Shown: one piece after another, positions 1 through 64,000 of the stretch | Position numbering within the stretch: position 1 is the first letter of the stretch | Layout: each line of letters begins with the position of its first letter | NCBI GenBank assembly: GCA_943788815.1 | Contig: CALSRS010000001.1 | Coordinates: forward strand, 1,673,501 to 1,737,500 | Direction of reading: 5' to 3' | Source: an uncultured Gammaproteobacteria bacterium | GTDB lineage: Bacteria; Pseudomonadota; Gammaproteobacteria; Eutrophobiales; Eutrophobiaceae | Length of the DNA stretch: 64,000 nt | Translations under genes and position numbers: made by a program | The notes under the pieces: generated by a model | The model's input: the letters and a program-made list of their open reading frames with translations, nothing else | Told to the model about the DNA's origin: nothing | The model's database searches: none

Positions 1-119
1 TAACTGAGGTCAATGTTACCAGCCCAACATGTATTCGTGAACTAGATGCGATATATGGAATCAATATAGGTGATCAATTAATGGAGTTGATTGATAAGAA
101 GGTTAATGACAAGCAGTAA
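1..119 (+). CDS. gshB: glutathione synthetase, C-terminal fragment (partial at window edge)
   Basis: Only the last 38 residues are in the window (frame starting at base 3, TAA at 117-119). The translation contains EVNVTSPTCIRELDA followed by a short helix, which is the usual C-terminal end of bacterial glutathione synthetase, the ATP-grasp enzyme that joins gamma-glutamylcysteine and glycine. Its place just before a TonB gene, yqgE and yqgF is the conserved pseudomonad-type order and supports the call. The 5' part lies outside the window. Confidence 0.85.
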   Translation, partial: TEVNVTSPTCIRELDAIYGINIGDQLMELIDKKVNDKQ

Positions 120-1074
120 TAAACCAGATCTGAAAAATATTATGTCGAATGTAACCGAAATTACACCGGCACTACAACATCAAGCTTCTATCACTTCCGG
201 TGACAGATTTGGTCTTACATTATGTCTGGCAATAATTACGCATGCCGTTGTTGTCCTGGGCGTTACCTTTTCCAGTGAAATCAAGCTTCCCCCAAATTAT
301 GATTCTATGGAAATCATATTGGTTCAACAGTCTAGCCAGGCACCAGAAGATGCCAAAATGCTTGCTCAAGCAAACCTTGAAGGTGGTGGCGACTCCGATG
401 AAAAAATTACACCTTCCACGCCATTGCCTACACCTTTTCCGGACTCCGTTGCCGAGATTGCTGCACCTCCTGTATTGGAAACTAATAGCCAAAATATCGC
501 TGCCAATAAGTCCGAAATAATTACATCGCAGTCTGGCGAGACTGAACTTCCTACCGACCCGGACAACTCAACGAGTGAAATGGATCAAACAGATCAAGAG
601 AATATTGATGCACCTATATCTAAAAAAATCCTGCCTAGCTCAGCTACTTTGCTTACAAATAGCATAAAAATTGCTTCCCTGAGTGCAAAAATTGAACGCC
701 AACTGGTCACAAGATCCAACCGTCCTCGCAGAAAATATTTATCTGCAAGCACTAGTGAATTTATGTACGCAGCATACATGGAGGCATGGCGAGCCAAAGT
801 AGAACGCATCGGCAATCTTAATTACCCTGATTCGGCAAGAAAGCAAAGCTTGTCCGGGAACCTGATACTGGATGTTGCTCTGAACAAAGACGGTTCCATA
901 AATGACATAATAATTAGACGGTCATCTGGACATAAAGTACTAGATGATGCTGCAATAAGAATAGTAGAACTTGCTGCTCCATATTCGGCTTTTCCTGAAG
1001 ATATCGCTGCTCAAACCGATATACTTCATATAACTCGAACATGGCAGTTTCTGAACAATGGCGGCTTCAGATAA
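106..1074 (+). CDS. tonB: TonB-family energy transducer
   Basis: About 322 residues. A short cytoplasmic N-terminus is followed by one membrane helix at roughly residues 35-55, then a long Pro/Ser/Thr/acidic periplasmic linker (about 70-170), and a C-terminal TonB domain (about 225-315) with the pattern YPDSARKQSLSGNLILDVAL, GSINDI and DDAAIRIVELAAPY. TonB passes proton-motive energy from an ExbB/ExbD complex to outer-membrane receptors, but no exbB or exbD is in the window. I chose ATG at 106, which overlaps the gshB stop by 14 bases; TTG at 91 and ATG at 142 are alternatives. The position after gshB matches the tonB3-like gene of pseudomonads, which is linked there to type IV pilus genes, so a role in motility as well as uptake is possible (inference). 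Confidence 0.85.
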   Translation: MTSSNKPDLKNIMSNVTEITPALQHQASITSGDRFGLTLCLAIITHAVVVLGVTFSSEIKLPPNYDSMEIILVQQSSQAPEDAKMLAQANLEGGGDSDEKITPSTPLPTPFPDSVAEIAAPPVLETNSQNIAANKSEIITSQSGETELPTDPDNSTSEMDQTDQENIDAPISKKILPSSATLLTNSIKIASLSAKIERQLVTRSNRPRRKYLSASTSEFMYAAYMEAWRAKVERIGNLNYPDSARKQSLSGNLILDVALNKDGSINDIIIRRSSGHKVLDDAAIRIVELAAPYSAFPEDIAAQTDILHITRTWQFLNNGGFR

Positions 1075-1193
1075 GTATGCATAATATTATTTATTAATGA
1101 AATTATAAGATTAACGCTTTATGTTAAGAAAACAATCTAGGTAAATGTCTTATTGCCAGACAGCTCTATATTTATATGTCGCAAACTTAATTA

Positions 1194-1216
1194 TATCAAA
1201 CACTGTAGATTTGATA
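1194..1216. repeat. 7-bp inverted repeat in the yqgE leader
   Basis: TATCAAA (1194-1200) and its exact complement TTTGATA (1210-1216) are separated by 9 bases and end 25 bases before the yqgE start codon. This could be an operator half-site pair or a small RNA hairpin. I do not recognise a known regulator motif. Nothing else is evident in the 1075-1241 gap. Confidence 0.35.
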
Positions 1217-1241
1217 CGATCACATAGATAATATAACGACA

Positions 1242-1802
1242 ATGAAATCAATAAACTTAACAAATCAGTTTTTGATCGCAATGCCTGGACTTTCAGATCC
1301 AACTTTTCACCAAACTGTAAGCTACATATTTTCCCACAATGAACACGGCGCAATGGGGATAGTCATAAACCGTCCATTAAACATGGGTCTGGGTGAAATA
1401 TTTGAACAAATGCAGCTTAGCTCTAATATTTCAGGAACAGATAAAATTCCAGTGTTTGATGGGGGGCCTGTAAAAACGGACCGTGGATTTATACTTCATA
1501 AACCTAACGCAAAATGGCAATCATCTATTAAGGTGAGCGAAAGTATAGAAGTAACAACCTCAAAAGATATTCTCGAGGCCATTTCAAACGGAACAGGACC
1601 TTCAAAGCAATTTATTGCCCTGGGATATGCTGGATGGGAAGAAGGTCAACTCGAACAGGAGATGATGGAGAACTGCTGGCTAACGACACCCGCGACACCC
1701 GATATTATCTTTGATATACCAGCTGACATGAGATGGGAATGCGCCGCATCTTCACTAGGTATCAATATGCATAATTTGTCTTTACAAGCCGGACACGCGT
1801 GA
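1242..1802 (+). CDS. yqgE: YqgE/AlgH family protein (UPF0301)
   Basis: 186 residues, the usual family length (E. coli YqgE about 187). Family motifs are GLSDPTFHQTVSYIFSHN near residue 16, GAMGIVINRP, GGPV, and near the C-terminus ALGYAGWEEGQLEQEM followed by a Trp. It is a cytoplasmic protein whose biochemical role is not settled; the name AlgH comes from an old link to alginate control in Pseudomonas. Its stop overlaps the GTG of yqgF (GTGA), so the two are translationally coupled. The yqgE-yqgF pair is conserved across gammaproteobacteria. Confidence 0.93.
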   Translation: MKSINLTNQFLIAMPGLSDPTFHQTVSYIFSHNEHGAMGIVINRPLNMGLGEIFEQMQLSSNISGTDKIPVFDGGPVKTDRGFILHKPNAKWQSSIKVSESIEVTTSKDILEAISNGTGPSKQFIALGYAGWEEGQLEQEMMENCWLTTPATPDIIFDIPADMRWECAASSLGINMHNLSLQAGHA

Positions 1803-2227
1803 CTCAAGAAATTACGCTTTTGTGTTTTGACTTTGGAAAAAAGAGAATTGGAGTTGCAGTTGGCCAGACACTAACCCGAACAGCATCACCACTATGTACA
1901 ATTCAAGTCAATAAAGGCATCCCTGACTGGGACAGTATTTCAGAGCTTATTAATTCCTGGTCACCTGATGTATTAATTGTCGGAAAACCTTTAAATATGA
2001 ATGGTAGCGGACAAAAAATGACTACGGCAGCAAACAGATTCTTCACACAATTGGAAAAAAGGTTCGATATGCCGGTTTATCAGTCAGACGAGAGGCTTTC
2101 CAGTTATGAAGCACGCCTGCGCAAAAAGACTGATACGGAGCTCGACCCCATTGCTGCACAGGTAATTCTTGAAACCTGGTTGTCAGAAAATTCAGGCAAT
2201 CATAATAATGGTGATATAATCAATTAA
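1799..2227 (+). CDS. yqgF: YqgF/RuvX pre-16S rRNA nuclease, Holliday-junction-resolvase fold
   Basis: 142 residues, RNase H-like fold. Visible motifs are FDFGKKRIGVAVG at the N-terminus with the first catalytic Asp, VGKPLNMNGS in the middle, DERLSSYEA with the acidic residue and DPIAAQVILETWL near the C-terminus. E. coli YqgF is essential and takes part in 5'-end maturation of 16S rRNA; it was earlier called a putative Holliday junction resolvase. The GTG start at 1799 overlaps the yqgE stop. Confidence 0.93.
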   Translation: MTQEITLLCFDFGKKRIGVAVGQTLTRTASPLCTIQVNKGIPDWDSISELINSWSPDVLIVGKPLNMNGSGQKMTTAANRFFTQLEKRFDMPVYQSDERLSSYEARLRKKTDTELDPIAAQVILETWLSENSGNHNNGDIIN

Positions 2228-2251
2228 GTCTGGTAATCAATAAAATGCAAA

Positions 2252-2761
2252 ATGCACGATAAGGAAATTGATCAGCTTTTAGACGATATGGTCAAAAGCC
2301 TGAATAATTTTATTAATCTCAATAATCGGAACGATCCTCTAATTATTGGAATTCATACCGGCGGTTACTGGATAGCCTCTAAGATAAAAGAACGGATGAG
2401 GAACACAAATCCACTTGGCGAATTAAATATTGCCTTTTACCGTGATGATTTCAGCAAAATCGGCATGCATCCCCGTGTTAAACCATCAAAACTACCTGTT
2501 GAAATTGAAAATCGCCATATTATTCTGGTAGATGACGTGCTTCATACAGGCCGCACTATCAGGGCGGCAATGAACGAAATTTTTGATTACGGCCGTCCAG
2601 CAACAATAACATTGGTTGTTCTGGTGGAAAGATCTGGACATGAATTACCAATAAAAGCAGATATTGTTGGAAAAACTCTTCAGCTAAATTCTTTCGGACA
2701 TGTTAAGCTCCTTGGCCCAGAACCACTGGCTCTGGAGATAAAACAACAGAATGACGGCTAA
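2252..2761 (+). CDS. pyrR: PyrR: bifunctional pyr regulator / uracil phosphoribosyltransferase
   Basis: 169 residues. The PRPP-binding loop is clear: [19 protein letters not shown] at about residues 89-107. In Bacillus PyrR binds pyr mRNA and attenuates it; in pseudomonads its homologue precedes pyrB-pyrC' and its regulatory role is less clear. Here only 24 bases separate it from yqgF, so there is no room for a classical attenuator ahead of it. Its 3' end overlaps the pyrB start by 11 bases, which suggests an operon. Confidence 0.9.
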
Positions 2762-3722
2762 TACTATTCAACTGGATAAGCAGGGCCGCCTAAAGCATTT
2801 CCTCACTATTGAAGGTCTTCAAAAATCACTCCTTGTTGAAATACTAGATTTTGCTGAATCGTTCGCAGGTGTATCTGGCCGAGCGGTGAAAAAAGTCCCG
2901 TTGTTAAGGGGCAAGACTGTGGTTAACCTGTTTTTTGAACCCAGTACTCGCACAAGCACAACATTTGATCTAGCGGCAAAACGATTATCAGCAGATTTGT
3001 TAAACTTGAATATGGCTACATCTTCCACAACAAAAGGTGAATCTCTACTGGACACCCTGCAAACCCTGGAAGCCATGCATAGTGATATGTTTATAGTCCG
3101 ACATTCTAATAGTGGCGCGGCACATTTTATTGCTGAACATGCTGGACCGCATATTAGCGTGATAAATGCCGGTGATGGCCAACACGCTCATCCAACACAG
3201 GCTATGCTTGATATGTTTACCATTCGTCGACATAAGCCCTATTTTGAAACGTTAAAAGTTGCAATTGTAGGAGATGTTCTGCATTCAAGAGTAGCGCGTT
3301 CTGATATCCACGCTCTCAAATCTCTAGGCGTTAATGATGTAAGAGTAGTTGGACCAAAAACACTCATGCCAGCTAGTATCGAACGCCTGGGTGTTGAGGT
3401 TTTTAACAATCTAAATGAAGGTCTCAATGACGTTGACGTAATTATAATGTTGCGACTACAAAAAGAACGAATGATCTCAGCAAATATTCCTAGCGAACAG
3501 GAATATTTTGATAGGTATGGTCTGACCTTTAATAAACTAAAAGCAGCAAAACCTGATGCTATCGTCATGCATCCTGGCCCAATTAACAGAGGCATCGAAA
3601 TTGACTCACAGGTCGCTGACAGCGACCAGTCAGTTATTTTACAACAGGTAAGTCATGGCATAGCGATACGCATGGCTGTCATGGCCATGACCATGGGAAA
3701 CCGGCCTGAGGGTAATATATAA
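2751..3722 (+). CDS. pyrB: aspartate carbamoyltransferase catalytic subunit
   Basis: 323 residues. It joins carbamoyl phosphate and aspartate, the first committed step of pyrimidine synthesis. Carbamoyl-phosphate loop [13 protein letters not shown] (about residues 61-73), HPTQAMLDM (about 145-153) and [13 protein letters not shown] (about 275-287) are all intact. It overlaps pyrR and lies directly against pyrC' with no spacer, matching the pseudomonad-type class A ATCase, where PyrB assembles with an inactive dihydroorotase-like subunit rather than with PyrI. No pyrI is present. Confidence 0.96.
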
Positions 3723-4994
3723 ATGGCCAGTATAAGAATTGAAAACACCAGGATAATTGACCCAAAAACCGGCAGGGATAGCGAAGGTATACTCTGTATT
3801 CAGGACGGAATAATTATATCGCCCGATACCTTAGTTCAACCGGACAAAGTTATCAACGCAGAAGGAAACTGGACATGTCCTGGTGTAATTGATACTTGCG
3901 CCTACATGAGTAATCCGGGCCAGAATTTTAAAGCTTCTTTTGCTCAAGAAGCGCATGCTGCAATCGCATCGGGGATAACCAGTATTTGTTGCCCACCAGA
4001 TGTTGATCCGGTTACTGACAGCCCCGCAGCAGTAGAGCTCATATTAAAAACAGCTTCAGATTGTGGTTTAATTAATGTGTTTCCTATAGGTGCGCTAACA
4101 GAAGGGTTAACGGGTGAGCGTCTAGCTGAAATGAACACATTAAAGGAAGCCGGATGTATTGCAGTGGGGAATGCATCAAAGCCTTTATTAAATAATGAGA
4201 TTTTGCGAAGGACCCTGGAGTACGCTGCAAGCACAGATCTTACCGTTTTTTACTCGCCCGAAGATAATAACCTACGAAATAACGGATCAGTGAATGAAGG
4301 TGAAATAAGCACCCGCTTAGGATTACCACCGATTCCACACACAGCTGAAACCGTTGCAGTCAGTACCGCCTTACTATTAGTTGAACAAACAGGCGCAAGA
4401 ATTCACTTTAATAGCCTGTCATCACTAAGGTCTGTAGAGATGATACGTAAGGCAAAATCAGATGGCCTCCCTGTAACTGCAGCTGTAGATATTTGTCATT
4501 TATATTTAACTGAGATGGATGTAGATGGTTATAATGCAAACTGCAATCTCAAGCCACCATTAAGAGGCTTAGAAGATAAAAATGCACTTAAGGATGGACT
4601 GTTGGATGGCACTATAGATGCGATATGCTCAGCGCATCAACCTATCAATTCTGACGCTAAGTCGGTTCCATTCAGTATGACTATGCCCGGCGCCTCTACT
4701 ATGGAAATGCTAATTCCTCTAGTATTTGATTTTATTTCACAAAATAAATTAAAGCCGGTAGAAGGACTACAATATATAACAAGTCATGCCGCCAACATTA
4801 TAAATAAGCCGCTGGGAACGCTGGAACCCGGCAGCACAGCGGATGTAATTATTTATGATCCGAATTCAGCCTGGACTGTAGACAGTTCAAAACTGATAAG
4901 TAAAGGGAAATGTACCCCTTTTGACGGCTGGCAAATGCAAGGAAAAGTAACACATACCATCATCAATGGTAATATCGTATATCAGGATAAGTAA
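3723..4994 (+). CDS. pyrC': PyrC': inactive dihydroorotase-like subunit of ATCase
   Basis: 423 residues with the full amidohydrolase-type dihydroorotase fold, but the metal site is gone. The usual PGxIDxHVHLREPG motif reads PGVIDTCAYMSNPG, so both His ligands of the HxH pair are missing. The CHxS His region reads HFNSLSS, and the late catalytic DHAPH motif reads SAHQPIN, lacking the Asp. In Pseudomonas an equivalent non-catalytic PyrC' is needed to assemble PyrB into dodecameric ATCase. By that precedent this protein is structural, and an active dihydroorotase must be encoded elsewhere. It starts immediately after the pyrB stop. Confidence 0.88.
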   Translation: MASIRIENTRIIDPKTGRDSEGILCIQDGIIISPDTLVQPDKVINAEGNWTCPGVIDTCAYMSNPGQNFKASFAQEAHAAIASGITSICCPPDVDPVTDSPAAVELILKTASDCGLINVFPIGALTEGLTGERLAEMNTLKEAGCIAVGNASKPLLNNEILRRTLEYAASTDLTVFYSPEDNNLRNNGSVNEGEISTRLGLPPIPHTAETVAVSTALLLVEQTGARIHFNSLSSLRSVEMIRKAKSDGLPVTAAVDICHLYLTEMDVDGYNANCNLKPPLRGLEDKNALKDGLLDGTIDAICSAHQPINSDAKSVPFSMTMPGASTMEMLIPLVFDFISQNKLKPVEGLQYITSHAANIINKPLGTLEPGSTADVIIYDPNSAWTVDSSKLISKGKCTPFDGWQMQGKVTHTIINGNIVYQDK

Positions 4995-5069
4995 TCATAC
5001 GAACTATAGTTTTATATCTCGACTTCCCAATGTTCCAATGCAAATTCTATTTAATTTATAAAAGTCACC

Positions 5070-5948
5070 ATGTCACAAACATCTCGTAATACAATCAATC
5101 TGGAAGATGCAAAAGTCGTAGAGCACAAATGTTATTCTGATCAACAGTATGTCCTACGACTGTATGCACCACTTACAGCAAAGGAAGCCATGCCAGGTAA
5201 TTTTATTCATCTACAATGCGATCACTCCATTCCTATGCGACGACCAATGTCTATAATGCGCGCCGAACCAGACAAAGGCTTCATAGACATATTGTATAAA
5301 GTCCATGGTGAGGGCACAGAGTTGTTATCTAAGAAATGCCAGGGGGATAGGCTAAATTTACTAGGGCCTATAGGCGTGCCATTTAAATCAACAGGTTATC
5401 GAAAACTACCGCTATTATTAGGTGGGGGCGTGGGAATTCCTCCAATGGTATTTCTTGCGGAACATATTAAAAATAATCACAAAAACTGCAAGCCCTTGCT
5501 TATAGCTGGATCTGAAATATCATTTCCCTTTCAGGTTACGCCATCAAAAATAATGGTCGATGGACTTCCTGATGGCGTCATTGCCAGCATGCCACTAATG
5601 GAAGACTGGGGCATACCAAGTCGGCTTACTAGTAAACAAGGTTATACCGGCTGTTATGATGGATTTGTAACGGATCTGGCAAAAATTTGGCTGGATACTC
5701 TTGACCCAGAGCGCCTACAACAGGTTGAAATATTCAGTTGTGGTCCAACCATAATGCTAGAAGCCGTTGCAAAGCTTGCTCACAAATATCATTTACCTTG
5801 CCAGGTTTCACTTGAAGAATATATGGCCTGTGCGGTTGGTGGGTGCGCGGGTTGCACGGTAATGGTAAATACTGAGTCAGGACAAGCGATGAAAAGAGTT
5901 TGTGTTGATGGGCCCGTATTTGAAGCAGGCACTGTTTTTCCTCAATAA
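5070..5948 (+). CDS. pyrK: dihydroorotate dehydrogenase electron-transfer subunit-like flavoprotein (PyrK family)
   Basis: 292 residues. The N-terminal FAD-binding barrel carries MRRPMSIMRAE (the RPxS flavin motif). A ferredoxin-reductase NAD-binding half follows with LLLGGGVGIPPMVFLAEH and FSCGPTIMLEAV. The C-terminus has the [2Fe-2S] cysteine cluster CAVGGCAGC plus a distal Cys in RVCVDGPVF, as in PyrK. In class 1B systems PyrK moves electrons from dihydroorotate dehydrogenase PyrD to NAD. No pyrD gene lies next to it here; only the ATCase genes do, 75 bases upstream. It could serve a distant PyrD or have another partner. Confidence 0.82.
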   Translation: MSQTSRNTINLEDAKVVEHKCYSDQQYVLRLYAPLTAKEAMPGNFIHLQCDHSIPMRRPMSIMRAEPDKGFIDILYKVHGEGTELLSKKCQGDRLNLLGPIGVPFKSTGYRKLPLLLGGGVGIPPMVFLAEHIKNNHKNCKPLLIAGSEISFPFQVTPSKIMVDGLPDGVIASMPLMEDWGIPSRLTSKQGYTGCYDGFVTDLAKIWLDTLDPERLQQVEIFSCGPTIMLEAVAKLAHKYHLPCQVSLEEYMACAVGGCAGCTVMVNTESGQAMKRVCVDGPVFEAGTVFPQ

Positions 5949-5964
5949 TAAATTCAACTAAATA

Positions 5965-8034
5965 TTAAAAAGTATATCTTGCTGATACGCCACCATTGAA
6001 ATTACGCTGGGGTGCAGGCTCAAAAAATCTACCAAAACCACCATTGAGACGAACGTTAGAATTATATTTTTCATTAAACAGGTTGTTGATACTCACGTAT
6101 GGCATCACCTGCCACTTTTCAAGCTCCTTCTTGTAACCTAATTGAAAATTTGAAACTGTATATGAATTCGATTCCACACTATTGGAATCGTTTGCATAAA
6201 AACTATCAACATATAACAAGTCGAGAACGCTATATAATCCACCTGAGGAATCATATCGTAATTCTGCATGAAGCTGCTGATCCGGGATCCCAGGAAGCTT
6301 ATTTCCCGAGAAGTTATCTGTGGTAGTGCGGTATCTCCTGTATGCAGCATCGATAGCACTATAGGCCAGACTTGCCGATAAGACGGGAAAAAGCCTTGCC
6401 GTTATGCCTGCCTCCAGCCCTTCACGAAGCGAGCTTCCTGCATTTCGAAAAAAAGTTCTGCCAGTAAAGCCATCTTCTTCAAACGGCACCAATTCATTAT
6501 CAACTTCTATTCTGTAGACGGCAAACTCATATTCAAGAGGAATTTTGCTTTCGATACGACCCTTTGCACCTAATTCAACATTATTTGCTACCTGGCTTTT
6601 TAGACTTTGATTAAAACCACCACCATTAGGATTTGCAAACTCTGTTGTGGTTGGCGTTTCAAATGCTGTTGAAAAATTAAAATATAGATTCACCCAATCT
6701 GCTGGGTCCCATAGCAGACCAAATCTGGGGCTTAATTTGTCAAATTTGGAACTGCCTGAATCGTCTCCAGAATTATTGGCAAGGAAATCATCCGAAACAT
6801 CAAAATCAATTTCATCAAACCTTGCGCCAACGGTAACCTGAAGGTTTTCCAATACTGCAAATTCACTTTGCATGTAAAAACCTTTGCTGATCACTTCTTC
6901 CAACTGGTCAAAGGTTAATTCACCTCTTGCTCCACCCTCCAAATTAACAAAACGTTTTCTGTCATCTTGTTGGTAATCTATATCAAAGCCTGCAATAAAC
7001 CTGATGGTATAATCCATAATCTCCTGTGAATAAGTATATTGGCCGCCTCCACCAATAAATGTCCGGTCAAACTGCACCTGACCGCCATTGCTCTCAGGGA
7101 CACCGCCTTCGAAAGGCAATCTATTTCCAAAATCAAGAAAGGTATAATAGTTTCTGAACAGAATTTCATGACCTTGCGCAAGTGTGCGGCGATAGGTTAA
7201 TCCCAACCTTTGTTGACTTCTCTCTTCGCCTCCATTAAATAATATATTTCTGTCGCGACCCTGGCTTCTGTTGGCTTCTACCTCTGCAGCATTCAAGGCA
7301 CCAGGATCTCCCATATCTGGAATATCTAATAAATTAAATGTAGCTGCCAATTCCCCGTGCTCATCAATTTGATATTTTATTTTTGTATTCAATGAATTTC
7401 TGTCAACAAATGAATGCCCCCTAAATCCATCCAGATCAGTAATAGAACCACTAAGCAGGTAATTAAGTTTTTCGTATTGCCCGCCTGTTTTCAGCTGGTA
7501 TTTTCTAAATCCAAACTCACCGACAGATATTCTACCTTCAGCGAAAGCTTCTTCTGGGCCATCCTCAGTTATGATATTAATCACACCTCCAGAGGCAGAT
7601 CCATATAATGAGGATGACGGTCCTCTTGCCACCTCAATGCTGGTAACTGAACCCAGATCTATTTCATCTACATTTCCCTGACCATCTGGCATCGTTGCCG
7701 GGACACCATCAATAATTAATTTTATTCCTCTGATGCCAAAAGCAGAACGAGCACCAAAACCGCGTATGGATATTCTTTGTGCCTGGGAAAAATTATGACT
7801 ATTTTGCAGAAAAACGCCTGGCACTCTTTTCAGCGACTCTTCAAGGGTTAGTTGCTGTTGAGCTGTTTGGATAATGTCTTCATCAACTCTACTCACGGAC
7901 GCTGGAACATTGCCAACTTCAATTTCACCTCGTGTTCCTGTAATGACGAGTTCTTCCATCTGGTTCTGGGCAAACACGACACCGACATTAATAAATGACG
8001 TTAAGAAAATACAAGCAATCATAACTCTTTTCAT
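5965..8034 (-). CDS. TonB-dependent outer-membrane receptor, substrate unknown
   Basis: 689 residues. Signal peptide (about 1-22, ending VFAQ), a TonB box near EELVITGTR (about 27-35), a plug domain (about 45-155) with RISIRGFGARSAFGIRG, DGVPATMPDGQG and ARGPSSSLYGSASGGVINI, then a beta-barrel ending in the aromatic ARYTF typical of outer-membrane proteins. It takes up a large scarce ligand with TonB energy; the plug sequence does not let me name the ligand. It lies 54 bases downstream of the third pilus ATPase on the same strand and converges with pyrK. No clear Fur box or riboswitch is visible in the short leader. Confidence 0.87.
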   Translation of the reverse strand: MKRVMIACIFLTSFINVGVVFAQNQMEELVITGTRGEIEVGNVPASVSRVDEDIIQTAQQQLTLEESLKRVPGVFLQNSHNFSQAQRISIRGFGARSAFGIRGIKLIIDGVPATMPDGQGNVDEIDLGSVTSIEVARGPSSSLYGSASGGVINIITEDGPEEAFAEGRISVGEFGFRKYQLKTGGQYEKLNYLLSGSITDLDGFRGHSFVDRNSLNTKIKYQIDEHGELAATFNLLDIPDMGDPGALNAAEVEANRSQGRDRNILFNGGEERSQQRLGLTYRRTLAQGHEILFRNYYTFLDFGNRLPFEGGVPESNGGQVQFDRTFIGGGGQYTYSQEIMDYTIRFIAGFDIDYQQDDRKRFVNLEGGARGELTFDQLEEVISKGFYMQSEFAVLENLQVTVGARFDEIDFDVSDDFLANNSGDDSGSSKFDKLSPRFGLLWDPADWVNLYFNFSTAFETPTTTEFANPNGGGFNQSLKSQVANNVELGAKGRIESKIPLEYEFAVYRIEVDNELVPFEEDGFTGRTFFRNAGSSLREGLEAGITARLFPVLSASLAYSAIDAAYRRYRTTTDNFSGNKLPGIPDQQLHAELRYDSSGGLYSVLDLLYVDSFYANDSNSVESNSYTVSNFQLGYKKELEKWQVMPYVSINNLFNEKYNSNVRLNGGFGRFFEPAPQRNFNGGVSARYTF

Positions 8035-8088
8035 CTTATAAACCTGCCCTGTTCATTTATGAGTAATATACATTCTATTATTCTAAAA

Positions 8089-9147
8089 TTATCCAAAGTT
8101 AATCTTAGCTTCAAGATTAGTCCTTGAATCTGCGTTGCCTAGCGCCTCTTCAAGTTCAATTCTTCCTTCTTTATATAAATTATGTAATGCCATATCAAAT
8201 GTTTGCATGCCGCGCTGCCCACTACCTTCCATGGCTTCTTTAATCTGCTCTATTTCCCCTTTGAGGATTAATTCTGCAATGTGTGGCGTATTAATAAGTA
8301 CCTCAATTGCTGCACAGCGTTTTCCGTCTACCGCCATCACCAGCCTTTGAGAAACAACCGCCCGAAGGTTTAACGACAGGTCCATGAATAACTGTTTATG
8401 GAGCGCCTGAGGAAACATATTTATGACACGCTCCATAGCCTGGTTTGCATTATTGGCATGTAAAGTTGAAATAGCCAAGTGCCCTGTATTAGCAAGTTCT
8501 AGAGCAGCTTCCATAGTGACTCTGTCACGAATCTCACCGATTAGAATCACATCCGGCGCTTCACGCAATGAGGCCTTAAGTGCATTGGCGTAGGACAGGG
8601 TATCTACACCAACTTCACGCTGATTTAATATTGATTTTTTATTTGGATGACTAAATTCAACCGGATCTTCGATTGTTAATATATGGCCAGACATGGTCTC
8701 ATTTCTATGATTAATCATAGCTGCCAATGTCGTTGATTTTCCAGAACCAGTCGCACCTACCATAAGTAGCAGGCCACGTTTATTATTGATGAGGTCCTTT
8801 AATACATCAGGGACGCCAAGCTGGTCTAACTCGGGTATCTCACTTGGAATCCTTCGAAGCACCATCCCGACTTCGCCGCGTTGCTTGAATACATTGACAC
8901 GAAATCTTGCTGATCCATCAGGCATGGGGATGGCAAAGTCAGACTCCATGTTCTCCTCAAACTGCTCAATCTGCTTATTATTCATGATCCCATATGCCGC
9001 AGCCTTGCACATATTGCCATCAAGCACAGTTTTGCCGACGGGTGTTGCCTTACCTTCCAGCTTTACCTTCACAGGCGAGCCCACTGTAATAAACAGGTCT
9101 GACGCACTTTTTTCGACCACTAGCTTAAGATAGGGAAGTATGTCCAT
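8089..9147 (-). CDS. PilT/PilU-family pilus ATPase, third paralogue (PilU-like)
   Basis: 352 residues, a complete secretion-type ATPase: N-terminal PAS-like domain (1-100), Walker A GATGSGKSTT (about 131-140), Asp box TIEDPVEFSH, Walker B region APDVILIGEIRD and His box NTGHLAISTLHANN. The C-terminal motif reads NTPHIAELILKGEIEQIKEAM, closer to PilU than to the AIRNLIRE of PilT. Family members drive type IV pilus retraction at the inner membrane. This is an extra copy beyond the usual pilT-pilU pair. It starts 45 bases after the pilU stop, behind a triple 11-bp repeat, with GGAG 9 bases before its ATG. Confidence 0.85.
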   Translation of the reverse strand: MDILPYLKLVVEKSASDLFITVGSPVKVKLEGKATPVGKTVLDGNMCKAAAYGIMNNKQIEQFEENMESDFAIPMPDGSARFRVNVFKQRGEVGMVLRRIPSEIPELDQLGVPDVLKDLINNKRGLLLMVGATGSGKSTTLAAMINHRNETMSGHILTIEDPVEFSHPNKKSILNQREVGVDTLSYANALKASLREAPDVILIGEIRDRVTMEAALELANTGHLAISTLHANNANQAMERVINMFPQALHKQLFMDLSLNLRAVVSQRLVMAVDGKRCAAIEVLINTPHIAELILKGEIEQIKEAMEGSGQRGMQTFDMALHNLYKEGRIELEEALGNADSRTNLEAKINFG

Positions 9148-9160
9148 TCAATGTATCTCC

Positions 9161-9193
9161 GGGTTTGTCCTGGGTTTGTCCTGGGTTTGTCCT
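9161..9193. repeat. three tandem copies of an 11-bp unit between pilU and its paralogue
   Basis: GGGTTTGTCCT occurs three times without a mismatch at 9161-9171, 9172-9182 and 9183-9193. On the coding strand the unit is AGGACAAACCC, so each copy carries an AGGA ribosome-binding-like core. The array fills most of the 45-base spacer and its last base is part of the pilU stop codon. Copy number could change by slippage and alter spacing or translation of the downstream ATPase gene (inference). Confidence 0.9.
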
Positions 9194-10359
9194 TACTTCA
9201 TCATTCCTGATTCTTCTTCGTCTTCCTCAAGACTCAGATGATCAAGACCCGCCAGCTTGTCACTATCCTTGGCATCCTTACCTTCCAATTTAATCTTTAA
9301 TCGCAACTCGTTAACAGAATCAGCATTACGCAAGGCCTCTTCATAAGATATCTTGTCGGCCTGCTGTAGATCAAATAATGCCTGGTCAAATGTCTGCATA
9401 CCCTGCTCTCTTGACTTCGACATGATATTCTTGATTTCATGTACCTCGCCTTTAAGAATCAAGTCCTGTATCAATGGAGAATTAAGCAGAATTTCAATCG
9501 CGGCATGACGCCCCTTGCCATCCGGCGTCTTTACCAACCTCTGTGAGATGATTCCCTTTAAATTCAACGACAAGTCCATAAGCAATTGGGTCCGCCTTTC
9601 CTCAGGAAAGAAGTTAATTATACGGTCTAATGCCTGGTTTGAACTGTTGGCGTGTAGTGTTGCCATGGCCAAATGACCAGTCTCTGCAAAGGCAATACCA
9701 AATTCCATCGTGTCCTTATCCCTGATTTCTCCCAAGAGAATGACATCAGGCGCTTGCCGGAGGGTATTTTTGAGGGCGATTTCCCAATCATCTGTATCCA
9801 CTCCAACCTCACGCTGCATAATGATACAGTTTTTATGTGGATGGACGTATTCAATAGGGTCTTCGATGGTTATTATGTGACCGTAACTATTCTGATTTCG
9901 GTAATCAATCATAGCTGCCAACGAAGTTGATTTACCCGAACCCGTTCCTCCTACCATGATTACCAGGCCATTCTTTACCATTACCACTTCTTTCAAGACT
10001 TCGGGTAAGCCTAACTTATCAAAATTTGGTACTTCTGTTTCAATCACACGCATTACCATTCCGCAATAGCTCTGTTGTATGAATGCATTTGCGCGAAATC
10101 GTCCTATTCCTGCCGGGGCAACAGCAAAGTTACATTCCTTGGTGGCCTCATATTCTTTTAACTGCCTGTCGTTCATGATGGCGTATGCCAAGGCCTTGGT
10201 ATTTTCTGCCGTAAGTGCAGTTTTGGACATGGGCGACAATTTGCCTTGTGCTTTCATGGCTGGCGGAAACCCAACGGTTATAAACAGATCGGATCCCTTC
10301 TTCTCTATCATCAGTTTGAGAAGGTCGCGCATAAACTTGATAGCTTGTTCTCTTTCCAT
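9193..10359 (-). CDS. pilU: type IV pilus retraction ATPase PilU
   Basis: 388 residues, close to Pseudomonas PilU (about 382). N-terminus MEREQAIKFMRDLLKLMIEKKGSDLFI, Walker A GGTGSGKSTS (about 136-145), TIEDPIEYVHPHKNC, AETGHLAMATLHANS and the PilU-type tail ILKGEVHEIKNIMSKS, ending in an acidic stretch LSLEEDEEESGMMK. It is a cytoplasmic hexamer that assists PilT in pilus retraction. It lies 30 bases downstream of pilT in the same transcription unit. Confidence 0.92.
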   Translation of the reverse strand: MEREQAIKFMRDLLKLMIEKKGSDLFITVGFPPAMKAQGKLSPMSKTALTAENTKALAYAIMNDRQLKEYEATKECNFAVAPAGIGRFRANAFIQQSYCGMVMRVIETEVPNFDKLGLPEVLKEVVMVKNGLVIMVGGTGSGKSTSLAAMIDYRNQNSYGHIITIEDPIEYVHPHKNCIIMQREVGVDTDDWEIALKNTLRQAPDVILLGEIRDKDTMEFGIAFAETGHLAMATLHANSSNQALDRIINFFPEERRTQLLMDLSLNLKGIISQRLVKTPDGKGRHAAIEILLNSPLIQDLILKGEVHEIKNIMSKSREQGMQTFDQALFDLQQADKISYEEALRNADSVNELRLKIKLEGKDAKDSDKLAGLDHLSLEEDEEESGMMK

Positions 10360-10389
10360 TACTCCCCTCTCAATACTAAATTTAGTTAA

Positions 10390-11424
10390 TTAGAAGTTGT
10401 CTTTGTTTGCAGCTTTGGATTTAGCTTCGTTTTTATCTACCAGACCCTTATCAATCAGTTGTTGCAGGTTTTGATCCAGGGTCTGCATACCAAACTGGGC
10501 GCCGGTCTGAATTGCTGAATACATTTGAGCGATTTTGTTTTCCCTGATGAGGTTTCTAATTGCAGGTGTTCCCATCATAATTTCATGCGCGGCAACACGC
10601 CCGCCACCCTTTTTCTTTAACAAGGTTTGAGATATGACCGCTTTTAAAGATTCAGATAACATCGCCCTGACCATGTCCTTTTCTTCAGCAGGGAAGACGT
10701 CAACTATACGATCTATGGTCTTGGCCGCTGAGCTGGTATGCAATGTACCAAATACTAAATGTCCTGTTTCTGCAGCTGACAATGCCAACCTGATAGTCTC
10801 AAGGTCTCGCATTTCGCCCACCAAAATGACATCAGGGTCTTCTCTAAGTGCTGAACGGAGTGCTTCGTTAAAACCCAAGGTATCTCTATGCACCTCTCTT
10901 TGGTTAACCAGACACTTTTTACTTGTGTGTACAAATTCGATTGGGTCTTCTACCGTGAGTATATGACCATATTCAGTTTCATTTTTATGGTTTACCATCG
11001 CCGCCAACGTTGTCGACTTACCGGATCCTGTAGGTCCGGTAACCAACACTACTCCCCTGGGCGTATCTGAAATATCTTCAAAAATCTTCGGCGCGCCTAG
11101 CTGTTCCAGAGAAAGTATTTCAGATGGAATGGTTCGAAATACTGCCCCTGATCCTCGGTTATGATTAAATGCATTTACCCTGAACCTGGCAAGACCAGGT
11201 ATCTCAAACGAAAAGTCGCACTCAAGAAATTCTTCATAGTCCTTTCGTTGCTTATCGTTCATGATGTCATAAACCATGTCATGAACCTCTTTATGGTCCA
11301 TTGGTGGTATATTTATCTTCCTGACATCCCCATCAACTCGTATCATTGGCGGTAGTCCTGCCGATAAATGCAAATCCGAGCAACCATTCTTTACCCCAAA
11401 TGCGAGTAATTCACCTATATCCAT
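10390..11424 (-). CDS. pilT: type IV pilus retraction ATPase PilT
   Basis: 344 residues, the standard PilT length. Walker A TGPTGSGKSTT (about 129-139), Asp box TVEDPIEFVH, Walker B EDPDVILVGEMRD, His box AETGHLVFGTLHTSS and the diagnostic retraction motif GTPAIRNLIREN (about 280-291) are intact. It powers pilus depolymerisation for twitching motility and DNA uptake. It is the first gene of the minus-strand unit pilT-pilU-third paralogue, divergent from yggS, as in Pseudomonas. Confidence 0.96.
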   Translation of the reverse strand: MDIGELLAFGVKNGCSDLHLSAGLPPMIRVDGDVRKINIPPMDHKEVHDMVYDIMNDKQRKDYEEFLECDFSFEIPGLARFRVNAFNHNRGSGAVFRTIPSEILSLEQLGAPKIFEDISDTPRGVVLVTGPTGSGKSTTLAAMVNHKNETEYGHILTVEDPIEFVHTSKKCLVNQREVHRDTLGFNEALRSALREDPDVILVGEMRDLETIRLALSAAETGHLVFGTLHTSSAAKTIDRIVDVFPAEEKDMVRAMLSESLKAVISQTLLKKKGGGRVAAHEIMMGTPAIRNLIRENKIAQMYSAIQTGAQFGMQTLDQNLQQLIDKGLVDKNEAKSKAANKDNF

Positions 11425-11612
11425 CGTGCTCTCCAGAATTTATTATTAAGATTAAAACTCAAGGTATTTACCTAAGATCCCTCTTTGAAGTTAATATTAC
11501 TGAAATAGACGTATCTTGATATACCTTCCAGCCGTATAATTCTATTTTAGAAGATACCCCTTTTTACAATCATATAGTACTGATTTTTCACCGACTAGCT
11601 TATCAAAATAAC

Positions 11613-12317
11613 GTGGAAAATATCGAAAAAAATATCAAATTAGTATTGCAACAAATCCATGTTGCAGAGCAAAAATACCAGCGGGAAATGGGCTCAGTTT
11701 CGCTACTTGCTGTAAGTAAAACTCAGCCTACAAATATTATTAAAATGGCGATATCAGCAGGACTCATGGACTTTGGTGAAAATTATCTACAAGAGGCATT
11801 ACCTAAGATCCAAGAACTGGGCAGATATCAGCCAAACTGGTATTTTATTGGTCCAGTACAATCAAATAAAACACGACAAATTGCCGAAAATTTTGACTGG
11901 GTCTTGACTGTAGATAAGGAAAAAATTGCAATGCGACTAGGGGATGCAAGGCCACCAGAACTTGGACCACTGAATATATGCATACAAATCAACATCAGCG
12001 GAGAAGAATCAAAATCGGGGGCAGGGCTATCGGACATTGATTCATTAATCCCTCTGATCATGGAACACCCGCAACTCAGGCTACGAGGTCTCATGGGAAT
12101 TCCTGCGCTAGAGACTAAATTACATGATCAGCGTTCCTCACTACGCCAGCTAAGGGAGATATTTGAAAGTATGCAAAAACGAGGTGTTCCTGTAGATACT
12201 CTGTCTATGGGTATGAGTAATGATCTCGAAGCAGCAATAGCCGAGGGGGCAACTATGGTCAGAATCGGCACCTCGATATTTGGTCAACGTATAAATAATA
12301 AAAAAAACATTCGCTGA
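11613..12317 (+). CDS. yggS: YggS family pyridoxal phosphate homeostasis protein
   Basis: 234 residues. The PLP-binding lysine is in LLAVSKTQP (about residue 35), followed by FGENYLQEALPKI and FIGPVQSNKTRQIAENFDWVLTVD. The C-terminus has LSMGMSNDLEAAIAEGATMVRIGTSIFG. It is a cytosolic PLP-carrying TIM barrel without known catalysis that buffers B6 vitamers and affects amino-acid pools. The start is GTG at 11613. It is divergent from pilT and followed by proC and yggT, a conserved gammaproteobacterial order. The 188-base gap to pilT presumably holds both promoters; I see no convincing motif in it. Confidence 0.93.
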   Translation: MENIEKNIKLVLQQIHVAEQKYQREMGSVSLLAVSKTQPTNIIKMAISAGLMDFGENYLQEALPKIQELGRYQPNWYFIGPVQSNKTRQIAENFDWVLTVDKEKIAMRLGDARPPELGPLNICIQINISGEESKSGAGLSDIDSLIPLIMEHPQLRLRGLMGIPALETKLHDQRSSLRQLREIFESMQKRGVPVDTLSMGMSNDLEAAIAEGATMVRIGTSIFGQRINNKKNIR

Positions 12318-12476
12318 AACAAATAAATACTTATCTTGGAACGGCAAATAATCGCGCTCTTGGCGATAAAGTACCAGGACTTGAAACGCCAGCAATACAA
12401 ATATTTCCACCAGCAATGCTATTCATGGATAATTTTGAGATAGGCTCTCAAAACAAATGGTATCATTTGATTGAAA

Positions 12477-13307
12477 ATGAAAAACACAAAATTGACATTT
12501 ATTGGCTGCGGAAACATGGGTTGCAGTCTGATCGGGGGGCTAATTTCAAATGGCCATAATCCTGATTCAATTAACGGCGCAGAACCCGACCGAACTAAAA
12601 GTGAAAGTATCAGCAAGCAATACGGAATTCGTGTTCTTAACGAGAATATCGAGGCAGTACACGGCACAGACGTTATTGTATTAGCAATCAAACCTCAAAA
12701 CCTGCTTGATGTTGTTCGCCAAATCTCCCCGGAATTAATCAGGTCCAAGCCTTTATTGATATCTATAGCTGCAGGCATTCAAATTTCATCTATACAAAAA
12801 CATATAGGTGATAATTACCCGGTCGTCAGAGTCATGCCAAATACCCCGGCATTAATACAAACAGGCGCTAGTGCTCTATATGCCAGCCCTGCTGTAGAGA
12901 AGGACCAAAAAATTCTCGCTGAAGAAATTATGCGCTCAGTCGGGCTGGCTATCTGGCTTGATAAGGAGGAACTAATGGACGCGGTTACAGCGTTGTCAGG
13001 AAGTGGTCCTGCATATTTCTTTCTTGTCATGGAATGCATGGAAAAGGCAGCAACAAAACTGGGATTATCTCATGAGCAAGCTAGAATTTTAACAATTGAA
13101 ACAGCTTTTGGCGCTGCGAAAATGGCGCTGGAGAGCAAATCTGATGTAGGCCTGCTTAGGCAGCAAGTCACTTCACCGGGAGGGACCACAGAAGCGGCAC
13201 TGAATGTTTTAATAGATAAAGGCAAAATTGAAGAAGTATTTTTTAAAGCCTTGCTGGCGGCAAAAAAAAGGTCTGAAGAAATTGCTGTAGAATTTGGAAA
13301 CACATGA
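12477..13307 (+). CDS. proC: pyrroline-5-carboxylate reductase
   Basis: About 276 residues. The N-terminal Rossmann motif FIGCGNMGCSLIGGL binds NAD(P)H. VLAIKPQ, RVMPNTPALIQTGASALY, VTALSGSGPAYFFLVMECM and TSPGGTTEAALNVL are the family signatures. It makes the last step of proline synthesis. I start at ATG 12477 rather than the TTG at 12471, because the second gives only two extra residues. The 12318-12476 gap upstream contains no gene I can support. Its stop overlaps the yggT start (ATGA). Confidence 0.96.
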   Translation: MKNTKLTFIGCGNMGCSLIGGLISNGHNPDSINGAEPDRTKSESISKQYGIRVLNENIEAVHGTDVIVLAIKPQNLLDVVRQISPELIRSKPLLISIAAGIQISSIQKHIGDNYPVVRVMPNTPALIQTGASALYASPAVEKDQKILAEEIMRSVGLAIWLDKEELMDAVTALSGSGPAYFFLVMECMEKAATKLGLSHEQARILTIETAFGAAKMALESKSDVGLLRQQVTSPGGTTEAALNVLIDKGKIEEVFFKALLAAKKRSEEIAVEFGNT

Positions 13308-13900
13308 TGTCAGGCGGTTATTTCAGCCAAGCGTTTATCTTTTTAATCACCACAGTCTTTGACATTTACCTCCTTGCTGTAGCATTGCGTTTTTTGCTGC
13401 AACTATTTCGTGCAGATTTTTATAATCCAATCTCACAATTGCTTGTAAAAATCACCAATCCACCACTTAAATATATTCGAAAATTTGTTCCGGGGTTCAA
13501 GGGCAAAGACTGGTCGTCTGTCGTACTAATGTTGATAATTATATCCGTTAAAATATCCCTAATTACATTGATATCTAGCGGCAGGGTACTGGCATTACAC
13601 AGTCTGTTTATTCTTAGCCTTGCTGGAATTCTTAAATTGGTAATAAATATTTTTATGATATCAATTTTTATTCAAGTGATATTAAGCTGGGTCAGTCCTG
13701 GCGCTTATAATCCCGCTACTGTCATTTTAAATCGTCTAACTGAACCTCTATTAGGTCCAGCACGTAAATTTATCCCGCCTATAGGCGGCCTGGACCTTTC
13801 CCCAATACTGGTAATAATCATACTCCAGTTGTCTATTATCCTGGTCGCAACCCCTCTTGAACATTTTGGAATATCATTGTCTTTTCCTGCACGCTTTTAA
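13304..13900 (+). CDS. yggT: YggT family integral membrane protein
   Basis: 198 residues with two repeated YGGT units, each with a membrane helix and a short motif: ADFYNPISQLLVKITNPPLKYIRK (about 43-66) and AYNPATVILNRLTEPLLGPARK (about 140-161). Several hydrophobic helices lie between. The function is poorly known; roles in membrane homeostasis and osmotic stress have been proposed for homologues. It overlaps the proC stop by four bases. Confidence 0.9.
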   Translation: MMSGGYFSQAFIFLITTVFDIYLLAVALRFLLQLFRADFYNPISQLLVKITNPPLKYIRKFVPGFKGKDWSSVVLMLIIISVKISLITLISSGRVLALHSLFILSLAGILKLVINIFMISIFIQVILSWVSPGAYNPATVILNRLTEPLLGPARKFIPPIGGLDLSPILVIIILQLSIILVATPLEHFGISLSFPARF

Positions 13901-13975
13901 TGATAGATTTTCCTGTTAATTCAGAGTGTTAGTCCTCAAACAAATTCAATCTTCTGATTCTCGTGTAGTCTGATA

Positions 13976-14002
13976 TAGTTATATTTAATACAAATATAAC
14001 TA
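13976..14002. repeat. perfect 11-bp inverted repeat just ahead of the DUF4426 gene
   Basis: TAGTTATATTT (13976-13986) and AAATATAACTA (13992-14002) are exact complements with a 5-base spacer AATAC. The repeat ends directly against the G-rich ribosome-binding sequence AGGGGG and 14 bases before the ATG at 14017. It may be an operator or an mRNA hairpin that exposes or hides the ribosome site. There is no T tract, so it is not a rho-independent terminator for yggT. Confidence 0.7.
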
Positions 14003-14016
14003 CAGGGGGTCGTTTC

Positions 14017-14457
14017 ATGAAGAGATGCTACTCACTTTTATTTAGCTTATTTCTTTTAGGTCTATCAACTGCACATGCCGATCAGTCTAAGGATTTTGGT
14101 GACTATACAATTCATTACAGCGCTTTCACAACAGATGTATTAACTGCTGATGTTGCAAGATCATATAATATTACCCGGAGTAAAAACCGGGCCTTGCTGA
14201 ATATTTCCGTATTAAAAAAAGTAATGGACGCAAGCGTCAAGCCAGTACGCGCGCAGGTTGAAGCATCTGCAACTAACCTCAGCGCGCAACTTAAGACATT
14301 TGAAGTCAGGGAATTAAATGACCAGGGTGCAGTTTATTACATTGCTGAATCACAAGTTAACCACAGGGAAACCTTGAAATTTGAGATTGCCGTGACACCA
14401 GCAGGAGAAGAAAATACCTACCGGTTTAGCTTCTCTCAACAGTTTTTTACTGACTAG
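14017..14457 (+). CDS. DUF4426 secreted protein
   Basis: 146 residues with a signal peptide (about 1-21, cleaved after AHA). The mature part has DYTIHYSAFTTDVL, YNITRSKNRALLNISVLKK and a C-terminal YRFSFSQQFFTD, which I recognise as the DUF4426 family of periplasmic proteins. In pseudomonads the DUF4426 gene follows yggT after metX and metW; here metXW are absent and it comes straight after yggT. Function unknown. A strong ribosome site AGGGGG lies 9 bases before the ATG, next to a perfect inverted repeat. Confidence 0.8.
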   Translation: MKRCYSLLFSLFLLGLSTAHADQSKDFGDYTIHYSAFTTDVLTADVARSYNITRSKNRALLNISVLKKVMDASVKPVRAQVEASATNLSAQLKTFEVRELNDQGAVYYIAESQVNHRETLKFEIAVTPAGEENTYRFSFSQQFFTD

Positions 14458-14463
14458 CGTTAA

Positions 14464-15237
14464 TTAAAAATTGATATCATAGTCTATGATTAGTGGGGCA
14501 TGATCTGAAAAGCGCTGGTCCTTGTAAATACTTGCTTTAATTATTTTATCATCCAGATCTGAAGATACGACGTGATAATCTATACGCCATCCAACATTTT
14601 TATCCCAAGCGCGCCCTCTGTTTGACCACCATGTGTATTGATCTGGCTGGGTGTTTACAACCCTGAATGCATCTACTAAGCCTGTTTTGCCAAATACAAC
14701 ATCCATCCATTCTCTCTCTTCTGGTAGAAATCCTGAATTTTTCTGATTACCACGCCAATTCTTAAGGTCTATTTCCTTATGAGCAATATTCCAGTCACCA
14801 CACAAAATATATTTCCTTTTGCTTTTACCCATAGACTTCAGCTTTGGTAAAAATTTCTTCATAAAGTCAAATTTAACATTTTGCCTTTCATCACCTGATG
14901 ATCCAGACGGAAGGTATACTGAAATAATACTTAAATCGCCAAAGTCTGCCTGAATAAATCGGCCTTCATTGTCTGCATGTTTCCATCCAAGATTTGATTG
15001 AATTTTGTCTGGATGTCTACGTGTATAAATAGCCACCCCGCTGTATCCTTTTTTTTCTGCATCATTAAAAAATGAATAGAAACCAGTTGGTTTTAGTATC
15101 TCATCACTGAGCTGTTCAACCTGAGCCTTTGTCTCCTGTATACATAGAACGTCTGCACGGGATCGTTTTAGCCAGGTAAACAATCCTTTTCTATGTGCGG
15201 CCCTGATCCCGTTTGTATTTAAACTAACAACCCTCAT
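14464..15237 (-). CDS. xthA: exodeoxyribonuclease III (AP endonuclease)
   Basis: 257 residues, exonuclease III/APE1 fold. Motifs: LNTNGIRAAHRKGLFTWL at the start, CIQETKAQ with the metal Glu (about residue 36), GDWNIAHKEIDL (about 147-158) and the C-terminal WRIDYHVVSSDL and FSDHAPLIIDYDI with the catalytic Asp-His. It cuts DNA at abasic sites and removes 3' blocking groups. It converges with the DUF4426 gene with a 6-base gap and diverges from pyrE. Confidence 0.93.
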   Translation of the reverse strand: MRVVSLNTNGIRAAHRKGLFTWLKRSRADVLCIQETKAQVEQLSDEILKPTGFYSFFNDAEKKGYSGVAIYTRRHPDKIQSNLGWKHADNEGRFIQADFGDLSIISVYLPSGSSGDERQNVKFDFMKKFLPKLKSMGKSKRKYILCGDWNIAHKEIDLKNWRGNQKNSGFLPEEREWMDVVFGKTGLVDAFRVVNTQPDQYTWWSNRGRAWDKNVGWRIDYHVVSSDLDDKIIKASIYKDQRFSDHAPLIIDYDINF

Positions 15238-15379
15238 ATATTTCCTTTATGTCTTAAAACCAACAATACTAATATTATTTATTGTCACATTACATATTTA
15301 TATGCGGTCCTATGATTATTAAACAAATCTGATATGCTATTTTGACTATTTAAAATTCCAATTTTACGGCACACATTAG

Positions 15380-16024
15380 ATGAATCAGTATCAACAGGAT
15401 TTTATTGAGTTTGCAATCAGCAAAGATGTTCTTAAATTTGGTGAATTCAAACTCAAATCAGGCAGGCTTAGCCCATACTTTTTTAATACCGGACTATTCA
15501 ATGATGGTGAAAGTCTACAGCGTTTAGGCGAATACTATTCGGCTGCAATTATTAATTCTGGTATTAGTTTTGACATGCTATATGGACCTGCTTACAAAGG
15601 AATTCCTCTGGTATCTACCCTGGCAATCTCATTGAATCTCCACCACGGTAGATCTGTTCCATTTTGTTTTAACCGCAAAGAGGTAAAAGACCATGGAGAA
15701 GGAGGGGCAATATTAGGCGCGCCATTGAAAAACAAGGTATTAATTATCGATGATGTGATCACCGCTGGAACTTCCGTAAATGAGTCCATGCAAATAATCC
15801 AGCATGCAAATGCAAAGGCGAGCGGTGTTGTTATTGCTGTTGACCGCCAGGAAAGAGGGACAGGTGAATTTTCGGCCATACAGGAGGTTGAAAAGCGACA
15901 CAATATCCCGGTTATAAGTATAATTAGCCTGGATTTGCTAATAGAATACATTGAAAATACAGACAGATTTTCAAAATATCTCAATGACATACGGAAATAT
16001 CAAGAAAACTATGGAATCAATTGA
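15380..16024 (+). CDS. pyrE: orotate phosphoribosyltransferase
   Basis: 214 residues, family length. The PRPP motif NKVLIIDDVITAGTSVNES is at about residues 117-135, and LKSGRLSPYFFNTGLFNDG and YGPAYKGIPL mark the orotate and phosphate sites. It makes OMP from orotate and PRPP, the fifth step of pyrimidine synthesis. It stands alone, divergent from xthA as in pseudomonads and enterics. No attenuator is visible in the 142-base leader. Confidence 0.95.
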   Translation: MNQYQQDFIEFAISKDVLKFGEFKLKSGRLSPYFFNTGLFNDGESLQRLGEYYSAAIINSGISFDMLYGPAYKGIPLVSTLAISLNLHHGRSVPFCFNRKEVKDHGEGGAILGAPLKNKVLIIDDVITAGTSVNESMQIIQHANAKASGVVIAVDRQERGTGEFSAIQEVEKRHNIPVISIISLDLLIEYIENTDRFSKYLNDIRKYQENYGIN

Positions 16025-16109
16025 ATTATATTGACTCAAAACTATTAATAAAATTTCATCAGGGTACTAAAATAATCAAACTTCACACCAAAAATTAAGG
16101 GAAAATCAA

Positions 16110-16730
16110 ATGAATAAACAAACACTTCCCAAATTTCTGGCGGCAGCCTGTCTTCTAATGGTAAGCATGCATGCAAATGCTGCAATTAAATGCTGGACCA
16201 ATAATGAAGGCGTAAGAGAATGTGGAAATCGTGTGCCGCCTGAATATTCGCAACAAGGACATCAGGAAATCAGCAAGTCTGGCATGGTTATAGATGAGCA
16301 ATCACGCGTAAGAACCAAGGAAGAACTCGCAGCAGATGCCCAACAAAAAGTGCTGCTAGCTGAAGAAAAACGTGTAATAGCTGAGAAGAAAAAGGCTGAT
16401 AATATATTATTGGCCACATACACCAATGTCATTGAGATTGAACGGGCCAGAGATGAAAGGCTGAAGGCTATAGATTCGAGCATTACGCTAGCAAATAAAC
16501 AATCAGAAACTATTCAACAGGACCTCGACAAACGTATCCAGGCCGCAGCTACTGCTGAGCGTTCTGGTAAGGCACCAAACGATGCTTTATTAGCAGATAT
16601 CGAGGAATTACAAAGGCAGGTTGCAAATAAAAGGAGTTACATCTCTGCGCGAAAAAAAGAAAAAGAAGAAACTAACGCTGAGTATGCTGCAAATATACAG
16701 CGCTTTAAAGAACTAAAAGGATTGCTATAA
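16110..16730 (+). CDS. secreted coiled-coil protein with DUF4124-like N-terminus
   Basis: 206 residues. A signal peptide (about 1-24, ending NANA) is followed by KCWTNNEGVRECGNRVPPEYSQQGH, a short two-Cys segment like the DUF4124 beta domain. The rest (about 65-205) is charged and helical with heptad-like Ala, Glu, Lys and Gln repeats, a likely coiled coil. Location is probably periplasmic. Function unknown. A good ribosome site AAGGGAAA precedes the ATG. Its stop is one base before the end of the convergent slmA gene, and its terminator lies inside slmA. Confidence 0.75.
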   Translation: MNKQTLPKFLAAACLLMVSMHANAAIKCWTNNEGVRECGNRVPPEYSQQGHQEISKSGMVIDEQSRVRTKEELAADAQQKVLLAEEKRVIAEKKKADNILLATYTNVIEIERARDERLKAIDSSITLANKQSETIQQDLDKRIQAAATAERSGKAPNDALLADIEELQRQVANKRSYISARKKEKEETNAEYAANIQRFKELKGLL

Positions 16731-16731
16731 A

Positions 16732-17322
16732 TTATTTAAACAAAGACTCTTTCAATAAAACCCATTGCTGATCAAGTTTGGCAGTGGGTTTTTTTTCGAA
16801 TTCGGACCTGATGTATTCGCTAACATGCCCTTCAATAATTACCATAATCAGATTGGCTGTAGCATCTATTGATTGAGATGCGCGTGACCCGCCTGACAAA
16901 TTTGCTTCTCTTAGAATTTGCTTCAACTGCGTTTCAATTCTTTCAAAAAATTTGGCAACCCGTATTCTTAATCTTTCGTTCTCGCCAACTAGGGCGTCTC
17001 CCAATAGCACACGGGCAATACCAGGATTCCGTTCTGCAAAACCAAGCACAAGTAAAAGAATTCGCTCACATCTTTTTTCTACCGTCTTCTCTTGTTCTAG
17101 AATTTTATTTATCAGTCCAAACACAGTATCTTCAGCGAAATCAATTAATGCTTCGTACATCTTTGCCTTGCTTGCAAAATGCCGATACAGGGCAGCTTCG
17201 GAAACTCCCACAGCTTTTGCCAATGCCGCAGTTGTAATTCTAGACCCAGGGTTACTCTCAAGCTCTCTGGCCAAAACTTCCAGTATGTTCTGTTTTCTGT
17301 CTATTTTTTTTGTCGTAGCCAT
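16732..17322 (-). CDS. slmA: nucleoid occlusion factor SlmA (TetR family)
   Basis: 196 residues. The N-terminal helix-turn-helix reads ITTAALAKAVGVSEAALYRHFASKAKMYEALIDF (about 27-60), the SlmA type, and the rest is the ligand-less dimer domain. SlmA bound to chromosomal sites blocks FtsZ assembly over the nucleoid. It sits 6 bases downstream of argB, in the conserved dut-algC-argB-slmA order. The codons for its last 20 or so residues also form, on the other strand, a terminator for the convergent gene. Confidence 0.92.
   Translation of the reverse strand: MATTKKIDRKQNILEVLARELESNPGSRITTAALAKAVGVSEAALYRHFASKAKMYEALIDFAEDTVFGLINKILEQEKTVEKRCERILLLVLGFAERNPGIARVLLGDALVGENERLRIRVAKFFERIETQLKQILREANLSGGSRASQSIDATANLIMVIIEGHVSEYIRSEFEKKPTAKLDQQWVLLKESLFK
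16757..16796 (+). terminator. rho-independent terminator inside slmA coding sequence
   Basis: On the plus strand AAAACCCATTGC (16757-16768) pairs with GCAGTGGGTTTT (16781-16792) with one G-U pair, around a 12-base loop, and the second arm runs into eight consecutive T (16789-16796). It lies 26 bases past the stop of the secreted coiled-coil gene and should end its transcript. The same DNA encodes the C-terminal part of SlmA on the minus strand. Confidence 0.78.
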
Positions 17323-17328
17323 TAAATA

Positions 17329-18246
<918 letters not shown>

Positions 18247-18280
18247 TTAACCGTCTACACGTTAGGATCTTGTTTAAATT

Positions 18281-20833
18281 TCAGAACGGCACTGTTAGGT
18301 CAGGGTTTATTGACTTTATAAGATTCCTAAATTGCCCCTGGATTTTCTCCAATGCCTCCTGGCTATCTGCTTCAAACCTGGCAACCAGGCACGGTGTTGT
18401 GTTTGATGGTCGGATTAATCCCCACCCATCAGCAAACTCGACTCTGAAACCATCTATAGAAATTATTTCTGCTTCCTCAAAGGAAATCCTGGTCTCAAGA
18501 TCTGACATGAATTTTTCATGTTCAGCTTCTGGCAGATCTATCTTCAATTCTGGTGTCGCTATTCCTGATGGAAATTCAGCAAAAAATTCGGCGGGATCTG
18601 CCTTAGCGTTGGTCAGAATCTCAAGCATTCTTGCGCCAGAGTATAGGGCATCATCAAAGCCATACCACCTCTCACCAAAAAAGATATGCCCACTCATCTC
18701 ACCAGCCAGAGGAGATCCAGTTTCTTTCATTTTGCTCTTAATGAGAGAATGTCCAGTTTTCCACATAAGTGGCTTTCCGCCATTGGACTCAATAACTGTC
18801 TTAAGATGTTTACTACATTTAACATCAAAAATGATTTCGGCGCCCTGGTTTCTAGACAGGACATCTCGAGCGAATACCATCATCTGTCTGTCAGGCCATA
18901 AAATATCGCCATTTGCATCCACCACGCCCAATCGGTCACCGTCACCATCAAATGCAAAACCAAGATCTGCGCCAGTCTCCTTTACCTTATCGATTAAATC
19001 TTTAAGGTTTTCCGGCTGGCTTGGATCTGGATGATGATTTGGAAAGTTTCCATCGGGTTCACAATACAATTCGACCACATCATGGCCCATTGCCTTGTAT
19101 AACTGAGATGCAGCCACGCTTGCTGCGCCATTGCCACAATCTACTACCAGTTTAAAAGAATTCCCAAAAGCGACGGGGATGTCTTCTCCAATCCTGCGAA
19201 GATACTCTGCCAGAATTTCTTCTGATTTAACATTACCATTACCTGAACTGAAATTACTCGCCGAAATACGATCTTTAAGCGCAATAATTTTTTCTTCTGA
19301 TAATGTATTTCCTCCCAACACTATTTTCAAACCATTGTATTCCGGGCCGTTGTGACTACCTGTCACCATCACACCATTACCTGTATTAAAGTGATGTGTG
19401 GCAAAATATAGAACGGGAGTTGGCACTATGCCAACATCGATAACATCTCTACCAGTTGACGTTAACCCCTCTATTAAGTTTTTTGCTAATTCTGGACTGG
19501 AATGTCTTCCATCCCGGCCAACGATAATGGTTTTCTCTTCCATGTCATTAGCCTGAGAGCCTATCGCCATGCCAATTTTTCTAACAACATCCGCTGTTAA
19601 TTCATTTTTCACTTTACCCCTGATATCATATTTTCTAAAAATGACTTTTGGAATATCCTCCGGCGAAGAAGAGGTGGGCGTAGACTCTTCTTTTTGCTCC
19701 TCTGGCATCTCATCCCTGGGTTGCGTAATATCAAAAAAATCTGAATCGTCCGCCTGATCTTCAATCGAGTCCAAACTAGCAATACTGGTAATATCATCCC
19801 CCTCAAGGGCCTCAGATATTTCCGCTTTTACATCTGTTGACTGAATAATGCCTGGAAAATGCTTGATTAATTTTTCCATTCCTGGATGTGTACCTTCCAT
19901 AATTGCCTTGATCGCACCCTGGTAGTTGGTTTCATTGCTGTTGTTGCCAGAAGATGTAACTGGTTTATTTCTTTTTAGATAATATAGAGCCCCAATTGCA
20001 CATACTACGAGCAAACCCACTATTAAGAATATTAATGGCGTCATAGCTGCGCTCGCAGATACAATCTGATTACCGCCTGATGAAGAAGGCCAGTATGAAA
20101 TTGTCCATCGTGTCCCTGCAATAGAAACTGAACCTGGTGTTCCCGTTTGTAATTGTCTATCTCCAGCGCTTCCTAAAACCAGAGTAGCCCTCGTTGATGA
20201 CTGTTGAATTTCAAGATATCCACCTTCTAGATTGAGACTATCCAATGCTTGCTGAAATATTGAGACGGAGAGACTTAAATGCACAATGCCAATTAATTGG
20301 CCTCCCTGATCCTTAACCCTCTCGACAAGTACGATGTGCTGATTATCAGCTCCAAATAATAATGCCTCAGCAGCAACCGGACCGGTAGACCGCTCAACTG
20401 TATTCAACATGGCAATGGAACCAAAGCTCAATGGAGGATTGCTGACGGTATCCGCTTGATACTGCCCCGGCCTTAACAGCCTTACTTTCAGGGCAGATGC
20501 AAATTGAGCTGATACAGTATTAGCCTCCTGTATCAGCTGCTCATCCGTGCCGGACTGAAAAAGTGATTTAGTTGAATTATTATTCGCATACTCTGTTAAC
20601 TGATTACTAAATGCACCAAAATAATTTGCAAGCTCATTAGCATACGATCTTGCTTGCTCATTCAATTCCTTGATATCTGTGTTTACCTCAACACCAGTAG
20701 AATCATTACTTGATGAATAATTTATTACGAACAACAAAATGCCTGACATTACCACCAGGCATGCAAGCCCAATAACGGCATTACGCTTCATCCGCCTGCT
20801 AATCTTTTTATTTGATACTGGTCCACCAACCAT
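18281..20833 (-). CDS. algC: phosphomannomutase/phosphoglucomutase with membrane-anchored N-terminal domain
   Basis: 850 residues. The C-terminal about 455 residues form a complete phosphohexomutase: phosphoserine loop TGSHNGPEYNGLK, metal loop DGDGDRLGVVD, sugar loop GEMSGHIFF and phosphate loop RPSNTTP. The N-terminal about 390 residues are separate: membrane helix about 17-36, an extracytoplasmic domain of about 230 residues, a second helix about 270-292, then an acidic linker. This two-part form is known from pseudomonads, where AlgC supplies sugars for LPS and exopolysaccharide. The outer domain resembles a sensor architecture, but its ligand is unknown. It abuts dut with a 2-base gap. 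Confidence 0.9.
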   Translation of the reverse strand: MVGGPVSNKKISRRMKRNAVIGLACLVVMSGILLFVINYSSSNDSTGVEVNTDIKELNEQARSYANELANYFGAFSNQLTEYANNNSTKSLFQSGTDEQLIQEANTVSAQFASALKVRLLRPGQYQADTVSNPPLSFGSIAMLNTVERSTGPVAAEALLFGADNQHIVLVERVKDQGGQLIGIVHLSLSVSIFQQALDSLNLEGGYLEIQQSSTRATLVLGSAGDRQLQTGTPGSVSIAGTRWTISYWPSSSGGNQIVSASAAMTPLIFLIVGLLVVCAIGALYYLKRNKPVTSSGNNSNETNYQGAIKAIMEGTHPGMEKLIKHFPGIIQSTDVKAEISEALEGDDITSIASLDSIEDQADDSDFFDITQPRDEMPEEQKEESTPTSSSPEDIPKVIFRKYDIRGKVKNELTADVVRKIGMAIGSQANDMEEKTIIVGRDGRHSSPELAKNLIEGLTSTGRDVIDVGIVPTPVLYFATHHFNTGNGVMVTGSHNGPEYNGLKIVLGGNTLSEEKIIALKDRISASNFSSGNGNVKSEEILAEYLRRIGEDIPVAFGNSFKLVVDCGNGAASVAASQLYKAMGHDVVELYCEPDGNFPNHHPDPSQPENLKDLIDKVKETGADLGFAFDGDGDRLGVVDANGDILWPDRQMMVFARDVLSRNQGAEIIFDVKCSKHLKTVIESNGGKPLMWKTGHSLIKSKMKETGSPLAGEMSGHIFFGERWYGFDDALYSGARMLEILTNAKADPAEFFAEFPSGIATPELKIDLPEAEHEKFMSDLETRISFEEAEIISIDGFRVEFADGWGLIRPSNTTPCLVARFEADSQEALEKIQGQFRNLIKSINPDLTVPF

Positions 20834-20835
20834 TG

Positions 20836-21309
20836 CTAGGGTTCCTTGCTTAATATATTAACACCAGTGTGCCCAAATCCCCCGGCACCCCTTTTTGTCT
20901 CATCAAATCTATCTACCACATCCAACTTAGCTTGTATGACAGGCACAAATATCATTTGCGCTATTCTTTCTCCAGGAGAAATTGTTACCGGTTCCTTTCC
21001 CCGGTTCCATACTGATATAAACACCTGCCCCTGATAATCGGAGTCAATTAAGCCCACCAGATTACCTAATACAATACCTTTTTTATGACCCAGTCCGGAT
21101 CTTGGTAATATTATCGCGGCAATAGATGGGTCAAGAATATGCATGGCAAAGCCCGCCGGCACAAGAACGGAGTCACCTGACGCGATTGTTGTCGTCTCCT
21201 CTAAACAAGCGCAAAGATCCATCCCGGCTGATCCCGGTGTCGCATGAGATGGCATTGGGAATACATCCCCTAATCTACTATCAAGTAATTTAATCTGGAT
21301 GTTTTTCAT
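20836..21309 (-). CDS. dut: dUTP diphosphatase
   Basis: About 157 residues from the ATG at 21309, giving the standard start [17 protein letters not shown] 21312 and TTG 21324 are also in frame. Trimeric dUTPase motifs are [12 protein letters not shown] (motif 1), [11 protein letters not shown] (2), GLIDSDYQG (3), [10 protein letters not shown] (4) and [10 protein letters not shown] (5). It hydrolyses dUTP to keep uracil out of DNA and feed dTMP synthesis. It overlaps the coaBC 3' end by about 20 bases. Confidence 0.95.
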
Positions 21310-22495
21310 CATATCGGCTTGCAATGAGCTTAATTAGGTTTCTTGCCAGTTTCTGTTTTGAAGATGTACCTAGATTAAGATGCCCATCATTCCAAAAAAC
21401 TTCGATCGTATTGTACTCAGAATCAAAACCCTTATCTTTCCCTACAGGGTTGGCGGCAATCATATCCATTTTTTTTGCCTTTAATTTGCTTTTCGCATTA
21501 TTTGCCAGATCATCAGTTTCTGCTGCAAAACCCACAGTAAATGGTTTATGCGAACTCTTAGTGACATTAGAAATAATATCTGGATTTTTTTCCAGCTGTA
21601 AGCTTAAGTTATCCTCATATTTTTTAATTTTTTGATCGGCGACATCTACGCACCGATAATCTGCAACTGCTGCTGCAGAAATAAAGATATCAGTATCTTC
21701 AATTTCTCTAAAAACCTCTGACTGCATTTCAAATGCTGTTGTAACCGGCACATAAGTAACACGATCTGGGGGGTTAATTGATACTGGCCCAGCAATAAGC
21801 GTAACCCTGGCATCAGCTTCCAGTGCTGCTTGCGCAACCGCAAACCCCATGCGCCCTGAACTATGGTTGCTTATAAATCTTACCGGATCTATTGATTCCC
21901 TGGTGGGCCCTGCCGTTATTAGTACGTTCGCGCCACTAAGCAATGAACTGCGAAAATGTGCATTGATAGAAGATTTTATTTCATCTGGTTCCAGCATTCT
22001 TCCCGGCCCCGACTCTCCACAGGCCTGATCACCGACGCCCGGACCAATGATGGAAATACCATTGCTCTGAATTGTTTGAATATTTGCCTGAGTTGCGGGG
22101 TTATTCCACATTTGCCGGTTCATAGCAGGTGCAACCAAAATTGGGACATCAGCAGCAAGACAAATTGTAGACAACAGGTCATCTGCCATTCCATGAGCCA
22201 GCTTTGATATAAAATGCGCTGTTGCAGGGGCAACAACAATTAAATCAGCCCATCTCGCAAGAGATATGTGACCCATCCCTGCTTCGCTATCATGGTGTAG
22301 TAGTCTGCTGTGTACAGGTCGTCCTGATAATGCCTGAAACGTTAAAGGCGTGACAAATTGGGTGCCTCCGTGGGTCTGCACCACCTCAACCTCAGCACCA
22401 CTCTCAATGAGGCCACGAATCAGATAAGCGGTCTTGTATGCGGCAATACCTCCGCATACACCCACCAATATTCGTTTATTTATCAATGTGTTCAT
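21290..22495 (-). CDS. coaBC: bifunctional CoaBC (phosphopantothenoylcysteine decarboxylase / PPC synthetase)
   Basis: 401 residues. The N-terminal flavoprotein half (CoaC, about 1-185) has [55 protein letters not shown] and [13 protein letters not shown]. The C-terminal half (CoaB) has [28 protein letters not shown] and AAVADYR. Together they make 4'-phosphopantetheine from phosphopantothenate and cysteine on the CoA pathway. It is the first gene of the run coaBC-dut-algC-argB-slmA and diverges from radC. Confidence 0.96.
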
Positions 22496-22588
22496 GTGAC
22501 AAGTTTACCCTAAAAATGGGACAAGCCATTATAATAATGGGAAAAAAGTTGTATAGTAAAAGCCATACAGATGAACAAGGAGGTTCAT

Positions 22589-23263
22589 ATGTCCATAATA
22601 GATTGGCCTGAGGATGAGAGGCCCAGAGAAAAATTGCTCGACAAGGGCGCCGCATCACTTTCCAACGCTGAATTACTGGCTATTTTCATTCAATCTGGAA
22701 CCAAGGGAAAAACCGCGGTGGACATAGGCAGAGACCTTTTGTCCCGATTCAAAACACTGCGAGAAATGCTAGAGGCTGATATTGCAAGTGTATGTTTAAC
22801 TCGTGGTATAGGGCCCGCGAAATATGTGCAAATTATAGCCGCCCTTGAATTGGGAAGACGGTATCTTGAAGAAGATGTAAAGAACCAACATCCATTGACA
22901 TCACCCAAAGCCACCCGAGATTTCTTAAAATCCAGGTTATTACCTTACAAGCATGAGGTTTTTTCGTGTTTATTTATGGATAATCGACATAGATTGATCA
23001 TTTACAAGGAACTGTTTACAGGCACGATTGATGGCGCCAGTGTCTACCCAAGAGAAGTCGTTAAAATGGCCCTTAAACACAACGCTGCTGCCGTCATCTT
23101 TGCCCACAACCACCCTTCGGGTGTGGCTGAGCCCAGCCAAAGTGATATTCACATAACTCAGCGATTAAAGGAGGCCTTGTTGCTCATAGATATTCGGGTG
23201 CTAGACCACCTGATTGTTGGCAATCAGGAGATTACTTCATTCGCGGAAAGGGGTCTTTTGTAA
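22589..23263 (+). CDS. radC: RadC family JAB-domain protein
   Basis: 224 residues from ATG 22589, chosen because a perfect AAGGAGG sits 4 bases upstream; an earlier ATG at 22571 has no such site. An N-terminal helix-hairpin-helix part ([33 protein letters not shown]) is followed by a JAB/MPN metalloprotease-like domain with the [15 protein letters not shown] zinc motif. The family was once thought to act in DNA repair, but its real activity is unknown. The place between coaBC and rpmB is conserved in gammaproteobacteria. Confidence 0.93.
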
Positions 23264-23298
23264 TATTTCAGCTAAAACAAGAATATTGCAGTACAAGC

Positions 23299-23327
23299 TT
23301 GGCGAATATAACGAATTTATGTAGAAT
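23299..23327 (+). promoter_or_regulatory. sigma-70-type promoter for rpmB-rpmG
   Basis: TTGGCG (23299-23304) and TAGAAT (23322-23327) are separated by exactly 17 bases, a good match to the sigma-70 consensus. They lie 32 bases before the rpmB ATG, which leaves a short leader of about 25 bases. Confidence 0.65.
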
Positions 23328-23358
23328 TCGCGCTCTTTCAGAAATCGAGTACAGTTAA

Positions 23359-23595
23359 ATGTCACAAATATGTCAGGTTACGGGAAAACGCCCAATGTCA
23401 GGAAACAATGTTTCCCATGCAAATAACAAGACTAAGCGGAGGTTTTTACCAAACCTGCACTCCCGAAAATTCTGGGTGGAAAGTGAAAACCGCTGGGTAA
23501 AACTTAAAGTCAGCAGCAAGGGGATCCGAATTATTGATAAAAAGGGCATAGAGTCGGTATTAACTGATATCCGTGCCCGCGGAATAAAGGTGTAA
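23359..23595 (+). CDS. rpmB: 50S ribosomal protein L28
   Basis: 78 residues, the same length as E. coli L28. Starts [20 protein letters not shown], then [13 protein letters not shown] and [17 protein letters not shown], all typical. It has a single N-terminal Cys and no zinc-binding Cys set. It is cotranscribed with rpmG, which starts 3 bases later. Confidence 0.98.
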
Positions 23596-23598
23596 GAA

Positions 23599-23766
23599 AT
23601 GGCAAAATCAGCAAGAGAAAAAATTAGACTGGTTTCATCTGAAGGAACTGGGCACTTTTACACGACTACTAAAAACAAGCGCAACATGCCTGATAAAATG
23701 GAAATTAAAAAATTTGACCCGGTAGCCAGGAAACATGTGATTTACAAGGAAGCTAAAATCAAATAG
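23599..23766 (+). CDS. rpmG: 50S ribosomal protein L33
   Basis: 55 residues starting [20 protein letters not shown] and ending [10 protein letters not shown], nearly the E. coli L33 sequence and length. It contains no cysteine, so it is the zinc-independent form. The ATG at 23599 lies 3 bases after the rpmB stop, the universal rpmB-rpmG arrangement. No clear terminator is visible in the 52 bases before the convergent desaturase gene. Confidence 0.98.
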
Positions 23767-23818
23767 GACCCGGCCTTTCCACAACAAGGGACTAAAAATA
23801 ACTATATCCGCAGTTGTC

Positions 23819-24988
23819 TTAATATACTTCCTGCATTCTATATGCTCTGACTGTCTGGGAAAATTCTTCAAGCGCTTTGATTCCAGTTTTTTCCGCGTTA
23901 TTACACCACTCTCTTAAGGAGTCCATCAAGCTTTCCTGGCTGGCGTGTTTATTTTGCCAGATAGATTGAAGTTTTAGACCAAAATCATAAACGGTTTTCA
24001 ATTGCTCATTTTCGCTAAGTAATTTATTCAACCTGGCTTTGGCGGCATCATCTAACAAACTGCCTTGCCTGATTAATAATTTTTTATGAGATCGCGTTAT
24101 CTTCAAATGAGTACTCTTTAATTTTATTTTCTCTTCCCGGTAAACCTGTTTTATAACCGAGGAGGCATAATGAGACATGACGTAAAAGCGATTAGATATA
24201 ATGGCTTTTATTGTTTCTGCATCTATTGAATTTTTCTGATAATCCAATACAGGCGATGGCGCAAGCTTTTTTACTCTCGCAAAACCTGCAAACTGAAGAG
24301 CCCTTATACAACACCAGCCCAAGTCTAGTTCATACCATTTATTTGAAAACTTTGCAGAACTTGCAAAGGCATGATGATTATTATGCAGCTCTTCGCCACC
24401 TATAAAAAAGCCCAGTGGGAAAATGTTGGTTGAAGCATCTTCGGGCTCAAAATTACGATACCCCCACCAATGACCCAGGCCATTAATTACTCCAGCAGCA
24501 AATATAGGAATCCACATCATCTGCACTGCCCAGATTGTCAATCCTAGTGCGCCAAATAAAGAACAATTTATAATCAACATGAACCACACTCCGGCATAGG
24601 AGTATTTTGTATAAAGGTTTCTTTCAACCCAGTCATCTGGTGTGTCATGACCATATTTTTCCAAAGTCTCCAATTTAGAGGATTCATGACGATACAATTC
24701 TGCACCTCGTGTCAGCACACGTTTCAGCCCAAGTATCTGTGGGCTGTGAGGATCTTCCGTGGAGTCAACTTTTGCATGGTGCTTTCGATGCACTGAAACC
24801 CATTCTTTTGTTATTATCCCTGTTGTTAACCAAAGCCAATACCTGAAAAAATGACTCATCAGAGGATGCAATGCTACGGATCTATGTGCCTGCGTGCGAT
24901 GCAGAAATATTGTAACTGATGCTATCGTTATTTGAGTTAAGATAACTATGATACTTATGTATGCCCAAACTGGCAGATCTGTAAACAT
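23819..24988 (-). CDS. membrane fatty-acid (acyl-CoA delta-9 type) desaturase
   Basis: 389 residues. Three His boxes of the diiron membrane desaturases are visible: HRTQAHR (about 30-36), HRKHH (about 67-71) and HNNHH (about 203-207), with four or so membrane helices in between. It introduces a double bond into saturated acyl chains using oxygen and electrons. The last about 130 residues form a soluble charged helical tail ending WCNNAEKTGIKALEEFSQTV, which by eye resembles the end of ISL3-type transposases. This extended form also occurs in pseudomonad DesA-like proteins. No known fatty-acid regulator site was found in the 180-base divergent gap to the ABC genes. Confidence 0.88.
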   Translation of the reverse strand: MFTDLPVWAYISIIVILTQITIASVTIFLHRTQAHRSVALHPLMSHFFRYWLWLTTGIITKEWVSVHRKHHAKVDSTEDPHSPQILGLKRVLTRGAELYRHESSKLETLEKYGHDTPDDWVERNLYTKYSYAGVWFMLIINCSLFGALGLTIWAVQMMWIPIFAAGVINGLGHWWGYRNFEPEDASTNIFPLGFFIGGEELHNNHHAFASSAKFSNKWYELDLGWCCIRALQFAGFARVKKLAPSPVLDYQKNSIDAETIKAIISNRFYVMSHYASSVIKQVYREEKIKLKSTHLKITRSHKKLLIRQGSLLDDAAKARLNKLLSENEQLKTVYDFGLKLQSIWQNKHASQESLMDSLREWCNNAEKTGIKALEEFSQTVRAYRMQEVY

Positions 24989-25168
24989 TTAATGCTCCAA
25001 TTACTATTTAACTTGATTAATTATCCCTATCATAAGCTAACGTTTGATTCATATACAAATGTGTACAACAACAAATATTATCCGCATAGTAGGCTGAAAC
25101 TCTATATCATTAACAAATATTAGTTTGCTTGCTTGAAAGTATTAGAAGAACCTGAATAATAGGCATAA

Positions 25169-25924
25169 ATGTCAGACACAACTATGATGCAGGCAGAAAA
25201 TATTTGTCGCTACTATGGCAAACAACGCGCACTCAACAATATATCCTTTATAGCATCGAAAGGTGAGGTTACCGGATTTTTAGGGCCCAATGGTGCTGGC
25301 AAAAGCACGCTAATGCAAATAGTTTCCGGCGTACTTGCAGCCACTACTGGGACCGTATCAATTTCCGGGTTCAACATCATAAAACAACCTGCATCAGCCA
25401 GATCTGCGCTTGGCTACCTACCTGACAAGCCTCCACTTTATATAGACTGTAATATTGATACCTACCTTCTTTATTGCGCACAGCTTAGAAATGTACCCTC
25501 AGACAAGCAACAAAGTCAGGTTGAAATTGCAAAACAGGTTTGCGGACTGGAAGGCGAAGGGAAGCGGCTTATTCAAAAGCTCTCAAAAGGATATCAGCAA
25601 CGAATTGGGTTGGCCCAGGCCATAATTCATTCCCCAGAGGTTTTAATCCTGGATGAGCCCAGTTCCGGCCTGGATCCTAACCAGATGGTTGAAATGCGAA
25701 AAATGATATTAGAACTTAGAAAAGATCATTGCATTATATTCTCTACTCATATTCTTTCAGAAGCATTCCAGCTGTGTGATCGCATTATAATTATCAATAG
25801 CGGAGAAAAAGTCCTGGAGCAACCAATCAGTTTTTTTAATAACCAAAGCGCATTGGAAGAAATTTATGTAAAAGAGACCAAGACCATGCCACTGAATAAT
25901 ACTGAAATAACTAATGATCTCTAG
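25169..25924 (+). CDS. ABC transporter ATP-binding protein (GldA-like)
   Basis: 251 residues. Walker A FLGPNGAGKSTL (about 36-47), signature LSKGYQQRIGLAQAI (about 137-151), Walker B VLILDEPSSGLDP (about 156-168) and the H-loop IIFSTHILSEA. It is the ATPase of an exporter-type ABC complex like gliding protein GldA and Nos/Nat families. It overlaps the permease gene by 11 bases. The transported substrate cannot be read from sequence. Confidence 0.9.
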   Translation: MSDTTMMQAENICRYYGKQRALNNISFIASKGEVTGFLGPNGAGKSTLMQIVSGVLAATTGTVSISGFNIIKQPASARSALGYLPDKPPLYIDCNIDTYLLYCAQLRNVPSDKQQSQVEIAKQVCGLEGEGKRLIQKLSKGYQQRIGLAQAIIHSPEVLILDEPSSGLDPNQMVEMRKMILELRKDHCIIFSTHILSEAFQLCDRIIIINSGEKVLEQPISFFNNQSALEEIYVKETKTMPLNNTEITNDL

Positions 25925-26660
25925 TGTTCTTAAATTTGAATGCGGAAGGATGTTTTCATCGTCTAGCTCTTGGTTAGTAATTGCTGCAGTTCAGTTCTTA
26001 CTGACATTGATTTTTTATAACTTGTTGTCAAAATATTTGACTGATCCCGCATTATTTGAAGGTCGCGGCATAACAGATGTCGTCATTGCAAGTTATTACA
26101 GAAGTGCAGCACTAATATTTCTACTGATAGCCCCGCTCCTTACAATGAGGCTAATCAGTGAAGAAATTAACAGTGGCTCTATTAAACTATTGTTATCATC
26201 TCCCATCTCTGCTCACCAAATAATTTTAGGGAAATTTTTTGCTGCAACATTTTTTTTGATTTTTCTGTTAACCCTGATTACCCTGGTTCCGCTTAGTCTA
26301 TCTATAGGCACCTCGCTAGACTATGGTCACCTGCTAGCATGTATAATTGGTTCAAGCTTGCTATTATTCAGTCTTTGCTCAGCTGGTTTATTTTTTTCAT
26401 CCTTATTCAGCCACCAATCTGTCAGCGCAATTACATCGTATACAGCTATACTGCTATTGTGGACCGCACACACAGCGGCAAGTTCAGAAGGTTCTAATGT
26501 TGACCGTTTATTTCAATCACTCTCAATGTCAAATCATTTTACAAACTTTACAGAAGGAGTAATAAACTCAGCGTCTGTTTCTTTTTTTATAATTATCACT
26601 TTATTGTTTTTGATCCTGGGAATATGGAAGATCAAAATGATGCGCACCATGGAATGGTAA
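25914..26660 (+). CDS. ABC transporter permease (GldF-like)
   Basis: 248 residues, six predicted membrane helices. The motif LTMRLISEEINSGSIKLLLSSPISAHQIILGKF (about 79-111) is the amphipathic loop seen in GldF/ABC2-type permeases. The gene lies between the ATPase and the GldG-like gene and overlaps both ends (TAATG at the 3' junction), so the three proteins probably form one complex in the inner membrane. Confidence 0.87.
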   Translation: MISSVLKFECGRMFSSSSSWLVIAAVQFLLTLIFYNLLSKYLTDPALFEGRGITDVVIASYYRSAALIFLLIAPLLTMRLISEEINSGSIKLLLSSPISAHQIILGKFFAATFFLIFLLTLITLVPLSLSIGTSLDYGHLLACIIGSSLLLFSLCSAGLFFSSLFSHQSVSAITSYTAILLLWTAHTAASSEGSNVDRLFQSLSMSNHFTNFTEGVINSASVSFFIIITLLFLILGIWKIKMMRTMEW

Positions 26661-28033
26661 TGAAAAGCGCTTATCTACAAAAAAAGAAAAATATTTTTAC
26701 TATTATTCCTGGTTTGCTGCTTCTTCTTTTGATTTCAGTATATCTAATATGGCTATCAACAAAATTTGCCATTATTGAAGACCTCACACATAACAACAGA
26801 CACTCACTATCAACTGTAAGTGTAGACTTGCTAGCCCAAATTGATGGGCCTGTGAAAATTACTGCTTATGCGCGTCAAGATCATGAGCTCAGGAACGCCA
26901 TCAGTCAATTCATAGAAAAATACCAAAATATAAAACCAGATATTTTTTTGGAATTTGTAGACCCTGACACTACTCCAGAAACAATCAGAGAACTGGGAAT
27001 CCGGATAAATGGAGAACTGGTATTTGAATATCAGGGGCGAATGGAACATGTCCGAAGCGCAGACGAAAATACAATCATGAATACCTTTGCAAAATTGTGG
27101 CAAGGTAAACAAAGCTGGGTAGGTTTCTTGTACGGGCATGGAGAAAGAGATTTGCTAGGAAGAGCAAACCATGATCTTGGAGGCTTTGGCATTCAGCTTA
27201 AAAACCGGGGTTATTACGTACAGCCTGTTAACCTCGCAGAAATACCAGACATACCAGACAATACTTCCATTCTGGTAGTAGCAGGGCCACGAATACCATT
27301 ACTTGAGAGTGAAATCAGTTCAATTGTCAATTATCTCGACCGAGGAGGTAATTTTTTATGGCTGCTGGATCCTGGCGAGCAGGACAATCTATCTCAAACC
27401 TTACTCAGATATTTTGAAATTGAATTAGCGAGAGGAACAGTTATAGATACTGCCGGACAATTGATTGGTATAGATGACCCAACAGTAACAATAATAACCA
27501 GTAGCCTGTACACGCCACACCCATTACTGAAAAATTTTAGTTATACAACAATTTATCCGAATGCCTCGGCAATATTACCCGGCGACAGCAAAACATGGAT
27601 ATCGGCTCCACTACTTATGACTGGAAATCAGGCATGGGTGGAAAGCTCTCCGCTGGAAAATGACGTAAAATTTGACCCGGAAAATGACCTGCAAGGCCCA
27701 CTAACAATCGGGCTGGCATTAAGCAGAACAATATCCGCGGCTAAGCCAGAATCACAGCATGATCAAAGGGTCATTATCGTAGGAGATGGCGACTTTCTTT
27801 CTAATACCTATCTTGAAAACTCAGGCAATCTTGATCTTGGTATTCGTATATTTTCGTGGCTTGGCTACCATGAGAATCTCATTGAAATTCCCGTGCGCAC
27901 CTTATCTGATATGAATTTGACTGTATCAACATATGTCATTGGCGCAATAGGCATCTTTTTTCTTGTTATCATGCCCCTGGCTAGTATGACAATTGCAATA
28001 ACTATATGGCGAAATAAACGCCTTAGTCAGTAA
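26660..28033 (+). CDS. GldG-like membrane protein with ABC-type auxiliary domain
   Basis: 457 residues from ATG 26660, which overlaps the permease stop; an upstream in-frame ATG at 26624 lies inside the permease gene. One membrane helix near the N-terminus (about 12-32) and one at the C-terminus (about 425-448) flank a large extracytoplasmic part with VKITAYARQDHELRNAISQF, FLYGHGERDL, SILVVAGPRIPLLESEI and VIIVGDGDFLSN. This is the GldG/uncharacterised ABC auxiliary family. Many such loci also carry a DUF4340 gene, which is missing here. Confidence 0.84.
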   Translation: MKSAYLQKKKNIFTIIPGLLLLLLISVYLIWLSTKFAIIEDLTHNNRHSLSTVSVDLLAQIDGPVKITAYARQDHELRNAISQFIEKYQNIKPDIFLEFVDPDTTPETIRELGIRINGELVFEYQGRMEHVRSADENTIMNTFAKLWQGKQSWVGFLYGHGERDLLGRANHDLGGFGIQLKNRGYYVQPVNLAEIPDIPDNTSILVVAGPRIPLLESEISSIVNYLDRGGNFLWLLDPGEQDNLSQTLLRYFEIELARGTVIDTAGQLIGIDDPTVTIITSSLYTPHPLLKNFSYTTIYPNASAILPGDSKTWISAPLLMTGNQAWVESSPLENDVKFDPENDLQGPLTIGLALSRTISAAKPESQHDQRVIIVGDGDFLSNTYLENSGNLDLGIRIFSWLGYHENLIEIPVRTLSDMNLTVSTYVIGAIGIFFLVIMPLASMTIAITIWRNKRLSQ

Positions 28034-28152
28034 CAAATTATTCTCTTTTATAAAAGTTGTGTTTGCGTCATCTGCTAACAGACAATTTAGTTTCAGGACA
28101 TGCCCCTGGAAAAGCGGATCACAAAAAATTATAGCTAGATAAATAAATACCT

Positions 28153-28951
28153 ATGCCGGAACTACCTGAAGTCGAAACAACACGAAGAGGCATTTTGCCT
28201 TATCTCGAAGGCAACAAGATAACTAACGCCATATTTAGAGAGAAAAGACTAAGATGGCCGATATCACACAGACTCGCAAGCAATATTAAAAATCAGTCCG
28301 TCCTTGAAGTTTCCAGGCGTGGCAAATACATAATCATTTGGCTGGAAAAAGGCGCCGCTATAATTCATCTTGGAATGTCCGGCAGCCTACGAATAGTTAA
28401 GATAGACACGCCGCCAGAGAAGCATGAGCACTATGATCTTGTTTTAAGCTCAGGATATGTATTGCGATACAAAGACCCAAGGCGTTTTGGATCGATACAC
28501 TGGTCAAACAAAAATCCATTATCACATAAGTTATTAAAGAATCTAGGGCCAGAACCATTATCAGAACAGTTCACGGGAGAATACCTGTATCTTAAAAGTA
28601 GAAACAAAACCCTGAAAATAAAATCTCTCATCATGAATAGCAAGATTGTTCCAGGAGTCGGGAATATCTATGCCAATGAAGCTCTTTTTCATGGAAAGAT
28701 CCGACCCGGAATTGCAGCGGGAAGAATTTCAGCACACCGTTTTCAAGAACTAACTTTAAGTATAAAAAAGATATTAACTATTGCGATAGAACAAGGGGGA
28801 ACTACCTTGCGAGATTTTGTTAATAGTGAAGGGCGGCCCGGCTATTTTCAGCAACGGCTTTATGTCTATGGTCGTTCTGGACAACCATGCAGAATATGCA
28901 AAACAAAAATAAAATCAGTAATGCAAAATCAAAGGGCGACGTATTATTGTC

Positions 28952-28968
<17 letters not shown>
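28153..28968 (+). CDS. mutM: formamidopyrimidine-DNA glycosylase
   Basis: 271 residues. N-terminal catalytic PELPEVETTRRGI with Pro2 as the nucleophile, middle helix-two-turn-helix NSKIVPGVGNIYANEALF, and the C-terminal zinc finger CRICKTKIKSVMQ...CPNCQC. It removes 8-oxoguanine and formamidopyrimidines from DNA. Its stop overlaps the end of the convergent ggt gene by 17 bases. The 119-base upstream gap contains nothing I recognise. Confidence 0.97.
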
Positions 28969-30960
<1,992 letters not shown>

Positions 30961-31443
30961 CTAGCCGTTTAATCGCTTTTTTAGCGCCTGCATAACATCC
31001 TTGTGGACAAAAGGACTTACGTCTCCGCCTAGCGAGGCTACTTCGCGGACTAAACTGGAGGAAATATAACTGAACTGTTCTGCAGGCGTTAAAAAAGCTG
31101 TTTCGGTTTTAGCATATAGTTGTCGATTCATACTTGCCATTTGAAATTCATATTCAAAATCTGAAACGGCGCGTAATCCTCGGATAATTACGCCTGCATC
31201 TCTTGACTTGGCATAATCAGTTACGAGTCCTTCAAAACTACTCACTTCAACATTTTCAATATCGCCCAGGACTTTGCTCGCCATCTTTACGCGCTCATCA
31301 AGGGAAAAAACTGTCTTTTTACTCGTGCTACCAGCGACCGCCACAATCACATTATCGAATAAGCAAGTTGCACGCATGACAATATCTGTATGGCCATTGG
31401 TTATGGGATCAAAGGTCCCGGGATAAATTGCGGTTACTTTCAT
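30961..31443 (-). CDS. coaD: phosphopantetheine adenylyltransferase
   Basis: 160 residues, family length. TAIYPGTFDPITNGHTDIVMRA with the nucleotidyltransferase HxGH motif variant, RGLRAVSDFEYEFQMASMN and YSYISSSLVREVASLGGDVSPFV. It makes dephospho-CoA, the step after the CoaBC reactions encoded at 21-22 kb. It follows rsmD with a 3-base gap. Confidence 0.97.
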   Translation of the reverse strand: MKVTAIYPGTFDPITNGHTDIVMRATCLFDNVIVAVAGSTSKKTVFSLDERVKMASKVLGDIENVEVSSFEGLVTDYAKSRDAGVIIRGLRAVSDFEYEFQMASMNRQLYAKTETAFLTPAEQFSYISSSLVREVASLGGDVSPFVHKDVMQALKKRLNG

Positions 31444-31446
31444 TAG

Positions 31447-32004
31447 CTAATCTTTTTTGCTTGATAATAACTGGAATTCCACTTTACCGGCATTACCAGA
31501 TTTAATCATCTCTACATGGTTATTATTAATGTCTATATTACTATCAGATTCTACATATAATAGAGAAGCCTGTTTAAGACAGCTACAGTTAATTAATTTA
31601 TCAATTGTTGGTTCGAGTAATCTCGACTGATAGGGTGGATCAATAAAAACTATATCAAACGATTGTTGGCATTGAGTCAGCCAGGACATGACATCACTAT
31701 TTGCTATTTCCGCAGCGCTTGTTCCCAGCTTTTGCGCCTGTTTTTGAAGGTTGAATACCACATCCCTGTTATGATCCACCATAATTACCGATGCAGCCCC
31801 TCGGGACAATGCCTCAAACCCCAATGCCCCAGTTCCTGCATACAAATCAAGACACACTGCGCCTGAGACATAAGGCGATAACCAGTTAAATAATGTTTCC
31901 CTTATTCTGTTGGGCGTAGGCCTTAAATTATCTGCTTCTAGTACATCAAGCTTTCTGCTCCGCCATTTGCCCCCTATCAGTCTTATCTTGCCCTGCACGT
32001 TCAA
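31447..32004 (-). CDS. rsmD: 16S rRNA (guanine-966-N2)-methyltransferase
   Basis: 185 residues from a TTG start. RLIGGKWRSRKLDVLEADNLRPTPNRIRETLFNWL at the N-terminus, SAM-binding CLDLYAGTGALGFEALSRGA (about 51-70) and the catalytic FIDPPYQSRL (about 119-128). It methylates G966 of 16S rRNA in the assembled 30S subunit. It lies between the M16 pair and coaD. Confidence 0.95.
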   Translation of the reverse strand: MNVQGKIRLIGGKWRSRKLDVLEADNLRPTPNRIRETLFNWLSPYVSGAVCLDLYAGTGALGFEALSRGAASVIMVDHNRDVVFNLQKQAQKLGTSAAEIANSDVMSWLTQCQQSFDIVFIDPPYQSRLLEPTIDKLINCSCLKQASLLYVESDSNIDINNNHVEMIKSGNAGKVEFQLLSSKKD

Positions 32005-32019
32005 ACCTGACTTATCTGA

Positions 32020-33366
32020 TTAATCCTCTGCCTGAACTGGCCCAACAAGAACGGTGACAAATTTATCCGGATCCAGCCGACGTTGGAAAGCATCTTTAAT
32101 GTCATTCAGCGTGACCGATTCAACTTTCTCATTAAACGTCTCAAGATAATCTAAAGGTAGCTGATAAAACCCAATTACAGAAAGGTATCCAGATATTTTT
32201 CCATTACTATCCAATCGTAACGGAAATCCGCCTGTAATATTTTTTTTAGCTGAGATTAGTTCGTCCTGAGTGGGCCCATTGTCGACAAAATCTTTTATCG
32301 TTTGCTTTAATACATCTAATCCTTCCTGGGTCTGATCTTCCCGGGTAGATATGGACGCCTGAAATGGCCCCAGACCTCTACGAGGAGAAAAATAACTGCT
32401 AGCCCCGTAGGAAAGACCACGTTTTTCCCTCACCTCCTCAAACAGCCTGGAAACAAGACCCCCGCCGCCCAATATGTGGTTACCAACATATAGTGGAAAG
32501 TAGTCAGGGTCCCCATATTTCATCCCTGGCTGACCAAGCAGAATATGCACCTGTGATGATGGGTGAGCCACTTTAATTAAGGCTTCTTTGGCGGCAGGCT
32601 GGACTTCCGGAAAATACCTTGGCGCTGATCCCAATGGCAAATCACCGGTGACAGATTCAGCTATAAATTCCGCCTGTCTAAGTGAGATATCACCAACCAG
32701 AGTAATCATTGCATTTTTTGCTACGTAAAAATCAGAATGAAATCGAACCAGATCATTTCGAATAATATTACTTAAACTTTCTGGTGTACCCTCATTCGGA
32801 TAAGCATAGGGATGACCGGCAAAAACCACTTCGTCAAAGCGTTCGCTAGCAATCGCTCCGGGGGATTGATTTTTTCTCTGTATTCCTACAAGAATTCTGT
32901 TACGCTCACGATCGATAACGTCTTCTGGAAAGTCTGGGCTAGTTAGCACAATCTTTAACATATCTAGCGCAGGCTCCAGCAAGTCTTTGTTTGATAAACT
33001 TCGTAATGAAATTGACGCAGTATCACTTGCACCCCGCGCGCTGAACTCTGCACCCAGACGTTCAAATTCGAAACTAATGTCATCGGCATTCATGCCGCCT
33101 GCCGCTTGATCTAACAAACTGTTCGTCAACTGGGCCAATCCCCGTTTTCCTTCAGGATCTCTTACACTACCAGCATCAAACACAAGCTGCAGGTCGACCA
33201 TTGGTAATTCATGAGACTCAACAAAGTAAACCCTGACGCCGCTACTTGTTTCCCAATGCTGTATAAGCGGGCCGGCGGACACAGCTGAATTTAGCAGTAT
33301 AAATACGCCGATCCCGATAAAATGGGAGATAAAATAGTTAATTAGTTTATGAAATTGATTACTCAC
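32020..33366 (-). CDS. M16 family peptidase-like protein, non-catalytic partner
   Basis: 448 residues from GTG 33366, chosen because AAGGAG lies 7 bases upstream and it yields an N-terminal signal/anchor FHKLINYFISHFIGIGVFILL. It has the M16 fold (YFVESHELPMVDLQLVFDAGSVRDP; RGLSYGASSYFSPRRGLGPFQAS), but the HxxEH metal motif is replaced by TNSLLDQ, so it is not a zinc peptidase by itself. It overlaps the preceding M16 gene by 8 bases; such pairs often form active-inactive heterodimers. Confidence 0.87.
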   Translation of the reverse strand: MSNQFHKLINYFISHFIGIGVFILLNSAVSAGPLIQHWETSSGVRVYFVESHELPMVDLQLVFDAGSVRDPEGKRGLAQLTNSLLDQAAGGMNADDISFEFERLGAEFSARGASDTASISLRSLSNKDLLEPALDMLKIVLTSPDFPEDVIDRERNRILVGIQRKNQSPGAIASERFDEVVFAGHPYAYPNEGTPESLSNIIRNDLVRFHSDFYVAKNAMITLVGDISLRQAEFIAESVTGDLPLGSAPRYFPEVQPAAKEALIKVAHPSSQVHILLGQPGMKYGDPDYFPLYVGNHILGGGGLVSRLFEEVREKRGLSYGASSYFSPRRGLGPFQASISTREDQTQEGLDVLKQTIKDFVDNGPTQDELISAKKNITGGFPLRLDSNGKISGYLSVIGFYQLPLDYLETFNEKVESVTLNDIKDAFQRRLDPDKFVTVLVGPVQAED

Positions 33367-34714
33367 CGTTATTCTCCTTTGCTTCGACTGGCTCGAGAAC
33401 TGCGAGAGTTGATGTATCTTCAAGCAGATACTTTGCAGCGACTGCCTGAACCTGCTCAGCAGTAATTCCATTAATCTTTTGTACGTATTCATCGGCCAGC
33501 TTCCAACCCAAACCGACGGTTTCGTAAATACCCAGCACCATGGCCTGATAAAATACAGAATCTTTCTCATAAACATTACTGGATACAACCTGTGCTTTCA
33601 CTCGGTTTAGCTCCCCTGCCGAAGCCGGTGATGTTTTAATATCCTCAAGCTGTTCTCGAATGGCTATCTCAAGTTCTTCAATAGTCCTGCCTTGAGTCGG
33701 CGTCCCGGAAATTGTAAACAAGCCGTCTAACCTTCCTGACATTTGATAGCTAGACCCTACACTGGTTGCAACCTGTTCTCCTCGTGTTAAACGTGATGCA
33801 AACCTTGCGCTGCTGCCACCGCTGAGAATGCCTGACAACACTTCTAGTGCATAAGGTTCCCAACTTTCAATTGGAGACCCTTCCTGCAATGATGATTTGA
33901 GCCCAGGCACCTTAAATGCCAATGTTAATCTTGGGATCTCGGCAGGTCGCTTAACAATTAGGGTCTTTTTCCCTAATTGAGGGACTTCCGGACGATAAGG
34001 TGGCGGACTTATCTCTTCTGCTTTTAATTTTCCAAAATATTTTATCGCCAACTGATAAACAGATTCGGGGTGTATATCACCAACCACGACAATTGTTGCA
34101 TTATTTGGGGCATAATATTTTTGATACCAGGCTCGCAGATCCTCGACCTTCATGGAATCCAGGTCTGCCATCCAGCCTATAATAGGCTGCCTGTATGGAC
34201 TGGTTTGAAATGCTGTCGCCTGCGCAACTTCACGCAAAAATGCATTGGGATTATCTTCAGTTCTTAATCTTCTTTCCTCCTTGACCACTTCCACTTCCTT
34301 TTTAAATGCATCTGGTGGCAAGGTAATATTCCTCATCCGATCGGCTTCCAGTTCAAAACTAATTGCCAACCTGGATTTCTCCATCGTCTGAAAATATGCC
34401 GTATAATCATCCCCAGTAAAGGCATTCTCCCTGCCACCATTTTCAGAAATGATCCTGGAAAACTCACCTTCACCCAGTTTCTTGGTGCCTTTGAACATCA
34501 TATGTTCAAGCACATGTGAAACACCTGTAGTACCATCTGTCTCGTAACTGGACCCGACCTTGTACCATACCTGAGACACCACGATTGGCGCCCTATGGTC
34601 TTCCTTTACAAGCAATTTCAGACCATTATCGAGAATATATTCGTGGACCTGGGCAGTAGCTGAAGTACATAGCAATGCAAGAAATAACAGCTGGAAAAAT
34701 TTTTTCAATTTCAT
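33359..34714 (-). CDS. M16 family zinc metallopeptidase
   Basis: 451 residues from ATG 34714 with a signal peptide (about 1-22, ending ATAQ). Zinc-binding HxxEH is present as HVLEHMMFKGT (about residue 72), and the family fingerprint GENAFTGDDYTAYFQTM follows. It is likely a periplasmic oligopeptidase. I chose this start over an upstream ATG at 34765 because it opens a clean signal peptide. It is the first gene of the minus-strand run M16-M16-rsmD-coaD-fdx-ggt and diverges from ftsY. Confidence 0.9.
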   Translation of the reverse strand: MKLKKFFQLLFLALLCTSATAQVHEYILDNGLKLLVKEDHRAPIVVSQVWYKVGSSYETDGTTGVSHVLEHMMFKGTKKLGEGEFSRIISENGGRENAFTGDDYTAYFQTMEKSRLAISFELEADRMRNITLPPDAFKKEVEVVKEERRLRTEDNPNAFLREVAQATAFQTSPYRQPIIGWMADLDSMKVEDLRAWYQKYYAPNNATIVVVGDIHPESVYQLAIKYFGKLKAEEISPPPYRPEVPQLGKKTLIVKRPAEIPRLTLAFKVPGLKSSLQEGSPIESWEPYALEVLSGILSGGSSARFASRLTRGEQVATSVGSSYQMSGRLDGLFTISGTPTQGRTIEELEIAIREQLEDIKTSPASAGELNRVKAQVVSSNVYEKDSVFYQAMVLGIYETVGLGWKLADEYVQKINGITAEQVQAVAAKYLLEDTSTLAVLEPVEAKENNGE

Positions 34715-34828
34715 CTCCAAAATAAGGTTTCTCAGATAATCAACAAATTTATACAATATTGACATTTTAGAGTACCTTTTAGGTTAATGATACGATACTA
34801 AGTTCCGAGTAGTTACAAGATATCCAGA

Positions 34829-35794
34829 ATGCTATTTAACAATAACACCAAAGCACAGCCACAGACCACTTCCAGTGTGTGGCAATCTCTCAAATCAGGC
34901 CTGAATAAAACCAGAGACCTGTTATTTACGGATATAGGCGAAATCTTAAGTCAGGAAAATTACGATTCCGACACTTTACTAGATGAGCTTGAAAACAGAC
35001 TTCTGATTGCGGACGTTGGAGTTGATGCCACAGTAAAAATTATATCTGGATTAAAATCGGAGATTAAGAGGCAAAAGCCAGCATCTTCAGATGAAATCAT
35101 GATTCTGTTAAAAAATCAGATGGTAAGCATCTTAAAAAATATCGAATCACCATTAATAATATCCAATGACAAACATAAACCTTTCACCATACTTGTCGTT
35201 GGCGTGAATGGTGCTGGAAAGACCACGACGATAGGCAAGCTAACCCACCTGTATAAAAACGACTATAAGACGATGATTGCAGCTGGCGACACCTTTCGTG
35301 CTGCGGCAATTGAACAACTTGCCGCCTGGGGGGAGAGAAATACAGTGCCTGTCATTTCCAAGCCTCAGGGATCAGATTCTGCGGCGGTTGTATATGATGC
35401 CCTTCAAAATGCAAGTCAAGATAAGATGGATTTATTAATCGCCGACACCGCGGGCAGACTACAGAACAAAAGCAATCTAATCGATGAGCTTAAAAAGATC
35501 CGAAAAACAATTTCAAAATTCAATCCTGAATTGCCAGTCGTTACATTATTAGTGATTGATGCTGCAACAGGTCAAAATGCCTTAAACCAGGCCGTGCAAT
35601 TTAATTCAGAAATCGGAATAGATGGTCTAGTACTTACAAAACTGGACGGCACCGCTAAAGGCGGTATTATTTTTGCAATCGCTGAAAAACTGGGCATTCC
35701 TTTACACTACATTGGAACGGGCGAATCTATCGATGACATATCAGTATTTAACGCTAACGACTTTGTGTCAGCATTACTTTCTATAAATAAATGA
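34829..35794 (+). CDS. ftsY: signal recognition particle receptor FtsY
   Basis: 321 residues, a compact FtsY that lacks the long acidic N-terminal A domain of E. coli (497 residues). The N domain (about 20-110) is followed by the GTPase domain with P-loop VVGVNGAGKTTTIGKL (about 124-139), DTFRAAAIEQL, DTAGRL and TKLDGTAKGG. It docks SRP-ribosome complexes at the inner membrane. It overlaps ftsE by four bases (ATGA). Confidence 0.97.
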   Translation: MLFNNNTKAQPQTTSSVWQSLKSGLNKTRDLLFTDIGEILSQENYDSDTLLDELENRLLIADVGVDATVKIISGLKSEIKRQKPASSDEIMILLKNQMVSILKNIESPLIISNDKHKPFTILVVGVNGAGKTTTIGKLTHLYKNDYKTMIAAGDTFRAAAIEQLAAWGERNTVPVISKPQGSDSAAVVYDALQNASQDKMDLLIADTAGRLQNKSNLIDELKKIRKTISKFNPELPVVTLLVIDAATGQNALNQAVQFNSEIGIDGLVLTKLDGTAKGGIIFAIAEKLGIPLHYIGTGESIDDISVFNANDFVSALLSINK

Positions 35795-36465
35795 TTCAAT
35801 TCACGGATGTTTACAAACGATATGCCTCTGGTAAAGACGCATTAAAAAAACTAAACCTGTTCGTTGAGCAAGGTGCAATGGTGTTTATAACCGGACGTTC
35901 CGGAGCCGGCAAAACAACACTACTAAGATTAATTGCTCTAATTGAACGTCAAACGCGAGGACAAATTATTGTAAATAGTCAGAACCTTGAAAGAGTTAAA
36001 GGAAATAGAATTTCTTTATTTAGACGCAACTTGGGGTTTATGTTTCAGGATCATAGACTACTAAATGACAGGACAGTTTTTGATAATGTCGCATTACCTA
36101 TGGTTGTTGCTGGCTATTCCTATCAGGAAATACGAAAGCGTGTTCACGCGTCACTAGACAAGGTCGGTCTACTCTCCCTGGAAAAATCATATCCTCTTGC
36201 CTTGTCTGGTGGAGAGCAACAACGCGTTGGTATAGCTCGTGCAGTTGTACATAGGCCCGCCTTACTATTAGCAGATGAACCTACTGGAAACCTTGATCCG
36301 GCATTATCATGGGAAAGCATGAAATTATTTGAACAATTTAATCAGGTCGGTGTAACTGTATTAATAGCCAGCCATGACCTGGAAATGATCCGTCGACTTA
36401 GAAAACCCATAATTACATTAAAAGCAGGCCAGCTATTAACCAAAAATCTTCCTGTTGAACCATAA
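35791..36465 (+). CDS. ftsE: cell division ATP-binding protein FtsE
   Basis: 224 residues. Walker [15 protein letters not shown] (about 33-46), [17 protein letters not shown], signature [15 protein letters not shown] (about 137-151), Walker [14 protein letters not shown]. With FtsX it controls cell-wall hydrolases at the division septum. The ftsY-ftsE-ftsX-rpoH order is conserved in gammaproteobacteria. Confidence 0.97.
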
Positions 36466-36467
36466 CG

Positions 36468-37436
36468 ATGAATGTTAAACGAAAGCCGGGCACAGGACCG
36501 AATAATTCTTTAGGGCGAAAGTTTCAAGTCTGGATCGCACAACATGCAAGAGCTATGCTCGTTAGCACAGGCCAATTGAGCAAAAATCCGATTGGTAATA
36601 TATTTTCTATCGCTGTCATTGGTATAACACTGGCTTTACCAGCTGGACTACATCTGATTATCAATAATGCTACACAAATACTTGAAAACTGGGAGGGCAA
36701 TGTACAGGTCGCCATATACCTAAAACCTCATGTCGATGAGGCACAGGCCAGACAACTAAGCCAGAACTTGCAAGCTGATTCTGTAATAGAAAATATTACT
36801 TTAATCACAAAGGAACAGGCATTAAACGAATACAAAACCTTGTCTGGCTTTGCCGAAGCACTAGAGGCTCTGGAGGAAAATCCCTTACCTAACGTGCTAA
36901 TTATACGCCCAAACATTAATAGCCTGTCATCTGTGGCAGGCAGTGAGCTGATACATCGACTGTCTAATATGGAAGAAGTTGAATCTGCCCAACTTGACCA
37001 TCAATGGGTGAATCGGCTAATTGCAATTCTCGATATTCTAAAAAGGGGAGTAATTATTCTTACCACCTTATTTTCTATAGCAGTGCTCCTGATCGTTGGC
37101 AATACCATGCGTCTTTCAATTTTTAACAAGCGAACAGAAATTGAAATTGATAAATTATTTGGGGCTACAAACTCATTTATACAACGGCCATTTTTATATA
37201 CTGGATTAATATATGGTGCAGGAGGAAGTCTGGTCGCCTGGTGTTTGCTATTACTGTTAACGTTTATCATACAAGACCCGGTTAATCAGCTTTCTATACT
37301 TTATGGTAGTGACTTTGCAATCAATGGTCTAAATGCCAAAGAAGTATTTGCACTTTTTGGGATCGGCTCGGGCCTTGGATTGCTGGGCTCCTGGATTGCT
37401 GTCGGCCGGCACCTTAGCGCCACAGAACCTACTTAA
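36468..37436 (+). CDS. ftsX: cell division protein FtsX
   Basis: 322 residues, four membrane helices: about 45-68 (FSIAVIGITLALPAGLHLII), then a periplasmic domain (about 75-175), and three in the C-terminal half (about 190-215, 240-265, 290-312). IEIDKLFGATNSFIQRPFLYTG is the typical loop before the last helices. It couples FtsE ATPase to periplasmic murein hydrolase activators. It begins 2 bases after ftsE. Confidence 0.95.
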   Translation: MNVKRKPGTGPNNSLGRKFQVWIAQHARAMLVSTGQLSKNPIGNIFSIAVIGITLALPAGLHLIINNATQILENWEGNVQVAIYLKPHVDEAQARQLSQNLQADSVIENITLITKEQALNEYKTLSGFAEALEALEENPLPNVLIIRPNINSLSSVAGSELIHRLSNMEEVESAQLDHQWVNRLIAILDILKRGVIILTTLFSIAVLLIVGNTMRLSIFNKRTEIEIDKLFGATNSFIQRPFLYTGLIYGAGGSLVAWCLLLLLTFIIQDPVNQLSILYGSDFAINGLNAKEVFALFGIGSGLGLLGSWIAVGRHLSATEPT

Positions 37437-37490
37437 GACATTGAAATAATTAAATTTTATTTATTTTCTCACTTAGAACTATCCCTCCTA

Positions 37491-37517
37491 TTGGCACTCT
37501 AACGTAAGGAGTGCTAA
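37491..37517. promoter_or_regulatory. CIRCE element (HrcA operator) upstream of rpoH
   Basis: TTGGCACTC (37491-37499), 9 bases, GAGTGCTAA (37509-37517). The CIRCE consensus is TTAGCACTC-N9-GAGTGCTAA, so 17 of 18 conserved bases match and the spacer is exact. CIRCE is bound by the heat-shock repressor HrcA. The element lies 31 bases upstream of the rpoH ATG and covers the predicted promoter, a position suited to repression. Confidence 0.92.
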
Positions 37518-37520
37518 AAT
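37491..37520 (+). promoter_or_regulatory. predicted sigma-70-type promoter of rpoH
   Basis: TTGGCA (37491-37496) and TAAAAT (37515-37520) are 18 bases apart, a fair sigma-70 match. Both boxes lie in or touch the CIRCE arms. A start near 37527 would leave a leader of about 22 bases with a GGAAGAAG ribosome site before the ATG at 37549. Other promoters inside ftsX are possible. Confidence 0.6.
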
Positions 37521-37548
37521 TTAACCTATCCCCACAAGCAGGAAGAAG

Positions 37549-38394
37549 ATGAATTTACAACTAACAGTAGCCAATGGTTCCATAGAAGCTTACGTTCAAA
37601 GCGTTAATAGTATTCCGATCTTGAGTGTAGAGCGTGAGCAAGAGTTGTTTGAACGGTTTAAAAACCATGAGGACCTTGAGGCAGCCAGAGAAATCGTCAT
37701 GTCACATCTTCGCTTTGTAGTCAAAGTTGCTCGCGGATATAACGGCTATGGTTTACCGCAGGCCGACTTAATCCAGGAGGGAAATATAGGCCTGATGAAG
37801 GCTGTGAAGCGTTTTGATCCGGCCGTAGGCGTTAGGCTGGTCTCGTTTGCCGTTCATTGGATACGCGCAGAAATGCATGAATATATATTGAGAAACTGGC
37901 GAACTGTTAAGGTAGCGACTACAAAGGCTCAACGTAAGTTGTTTTTTAACCTTCGGTCTACAAAGAAACGACTTGGGTGGCTGTCTCAAGAAGAAATACG
38001 ATCTGTTGCCGATGACCTCGGGGTAAGCCCTAAAGATGTAGTGGAAATGGAAAAGCGTATGAGTGCCCATGATGCCTCTTTTGACGGACTTGATACGAAT
38101 GATGATCATGATATTTCCGCTCCAGCATTTTACCTTGAAGATCAGGGCAATGGTCCTGAACAAGAGATTGAATCCAGGCAAGATGATGCACTTGCAGCTG
38201 AGGGTCTAAAACTGGCCCTGAATTCCCTTGATCAAAGAAGCAAGGAAATCATATCCAAACGGTGGCTAAGCCCAAAAAAGCAAACGCTGCAAGAACTGGC
38301 GGCACAATATGGCGTATCAGCCGAACGTATCAGGCAACTAGAACAAAATGCCATGAAAAAATTACGATCGTCAATATCAGAAAATGCTTCATAG
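37549..38394 (+). CDS. rpoH: RNA polymerase heat-shock sigma factor sigma-32
   Basis: 281 residues. Region 2 has [19 protein letters not shown] (about 74-92) and [16 protein letters not shown]. The RpoH box [15 protein letters not shown] (about 128-142) distinguishes it from other sigma factors. Region 4 ends [20 protein letters not shown]. It directs transcription of chaperones and proteases. The 112-base gap after ftsX contains a CIRCE element, so regulation may include HrcA repression. Confidence 0.97.
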
Positions 38395-38524
38395 AAGCCC
38401 CGCCCGACCGGCCATTTTGGTTAAATTAATCGACAACTAATCAAAGACCTTCTAGACTAAGCGCTCAGACTAGCCGTCTGCAATCATGACTTAGAAAACA
38501 TTTCGATACTTCAGGGGGGAACCG

Positions 38525-39007
38525 ATGAGTCGAAGAATGTATTTTCTACTACCTGATGTTGAAGCAGGGGAAAAAATAGTTCAGGAATTATTAATTTCCA
38601 GAATTGAAGAAAAACGCCTTCATTTTCTTGGGCGGCGCGATACAGATATGAAGTCTCTTCCCGAGGCAACGCCTACGCATAAAACAGGCCTTATAAGAGG
38701 TTTGTATATAGGTTTAATTTCTGGATCGGTTACAGGGCTGCTAGCCGGCCTATATCTTTACTATCATCCAGAACTCATCGGCATGCAGGCCCCACCGTAT
38801 GTCATCTTCGTATGTGCATTTGTGGGCGCTATCATTGGAGCATGGATATCAGGGCCACTAATAGGTGGCAGTTCACCAAATACCAAGCTGATTCCTTTTC
38901 AGGAATCACTCAATAATGGGAAGATTTTATTAATTCTTGACGCACCCACCAAACGAACAGAGGAGCTCAGAGAGTTAATCCGATCGCATTACCCTGAATC
39001 TGTTTAA
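38525..39007 (+). CDS. small membrane protein, DUF1269-like, function unknown
   Basis: 160 residues. An N-terminal soluble part with YFLLPDVEAGEKIVQELL (about 6-23) is followed by two hydrophobic Gly-rich helices (about 55-78 and 92-115, with GLIRGLYIGLISGSVTGLLAG and AFVGAIIGAWISG), and a C-terminal soluble segment NNGKILLILDAPTKRTEELREL. The layout resembles DUF1269-type inner-membrane proteins. A strong AGGGGGGA ribosome site precedes the ATG. It converges with the ctaB gene with a 20-base gap. Confidence 0.7.
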   Translation: MSRRMYFLLPDVEAGEKIVQELLISRIEEKRLHFLGRRDTDMKSLPEATPTHKTGLIRGLYIGLISGSVTGLLAGLYLYYHPELIGMQAPPYVIFVCAFVGAIIGAWISGPLIGGSSPNTKLIPFQESLNNGKILLILDAPTKRTEELRELIRSHYPESV

Positions 39008-39027
39008 CAATATATGGCGCCGGAAAC

Positions 39028-39939
39028 TTATCCATACAGGCCAGCAAACATTCGTAGATAGTGGTCTGCCAATAAAAACGCAAATAGTGCCATCAAGTAG
39101 ACGATAGAATAAGAGAACGTCTTCATTGCAAGGGCATCACTATGATCCTTTAGCATTGCTATTGCATAATATAGAAAGATGCCGCCAAGAATCACCGCGC
39201 CAAACAGGTACATTCCGCCGCTCATCATAAAGACAAAGGGAAGCAAACTGACTAAAAACAAAATAATTGTGTAATACAGTATTTGTAATCGTGTGAACTT
39301 CACCCCATGAGTCACTGGCAACATAGGGATTGCTGCCTTTGCATATTCATCACGACGGCAAATAGCCAGCGCCCAAAAATGCGGAGGGGTCCAGGCAAAA
39401 ATAATCAGAAATAATAAAAGCGAATGAGGATCCAGCGTTCCCGTCACTGCGGTCCAGCCGAGCACCGGTGGCGCGGCGCCAGAAGCACCACCTATTACTA
39501 TGTTTTGCGGGGTCGCGCGCTTTAAATACATGGAGTAAACAAAACCGTAACCAATCAATGATCCCAGTGTGAGAACCGCTGTGAGATTGTTGATAAACGC
39601 TACCAATATACCCATAGACAGAATACACAACACTGCCGCAAAAACTAATGCCCGGCCCATGGTGACATTGCCTTGAGGTAGCGGCCTATTTTTAGTGCGC
39701 GTCATTATTGCGTCCACCCGCTGATCCACGACATGATTTACCACGGCAGCTGACGCCGCTGCCAGCCCAATACCCAGATTCCCCAGTATAATAACCTCCA
39801 GCGGCACCATGTTTGGCACTGATAGCAACATTCCAACAAGGGATGTAAAAACGATTAAGGCGACGATAGTCGGCTTACATAAAGCCAGATATTCCCGCCA
39901 GGGGATAATGGCTCCGTTATTGATTATGGATTCTTTCAA
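39028..39939 (-). CDS. ctaB: protoheme IX farnesyltransferase (haem O synthase)
   Basis: 303 residues, UbiA family, about nine membrane helices. Prenyl-diphosphate motif NHVVDQRVDAIMTRTKNRPLP (about 68-88) is intact. It converts haem B to haem O for heme-copper oxidases; haem A needs the further enzyme COX15/CtaA, which is not in this cluster. It is the last of the minus-strand assembly genes surf1-SCO-like-ctaB. Confidence 0.95.
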   Translation of the reverse strand: MKESIINNGAIIPWREYLALCKPTIVALIVFTSLVGMLLSVPNMVPLEVIILGNLGIGLAAASAAVVNHVVDQRVDAIMTRTKNRPLPQGNVTMGRALVFAAVLCILSMGILVAFINNLTAVLTLGSLIGYGFVYSMYLKRATPQNIVIGGASGAAPPVLGWTAVTGTLDPHSLLLFLIIFAWTPPHFWALAICRRDEYAKAAIPMLPVTHGVKFTRLQILYYTIILFLVSLLPFVFMMSGGMYLFGAVILGGIFLYYAIAMLKDHSDALAMKTFSYSIVYLMALFAFLLADHYLRMFAGLYG

Positions 39940-39989
39940 CTTATTGACTGACAGCTTGTGAATACTTCATATATAACATCAGGCTGCCT

Positions 39990-40022
39990 TTTGCTGCTAA
40001 CAGCAAACGCTGCGCAACAGCG
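39990..40022. repeat. two adjacent small hairpins in the SCO-like/ctaB gap
   Basis: TTTGCTG (39990-39996), loop CTAA, CAGCAAA (40001-40007), then directly CGCTG (40008-40012), loop CGCAA, CAGCG (40018-40022). Both pairs are perfect. They sit in the 136-base gap between the SCO-like gene and ctaB, with no T tract, so they look more like an mRNA processing or stability element than a terminator (inference). Nothing else is evident in the gap. Confidence 0.6.
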
Positions 40023-40075
40023 ACTGTTGCTATTGTTAAATATGTAAAAAAATTTTCTGGTTTGCATCTCGTAAA

Positions 40076-40684
40076 TCATCCAGCCCTTGAATAACGTAAT
40101 AACTTTTTAATGTCCTGAAGAACGCCTGATCCCTCGCTATCGGCATTGTATCGCATCATTAAATTTCCTGCTGGATCTACTAACAAAAACTCTCCGATAT
40201 CTGGCTTTAAAAAATCATCTCTTTTCGATGCAAGGCCGTAAAATTTTGCATATGACAAAATCAGCACATTTCCCCAATTGAAATCTGGTGGCACACCAGC
40301 ACCATCAAACGTATCTGCGGACGTAGTGTAAGCTACGATTAGCTGCAGTCTGTCTGAATTTTGTACCAGGGAAGACTTTAATTGTTTTAGCATGGTAATT
40401 TTTTGCTGACAAGCCTGTTCACATTTCGTCGGCAATATATAAATTAAACTCCACTTGCCATGCAACTCGCCCTCAATAGCGCCTTTTGTCAACGAGTATA
40501 GCGCTATCTTTGGTATCGCAACCGGAGGCTCAACCAGCTCCCCGTAACTGTTACTATCACCTTTGCCAATATTGGTATAATTGAATATTAGCCAGGCCCC
40601 TACAACCGGAGCGGCAAATAACATGATCAATAACAGCAACTCTGTTCTGCCATTCTTTTTCTTAAGCTGGGTATCTTTATCCAT
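40076..40684 (-). CDS. SCO-like thioredoxin-fold assembly protein, membrane-anchored
   Basis: 202 residues. N-terminal membrane anchor (about 16-36), then a thioredoxin-like domain. The SCO-type CxxxC is present as PTKCEQACQQK (about residues 93-103). The His that completes the SCO copper site normally lies in a VDHS-type motif; here the matching place reads PDIGEFLLVDPAG, so it is absent. It is probably an accessory for oxidase maturation, because it lies between surf1 and ctaB. It overlaps surf1 by 8 bases. Confidence 0.72.
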   Translation of the reverse strand: MDKDTQLKKKNGRTELLLLIMLFAAPVVGAWLIFNYTNIGKGDSNSYGELVEPPVAIPKIALYSLTKGAIEGELHGKWSLIYILPTKCEQACQQKITMLKQLKSSLVQNSDRLQLIVAYTTSADTFDGAGVPPDFNWGNVLILSYAKFYGLASKRDDFLKPDIGEFLLVDPAGNLMMRYNADSEGSGVLQDIKKLLRYSRAG

Positions 40685-41414
40685 TATTCAGTTTTTTTTT
40701 CAAATTTGTACACACGTATATAATTAAGACGGCTAGTGCCATCAAAAACCACTGGAAGGCGTATCCTTGATGTCGCATTTCGCTACCCTTTGGCATAGGC
40801 CATTTTCTAGCGAACCCACCTCCAATTTCAACGTCCAGCAATATTATAAAAGGGAGGTAGTTAATCTTCGAGTCAACACTGATTTTTTCTATATTAATCT
40901 CCAAAACACGGACAAACCCATTACTGAGATGTTCTGCCGCATTTTCGCCAATAAACCAGTTGTCCTCCGGAAATATCAACCTCCCGCTTATATCTATGTA
41001 ATCTGTCGGAGTATTTATTGGGCTGACAACATTGCGATCATCACCAGCCGGGATCCAGCCTCGGTTTATCAACACAGGTCTTTCAGATCCACTAATAGAG
41101 AACCCGCTCAGGATATAATAACCGGCAATCCCGCCGACCACCTGATTATCCAGCAAATACGTCGCTTTGTTATCGAACTTGCCTGACAGTGTTACGTTTC
41201 GCAATGCAATCTCTTGATTGCTGAGTCCGATCGCCAATAGGTCTGAATACTTCAGGGGGGGCGCGCTCTGGGCTGCAACAAACGTATCATAAATCTGACT
41301 TTTTTGTGATGCTCTGTCCGTCTGCCACATGCCCAGACAAATAAATGCGAATAATGCAATAATAGTTAACACTGTATTAACCGGGCCTGGACAAAAATTC
41401 CAATTTGTTATCAT
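40677..41414 (-). CDS. SURF1 family cytochrome oxidase assembly protein
   Basis: 245 residues with one membrane helix at each end (about 11-30 and 220-238). LGMWQTDRASQKSQIYD near the N-terminus, LDNQVVGGIAGYYILSGF, VLINRGWIPAG and HQGYAFQWFLMALAVLIIYV at the end are family hallmarks. SURF1 helps insert haem a into subunit I. It is divergent from the twin-helix gene and the first oxidase cluster. Confidence 0.92.
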   Translation of the reverse strand: MITNWNFCPGPVNTVLTIIALFAFICLGMWQTDRASQKSQIYDTFVAAQSAPPLKYSDLLAIGLSNQEIALRNVTLSGKFDNKATYLLDNQVVGGIAGYYILSGFSISGSERPVLINRGWIPAGDDRNVVSPINTPTDYIDISGRLIFPEDNWFIGENAAEHLSNGFVRVLEINIEKISVDSKINYLPFIILLDVEIGGGFARKWPMPKGSEMRHQGYAFQWFLMALAVLIIYVCTNLKKKLNNG

Positions 41415-41508
41415 GATAAATTAAATTTTAAAACATTTGTGCGCTGGCAGTCGTGAAATATAAAACCAAACTAATCCTGAAATTATCCATTATCAATAGT
41501 CAATCGCC

Positions 41509-41751
41509 TTGATATTTAAAATTATCATTATCATTTTGCTGTTTTTTATTGTCCTGTCACTATCTGGAGGTCTGTTTTTTCTTGCGCGAGACAAGGGCAA
41601 AAGCAAGCGCACAGTTAAGTCTTTAACGTTTCGTGTAATTTTATCAATCAGTCTTTTTCTGTTGTTGATAATCGGCCTCCTGACTGGCCAACTTCAGCCC
41701 CACGGAATCTACAAGCCTCAACCGGAACAAAAATCTCAACGCCATGGCTAA
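41509..41751 (+). CDS. twin transmembrane protein, DUF2909 family
   Basis: 80 residues from a TTG start (no ATG is in frame upstream of the first helix). Two membrane helices (about 2-25 and 40-60) are joined by RDKGKSKRTVKSLTFRV, the DUF2909 hallmark. The family lives in oxidase clusters next to SURF1 and is presumed to aid assembly. The following 232-base gap (41752-41983) contains no gene I can support and must hold the promoter of the downstream coxB. Confidence 0.82.
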   Translation: MIFKIIIIILLFFIVLSLSGGLFFLARDKGKSKRTVKSLTFRVILSISLFLLLIIGLLTGQLQPHGIYKPQPEQKSQRHG

Positions 41752-41983
41752 ATGAGAATTAATAATAATATCGTTATGCGCTGGCGAGACATACCACCCA
41801 CATTTCGAAAACCATACCTAAAATCATTGACTTAAGCATTCTGGACGGTACACTTTCATCTTAATTTCATGGGCAGTAAATGCCTGTTATTAGGAATGGC
41901 TGGAGCCTGCTGGGTCATGCCTGCCTAATTAAACTATACCTTTATTATCTATAAGATATTAACCATAGGGAGTAATATTTAGT

Positions 41984-43342
41984 ATGGCACTTGCAGTCGC
42001 GATTTTCCTGCTTGTAGTAGGCTCCATAATCTTTCATTTAGTCAGCCCCTGGTGGTTTACACCGATTGCGTCCAACTGGACAGCTGTTGACTCTACCGTT
42101 GAGCTCACTTTTATTGTGACCGGCATAGTATTTGTGTTGGTCAATGGCTTCCTGATTTACTGTGTCGTCAAGTTTCGGCACAAAGAGGGGCACCGTGCGC
42201 ACTATGAGCCGGAAAACAAGAAGCTTGAGATTATCCTGATAGCGATTACCTCCATCGGAGTCATTGCCATGCTCGCCCCCGGCCTGTTTGTCTGGGCAAA
42301 TTTTGTAGACGTGCCTGACGATGCCCTGGAAGTAGAAGTAGTAGGTCAGCAATGGCGATGGTCATACCGCTATCCTGGTAGCGATGGTGTCTTTGGCAGT
42401 ACTGACGTCAGCCATATGACGCATGAAAATCCTTTGGGAATCAACCCGGAAGACCCCAGCGGTCAGGATGATGTCATTGTATACAATGCGGACCTTCGCC
42501 TTTTAAAAGACAGGCCTGTTAAATTGTGGCTGCGCTCGAAGGACGTCTTGCACAACTTTACGGTAGCCCAGTTCAGAGTAAAAATGGACCTGGTGCCCGG
42601 CATGGTAACCCACCTATGGTTAACACCAACCCTGGCAGGAGAATATGACATTCTCTGCGAAGAGCTCTGTGGAGTCGCACACTACGCCATGCGCGGTAGG
42701 GTAATAGTAGAAGAAGAGCCTGCGTATAGTAATTGGGTCGCCTCGCAAAAGACCTTTGCCCAGACACAACAGGAAAGTGGCACGGACATTAACAACGGTA
42801 GGGCGCTGTATGCGGTCTGCGCATCTTGCCATGGTCAATCCGGAGAAGGGAATGAAGCCCTCAATGCGCCGCGGCTTGCGGGCATGTCTTCCTGGTACAT
42901 TGAAAATCAGATTTTTAAATATAAAAATGGCTATCGCGGCACACATGAAGACGACACCTATGGCCGACAAATGGTCCCCATGGCGGCAACTTTAGCCAAT
43001 GAGGCCTCGGTAAAAAATGTAGCCGCATTTATCGAGTCCCTGGCAGACACACCTAATAATCAAACGGTAACGGGCGATATAGAAAATGGTCGACGGCTTT
43101 ATACAACTTGTGGCGCCTGCCATGGCAAACAGGGTGAAGGCGTATGGAGCACCGATGCCCCTAAACTTGCGGGGCTTAACGACTGGTACATGGTGCGACA
43201 GCTACACAACTTCAAAAATGGTATCAGGGGATATCATTCAGCAGATGCAACAGGAAAACAAATGATGTTGTTGTCAGGCATGTTGAAGGACGACCAATCG
43301 ATCGATGACGTCGTCGCTTACATTAATACGCTGCAAAAATAG
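41984..43342 (+). CDS. coxB: cytochrome c oxidase subunit II fused to two cytochrome c domains
   Basis: 452 residues. N-terminal membrane helices, then the CuA cupredoxin domain with CEELCGVAHYAM (about 224-235) and the upstream His in DVLHNFTVAQF. Two c-type cytochrome domains follow, each with a haem site: CASCH (about 279) and CGACH (about 375), and late Met ligands in RQMVPMAA and KQMMLLSG. A subunit II with one haem is the caa3 form; two give a diheme form. This part of the oxidase takes electrons from soluble cytochromes or a quinol-cytochrome c reductase. First gene of a five-gene operon. Confidence 0.9.
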   Translation: MALAVAIFLLVVGSIIFHLVSPWWFTPIASNWTAVDSTVELTFIVTGIVFVLVNGFLIYCVVKFRHKEGHRAHYEPENKKLEIILIAITSIGVIAMLAPGLFVWANFVDVPDDALEVEVVGQQWRWSYRYPGSDGVFGSTDVSHMTHENPLGINPEDPSGQDDVIVYNADLRLLKDRPVKLWLRSKDVLHNFTVAQFRVKMDLVPGMVTHLWLTPTLAGEYDILCEELCGVAHYAMRGRVIVEEEPAYSNWVASQKTFAQTQQESGTDINNGRALYAVCASCHGQSGEGNEALNAPRLAGMSSWYIENQIFKYKNGYRGTHEDDTYGRQMVPMAATLANEASVKNVAAFIESLADTPNNQTVTGDIENGRRLYTTCGACHGKQGEGVWSTDAPKLAGLNDWYMVRQLHNFKNGIRGYHSADATGKQMMLLSGMLKDDQSIDDVVAYINTLQK

Positions 43343-43405
43343 TCGCGTCTTTGGCATTAAAAAAATGAACTTAAAAAATATTAATTATTATTGGAGGCAG
43401 TTCTA

Positions 43406-45184
43406 ATGGCATTTGTTGCTTACGCAGATCGGGACGAAGTTCATGGTCATGATCCTGATACGTTTATTACCAAATATATCTGGAGCCAGGACCATAAGGT
43501 TATCGCGATCCAATATGGCGGTGTTGCAATATTTGTAGGACTTACCGCCCTGGTCCTGTCTGTCATGATGCGACTGCAGCTCGCTTTTCCTGATACATTT
43601 AACTTCATAACACCAAATGATTACTATCAGTTTGTCACCATGCACGGAATGATTATGGTGATATATCTGCTAACCGCACTTTTCCTGGGGGGGTTTGGAA
43701 ACTACCTGATACCCTTGATGTGTGGCGCCAGAGACATGGTGTTCCCTTATATGAACATGCTCAGCTTCTGGGCCTATCTAGTCTCTGTAATAATATTATT
43801 GGCCAGTTTCTTTGTGCCAGGAGGACCAACCGGTGCCGGTTGGACACTTTACCCTCCACAGACTATCCTGCCGGGCACGCCAGGGAATGAGCTTGGCATT
43901 TTGATGATGCTGCTATCTCTCGCTGTATTTATTGTAGCTTTCACCATGGGCGGCCTGAACTACGTCACCACCATCCTACAGGCAAGGTGCCGCGGCATGA
44001 CGCTCATGCGCATGCCACTGTCAATTTGGGGCATATTTACCGCAACGGTGCTGGGCTTGCTGGCTTTTCCGGCGCTTCTGGTTGCTTCCATTATGATGAT
44101 ATTTGATTTACTGCTGGGCACAAGTTTCTTTATGCCTGCTGTACTCTCCATGGGCCAAGCGTCTGACACCATGGGCGGCAGCCCGATTTTGTTTCAGCAC
44201 CTGTTCTGGTTTTTTGGTCACCCGGAAGTTTACATCGTTGCACTACCTGCCTTTGGTATTGTTTCTGATCTATTAAGTGTCCACGCCAGAAAAAATATTT
44301 TTGGATATAGAATGATGGTCTGGGCCATCGTCGGCATCGGGGCGCTGAGTTTTGTGGTGTGGGCCCACCATATGTATGTCAGCGGCATGAATCCCTATTT
44401 CGGTTTCTTCTTTGCCACGACTACTTTAATCATTGCTATTCCTACCGCTATCAAGGTCTACAACTGGGTCCTTACCCTCTGGCAAGCTAATATTCGTATG
44501 ACTGTGCCCATGCTGTTTTCCATCGGCTTTATATTTACATTTACTCACGGCGGGCTTACCGGTCTTTTTCTTGGGAATGTGACCGTAGATCTGCCCTTGT
44601 CAGACACCTACTTTGTGATTGGCCATTTCCATATGGTAATGGGCGTATCCCCTGTCCTTGTGTTGTTCGGCGCCCTCTATCACTGGATGCCGAAGATGAC
44701 GGGCAAAATGTTTAACGTAACCCTGGGCAAGATTCACTTCTGGCTGACATTCCTGTGCACCTATGCAATTTATCTGCCCATGCATTATCTGGGCATCCTG
44801 GGGATTCCAAGACGTTATTATGCTTATGGCGGAGCTGATTTTATTCCGGCATCGGCACAATCCATGAATGTTGGCATCACCTACGCCGCCATTATTCTCG
44901 CATTTGTTCAATTAATATTTTTATATAATGTTTTCTGGACGTTATTCAAAGGCAAGCCGGCTGGAGGCAACCCCTGGGAAGCGACAACGCTGGAATGGCA
45001 GACCCCGGACACGCCGCCCAAGCATGGGAACTGGGGAGCCAAGCTTCCTGAGGTATATCGCTGGGCCTATGACTATAGCGTTCCCGGCGCGAAGCTGGAC
45101 TATATCCCACAAAACGAACCTCATCATGGACATGATTCGGTAGAGTCAGACAGCGATGATGCGGTTGACGAGGCCAAGGAATAA
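43406..45184 (+). CDS. coxA: cytochrome c oxidase subunit I
   Basis: 592 residues from ATG 43406 (GGAGG 8 bases upstream; the earlier TTG at 43391 is unlikely). Twelve-helix heme-copper core with LGGFGNYLIPLMCGARDMVFP, GHPEVYIVALPAFGI containing the proton Glu and the cross-linked Tyr, VWAHHMYV and the K-channel THGGLTGLFLG. GHFHMVMG carries the haem His pair. It is an A1-type enzyme. A C-terminal extension of about 80 residues follows the last helix. It belongs to a different subgroup from the second CtaD at 48.5-50.1 kb. Confidence 0.94.
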   Translation: MAFVAYADRDEVHGHDPDTFITKYIWSQDHKVIAIQYGGVAIFVGLTALVLSVMMRLQLAFPDTFNFITPNDYYQFVTMHGMIMVIYLLTALFLGGFGNYLIPLMCGARDMVFPYMNMLSFWAYLVSVIILLASFFVPGGPTGAGWTLYPPQTILPGTPGNELGILMMLLSLAVFIVAFTMGGLNYVTTILQARCRGMTLMRMPLSIWGIFTATVLGLLAFPALLVASIMMIFDLLLGTSFFMPAVLSMGQASDTMGGSPILFQHLFWFFGHPEVYIVALPAFGIVSDLLSVHARKNIFGYRMMVWAIVGIGALSFVVWAHHMYVSGMNPYFGFFFATTTLIIAIPTAIKVYNWVLTLWQANIRMTVPMLFSIGFIFTFTHGGLTGLFLGNVTVDLPLSDTYFVIGHFHMVMGVSPVLVLFGALYHWMPKMTGKMFNVTLGKIHFWLTFLCTYAIYLPMHYLGILGIPRRYYAYGGADFIPASAQSMNVGITYAAIILAFVQLIFLYNVFWTLFKGKPAGGNPWEATTLEWQTPDTPPKHGNWGAKLPEVYRWAYDYSVPGAKLDYIPQNEPHHGHDSVESDSDDAVDEAKE

Positions 45185-45190
45185 CAAGAC

Positions 45191-45865
45191 ATGAGCATGT
45201 GGACGCTGGTAATAGCATTGGTATGCGCCCTGATAGTATGGGCGGTACTGGTTCGTTACCTGATGGCACAACCTTGGTTGCCAGCAGGCGATCCTGGAAA
45301 TCTCGCCGACATCACAGCGGTAGATGAACCAGCCAAAAAGGTTGGCCTGTATTTTTTTCTTTGTGCCATTTCCAGCCTGTTCGCCTTATTTATAACCGCT
45401 TATGTGATGCGCATGGATCCCAATCACGGCGCCGATTGGTTCAGTATCCCCAAGCCCGGCATTTTATGGATTAATACCCTGCTACTAGTTTATAGCAGCA
45501 TCTCCATGCAGCATGCTAAAACGGTCTCAACTTTAAATGGCCAAAAAAACCTTAAACGAGCGCTTATGACGGGCGGCGTGTTCGCCATATTATTTATCGC
45601 CGGCCAGCTTTGGGCGTGGGAAGTATTACATGGTTCGGTTTACTTTCATTTATCAAACCCTGCATTAGGATTTTTCTACCTAATGACCGGCATACATGCA
45701 GTACACCTCATAGGCGGCCTGTATGTATGGGCACGCGTTACCGCCAAGGTGTTCAACAATGCCCAACCTGAAACGGTCAACCTAAGCATTGAACTTTGTA
45801 CGACTTATTGGCATTACCTGCTATTGGTCTGGCTAGTATTATTTGGGCTTTTGCTTTTAACATAA
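45191..45865 (+). CDS. cytochrome c oxidase subunit III-like membrane protein
   Basis: 224 residues. After an N-terminal helix (about 3-24), five helices with the heme-copper oxidase III pattern: KKVGLYFFLCAISSLFALF, GQLWAWEVLHGS, MTGIHAVHLIGGLYVWARV and TTYWHYLLLVWLVLF. It is a short, divergent subunit III with the characteristic GxHxxH-like motif TGIHAVH. It lies 6 bases after coxA and 14 before a second subunit III gene. Confidence 0.83.
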   Translation: MSMWTLVIALVCALIVWAVLVRYLMAQPWLPAGDPGNLADITAVDEPAKKVGLYFFLCAISSLFALFITAYVMRMDPNHGADWFSIPKPGILWINTLLLVYSSISMQHAKTVSTLNGQKNLKRALMTGGVFAILFIAGQLWAWEVLHGSVYFHLSNPALGFFYLMTGIHAVHLIGGLYVWARVTAKVFNNAQPETVNLSIELCTTYWHYLLLVWLVLFGLLLLT

Positions 45866-45879
45866 CGAGGAAATAATTC

Positions 45880-46563
45880 ATGCAACAATCAGCATTAACC
45901 GATTATGCATTTGATAAACCAGGTCACTCGGGCATAGTATCGGATTGGTCTAGCGACAAGCAGGCATTTCCTGTGCCTTGGGGCAAGGCGATGATGTGGA
46001 TTTTCCTGCTCTGTGATATCTTTATCTTCGCCATCTTCTTAATTGGCTATATGACCGTGAGAATATCCTCCAATGTCCCATGGCCACTCCCAAGTGAGGT
46101 CTTTGCCCTGACCATATTTGGTTACAATATGCCTCTAATTTTAATCGCCCTCATGACGTTTATATTGATCACCAGTAGCGGCACCATGGCGCTCGCGGTT
46201 AATTTTGGTTACCGGGGAAACCGGAAAGTAACCGCAGGACTGATGGTAATTACAGCCTTGCTCGGCGCTTCTTTTGTCGGCATGCAGGCCTTTGAGTGGA
46301 CCCACCTGATTGTAGACCTGGGTGTCCGGCCCTGGGAAAACCCCATGGGGGCAGCTCAGTTTGGCGCTACCTTTTTTATGATCACCGGGTTTCATGGTAT
46401 GCACGTAACCGTTGGAGTAATTTATCTGGCCATCGTCGCATTTAAGGTGTGGCGAGGAGATTACGAGAGCCGCGGTTATGAGATTGTGGAGATTGCAGGA
46501 CTTTACTGGCACTTTGTTGATCTGGTCTGGGTCTTCATATTTGCATTTTTCTATCTGTGGTAG
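45880..46563 (+). CDS. coxC: heme-copper oxidase subunit III
   Basis: 227 residues, five-helix subunit III. Motifs: WGKAMMWIFLLCDIFIFAIFLIGY, GMQAFEWTHLI, FFMITGFHGMHVTVGVIYL and EIAGLYWHFVDLVWVFIFAFFYL. It is the better conserved of the two subunit III-like proteins in this operon. The ribosome site ACGAGGAA precedes the ATG. Its end overlaps the first codons of an in-frame extension of the subunit IV gene. Confidence 0.9.
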   Translation: MQQSALTDYAFDKPGHSGIVSDWSSDKQAFPVPWGKAMMWIFLLCDIFIFAIFLIGYMTVRISSNVPWPLPSEVFALTIFGYNMPLILIALMTFILITSSGTMALAVNFGYRGNRKVTAGLMVITALLGASFVGMQAFEWTHLIVDLGVRPWENPMGAAQFGATFFMITGFHGMHVTVGVIYLAIVAFKVWRGDYESRGYEIVEIAGLYWHFVDLVWVFIFAFFYLW

Positions 46564-46571
46564 GAGGAGAC

Positions 46572-46922
46572 ATGACAGAACACGCAGAAGGACAACAACA
46601 CCCTCTAGGCATTTATTTCTGGATATGGGGACTTTTGTTCCTGCTTAGCGGCTTCTCATATGCTACGGACTTTATGCCTCACGGCTATGTCAGGTGGGGA
46701 CTGATTTTGCTTTTCATGTTTCTGAAGGCTGGATTTATCATTGCGATTTTTATGCACATGGCCTGGGAGCGCTTGGCATTGGTTTACGCAATTTTTGCTC
46801 CACCCACACTCTTGCTGGTATTTATATGGCTAATGGTGATCGAAGGAGAATATACAAGCTCTACCCGCGGCTTTTTCTTTGATGAACCGCCGGCCCCGGT
46901 AGGTCATATTCAGGAGCATTAG
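46572..46922 (+). CDS. cytochrome c oxidase subunit IV-type small protein
   Basis: 116 residues from ATG 46572 with a strong AGGAGGAGAC upstream. Three membrane helices (about 13-31, 41-62, 68-90) with IYFWIWGLLFLLSGFSY and FLKAGFIIAIFMHMAWERLALVYAIFAPP, the pattern of prokaryotic oxidase subunit IV (CyoD/CtaF-like). Last gene of the operon coxB-coxA-III-III-IV. A symmetrical hairpin follows. Confidence 0.83.
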   Translation: MTEHAEGQQHPLGIYFWIWGLLFLLSGFSYATDFMPHGYVRWGLILLFMFLKAGFIIAIFMHMAWERLALVYAIFAPPTLLLVFIWLMVIEGEYTSSTRGFFFDEPPAPVGHIQEH

Positions 46923-46932
46923 TTAGTAGCTA

Positions 46933-46958
46933 GAGGGACAGAATTTATTCTGTCCCTC
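46933..46958. terminator. symmetric hairpin between the two convergent oxidase clusters
   Basis: GAGGGACAGAAT (46933-46944) and ATTCTGTCCCTC (46947-46958) form a perfect 12-bp stem, here with the last pairs likely opened into a small loop. It lies in the 42-base gap between two convergent operons, and on the plus strand it is followed by a weak T run in CAACGTTTT. It is probably a bidirectional terminator. Confidence 0.72.
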
Positions 46959-46964
46959 AACGTT

Positions 46965-47840
46965 TTATACCCAGTAAACCGTCACAAATAACAACAACCA
47001 CACCACGTCTACAAAGTGCCAATACCAGGCAACGGCCTCGAAAGCAAAATGCCGCTCTTCAGAAAAATGTCCCTTCTTTGCCCGGGCCCATATAACCACC
47101 AACATGATGGAGCCTAAGGTAACATGCAAACCATGAAACCCGGTTAACATGAAAAAAGTAGTGCCATAAATACCTGAATTTAAAGTCAAGTTAAGTTCAT
47201 GATAGGCGTGGTAATATTCCTGGCCTTGCATCCCTACAAACACAAACCCTAACGCAAAGGTTGCAAACAGCCAACGAACCAGTGACTTGCGGTCACCTTC
47301 TTTTAATGCCCAGTGTGCCAAAGTAATAGTGACACCGCTGGATAACAAAATGACAGTATTGACTGCTGGCACACCCCAGGCGGGGACCACCTCGAGATAT
47401 TCCCGAAACAATGTTGGATCCGGGGTAACGCTGATCGGCCAGTTGTCTACAAAATTCGGCCAAAGAATGTAGTTGGTCATGAAGCCTGCGCCATCCCCGC
47501 CCAACCAGGGAACAGACAGCATACGAGCATAAAACAGCGCCCCAAAAAAACAGGCAAAAAACATGATTTCGGAAAAAATAAACCAAATCATGCCCATGCG
47601 AAAACTGTCATCCACCTGATCATTATATTGACCTGATTCACTTTCATGGATTACTACGCCAAACCAACCTATGAGCATATAAATAAATACTGCCGACCCA
47701 AGCGCCATAACCCACGGCCCGAATGTTGCGCCGTTTAACCAGATAGCTGCACCCAAAAAGATACCAAATAGACCAATTGAGCCTGTAATAGGCCAGTGGC
47801 TGGGACTTGGCAGGTAATAGGCTTTATCAGAGTCTGTCAT
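46965..47840 (-). CDS. ctaE: cytochrome c oxidase subunit III
   Basis: 291 residues, seven membrane helices, the standard mitochondrial-type subunit III. YLPSPSHWPITGSIGLF at the start, FRMGMIWFIFSEIMFFACFFGALFYARM, GMQGQEYYHAYHELNLTL, FFMLTGFHGLHVTLGSIML and FEAVAWYWHFVDVVWLLLFVTVYWV. It is part of the second oxidase, with ctaG, ctaD and ctaC upstream on the same strand. Confidence 0.95.
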   Translation of the reverse strand: MTDSDKAYYLPSPSHWPITGSIGLFGIFLGAAIWLNGATFGPWVMALGSAVFIYMLIGWFGVVIHESESGQYNDQVDDSFRMGMIWFIFSEIMFFACFFGALFYARMLSVPWLGGDGAGFMTNYILWPNFVDNWPISVTPDPTLFREYLEVVPAWGVPAVNTVILLSSGVTITLAHWALKEGDRKSLVRWLFATFALGFVFVGMQGQEYYHAYHELNLTLNSGIYGTTFFMLTGFHGLHVTLGSIMLVVIWARAKKGHFSEERHFAFEAVAWYWHFVDVVWLLLFVTVYWV

Positions 47841-47857
47841 GGTGATTTCCTGTAGGA

Positions 47858-48427
47858 TCAGATCTTGTTGCTATTTATCTTCAGGTCGATGTTGCGCGTA
47901 GACACATTTTTTTCCATCGCAAAGAATGTATATGACAATACCAGGGACTTTACTTCTAATGGCAATGCGGGATCCACCACAAACCGTACTGACATGGTCT
48001 TGCGCTCTCCTGGTCCAAGCTCCTGCTCCGAAAAACAAAAACATTCTGTCTTGTTAAAATAAATTGATCCCTTGGGCGGGGTTACGCTGGGAACGGCCTT
48101 TCCGAATGTTTGGTTCGCCGCCAAACTTTCTACCTCGAAACTGACTTCAACCAGCTTGCCAGGGATCACACTTATCTTCCTTGTGTCCGCATGAAATTTC
48201 CAAGGAAGCTTGCTGTTTACATTTGTATCAAATTCAACGGTGACGCTTCTGTTAATATCGAACGACAGGCTGTTTGCCTCATTTTTACTAATGACCCCGG
48301 TTTTGCCATTCAGTCCGGTGATATCACAAAAGACGTCGTATATAGGCACCAGGACATAACCGAAACAAAACATTATTACCGCAATCGAAGATAATGTTGT
48401 TACCGTATTTTTTATGTTTGAATTCAT
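47858..48427 (-). CDS. ctaG: cytochrome c oxidase assembly protein CtaG/Cox11
   Basis: 189 residues. One N-terminal membrane helix (about 10-29), then the Cox11 domain with YDVFCDITGLNGKTG and the copper-binding KTECFCFSEQELGPGE (CFCF, about 131-134), followed by MSVRFVVDPALP. It delivers copper to CuB of subunit I. It is preceded by the 39-residue small gene and followed by ctaE. Confidence 0.94.
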   Translation of the reverse strand: MNSNIKNTVTTLSSIAVIMFCFGYVLVPIYDVFCDITGLNGKTGVISKNEANSLSFDINRSVTVEFDTNVNSKLPWKFHADTRKISVIPGKLVEVSFEVESLAANQTFGKAVPSVTPPKGSIYFNKTECFCFSEQELGPGERKTMSVRFVVDPALPLEVKSLVLSYTFFAMEKNVSTRNIDLKINSNKI

Positions 48428-48430
48428 GTT

Positions 48431-48550
48431 CTAAAAATAATATGCCAAAATATATCCAACATATATTGTTAGCGAGATTAGACCAAGAACAACCGCGAGA
48501 CGTTTGTTTTTAGTTGCAACCTCATTGTTGTCTTTATTGTTGATAGGCAT
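48431..48550 (-). CDS. cytochrome oxidase small assembly protein, 39 residues
   Basis: ATG at 48550, TAG at 48431-48433. MPINNKDNNEVATKNKR is followed by one membrane helix with LAVVLGLISLTIYVGYILAY. It sits exactly between ctaD (2-base gap) and ctaG (3-base gap), where betaproteobacteria and some gammaproteobacteria carry a tiny single-helix oxidase assembly gene with a basic N-terminus. Its length falls below usual gene-finding limits. The fit of both gaps and the basic-then-hydrophobic layout support a real gene. Confidence 0.72.
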   Translation of the reverse strand: MPINNKDNNEVATKNKRLAVVLGLISLTIYVGYILAYYF

Positions 48551-48552
48551 AG

Positions 48553-50142
48553 TTACGATCTCGATATCTTCGGTGGCACCTCAAAGCTATGGTATGGCGG
48601 CGGTGACGACAAGGTCCATTCCAGTCCATTCGCGCCCTCCCATACTTGCGCTGTTGCCTTTTCCCCGTGTCCACGGGCGCTCTTGATAATGACCCACACG
48701 AGTATCAGCTGGCTAAACCCAAAAACAAACCCGCCGACGCTGGAGATAGCATTCCATTCCGAAAACTGGGTTGAATAATCTGGAATTCGCCTCGGCATAC
48801 CTGCCAGACCAAGAAAATGCTGAGGGAAAAACAGCAAGTTAACCGAAACAACAGATAGCCAGAAATGTAGCTTTCCGAGTTTTTCGTCATACATATAGCC
48901 CGTCCATTTCGGCAACCAGTAATATGCTCCGGCCATCATTGAAAATATTGCGCCGGATACCAGTACATAATGAAAATGCGCAACCACGAAATAGGTGTCA
49001 TGATATTGAAAATCCACAGGCGCAATTCCCAACATTAACCCGGAGAAGCCGCCGATAGTAAACAAAATAACAAAGGCAACAGCAAACAACATGGGCGTCT
49101 CAAAGGTCATTTCGCCTCGCCACATGGTCGCTATCCAGTTAAATATTTTAACGCCAGTGGGAACCGCAATGGACATAGTGGCATACATAAAAAAGAGTTC
49201 TGCTGCCAGGGGCATGCCCACAGTAAACATATGGTGCGCCCAAACAATAAAAGATAACAACGCAATTGAACAGGTAGCGTAAACCATAGATACGTAGCCA
49301 AACAAGGGTTTTCTGGCAAATGTGGGGATGATCTGTGACACCACGCCAAAGGCAGGGAGTATCAAGATATAAACTTCTGGATGCCCAAAGAACCAGAATA
49401 CATGTTGAAATAAAACAGGATCTCCACCGCCCGCCGCATCAAAAAAACTGGTACCAAAAAACTTGTCGGTAAGCAGCATAGTCACAGCTCCCGCAAGCAC
49501 AGGAATAGACCCAATCAATAAAAATGCTGTGACTAACCAGGTCCAAACAAAAAGCGGCATGTCTAATAGCTTCATGCCGGGCGCGCGCATATTTAATATA
49601 GTCGCAACAATATTAATGGCGCCCATTACTGAAGACACACCCATAAAGTGTACCGCGAAAATGACAAATGGTAGCGCATGTTCTGTTTGTAGCATCAATG
49701 GCGGATACATGGTCCACCCCCCTGCAGGGCCCCCTCCTGGTAACAACAAGGTCATTAACAACAAGGTAAAGGCAAATGGCAAAATCCAGAAACTCCAGTT
49801 GTTCATCCTTGGCAGGGCCATGTCTGGCGCGCCTATCATCATTGGCAACATCCAGTTGGCAAAACCGACCGTACCAGGCATAACCACACCAAACACCATG
49901 ATTAACGCGTGCATGGTAGTCATGGAATTAAAAAACTGTGGGTCGACGTATTGAATCCCTGGAGAAAATAATTCTGCGCGGATGACCAGCGCCATGGCGC
50001 CGCCAATAAAAAACATAAGCAGAGAAAAACATAGGTATAAGGTGCCTATGTCCTTATGGTTGGTTGTAAACAGCCATCGCTTAATGCCAGTAGGGTGATG
50101 GTCGTGTTGATGCTCAACACCATTTAACACTGCTTCACTCAT
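48553..50142 (-). CDS. ctaD: cytochrome c oxidase subunit I
   Basis: 529 residues, classical aa3 subunit I. Motifs: GFANWMLPMMIGAPDMALPRMNN (D-channel entrance), GHPEVYILILPAFGV with the proton Glu and Tyr, VWAHHMFTVG, K-channel TIGGFSGLMLG and VAHFHYVLVSG with the haem ligands. It is close to the mitochondrial-type A1 enzymes and clearly different from the 592-residue CoxA at 43.4 kb. It belongs to ctaC-ctaD-small gene-ctaG-ctaE. Confidence 0.96.
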   Translation of the reverse strand: MSEAVLNGVEHQHDHHPTGIKRWLFTTNHKDIGTLYLCFSLLMFFIGGAMALVIRAELFSPGIQYVDPQFFNSMTTMHALIMVFGVVMPGTVGFANWMLPMMIGAPDMALPRMNNWSFWILPFAFTLLLMTLLLPGGGPAGGWTMYPPLMLQTEHALPFVIFAVHFMGVSSVMGAINIVATILNMRAPGMKLLDMPLFVWTWLVTAFLLIGSIPVLAGAVTMLLTDKFFGTSFFDAAGGGDPVLFQHVFWFFGHPEVYILILPAFGVVSQIIPTFARKPLFGYVSMVYATCSIALLSFIVWAHHMFTVGMPLAAELFFMYATMSIAVPTGVKIFNWIATMWRGEMTFETPMLFAVAFVILFTIGGFSGLMLGIAPVDFQYHDTYFVVAHFHYVLVSGAIFSMMAGAYYWLPKWTGYMYDEKLGKLHFWLSVVSVNLLFFPQHFLGLAGMPRRIPDYSTQFSEWNAISSVGGFVFGFSQLILVWVIIKSARGHGEKATAQVWEGANGLEWTLSSPPPYHSFEVPPKISRS

Positions 50143-50183
50143 TGCCTGTAATCCTCGATCATTGAATCATTATTATTTCTGGA

Positions 50184-51323
50184 TTATTGCGCTGCCTGTA
50201 TTTCAGCTGGCTGGACCATATCTCCAACGCTGTTTCCTAGTGCATTTCTTTCAAAAGTGATTACTGCGGCTATATCCACGGCGTTTAGCTGCTCACCAAA
50301 GGCAGGCATGGTTGTTCCCTGCATACCATCAATAACGATAGAAATATGATCTGAGATTGGTCCGGTTGCGATGGGACTTCCCGTAAGCGCTGGAAATACT
50401 GGCGGCAAACCCTGCCCATTCGCCTGATGACAACTGACACACGCCGTTGTATAAACGGACTCGCCCCTTTCCATCAGCTCTGCCATTGTCCATTCACGAT
50501 CAACTCCCGAAGCTGCCTCTGCCTGTTGTTGCTTCATATCTTTTGCCCACTGGAGATATTCCTCCTGTGGGACGGCCTTTAGCACTACTGGCATAAAACC
50601 ATGATCTCTTCCACATAATTCGGCACATTGACCCCGGTAAATGCCGGGCTCAGTAACCATGGTCCAATTTGAATTGATAAAGCCCGGTATTGCATCACGT
50701 TTCCAACCCAACTCAGGCACCCACCATGCATGAATGACATCATTGGAAGTAAGTAAAAACCGGATCTTGGTTTCAACAGGGATTACTACAGGATTGTCAA
50801 CTTCGAGCAAATAGTTTTCTATTTTTGATACGTCAATTCCAGAATTTTTTTGCCGGGCTTCGTTATGGTCTGAGGCAAGGGAGCTGAAAAAGCCGAAATC
50901 CTCTTCCAGGTACTGATAATGCCAACGCCACTGATAACCAGTGACCTTAATTGTCATTTCTGTGTCTTCAATGTCTTCGAGTTCGATCAACGTCCTTGTG
51001 GCAGGTGCGGCGAATGATAGGAGTATCAAAATTGGTATGATGGTCCAGACAGTTTCCCAATTACTGTTATGGCGAAATTGTGACGCTTTGACGCCTTTTG
51101 ATTTTCGGTGATGAATAATAGACCAGATCATTAATCCAAATACGATTAGTCCAATAATACTCACCATAATGAAGGCGAGCATATGTAAATCATAGATCTC
51201 GCGGCTAATCGTGGTCACGCCTCGGGTCATATTGAGCCCATATTCCGCCAAGGCCGTAGCGGGCATCAGGCCTGCGCATAAGATAAGCGCTTTTATCTGT
51301 CGATTAGATACAAAATCTGACAC
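50184..51323 (-). CDS. ctaC: cytochrome c oxidase subunit II with one C-terminal cytochrome c domain
   Basis: 379 residues. Signal peptide (about 1-26), two membrane helices, a CuA domain with DVIHAWWVPELG and CAELCGRDHGFMPV (about 231-244) and a single C-terminal c-type haem domain with CVSCHQANGQGLPPVFPALTGSP (about 292). This is the caa3-like single-haem form. It is the first gene of the second oxidase operon and lies 10 bases downstream of bioD's start-proximal flank on the same strand. Confidence 0.93.
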   Translation of the reverse strand: MSDFVSNRQIKALILCAGLMPATALAEYGLNMTRGVTTISREIYDLHMLAFIMVSIIGLIVFGLMIWSIIHHRKSKGVKASQFRHNSNWETVWTIIPILILLSFAAPATRTLIELEDIEDTEMTIKVTGYQWRWHYQYLEEDFGFFSSLASDHNEARQKNSGIDVSKIENYLLEVDNPVVIPVETKIRFLLTSNDVIHAWWVPELGWKRDAIPGFINSNWTMVTEPGIYRGQCAELCGRDHGFMPVVLKAVPQEEYLQWAKDMKQQQAEAASGVDREWTMAELMERGESVYTTACVSCHQANGQGLPPVFPALTGSPIATGPISDHISIVIDGMQGTTMPAFGEQLNAVDIAAVITFERNALGNSVGDMVQPAEIQAAQ

Positions 51324-51332
51324 ATGCCTTCC

Positions 51333-52043
51333 TTAAATCATAAGTTTTTGGTCATCGTTATCAGCCATTAGGTCTTGTACGGAAATATACGGATGCAATT
51401 GCTGATAATCGAGTGTAGCTAGATATGGCACTGTACCCAAAAGAGGCGCCTTGATCTGCCCTTTTATATAATTAACTGTTTCTTCTGTATATTTAAAATC
51501 CGGGGCAACCATATTTGCCACCCAGCCCGCAAGATTGACATTATCTCGCAATATACACTCAACAGAAAGTAACGCATGGTTAATACAGCCCAATTTTATT
51601 CCTACCACCAAAATTACTGGTAATTTCAGGGCTTTGGCAATATCTGCCATACCAAGACTACTGAAACAGGGGCTTCTCCATCCCCCAACCCCCTCTACCA
51701 ATACAATATCAGCCAGGGATTGAATTTCATCATATGCTTGTACTACCAGCCCCATATCCATCATTTTCCCCTCGATCTCAGCCGCTATATTGGGGGAGCA
51801 GGGGTTTTTATAAGCAAGTGGATTGATTACTTTTAGTGGTAAGTCCTGTGATCCATGCTTTTTAATCAGTGTCGCATCCTCTGATACCAAATCACCATTG
51901 ACTAAATCACAACCAGAAGCCACTGGTTTCATTCCGCATACAGACAACCCTGTTTTCTGCAATGACTGCATAATTGACAAGGTTATCAAGGTCTTGCCAA
52001 CCCCAGTATCTGTCCCTGCAATAAAATAGGATTGATTCTTCAT
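51333..52043 (-). CDS. bioD: dethiobiotin synthetase
   Basis: 236 residues. P-loop FIAGTDTGVGKTLITLS (about 7-23), GMKPVASGCD (about 36-45) and VLVEGVGGWRSP. It makes dethiobiotin from DAPA with ATP and CO2. Last gene of the biotin operon; it overlaps the bioC end by four bases. The GTG-like loops are intact. Confidence 0.94.
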   Translation of the reverse strand: MKNQSYFIAGTDTGVGKTLITLSIMQSLQKTGLSVCGMKPVASGCDLVNGDLVSEDATLIKKHGSQDLPLKVINPLAYKNPCSPNIAAEIEGKMMDMGLVVQAYDEIQSLADIVLVEGVGGWRSPCFSSLGMADIAKALKLPVILVVGIKLGCINHALLSVECILRDNVNLAGWVANMVAPDFKYTEETVNYIKGQIKAPLLGTVPYLATLDYQQLHPYISVQDLMADNDDQKLMI

Positions 52044-52936
52044 TTGTTTGAGAATTTTGTCAGTGTTTCTTTCAACGATGCCAGAGAAAAAGTATGTGGT
52101 TTGGTTTGTGCTGGCGACGAACCTGCTGTTGGTTTCCAGGCGTGACCATAGACCACTTCATATGAACAAGGGAGCCCTTTCTTGTTTCTGAAAGCTTCGT
52201 AAGCGGCCTCCATTGCTTTAATTTTTGTTTTTCCGGTCAAGGTCTTTCGTCTTCCATAATTCACATTATGGGCGCCAAGACATTTCAAGTGCCGCATGAT
52301 TTCAAATGCGGATTTGAAATACATAAGCGTTGTGTCGGATTCCATCACTGGATCAGACATCCCTACAGACACCAACATTTCACCCAGGATATGCATATCT
52401 ATAAAATTATTAACATGCCTGTGCTCATCAACTTCCGCCCAACTGTCTTTTAATTCATGTAATGTAGATGGGCCCAAGGTGGCAAACATAAATACGCCTC
52501 CTGGTTTCAGGATGCCATGAACATCGGAAAATATTTTCTGACAATCTTCACCCCACTGCAGCATTAGATTAGAAACAACCAGGTCGAAAGTATCAGAATT
52601 AAAAGGTAAGCTTTCTGCGTCTGCACACAAATAATGTTTGTATTTCCGTTTATCCTTTTTTTTATCACGGGCTGTCTTCAACATGTTTAATGAAATATCT
52701 ACCTGACAAATGGCTGCTTTCGAATAAAGCTCACATAACCTGGATGCTGCAAGCCCTGTGCCTGACCCGAGATCCATCATTAGCCTGGGATTAATATTCA
52801 TCACCTTTAAACGATCCAGGATTTCATCAGCAGTATAGCGCTGCAATACAGAATGAGATTCATAGGTCACGGCGGCAGAGTCAAAACTCTGTTTTAAATG
52901 ATTTTTATCAAATATTTTTTCGTGTAGATCAATCAT
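52040..52936 (-). CDS. bioC: malonyl-ACP O-methyltransferase BioC
   Basis: 298 residues, class I SAM methyltransferase. MMDLGSGTGLAASRLCELY (about 53-71), CADAESLPFNSDTFDLVVSNLMLQW and VFMFATLGPSTLHELK match BioC. It methylates malonyl-ACP so it can enter the fatty-acid cycle as a disguised primer for pimelate. The partner esterase bioH, usually next to bioC in pseudomonads, is missing here. Confidence 0.92.
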   Translation of the reverse strand: MIDLHEKIFDKNHLKQSFDSAAVTYESHSVLQRYTADEILDRLKVMNINPRLMMDLGSGTGLAASRLCELYSKAAICQVDISLNMLKTARDKKKDKRKYKHYLCADAESLPFNSDTFDLVVSNLMLQWGEDCQKIFSDVHGILKPGGVFMFATLGPSTLHELKDSWAEVDEHRHVNNFIDMHILGEMLVSVGMSDPVMESDTTLMYFKSAFEIMRHLKCLGAHNVNYGRRKTLTGKTKIKAMEAAYEAFRNKKGLPCSYEVVYGHAWKPTAGSSPAQTKPHTFSLASLKETLTKFSNK

Positions 52937-52951
52937 ATGCTCTGGAATATT

Positions 52952-54130
52952 TTATTCAATTTCTAGCGCCCTATACTCACTAACCAGAGCGTCAATTAAT
53001 GCAGCCAACTCTTTTGGCTGATGGTTTGAATTCAAGGAGATCCTGATTCGCGCCGTGCCTTCTGGAACTGTGGGAGGGCGTATACCAACCACAAAAAAAC
53101 CTCTGGCAATTAATCTTTCACTCAACTTAATTGCATTGTTGGAAGAACCAACAATTATTGGCTGTATCGGGGAATTGGTGTTTTGGATTTTAATCCCATG
53201 TTTCAACATTTCCTTTTGAAAATATTTTATATTCTCGAGCAGTTTTAATTTACGCTGAGGCTCTTTGTCTATTACGCAAATTGCCTCTAAGACGCCGGCA
53301 GCAAGTGGCGCGGACAATGCAGTAGAATAAATGTAGGGTCTTGCTCGCTGAACTAACAACTCAATGACATTATTATCTCCTGCCACGAAAGCACCTTGCA
53401 ATCCCAGGGCCTTGCCAAAAGTACCTGTCATCAATGGCGCAACTTCCTGACTAATTCCGAAATGTGCCAAGGTCCCCTGGCACCCTTCACCCATAACTCC
53501 AAATCCATGCGCGTCATCTACGAGCAACTGTGCGTCCTGTTTTATTGCTATATTTGATATTTCTGCAAGAGGACAAATCTCACCTCCCATGCTAAACACA
53601 GACTCAGTAAGTACTAACTTCACCTCTGCATTCGACTTATTCAACAAGCCTTCTAAGGACTCAATATCATTGTGGGCGTAACGCTTAAATCTACCTCGAG
53701 ATAGAATTAAGCCATCCAAAATTGATGCATGACACAATCTGTCTACGTAGAATTCAACGCCCTCGATTAAGGACAATGCCGTCACCATTCCCAGGTTTGC
53801 CTGATAGCCACTGGGGAACAATAAAGCTCGGTCTCGCCCAGTCTTGAATGCGATCATCTCCTCAAGACGCTGATGGTGATCTGATTTTCCACAAACCAAT
53901 GGTGAGGCCGAGCTTCCAAACCCAAAATTGTTAGCAGTGCTACTAATGCTGTTTAATATATCGGCGTGAGATGAAAGACCAAGGTAGTCATTGCTTGAAA
54001 AATTAAGCAAGCGCTTCTTGTTAATAGTTATTGTATTATTATTTCGTTGCTCAAGAATTGCTGCCTGTCTAAAAAGATTGCGATTACGAATCTTCTCTAA
54101 TTCAATTTTCGCGTTGCTCAGCAAGCCCAT
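52952..54130 (-). CDS. bioF: 8-amino-7-oxononanoate synthase
   Basis: 392 residues, PLP-dependent acyltransferase. FSSNDYLGLSSHADI near residue 44, FPSGYQANLGMVTAL, VDDAHGFGVMGEGCQG, and the PLP lysine in MTGTFGKALGLQGAFVAG (about residue 240). It condenses pimeloyl-ACP with alanine. It lies 29 bases after bioB and 15 before bioC. Confidence 0.95.
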   Translation of the reverse strand: MGLLSNAKIELEKIRNRNLFRQAAILEQRNNNTITINKKRLLNFSSNDYLGLSSHADILNSISSTANNFGFGSSASPLVCGKSDHHQRLEEMIAFKTGRDRALLFPSGYQANLGMVTALSLIEGVEFYVDRLCHASILDGLILSRGRFKRYAHNDIESLEGLLNKSNAEVKLVLTESVFSMGGEICPLAEISNIAIKQDAQLLVDDAHGFGVMGEGCQGTLAHFGISQEVAPLMTGTFGKALGLQGAFVAGDNNVIELLVQRARPYIYSTALSAPLAAGVLEAICVIDKEPQRKLKLLENIKYFQKEMLKHGIKIQNTNSPIQPIIVGSSNNAIKLSERLIARGFFVVGIRPPTVPEGTARIRISLNSNHQPKELAALIDALVSEYRALEIE

Positions 54131-54159
54131 CTGAAGTTACTAGTAATCATTAAGCAGGC

Positions 54160-55149
54160 TTAGTGTTGAGGGGATATTCCAAGCCGAGATAAAAGGCGCA
54201 AATCTTTTTGAGTTTCTGGGTTTTCGGTAGTCAATAATTTGTCACCATAAAATATTGAGTTAGCACCCGCAAAAAAACAAAATGCCTGAAGCTCTTCTGA
54301 CATTTCTGCTCTTCCCGCAGAAAGTCTAATATATGACATGGGCATTAAGATCCTGCCTGTGGCAATGGTCCTTACTAGCTGTAACCAGTCAGTGCCAACA
54401 CTGTTTTCAAGAGGTGTTCCTTCTGAGCGAACCAGCATGTTTATCGGCACACTTTCCGGATGCGGATCCATAGTTGCAAGCTCGTATAGAAAATCCACAC
54501 GATCATCAGACGCTTCACCCATACCAACGATACCACCACAACAAACCTTCATCCCGGCGCCACGAACAATCTCAAGGGTATTAAGCCGATCATTAAAATT
54601 ACGCGTTGAAATTATTTTTTCATAATATTCTGGAGAGGTATCTATATTGTGGTTGTAATAATCAAGGCCCGCCTCTGCCAACGCTATTGCCTGCTGTTCA
54701 CTCAACATGCCAAGTGTTGCACAAGTTTCCAATCCTTCTGACTTTACAGATTTAATAATTGATTGAATTTTTTTAATGTCCTTATCTTTGGGACTCCTCC
54801 AGGCGGCTCCCATGCAAAATCTTTTAGCTCCATTTTGTTTCGCCACCTTTGCTGCTTCGACAACCTTGTCAACTTCCATTAGTGGAGTTACTTCGGCATG
54901 GGATTCATAATGTGCACTTTGTGGGCAGTAAGCACAGTCTTCTGGGCAACCGCCGGATTTAATATTTATTAATGTACTTAACTGAACTTCGTTGTGATTA
55001 AAATTTTCTCTAAAAATACTATGTGCGCAATAAACAAGATCATTAAATGCCTGGTGATAAATAGTGCTTACCTGTTTCCTGGTCCATTTACTTGTAATCT
55101 TACCTGTTTGTTCTGCTGTGGGAATTTTCGTATCTTTGTCCGTTGACAT
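54160..55149 (-). CDS. bioB: biotin synthase
   Basis: 329 residues, radical SAM. The [4Fe-4S] motif is in [18 protein letters not shown] (CxxxCxxC, about 65-82), with the [2Fe-2S] Cys ligands [23 protein letters not shown] and the Arg in SYIRLSAGR. It inserts sulfur into dethiobiotin. First gene of bioB-bioF-bioC-bioD, divergent from comF. Its promoter overlaps a BirA-like operator. Confidence 0.96.
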
Positions 55150-55180
55150 AGGTATATAGCCTGTGTTTTATTGACTAGAC

Positions 55181-55208
55181 ATCATAGTGTTACACTGAAT
55201 GCTGTCAA
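55181..55208 (-). promoter_or_regulatory. sigma-70-type promoter of the bio operon
   Basis: On the minus strand TTGACA (55208-55203) and TATGAT (55186-55181) are separated by 16 bases, a near-consensus promoter. It lies about 32 bases upstream of the bioB start at 55149, giving a short leader. The -35 is inside the BirA-like operator. Confidence 0.78.
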
Positions 55209-55235
55209 CCTGAACATGGATGTTATGGTTAACAA
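55202..55235. promoter_or_regulatory. BirA-type biotin operator between bioB and comF
   Basis: CTGTCAACC (55202-55210), 16 bases, GGTTAACAA (55227-55235). The arms are complementary at 7 of 9 positions and resemble the BirA consensus TTGTaAACC/GGTTtACAA; the 16-base spacing is the same as I recall for E. coli bioO. The left arm contains the -35 box of the bioB promoter. The right arm covers the likely comF start codon. Confidence 0.72.
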
Positions 55236-55920
55236 AAAGAAATTAATAAACAACCTGCTTAATAAATTGGGCGCTATTTGTGATTTATGCCACGGGCCCA
55301 CCCCAAACAGAGGAGTTTGTGATAGCTGCCTCGCTGACCTGCCGCAAATTCTCCATGGCTGCTTGAGTTGTGGGCTCGGGCTGCTAGATCAAGGTTATTG
55401 TGGTGGCTGCATCACACAAAAACGACCGACGGATCGAATTATTTGCGCCTATTATTATCACTATCCTGTTGATAAATTATTAAAAAATATTAAATATAAA
55501 CAGAGGCTTGTAACTCTTGAGGCCCTGGCAGCTCAACTGATAAATAAAATAATAAGCTTAAATGCAACAAACATTGATCTTCTGGTGCCCGTGCCTATGT
55601 CAAAGTACAGACTGATGTTAAGGGGAATGAACCAGGCCACACAAATATGTAAAGTTATTAGCAAGCAATTAAATATCCCCTGCGACTATACTTCTCTCCA
55701 GCGCACTAAACACACACTACCTATGCACAACCTGGACACCAAGGCAAGAAGACGAAATGTACAAAATGCATTTTATTGGGCCGGGGGAAAAGCCCCAGAA
55801 TCAATAGCGATTATTGATGATATTGTTACTACAGGGGCAACAAGCGATGAAATCAGCCTGTGTTTAAAAGCGAATGGCATAAGCCGCGTGGAAACCTGGG
55901 CGCTGGCGCGTGCCAGCTAA
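55225..55920 (+). CDS. comF: ComF family amidophosphoribosyltransferase-like protein
   Basis: About 231 residues from ATG 55225; ATG 55216 and TTG 55171 are in frame but upstream of conserved sequence. An N-terminal zinc-ribbon-like region (CDLCHGPTPNRGVCDSCLADL, then CLSCGLGLLDQGYCGGC) precedes a PRTase-like fold with the loop SIAIIDDIVTTGATSDEIS (about 195-213). In naturally competent bacteria ComF helps take up and process DNA. It lies divergent from bioB and head-on to gyrB, 4 bases away. Confidence 0.87.
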   Translation: MVNKKKLINNLLNKLGAICDLCHGPTPNRGVCDSCLADLPQILHGCLSCGLGLLDQGYCGGCITQKRPTDRIICAYYYHYPVDKLLKNIKYKQRLVTLEALAAQLINKIISLNATNIDLLVPVPMSKYRLMLRGMNQATQICKVISKQLNIPCDYTSLQRTKHTLPMHNLDTKARRRNVQNAFYWAGGKAPESIAIIDDIVTTGATSDEISLCLKANGISRVETWALARAS

Positions 55921-55924
55921 TACT

Positions 55925-58345
<2,421 letters not shown>

Positions 58346-59407
58346 TTAATTCACTATTTTACCCTGTTCCACGTGAAACACGGTAGTATTTTCGTCGTTT
58401 TTTTGCGCCTCTGTCGTTGTAATAAACGCCTGAAATTCCTGGTTTTTTAACCAAGAAAGTAAGTATTCACTATTGTTTTTATCCAACTCTGCCGTGTAGT
58501 CATCCATCAATATTATTGGTTGCACCCTTCCTTTTTCTTCTATCACCTTTGCTTGCGACATAAGCACTTGATTTATATGTAGTTTTATCTGTCCTCTCGA
58601 ATATATTTTTTTTATATACTCTCCTTCTTCTGTAAATACGACATCCGCCTGGTGCGCCCCGTATTTTGTGTATCCTTTTTGTTGATCTTCTCCTCGACGC
58701 TTACATAAATATTCATCATATTGCATGTCTTCTTTCCAACCCTGCTTGTAGACAATACTTTTTTTGTTGCCGTCTTGTTCCCCAAAAAACTGATTAAAAT
58801 GGCTTGAGATACTCCCTATAAATGCCTTTCTTTGAGCCGTGATTCTGATGGATAATTTTATCATCTCTGCTTCCCAGGCACGATACAGCTCTTCTTTTGT
58901 CTCGCCTTTTTGCAAAAGTATATTTCTGTGCCTAAGTGCCTTGAAATATTGTTTCCATGACAGTAAGTATGATGGTTCCACGTGGAACATTGCCCAGTCT
59001 AGCCAGTGTCTTCTTTGTTTTGGGGTTCCTGTGATTAGTAGTTGTGTATCCTGATTGATGTTGATTATTGGAAGGATTGTGGCAAGCTCGGAGACTGTTT
59101 TCAGGTTGTTGCCGTTTAAAGAAAGGGTGTTTTTCTTATCGCCCTTTTTAACTTTTAGATTAAGCGTTGTCAATCGCTCATGTTTTATTTCCGCTGCGAC
59201 GCTTAGTTGTTTTTCTTTTGAATTTATAACGTCTTTTATTCTTGGTGTTCTAAATGATTTAGATCTGGCTAGAATATGTATAGCCTCTAAAAAAGATGTT
59301 TTTCCGCTAGCATTCCTTCCTGTAAATATATTGATTTTATTATTTGGCGTGATGGAGATTTCTATTAGGTTCCTTACTCCGTGTATTCGCAGCTTTTTTA
59401 TCTGCAT
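58346..59407 (-). CDS. recF: DNA replication/repair protein RecF
   Basis: 353 residues, SMC-like ATPase. Walker A FTGRNASGKTSFLEAI (about 28-43), Q-loop, LRHRNILLQKG, and Walker B ILMDDYTAELDKNN (about 307-320). It loads RecA on gapped DNA. It lies 5 bases after dnaN and 9 before gyrB. Confidence 0.95.
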   Translation of the reverse strand: MQIKKLRIHGVRNLIEISITPNNKINIFTGRNASGKTSFLEAIHILARSKSFRTPRIKDVINSKEKQLSVAAEIKHERLTTLNLKVKKGDKKNTLSLNGNNLKTVSELATILPIININQDTQLLITGTPKQRRHWLDWAMFHVEPSYLLSWKQYFKALRHRNILLQKGETKEELYRAWEAEMIKLSIRITAQRKAFIGSISSHFNQFFGEQDGNKKSIVYKQGWKEDMQYDEYLCKRRGEDQQKGYTKYGAHQADVVFTEEGEYIKKIYSRGQIKLHINQVLMSQAKVIEEKGRVQPIILMDDYTAELDKNNSEYLLSWLKNQEFQAFITTTEAQKNDENTTVFHVEQGKIVN

Positions 59408-59412
59408 TATTT

Positions 59413-60513
59413 TTACAGGCGCATAGGCATCACAACGTATTTACAATTATCCTTAGTCTCGGGCAATAATAAACAACTACTATTTGGGTCTTTAATTGCA
59501 ATCCTTACTTTTTTTGTTTTAATGATTCCCAGCGCATCTAAAAGATATGAAACATTAAATCCGATTTCTAGTTCCTGGCCATCATATTCAACATCGAGTT
59601 CTTCTTCAGCTTCTTCTTGTTCAGGATTGTGCGCAAGTGCTCGAAGTTTGTTTTTTTCTAGCGATATACGAACACCCCTATATTTTTCGTTTGACAAGAT
59701 TGAAGCCCTTGTTAAGCTTTGTTTCAATTGTTCTCTGTCTGCCAAAAGTTGAGGATGATCTACTTCAGGGATAACGCGGTCATAGTCAGGGAATTTTCCA
59801 TCAATTAACTTGCTTGTGAAAGTTAGTTCTTCAAATTCTACTCTGATGTGGTTGCTGGTAATAATAACATTGACCTCTTTTTCTTTATCATCTAGCAACC
59901 TTATTAACTCGACCACCCCTTTTCTTGGAACAATTATTTGTTGTTTTTCTACAGCGCTTACCTCTGTTTCTGTATCACACAGCGCGAGTCTGTGACCGTC
60001 TGTTGCAACGGCTCGAATTTGTCCATTTGATATCTCAAGGAGTAGTCCGTTCAGATAATACCTTACGTCCTGCTGCGCCATTGAAAATGCTGTTTTTTCC
60101 AGTATTTCTTTAAAAACTGTTTGTTTTAAAGAAAATTCAGCTAATTTTTCTCCAATTTCTATAATTGGGTATTCAACCGCTGGTAAAGTTGAAAGAGAAA
60201 ATTTACTTTTTCCAGACTTTACCAGGGCTTTATCACCATTAATTTTAATAGTGATATCTGCCCCTTCAGGTAATGCTCTACATATATCTAATAGTTTTTT
60301 TCCTGGTAATGTTATTTCACCTGTTGATTTATTATCCTGTTTGATAGTCGAAATAAGCTCAACTTCCATATCTGATCCTGAAAAGCTAATCTCATTTTCA
60401 GATACAGAAAGTAACAAATTCACCAATATTGGTAATGGCTGTCTTCGTTCGATAACACCGTTTACAATTTGCAGAGAGGGTAATAGTGCTGTTCTATTAA
60501 TATTAATATCCAT
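59413..60513 (-). CDS. dnaN: DNA polymerase III subunit beta (sliding clamp)
   Basis: 366 residues, exactly the usual length. LVNLLLSVSENEISFSGSDMEVEL, VRYYLNGLLLEI, FPDYDRVIPE and the C-terminal YVVMPMRL clamp tail. It tethers polymerase III to DNA. The gap to dnaA (179 bases) contains DnaA boxes and an AT-rich stretch. Confidence 0.97.
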   Translation of the reverse strand: MDININRTALLPSLQIVNGVIERRQPLPILVNLLLSVSENEISFSGSDMEVELISTIKQDNKSTGEITLPGKKLLDICRALPEGADITIKINGDKALVKSGKSKFSLSTLPAVEYPIIEIGEKLAEFSLKQTVFKEILEKTAFSMAQQDVRYYLNGLLLEISNGQIRAVATDGHRLALCDTETEVSAVEKQQIIVPRKGVVELIRLLDDKEKEVNVIITSNHIRVEFEELTFTSKLIDGKFPDYDRVIPEVDHPQLLADREQLKQSLTRASILSNEKYRGVRISLEKNKLRALAHNPEQEEAEEELDVEYDGQELEIGFNVSYLLDALGIIKTKKVRIAIKDPNSSCLLLPETKDNCKYVVMPMRL

Positions 60514-60692
60514 AGTTTTATTTACTTATAATTATTATTAGGGTTAATGTTAATAAGGATAAATATTTTCTTTATATATATCAATGGCTTGCATTTAAAT
60601 AAAAAGCATTCTGCCTGTGGATAACAAATGATCATCTGTGGATATGTTCAGGCACTTGTAAAAAATCATATGAATTCTTTATTTATCCACAG
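60514..60692. other. candidate replication origin region between dnaA and dnaN
   Basis: Three DnaA boxes lie in 76 bases: TGTGGATAA (60616-60624), TGTGGATAT (60637-60645, one mismatch) and TTATCCACA (60683-60691). Beside them (about 60514-60605) is a very AT-rich stretch that includes TTATTATTAGGG and TATATATAT-like runs, a plausible unwinding element. Replication genes read away from here on both sides of dnaA. No other genes are in this gap. I cannot show that replication starts here. Confidence 0.6.
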
Positions 60693-62015
60693 CTAATTAT
60701 TTAATATATTATTCAGGTTATTATAATCTTCTTCTATCCTTTTTTCTTGCAGTCTAAGCTCTTTTATTTTTCTGCATGCATGTAGAACGGTTGTGTGATC
60801 ACGTCCTCCAAATGCATCTCCTATTTCAGGCAAACTATGATTAGTGAGCTCTTTTGCTAATGTCATTGCTATTTGTCTGGGTCGTGTAATAGACCGGCTA
60901 CGTCGCTTTGACAAAAGGTCAGAAACACGAATTTTATAGTATTCTGCAATAATCTTTTTGATATTTTCAAGGGTTATTTGTTTGTCTTGTATTAATAATA
61001 AATCTTTTAGTGCTTGTTGAGTAAAGTCTAATGATATTGCTTGCCCGGTTAGGTTTGAATTTGCAATAACCCTATTTAAGGCGCCTTCTAATTCCCTGAC
61101 ATTTGAACGAAAGCGTTTTGCAATAAAAAAAGACACTTCATTTGGTAGGTAAGTATTTGTTTGTTCTGCTTTTTTATTAATTATTGCAACTCTTGTTTCC
61201 AGCTCTGGTGGTTCAATTGCTACTGTTAGTCCCCAACCAAAACGAGACTTTAAACGCTCTTCTAGCCCCTTAACTTCTTTTGGATATTTGTCGCAGGTCA
61301 GAACAATCTGGTGCTGTCCCTCAAGCAATGCGTTAAAGGTGTGGAAAAATTCTTCCTGTGAACGCTCTTTTCCTGCAAAAAACTGAATATCATCAATTAA
61401 CAGAGCATCGAGAGACCGATAATATCGTTTAAACTCATTAATAGCGTTATGTTGAAGGGCGCGAACCATGTCAGCAACGAAACGTTCAGAATGCAGGTAC
61501 GCAATGTTCGCGCCAGGTTTTTGGGCTAAAATGGCGTGGCCAATTGAGTGCATTAAGTGTGTTTTCCCTAAACCAACCCCCCCATATATAAAAAGAGGGT
61601 TGTATGAATCGCCAGGGTTTTCAGCGGTTTGAATGGAGGCTGCACGCGCAAGTTGGTTAGACTTGCCTTCAACAAAAGACTCGAATGTGAATAAAGAATT
61701 TAGATAATTTGAATACTTTTTTTGTGTCTTTATAGGTTCGGGGCGCTCTTCCTTAGTGTTTTTTATTATCTCGGCGCTGTTGCTTCCAACCTCAATACTG
61801 AGTATGCAGTTGTTACCATTTAGAACTTTTTCGAGAAGCGAGTTGATTTTGTCGAGGTATTTTTCGTTTATCCAATCAAGAACAAATCGATTTGGGGCGA
61901 AAAGTTTTAAGTTGTTTTCATCTTCAACCGCCTGGAGAGGGCGTATCCAGGTATTGAACTGCTGAGGAGTAAGCTCGCCCTCAAGCCTTTCAAGACAGGA
62001 TTCCCAAATTGACAT
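60693..62015 (-). CDS. dnaA: chromosomal replication initiator DnaA
   Basis: 440 residues from ATG 62015, giving [20 protein letters not shown], the typical start; an earlier ATG at 62054 adds a non-homologous 13 residues. Domain III has Walker [19 protein letters not shown] (about 144-161) and Walker [13 protein letters not shown] (about 207-218). Domain IV has the DNA-binding helix [22 protein letters not shown] and [14 protein letters not shown]. It starts replication at DnaA boxes. Confidence 0.97.
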
Positions 62016-62137
62016 AGACAAGCTACGAGTCCTCCGATTTAACGATATAAACAAAAATATGAATTGATAATAGAGTGTATACTTGTTTCAGGTGTATATC
62101 TATAACCACATTTGTAGAAATTAATGTAGGTTAAAAA

Positions 62138-62167
62138 TTGACACACTAATTATATGGAAAGTAAGAT
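62138..62167 (+). promoter_or_regulatory. promoter of rpmH-rnpA-yidD-yidC
   Basis: TTGACA (62138-62143) and TAAGAT (62162-62167) are separated by 18 bases. It lies 43 bases before the rpmH ATG at 62210. The same 194-base gap (62016-62209) must hold the dnaA promoter on the other strand; I saw no DnaA box in it. Confidence 0.68.
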
Positions 62168-62209
62168 GCACGGTCTTTTTGAAACGGTAAAACAAATCAG
62201 GTTTATGTA

Positions 62210-62344
62210 ATGAAGCAGACATTTCAGCCAAGCAACTTAAAACGAAAAAGAAAACACGGATTCAGGCTGCGTATGAGAACAAAAGCAGGCAGACAGGTAA
62301 TTAATGCAAGAAGGGCAAAAGGTCGGAAGCGGCTCGCAGCTTGA
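62210..62344 (+). CDS. rpmH: 50S ribosomal protein L34
   Basis: 44 residues, [19 protein letters not shown] at the start and [11 protein letters not shown] at the end, the usual very basic L34. The nearest in-frame ATG is 62210. It is followed by rnpA; the likely rnpA start (GTG 62349) is 5 bases after the stop. A longer rnpA frame starting inside rpmH (ATG 62304) exists. Confidence 0.98.
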
Positions 62345-62348
62345 CGGT

Positions 62349-62699
62349 GTGAATTCAGATCAATTCCGATATCTAAATAAAAACAGGTTAAAAACAGCAG
62401 AACAATTCCGTAACGTTTTTAATGCTGGAAAAAGATCTATAGACTCCCAGTTTATCATCCTGGCAACAGAAAACCTCTTGGGGTATTCGAGACTGGGTAT
62501 GGCAATACCTAAAAAAAAAATAAACAGGGCGGTTGATAGGAATTCGATAAAGAGGTTAATCAGAGAATGCTTTCGCAACAGCACGATTGTGGAAAAAGGT
62601 TATGATATTGTTGTTCTCCCACAAAATAAAATTGATGTAAAACAAAAAGAACGACTAAAAAACTCCTTAATTTCCCACTGGAAAAAAATACATAAGTGA
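62349..62699 (+). CDS. rnpA: ribonuclease P protein component
   Basis: About 116 residues from GTG 62349; an ATG at 62304 overlaps rpmH and gives 131 residues. The family signature RLGMAIPKKKINRAVDRNSIKRLIRECFR (about 50-78) is intact, preceded by LKTAEQFRNVFNAGKR. It is the protein partner of RNase P, the tRNA 5' processing ribozyme. The stop overlaps the yidD start (GTGA). Confidence 0.94.
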   Translation: MNSDQFRYLNKNRLKTAEQFRNVFNAGKRSIDSQFIILATENLLGYSRLGMAIPKKKINRAVDRNSIKRLIRECFRNSTIVEKGYDIVVLPQNKIDVKQKERLKNSLISHWKKIHK

Positions 62700-62911
62700 A
62701 AAATGCGATTATAAGAATGATCGATATGTACGGATGGGTCCTAAGTCCGTTTCTCGGGAACAACTGCCGTTTTTTGCCCACATGTTCATGCTATACAAAA
62801 CAAGCGATAGAAGATTTTGGTGTGATAAAAGGGACGTACATGGGAGTTAAACGCTTATGTCGATGCCATCCATTTGCGCCGGGCGGGCTTGATCCCGTTC
62901 CAAAAGAGTAA
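62696..62911 (+). CDS. yidD: membrane protein insertion efficiency factor YidD
   Basis: 71 residues from GTG 62696, which overlaps the rnpA stop. RMIDMYGWVLSPFLGNNCRF at the start, PTCSCYTKQAIEDFGVIKG and RLCRCHPFAPGGLDPVP near the end, the diagnostic cysteines and HPFxxGGxDPVP. It helps YidC insert proteins into the membrane. Confidence 0.96.
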   Translation: MKNAIIRMIDMYGWVLSPFLGNNCRFLPTCSCYTKQAIEDFGVIKGTYMGVKRLCRCHPFAPGGLDPVPKE

Positions 62912-62919
62912 GGTTTATT

Positions 62920-64000
62920 ATGGATACAGTTAGGTTTATTTTAGTTATCACATTTATCATGATTTCTATGAAACTGTGGACAAGCTGGCAAGAGGAGTAC
63001 GGCCCAACACAAACTGAACAACAACAAGCTCCAGGATTGCAAATATCAAACCAGACAGAAAATGAGCTGCCGGAATTTTCTGAACCCAGGAGCGAAGTTC
63101 AGCAAGTCCCTTCAGTAAACCCAGTGGCAGAAACGCCAGCTCGTGACATAGTAAATATTGAAACGGACATTTTTCGTCTGATAGTCGACAAGCAGGGCGC
63201 AGGAATTGTGCATGCGGCTTTATTGGATTTTCCAGTTAGCCTAAACGAACTTGATACACCATTAGTCCTGCTTGAAGAATCTCAGAACATTACATTTGTT
63301 ATACAAGGGGGGCTGTTGAGTGAACAACCCGCTCCAACACAACAGGCTCAATATACAAGCATAGCAAATAACTATGTTATGCAAGCAAACGAAAATGTTT
63401 TGAAAGTTCCATTCAGTTGGCAGGAAAATGGGATTTCTATTACAAAAACCTATGAATTTACTCGCGAAAGCCACTTGGTTAAGGTTGCATACGCGGTTAA
63501 AAATAACTCTCAGAGCATTTGGCGAGGCAGGGCATATTCTCAGATAAAACGAAACGACCCAGATGAGGGGGGCATGCGATTTATCTATACTTATACAGGG
63601 ACAGTCATCTCGGATCCGGAAAACAGGTATGAAAAAATTTCCTTTGATGATATCGATGACGCTCCAATTTCCAAGCAAAGTAACGATGGTTGGATAGCTG
63701 TTATTCAGCATTATTTCTTGGCTGCTTTAGTTCCGGCGAACCGAGAAGAAACATATCACTATTATACAAAGTCGCTGGGTAACAAGATGTATACCTCGGG
63801 GCTCATTTCCCCGGGGCGAGAAATTTCTCCTGGCCAGGAAACAGACTTCACTGAGCAGATTTATATTGGCCCAAAAGATCAGGATAAATTATCAGGGATT
63901 GCTGAAGGACTGGATTTAACGGTTGATTATGGGATGTTGTGGTTTATTGCAAAACCTCTGTTCTGGGGGCTGAAGGCGATTCACGAAAAAATCAACAATT
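62920..64000 (+). CDS. yidC: membrane protein insertase YidC, N-terminal part (truncated by window end)
   Basis: 360 residues are in the window and the frame is open to the end. A first membrane helix (about 4-21, RFILVITFIMISMKLW) is followed by the large periplasmic domain (about 40-335) with VNIETDIFRLIVDKQGAGI, ITKTYEFTRESHLVKVAY and YHYYTKSLGNK. The frame then enters the conserved core with VDYGMLWFIAKPLFWGLKAIHE, the start of the insertase helices. It begins 8 bases after yidD with a TAAGG ribosome site. Confidence 0.95.
   Translation, partial: MDTVRFILVITFIMISMKLWTSWQEEYGPTQTEQQQAPGLQISNQTENELPEFSEPRSEVQQVPSVNPVAETPARDIVNIETDIFRLIVDKQGAGIVHAALLDFPVSLNELDTPLVLLEESQNITFVIQGGLLSEQPAPTQQAQYTSIANNYVMQANENVLKVPFSWQENGISITKTYEFTRESHLVKVAYAVKNNSQSIWRGRAYSQIKRNDPDEGGMRFIYTYTGTVISDPENRYEKISFDDIDDAPISKQSNDGWIAVIQHYFLAALVPANREETYHYYTKSLGNKMYTSGLISPGREISPGQETDFTEQIYIGPKDQDKLSGIAEGLDLTVDYGMLWFIAKPLFWGLKAIHEKINN

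Follow-up and report, generated by a model that had tools for sequence, protein, structure and literature searches.

A predicted HrcA operator over the rpoH core promoter of an uncultured gammaproteobacterium shares bases with a putative sigma-E promoter

The HrcA/CIRCE, sigma-32 and sigma-E systems are usually viewed as separate circuits, and control of rpoH in E. coli as largely translational and post-translational. What, then, is a near-perfect copy of the HrcA operator doing directly before the rpoH gene of an uncultured gammaproteobacterium, and which promoter lies beneath it? We followed up a first-pass annotation of this locus in a window of 64,000 nucleotides, the whole stretch of DNA that was analyzed, with the features of the rpoH locus lying on its forward strand. 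The gene at 37549-38394 encodes an RNA polymerase sigma-32 of 281 amino acids (403.7 bits against the NCBIfam model TIGR02392, cut-off 323.1) and includes the stretch QRKLFFNLR, which resembles the RpoH box. Re-reading the sequence bore out the annotated 17/18 CIRCE with its exact 9-base spacer: the left arm TTGGCACTC (37491-37499) agrees with the consensus at 8/9 bases and the right arm GAGTGCTAA (37509-37517) at 9/9, and with the spacer TAACGTAAG (37500-37508) between them they form TTGGCACTC-N9-GAGTGCTAA, as compared with the consensus operator TTAGCACTC-N9-GAGTGCTAA. The rpoH ATG at 37549 lies, as annotated, 31 bases 3' of the site. The end coordinate first noted for the element, 37520, takes in the -10 hexamer of a sigma-70-like promoter beyond the CIRCE end at 37517.

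An inverted repeat that arose by chance would be favoured by the shortness of the element and by nothing else. At up to three mismatches 0.04 CIRCE are expected in the window, and the site found has one mismatch; at the same threshold the whole 3.23-Mb genome holds two CIRCE, one at rpoH and one before groES, with one match per strand for the reversed-pattern control. The annotation had named loss of the arms in close relatives as grounds for giving up the idea, and no such loss was seen, every one of the 30 readable family genomes having a CIRCE before rpoH, free of mismatches in 22 and with a single mismatch in 8. Mean major-base frequency within the family was 0.985 for the arm columns, 0.38 for the inner spacer positions 12-17 and 0.42 for the DNA further upstream. 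Given so low an expectation and the retention in every readable family genome, we rejected chance as an origin, its probability being negligible.

The comparison sought rpoH in 58 genomes, 37 from the family (own genome included) and 21 other relatives. Seven family rows were dropped, six for having no rpoH match at E 1e-60 (G015, G016, G026, G027, G029 and G034) and one that is cut at a contig end (G019), as was one of the other relatives with no rpoH match (G054). In other families of the class, 14 of 20 readable relatives carry an rpoH CIRCE at 15/18 or better. A further set of named loci, the 80 best among at least 590 matches and thus a non-random sample, gave 30 carriers at the same threshold among 79 readable loci, one (L173) having been dropped for want of upstream DNA. 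Named carriers include Haliea, Halioglobus, Parahaliea, Woeseiaceae, Alcanivorax, Dyella, Methylocaldum, Thiodiazotropha, Pseudoalteromonas and the betaproteobacterium Pandoraea; no rpoH CIRCE was found in the sampled enterobacteria, Vibrio, Pseudomonas, Halomonas and Idiomarina. These sets supply 74 CIRCE-bearing rpoH sites (30 family, 14 other relatives and the 30 carriers in the non-random named set), in which the left arm starts with TTA in 63, TTG in 10 and CTA in 1. The G at the third base of the left arm is common to 5/5 members of the genus. On an RpoH tree with 79 rows, of which 29 are relatives and 50 come from the named set, the distribution of the rpoH CIRCE needs at least 8 changes, 4 of them on supported branches.

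Absence of hrcA was the other finding that the annotation had set against its proposal, and the gene is present in the same genome (335.9 bits against TIGR00331, cut-off 197.2). Its contig is not that of the window; the gene order there is hrcA-grpE-dnaK-dnaJ, with a nadK-like gene on the other flank of hrcA. The suggested search for CIRCE before groESL was likewise rewarded, since the only other genomic site at three mismatches or fewer is the one at groES, which reads CTAGCACTC-N9-GAGTGCTAA in the groES direction. For the named set, the searches for hrcA and rpoE covered 50 of the 79 genomes, namely every one of the 30 that carry an rpoH CIRCE and 20 of the 49 that do not. Over the whole comparison, hrcA was found in 68/74 genomes with an rpoH CIRCE and 4/26 without (Fisher p 5.6e-13). 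The exceptions were G008, G012, G041, G052, L102 and L168, with the rpoH site and no hrcA match, and G049, L109, L118 and L130, with hrcA and no rpoH CIRCE. Only 4 independent hrcA contrasts fall on supported branches, with the rpoH CIRCE changing the same way in 1.7, the opposite way in 0.0 and not differing in 2.3 (averages); the sign test on these pairs gave p 0.5, there being too few of them, and the Fisher table therefore overstates the independent evidence for an hrcA-CIRCE link.

No CIRCE was found within 3 mismatches before the genome's own hrcA (L100, 10109-10229), and among the sites listed for four genus relatives CIRCE occurs at groES and rpoH only. Among genomes listed in both searches, hrcA is directly preceded by a CIRCE in 17 of 24 family genomes outside the genus and in 0/5 within it; the seven outside the genus that lack one are G009, G018, G019, G020, G029, G031 and G035, some of these assemblies being fragmentary, and the sites of G007, G012, G022, G025, G032 and G033 lie beyond the matches listed for the family. 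In 10 fetched loci the hrcA reading frame follows directly after a CIRCE. Autoregulation of HrcA thus seems, as judged from these sites, to come and go within the family and to be less constant than the rpoH CIRCE, which was found in every family genome where the rpoH upstream region was readable. A CIRCE at hrcA is common, not universal, and since this feature is optional, membership of the rpoH site in an HrcA regulon stands despite its absence here.

As to what lies beneath the operator, the annotation proposed a sigma-70-like promoter, and that part holds: TTGGCA-18-TAAAAT at 37491-37520 scores 10/12 (shuffle mean 0.3), its -35 hexamer (37491-37496) falling within the left arm and its -10 hexamer (37515-37520) taking in the last bases of the right arm. 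The last T of this -10 is conserved in 70/74 CIRCE-bearing rpoH upstream regions. As an account of the promoter region it is incomplete, since a promoter of the sigma-E type is also conserved across the relatives. When the rpoH upstream regions are aligned on CIRCE, a common GGAAC appears 16 bases before the site and a TAA directly after the left arm, which suggests that GGAACT(T)-N16-TCTAA at the rpoH CIRCE is a sigma-E promoter; a published sigma-E consensus has GGAACTTTT at -35 and GTCAAA at -10 (PMC1804206). In the window the putative -35 is AGAACTA (37475-37481), which matches GGAACT at 5/6 bases and starts 16 bases before CIRCE. The putative -10, TCTAA (37498-37502), follows this 7-base element after 16 bases and consists of the final 2 bases of the left arm and the first 3 of the spacer.

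The placement of this box relative to CIRCE is close to fixed. GGAACT at 5/6 or better lies at offset -16 in 42 of the 74 sites, at -17 in 7 and at -15 in 5, with no other offset holding more than 1; the resulting 54/74 at -17 to -15 compares with a mean of 0.9 and a maximum of 6 in 2000 base shuffles, and is drawn from both the family (21/30) and the genomes outside it (33/44). The last -10 base is A in 49/54 sites with the sigma-E -35 versus 7/20 without (p 3.5e-6, from related genomes that are not independent). This covarying base sits in the CIRCE spacer, where the same position is T in 92% at groES and A in 38% at hrcA. The control sites, 12 and 13 distinct CIRCE from fetched groES and hrcA loci, respectively, carried the GGAAC box in 0/12 and 0/13 cases. 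Although the operator at groES is the same as that at rpoH, the groES site follows its promoter, a TTGACA/TATAAT-like one that lies upstream of the CIRCE, and at hrcA a TTTGCA/TAAATT-like promoter spans the site. Among the CIRCE-less rpoH genes of the non-random named set, 26/49 match the sigma-E pattern at 11/12 or better, against 0.45 expected.

These counts bear on whether the rpoH CIRCE is a relic or a weak site, with HrcA acting at groES only and the arms kept for the sake of the overlapping promoters. The arms do overlap promoter elements; promoters, however, need no near-perfect 9+9 palindrome, yet 49 of the 74 sites are 18/18 and 21 are 17/18. Furthermore, hrcA and the rpoH CIRCE are both missing from 17 named genomes, 10 of which retain a sigma-E match at 11/12 or better, and therefore the promoter alone does not keep the arms. 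We consider a relic or weak site very improbable.

More is to be said for HrcA repressing the sigma-70 promoter only, with the GGAAC-like box idle in this species and TTGGCA serving as an improved sigma-70 -35. Beside the 10/12 score and the conserved last T of the -10, TTGGCA is present in 5/5 genus members, three of which (G001, G003 and G004) lack the GGAAC box, so that only 2/5 keep the sigma-E -35. Most other genomes have TTAGCA, and the step from TTAGCA to TTGGCA is one-sided, making the palindrome weaker and the sigma-70 -35 better. The window's own sigma-E -35 is weak, AGAACTA rather than GGAACTT, though in the conserved place. As far as these sequences tell, the genus may be shifting from sigma-E to sigma-70 use while HrcA control is retained. 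Against an idle box stand the GGAAC element and matching -10 at near-fixed spacing in 54/74 sites across families, and the window's retention of a 5/6 box followed after 16 bases by TCTAA; on this evidence a promoter served by sigma-70 alone is unlikely, if credible.

The sigma factor itself is encoded in the genome: its RpoE scores 292.8 bits (cut-off 236.15), and the gene after rpoE is RseA-like (54.6 bits against Pfam RseA_N, cut-off 24; 56 bits against the NCBIfam RseA equivalog, below its cut-off of 263). An exact GGAACTTN15-17TCTAA has no match anywhere in the own genome. Before the own rpoE, GGAATTT-N16-TCTATGA was read by eye. The 20/74 CIRCE-bearing rpoH upstream regions without a sigma-E -35 include those of G040, G046 and G052, which have no RpoE match; the metagenome-assembled L102 and L125, also without an RpoE match, do have the box. 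Lack of rpoE goes with a missing sigma-E -35 in 3/5 versus 17/69 genomes (p 0.12), which is suggestive only and not significant; the partial, below-cut-off rpoE match of L174 was counted as present.

Taken together, the results make it probable that an HrcA operator lies over the rpoH core promoter and would repress by covering overlapping sigma-E and sigma-70 promoters. They also suggest that several stress signals may meet there, HrcA acting together with a promoter responsive to cell-envelope damage. HrcA is kept active by GroE in other bacteria, and from the arrangement of sites we infer HrcA binding, repression, promoter use and GroE sensing at rpoH as follows. GroE-supported HrcA would bind the rpoH CIRCE and block RNA polymerase, lying across the sigma-E -10, some of the sigma-E spacer and all or most of the two sigma-70 hexamers. 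Misfolded protein would draw off GroE, upon which HrcA would release groES and rpoH together; sigma-70 transcription, joined by sigma-E transcription under envelope stress, would then supply sigma-32, which would drive dnaK and other genes. New GroEL would restore HrcA and close the loop. The dnaK gene is preceded by a sigma-32-like sequence, CTTGAAA-N14-CCTCAT (12/13 against the sigma-32 consensus, a score without shuffle comparison), and no sigma-32-like promoter was found at groES, where the best match is 9/13. With CIRCE at groES and a sigma-32-like sequence at dnaK, the own genome therefore looks to have a cascade rather than two parallel circuits, GroE being predicted to stand directly under HrcA and DnaK under sigma-32.

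Other modes of rpoH control were considered. By inspection of the translations the gene order is ftsY-ftsE-ftsX-rpoH, with the ftsX-like gene at 36468-37436 and a gap of 112 bases between it and rpoH, and no terminator between them was found in a scan of 37400-37600. A Shine-Dalgarno-like AGGAAG, as judged from the sequence, lies at 37540-37545. Rfam gave no match over 37300-38500 at E up to 1, and the folding of the predicted leader with the gene start is no stronger than that of shuffled sequences (z -0.44); a thermosensor of the E. coli style was thus not seen in the rpoH leader, although one may be present. A role for CIRCE as an mRNA hairpin was rejected: both predicted transcription starts fall inside or 3' of the right arm, and therefore their transcripts would be without the hairpin, while read-through from ftsX could carry CIRCE. 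Autoregulation by sigma-32 was also rejected, the best sigma-32 match before rpoH, 8/13, being the lowest among six regions scored.

The annotation's statement that comparative studies had found CIRCE before rpoH in some proteobacteria has a counterpart in print, at least for Geobacter sulfurreducens. A comparative genomics account from 2004 predicted HrcA control of rpoH in that species, with CIRCE (TTAGCACTC-N9-GAGTGCTAA) at -51 of the gene and, as here, another at groESL (PMC545781). Geobacter sulfurreducens belongs to a different lineage, and its hrcA, unlike that of our genome, also has a CIRCE (PMC545781). Moreover, whereas that account describes the rpoH site in one studied species, it is found here throughout the readable genomes of a family and beyond, and the passages on the rpoH CIRCE mention no sigma-E promoter (PMC545781). 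In E. coli, rpoH P3 is sigma-E dependent, and an rpoHP3-lacZ fusion serves as a sigma-E reporter (PMC2215328). The putative sigma-E promoter of the locus described here would have its counterpart in P3, and in Kluyvera, Lelliottia and Samsonia a GGAACTT-N16-TCTGA fits P3, its distance to the start of the rpoH match being 139-141 bases. The enterobacterial loci differ in having no rpoH CIRCE, and no hrcA was found in the four of these genomes tested (L113, L120, L124 and L132). Since E. coli rpoH has its own sigma-E promoter, the contrast with E. coli may reflect loss of a repressor layer rather than a different circuit.

We advance one broader proposal tentatively, and it may well prove wrong: in most gammaproteobacteria that keep HrcA, the operator and the sigma-E -10 would form a composite element with shared bases that works as an AND gate, full expression of rpoH requiring both a shortage of GroE and envelope damage. 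Three stress circuits would thereby be joined, and E. coli P3 would be the remnant left after loss of HrcA and the operator arms. If so, many gammaproteobacteria would set their sigma-32 supply transcriptionally, through a GroE-sensing repressor on a sigma-E promoter, and sigma-E control of E. coli rpoH would be the surviving part of an older design. What is new here is a candidate sigma-E promoter sharing bases with the rpoH CIRCE; a predicted CIRCE at rpoH (in Geobacter) and sigma-E control of E. coli rpoH were already known. In the literature search no title or abstract opening was found that describes CIRCE and a sigma-E promoter together at rpoH.

Variant sites were seen in several genomes. 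Three of them, Xanthomonas pisi, Luteimonas and G048 (loci L112, L130 and, for G048, L074), have altered arms before rpoH that still lie under a GGAAC box; the left arm is TTAGCAGTC or CCGGCAGTC and the right arm GACTGCTAA, CACTGCTAA or GATTGCTAA. A search of these three genomes at two mismatches gave no site in which both arms are standard, although X. pisi carries a single CTGGCAGTC-N9-GAGTGCTAA where a contig ends. Judging by these arms, HrcA may read a changed operator in X. pisi, Luteimonas and G048. In Pseudoalteromonas luteoviolacea (L160, L216) the gene flanked by grpE and a nadK-like gene encodes a very divergent HrcA (46.6 bits), and a genome search at two mismatches found a CIRCE at rpoH alone, so that rpoH may be the sole apparent target of this predicted repressor. 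L077 (G046) has two tandem CIRCE-like sites before rpoH, the upstream one being TTAGCAGTC-N9-GAGTGCTAA, with no RpoE match at E 1e-50 and no GGAAC box. Thiohalocapsa halophila (L118) has hrcA and four CIRCE-like sites at two mismatches, none of them at rpoH, which is preceded by a sigma-E-like GGAACTT-N16-TCGAA. Elsewhere in the window, the product of 41984-43342 resembles subunit II of cytochrome c oxidase; two CxxCH stretches were read by eye near its C terminus, and it apparently carries two fused cytochrome c domains.
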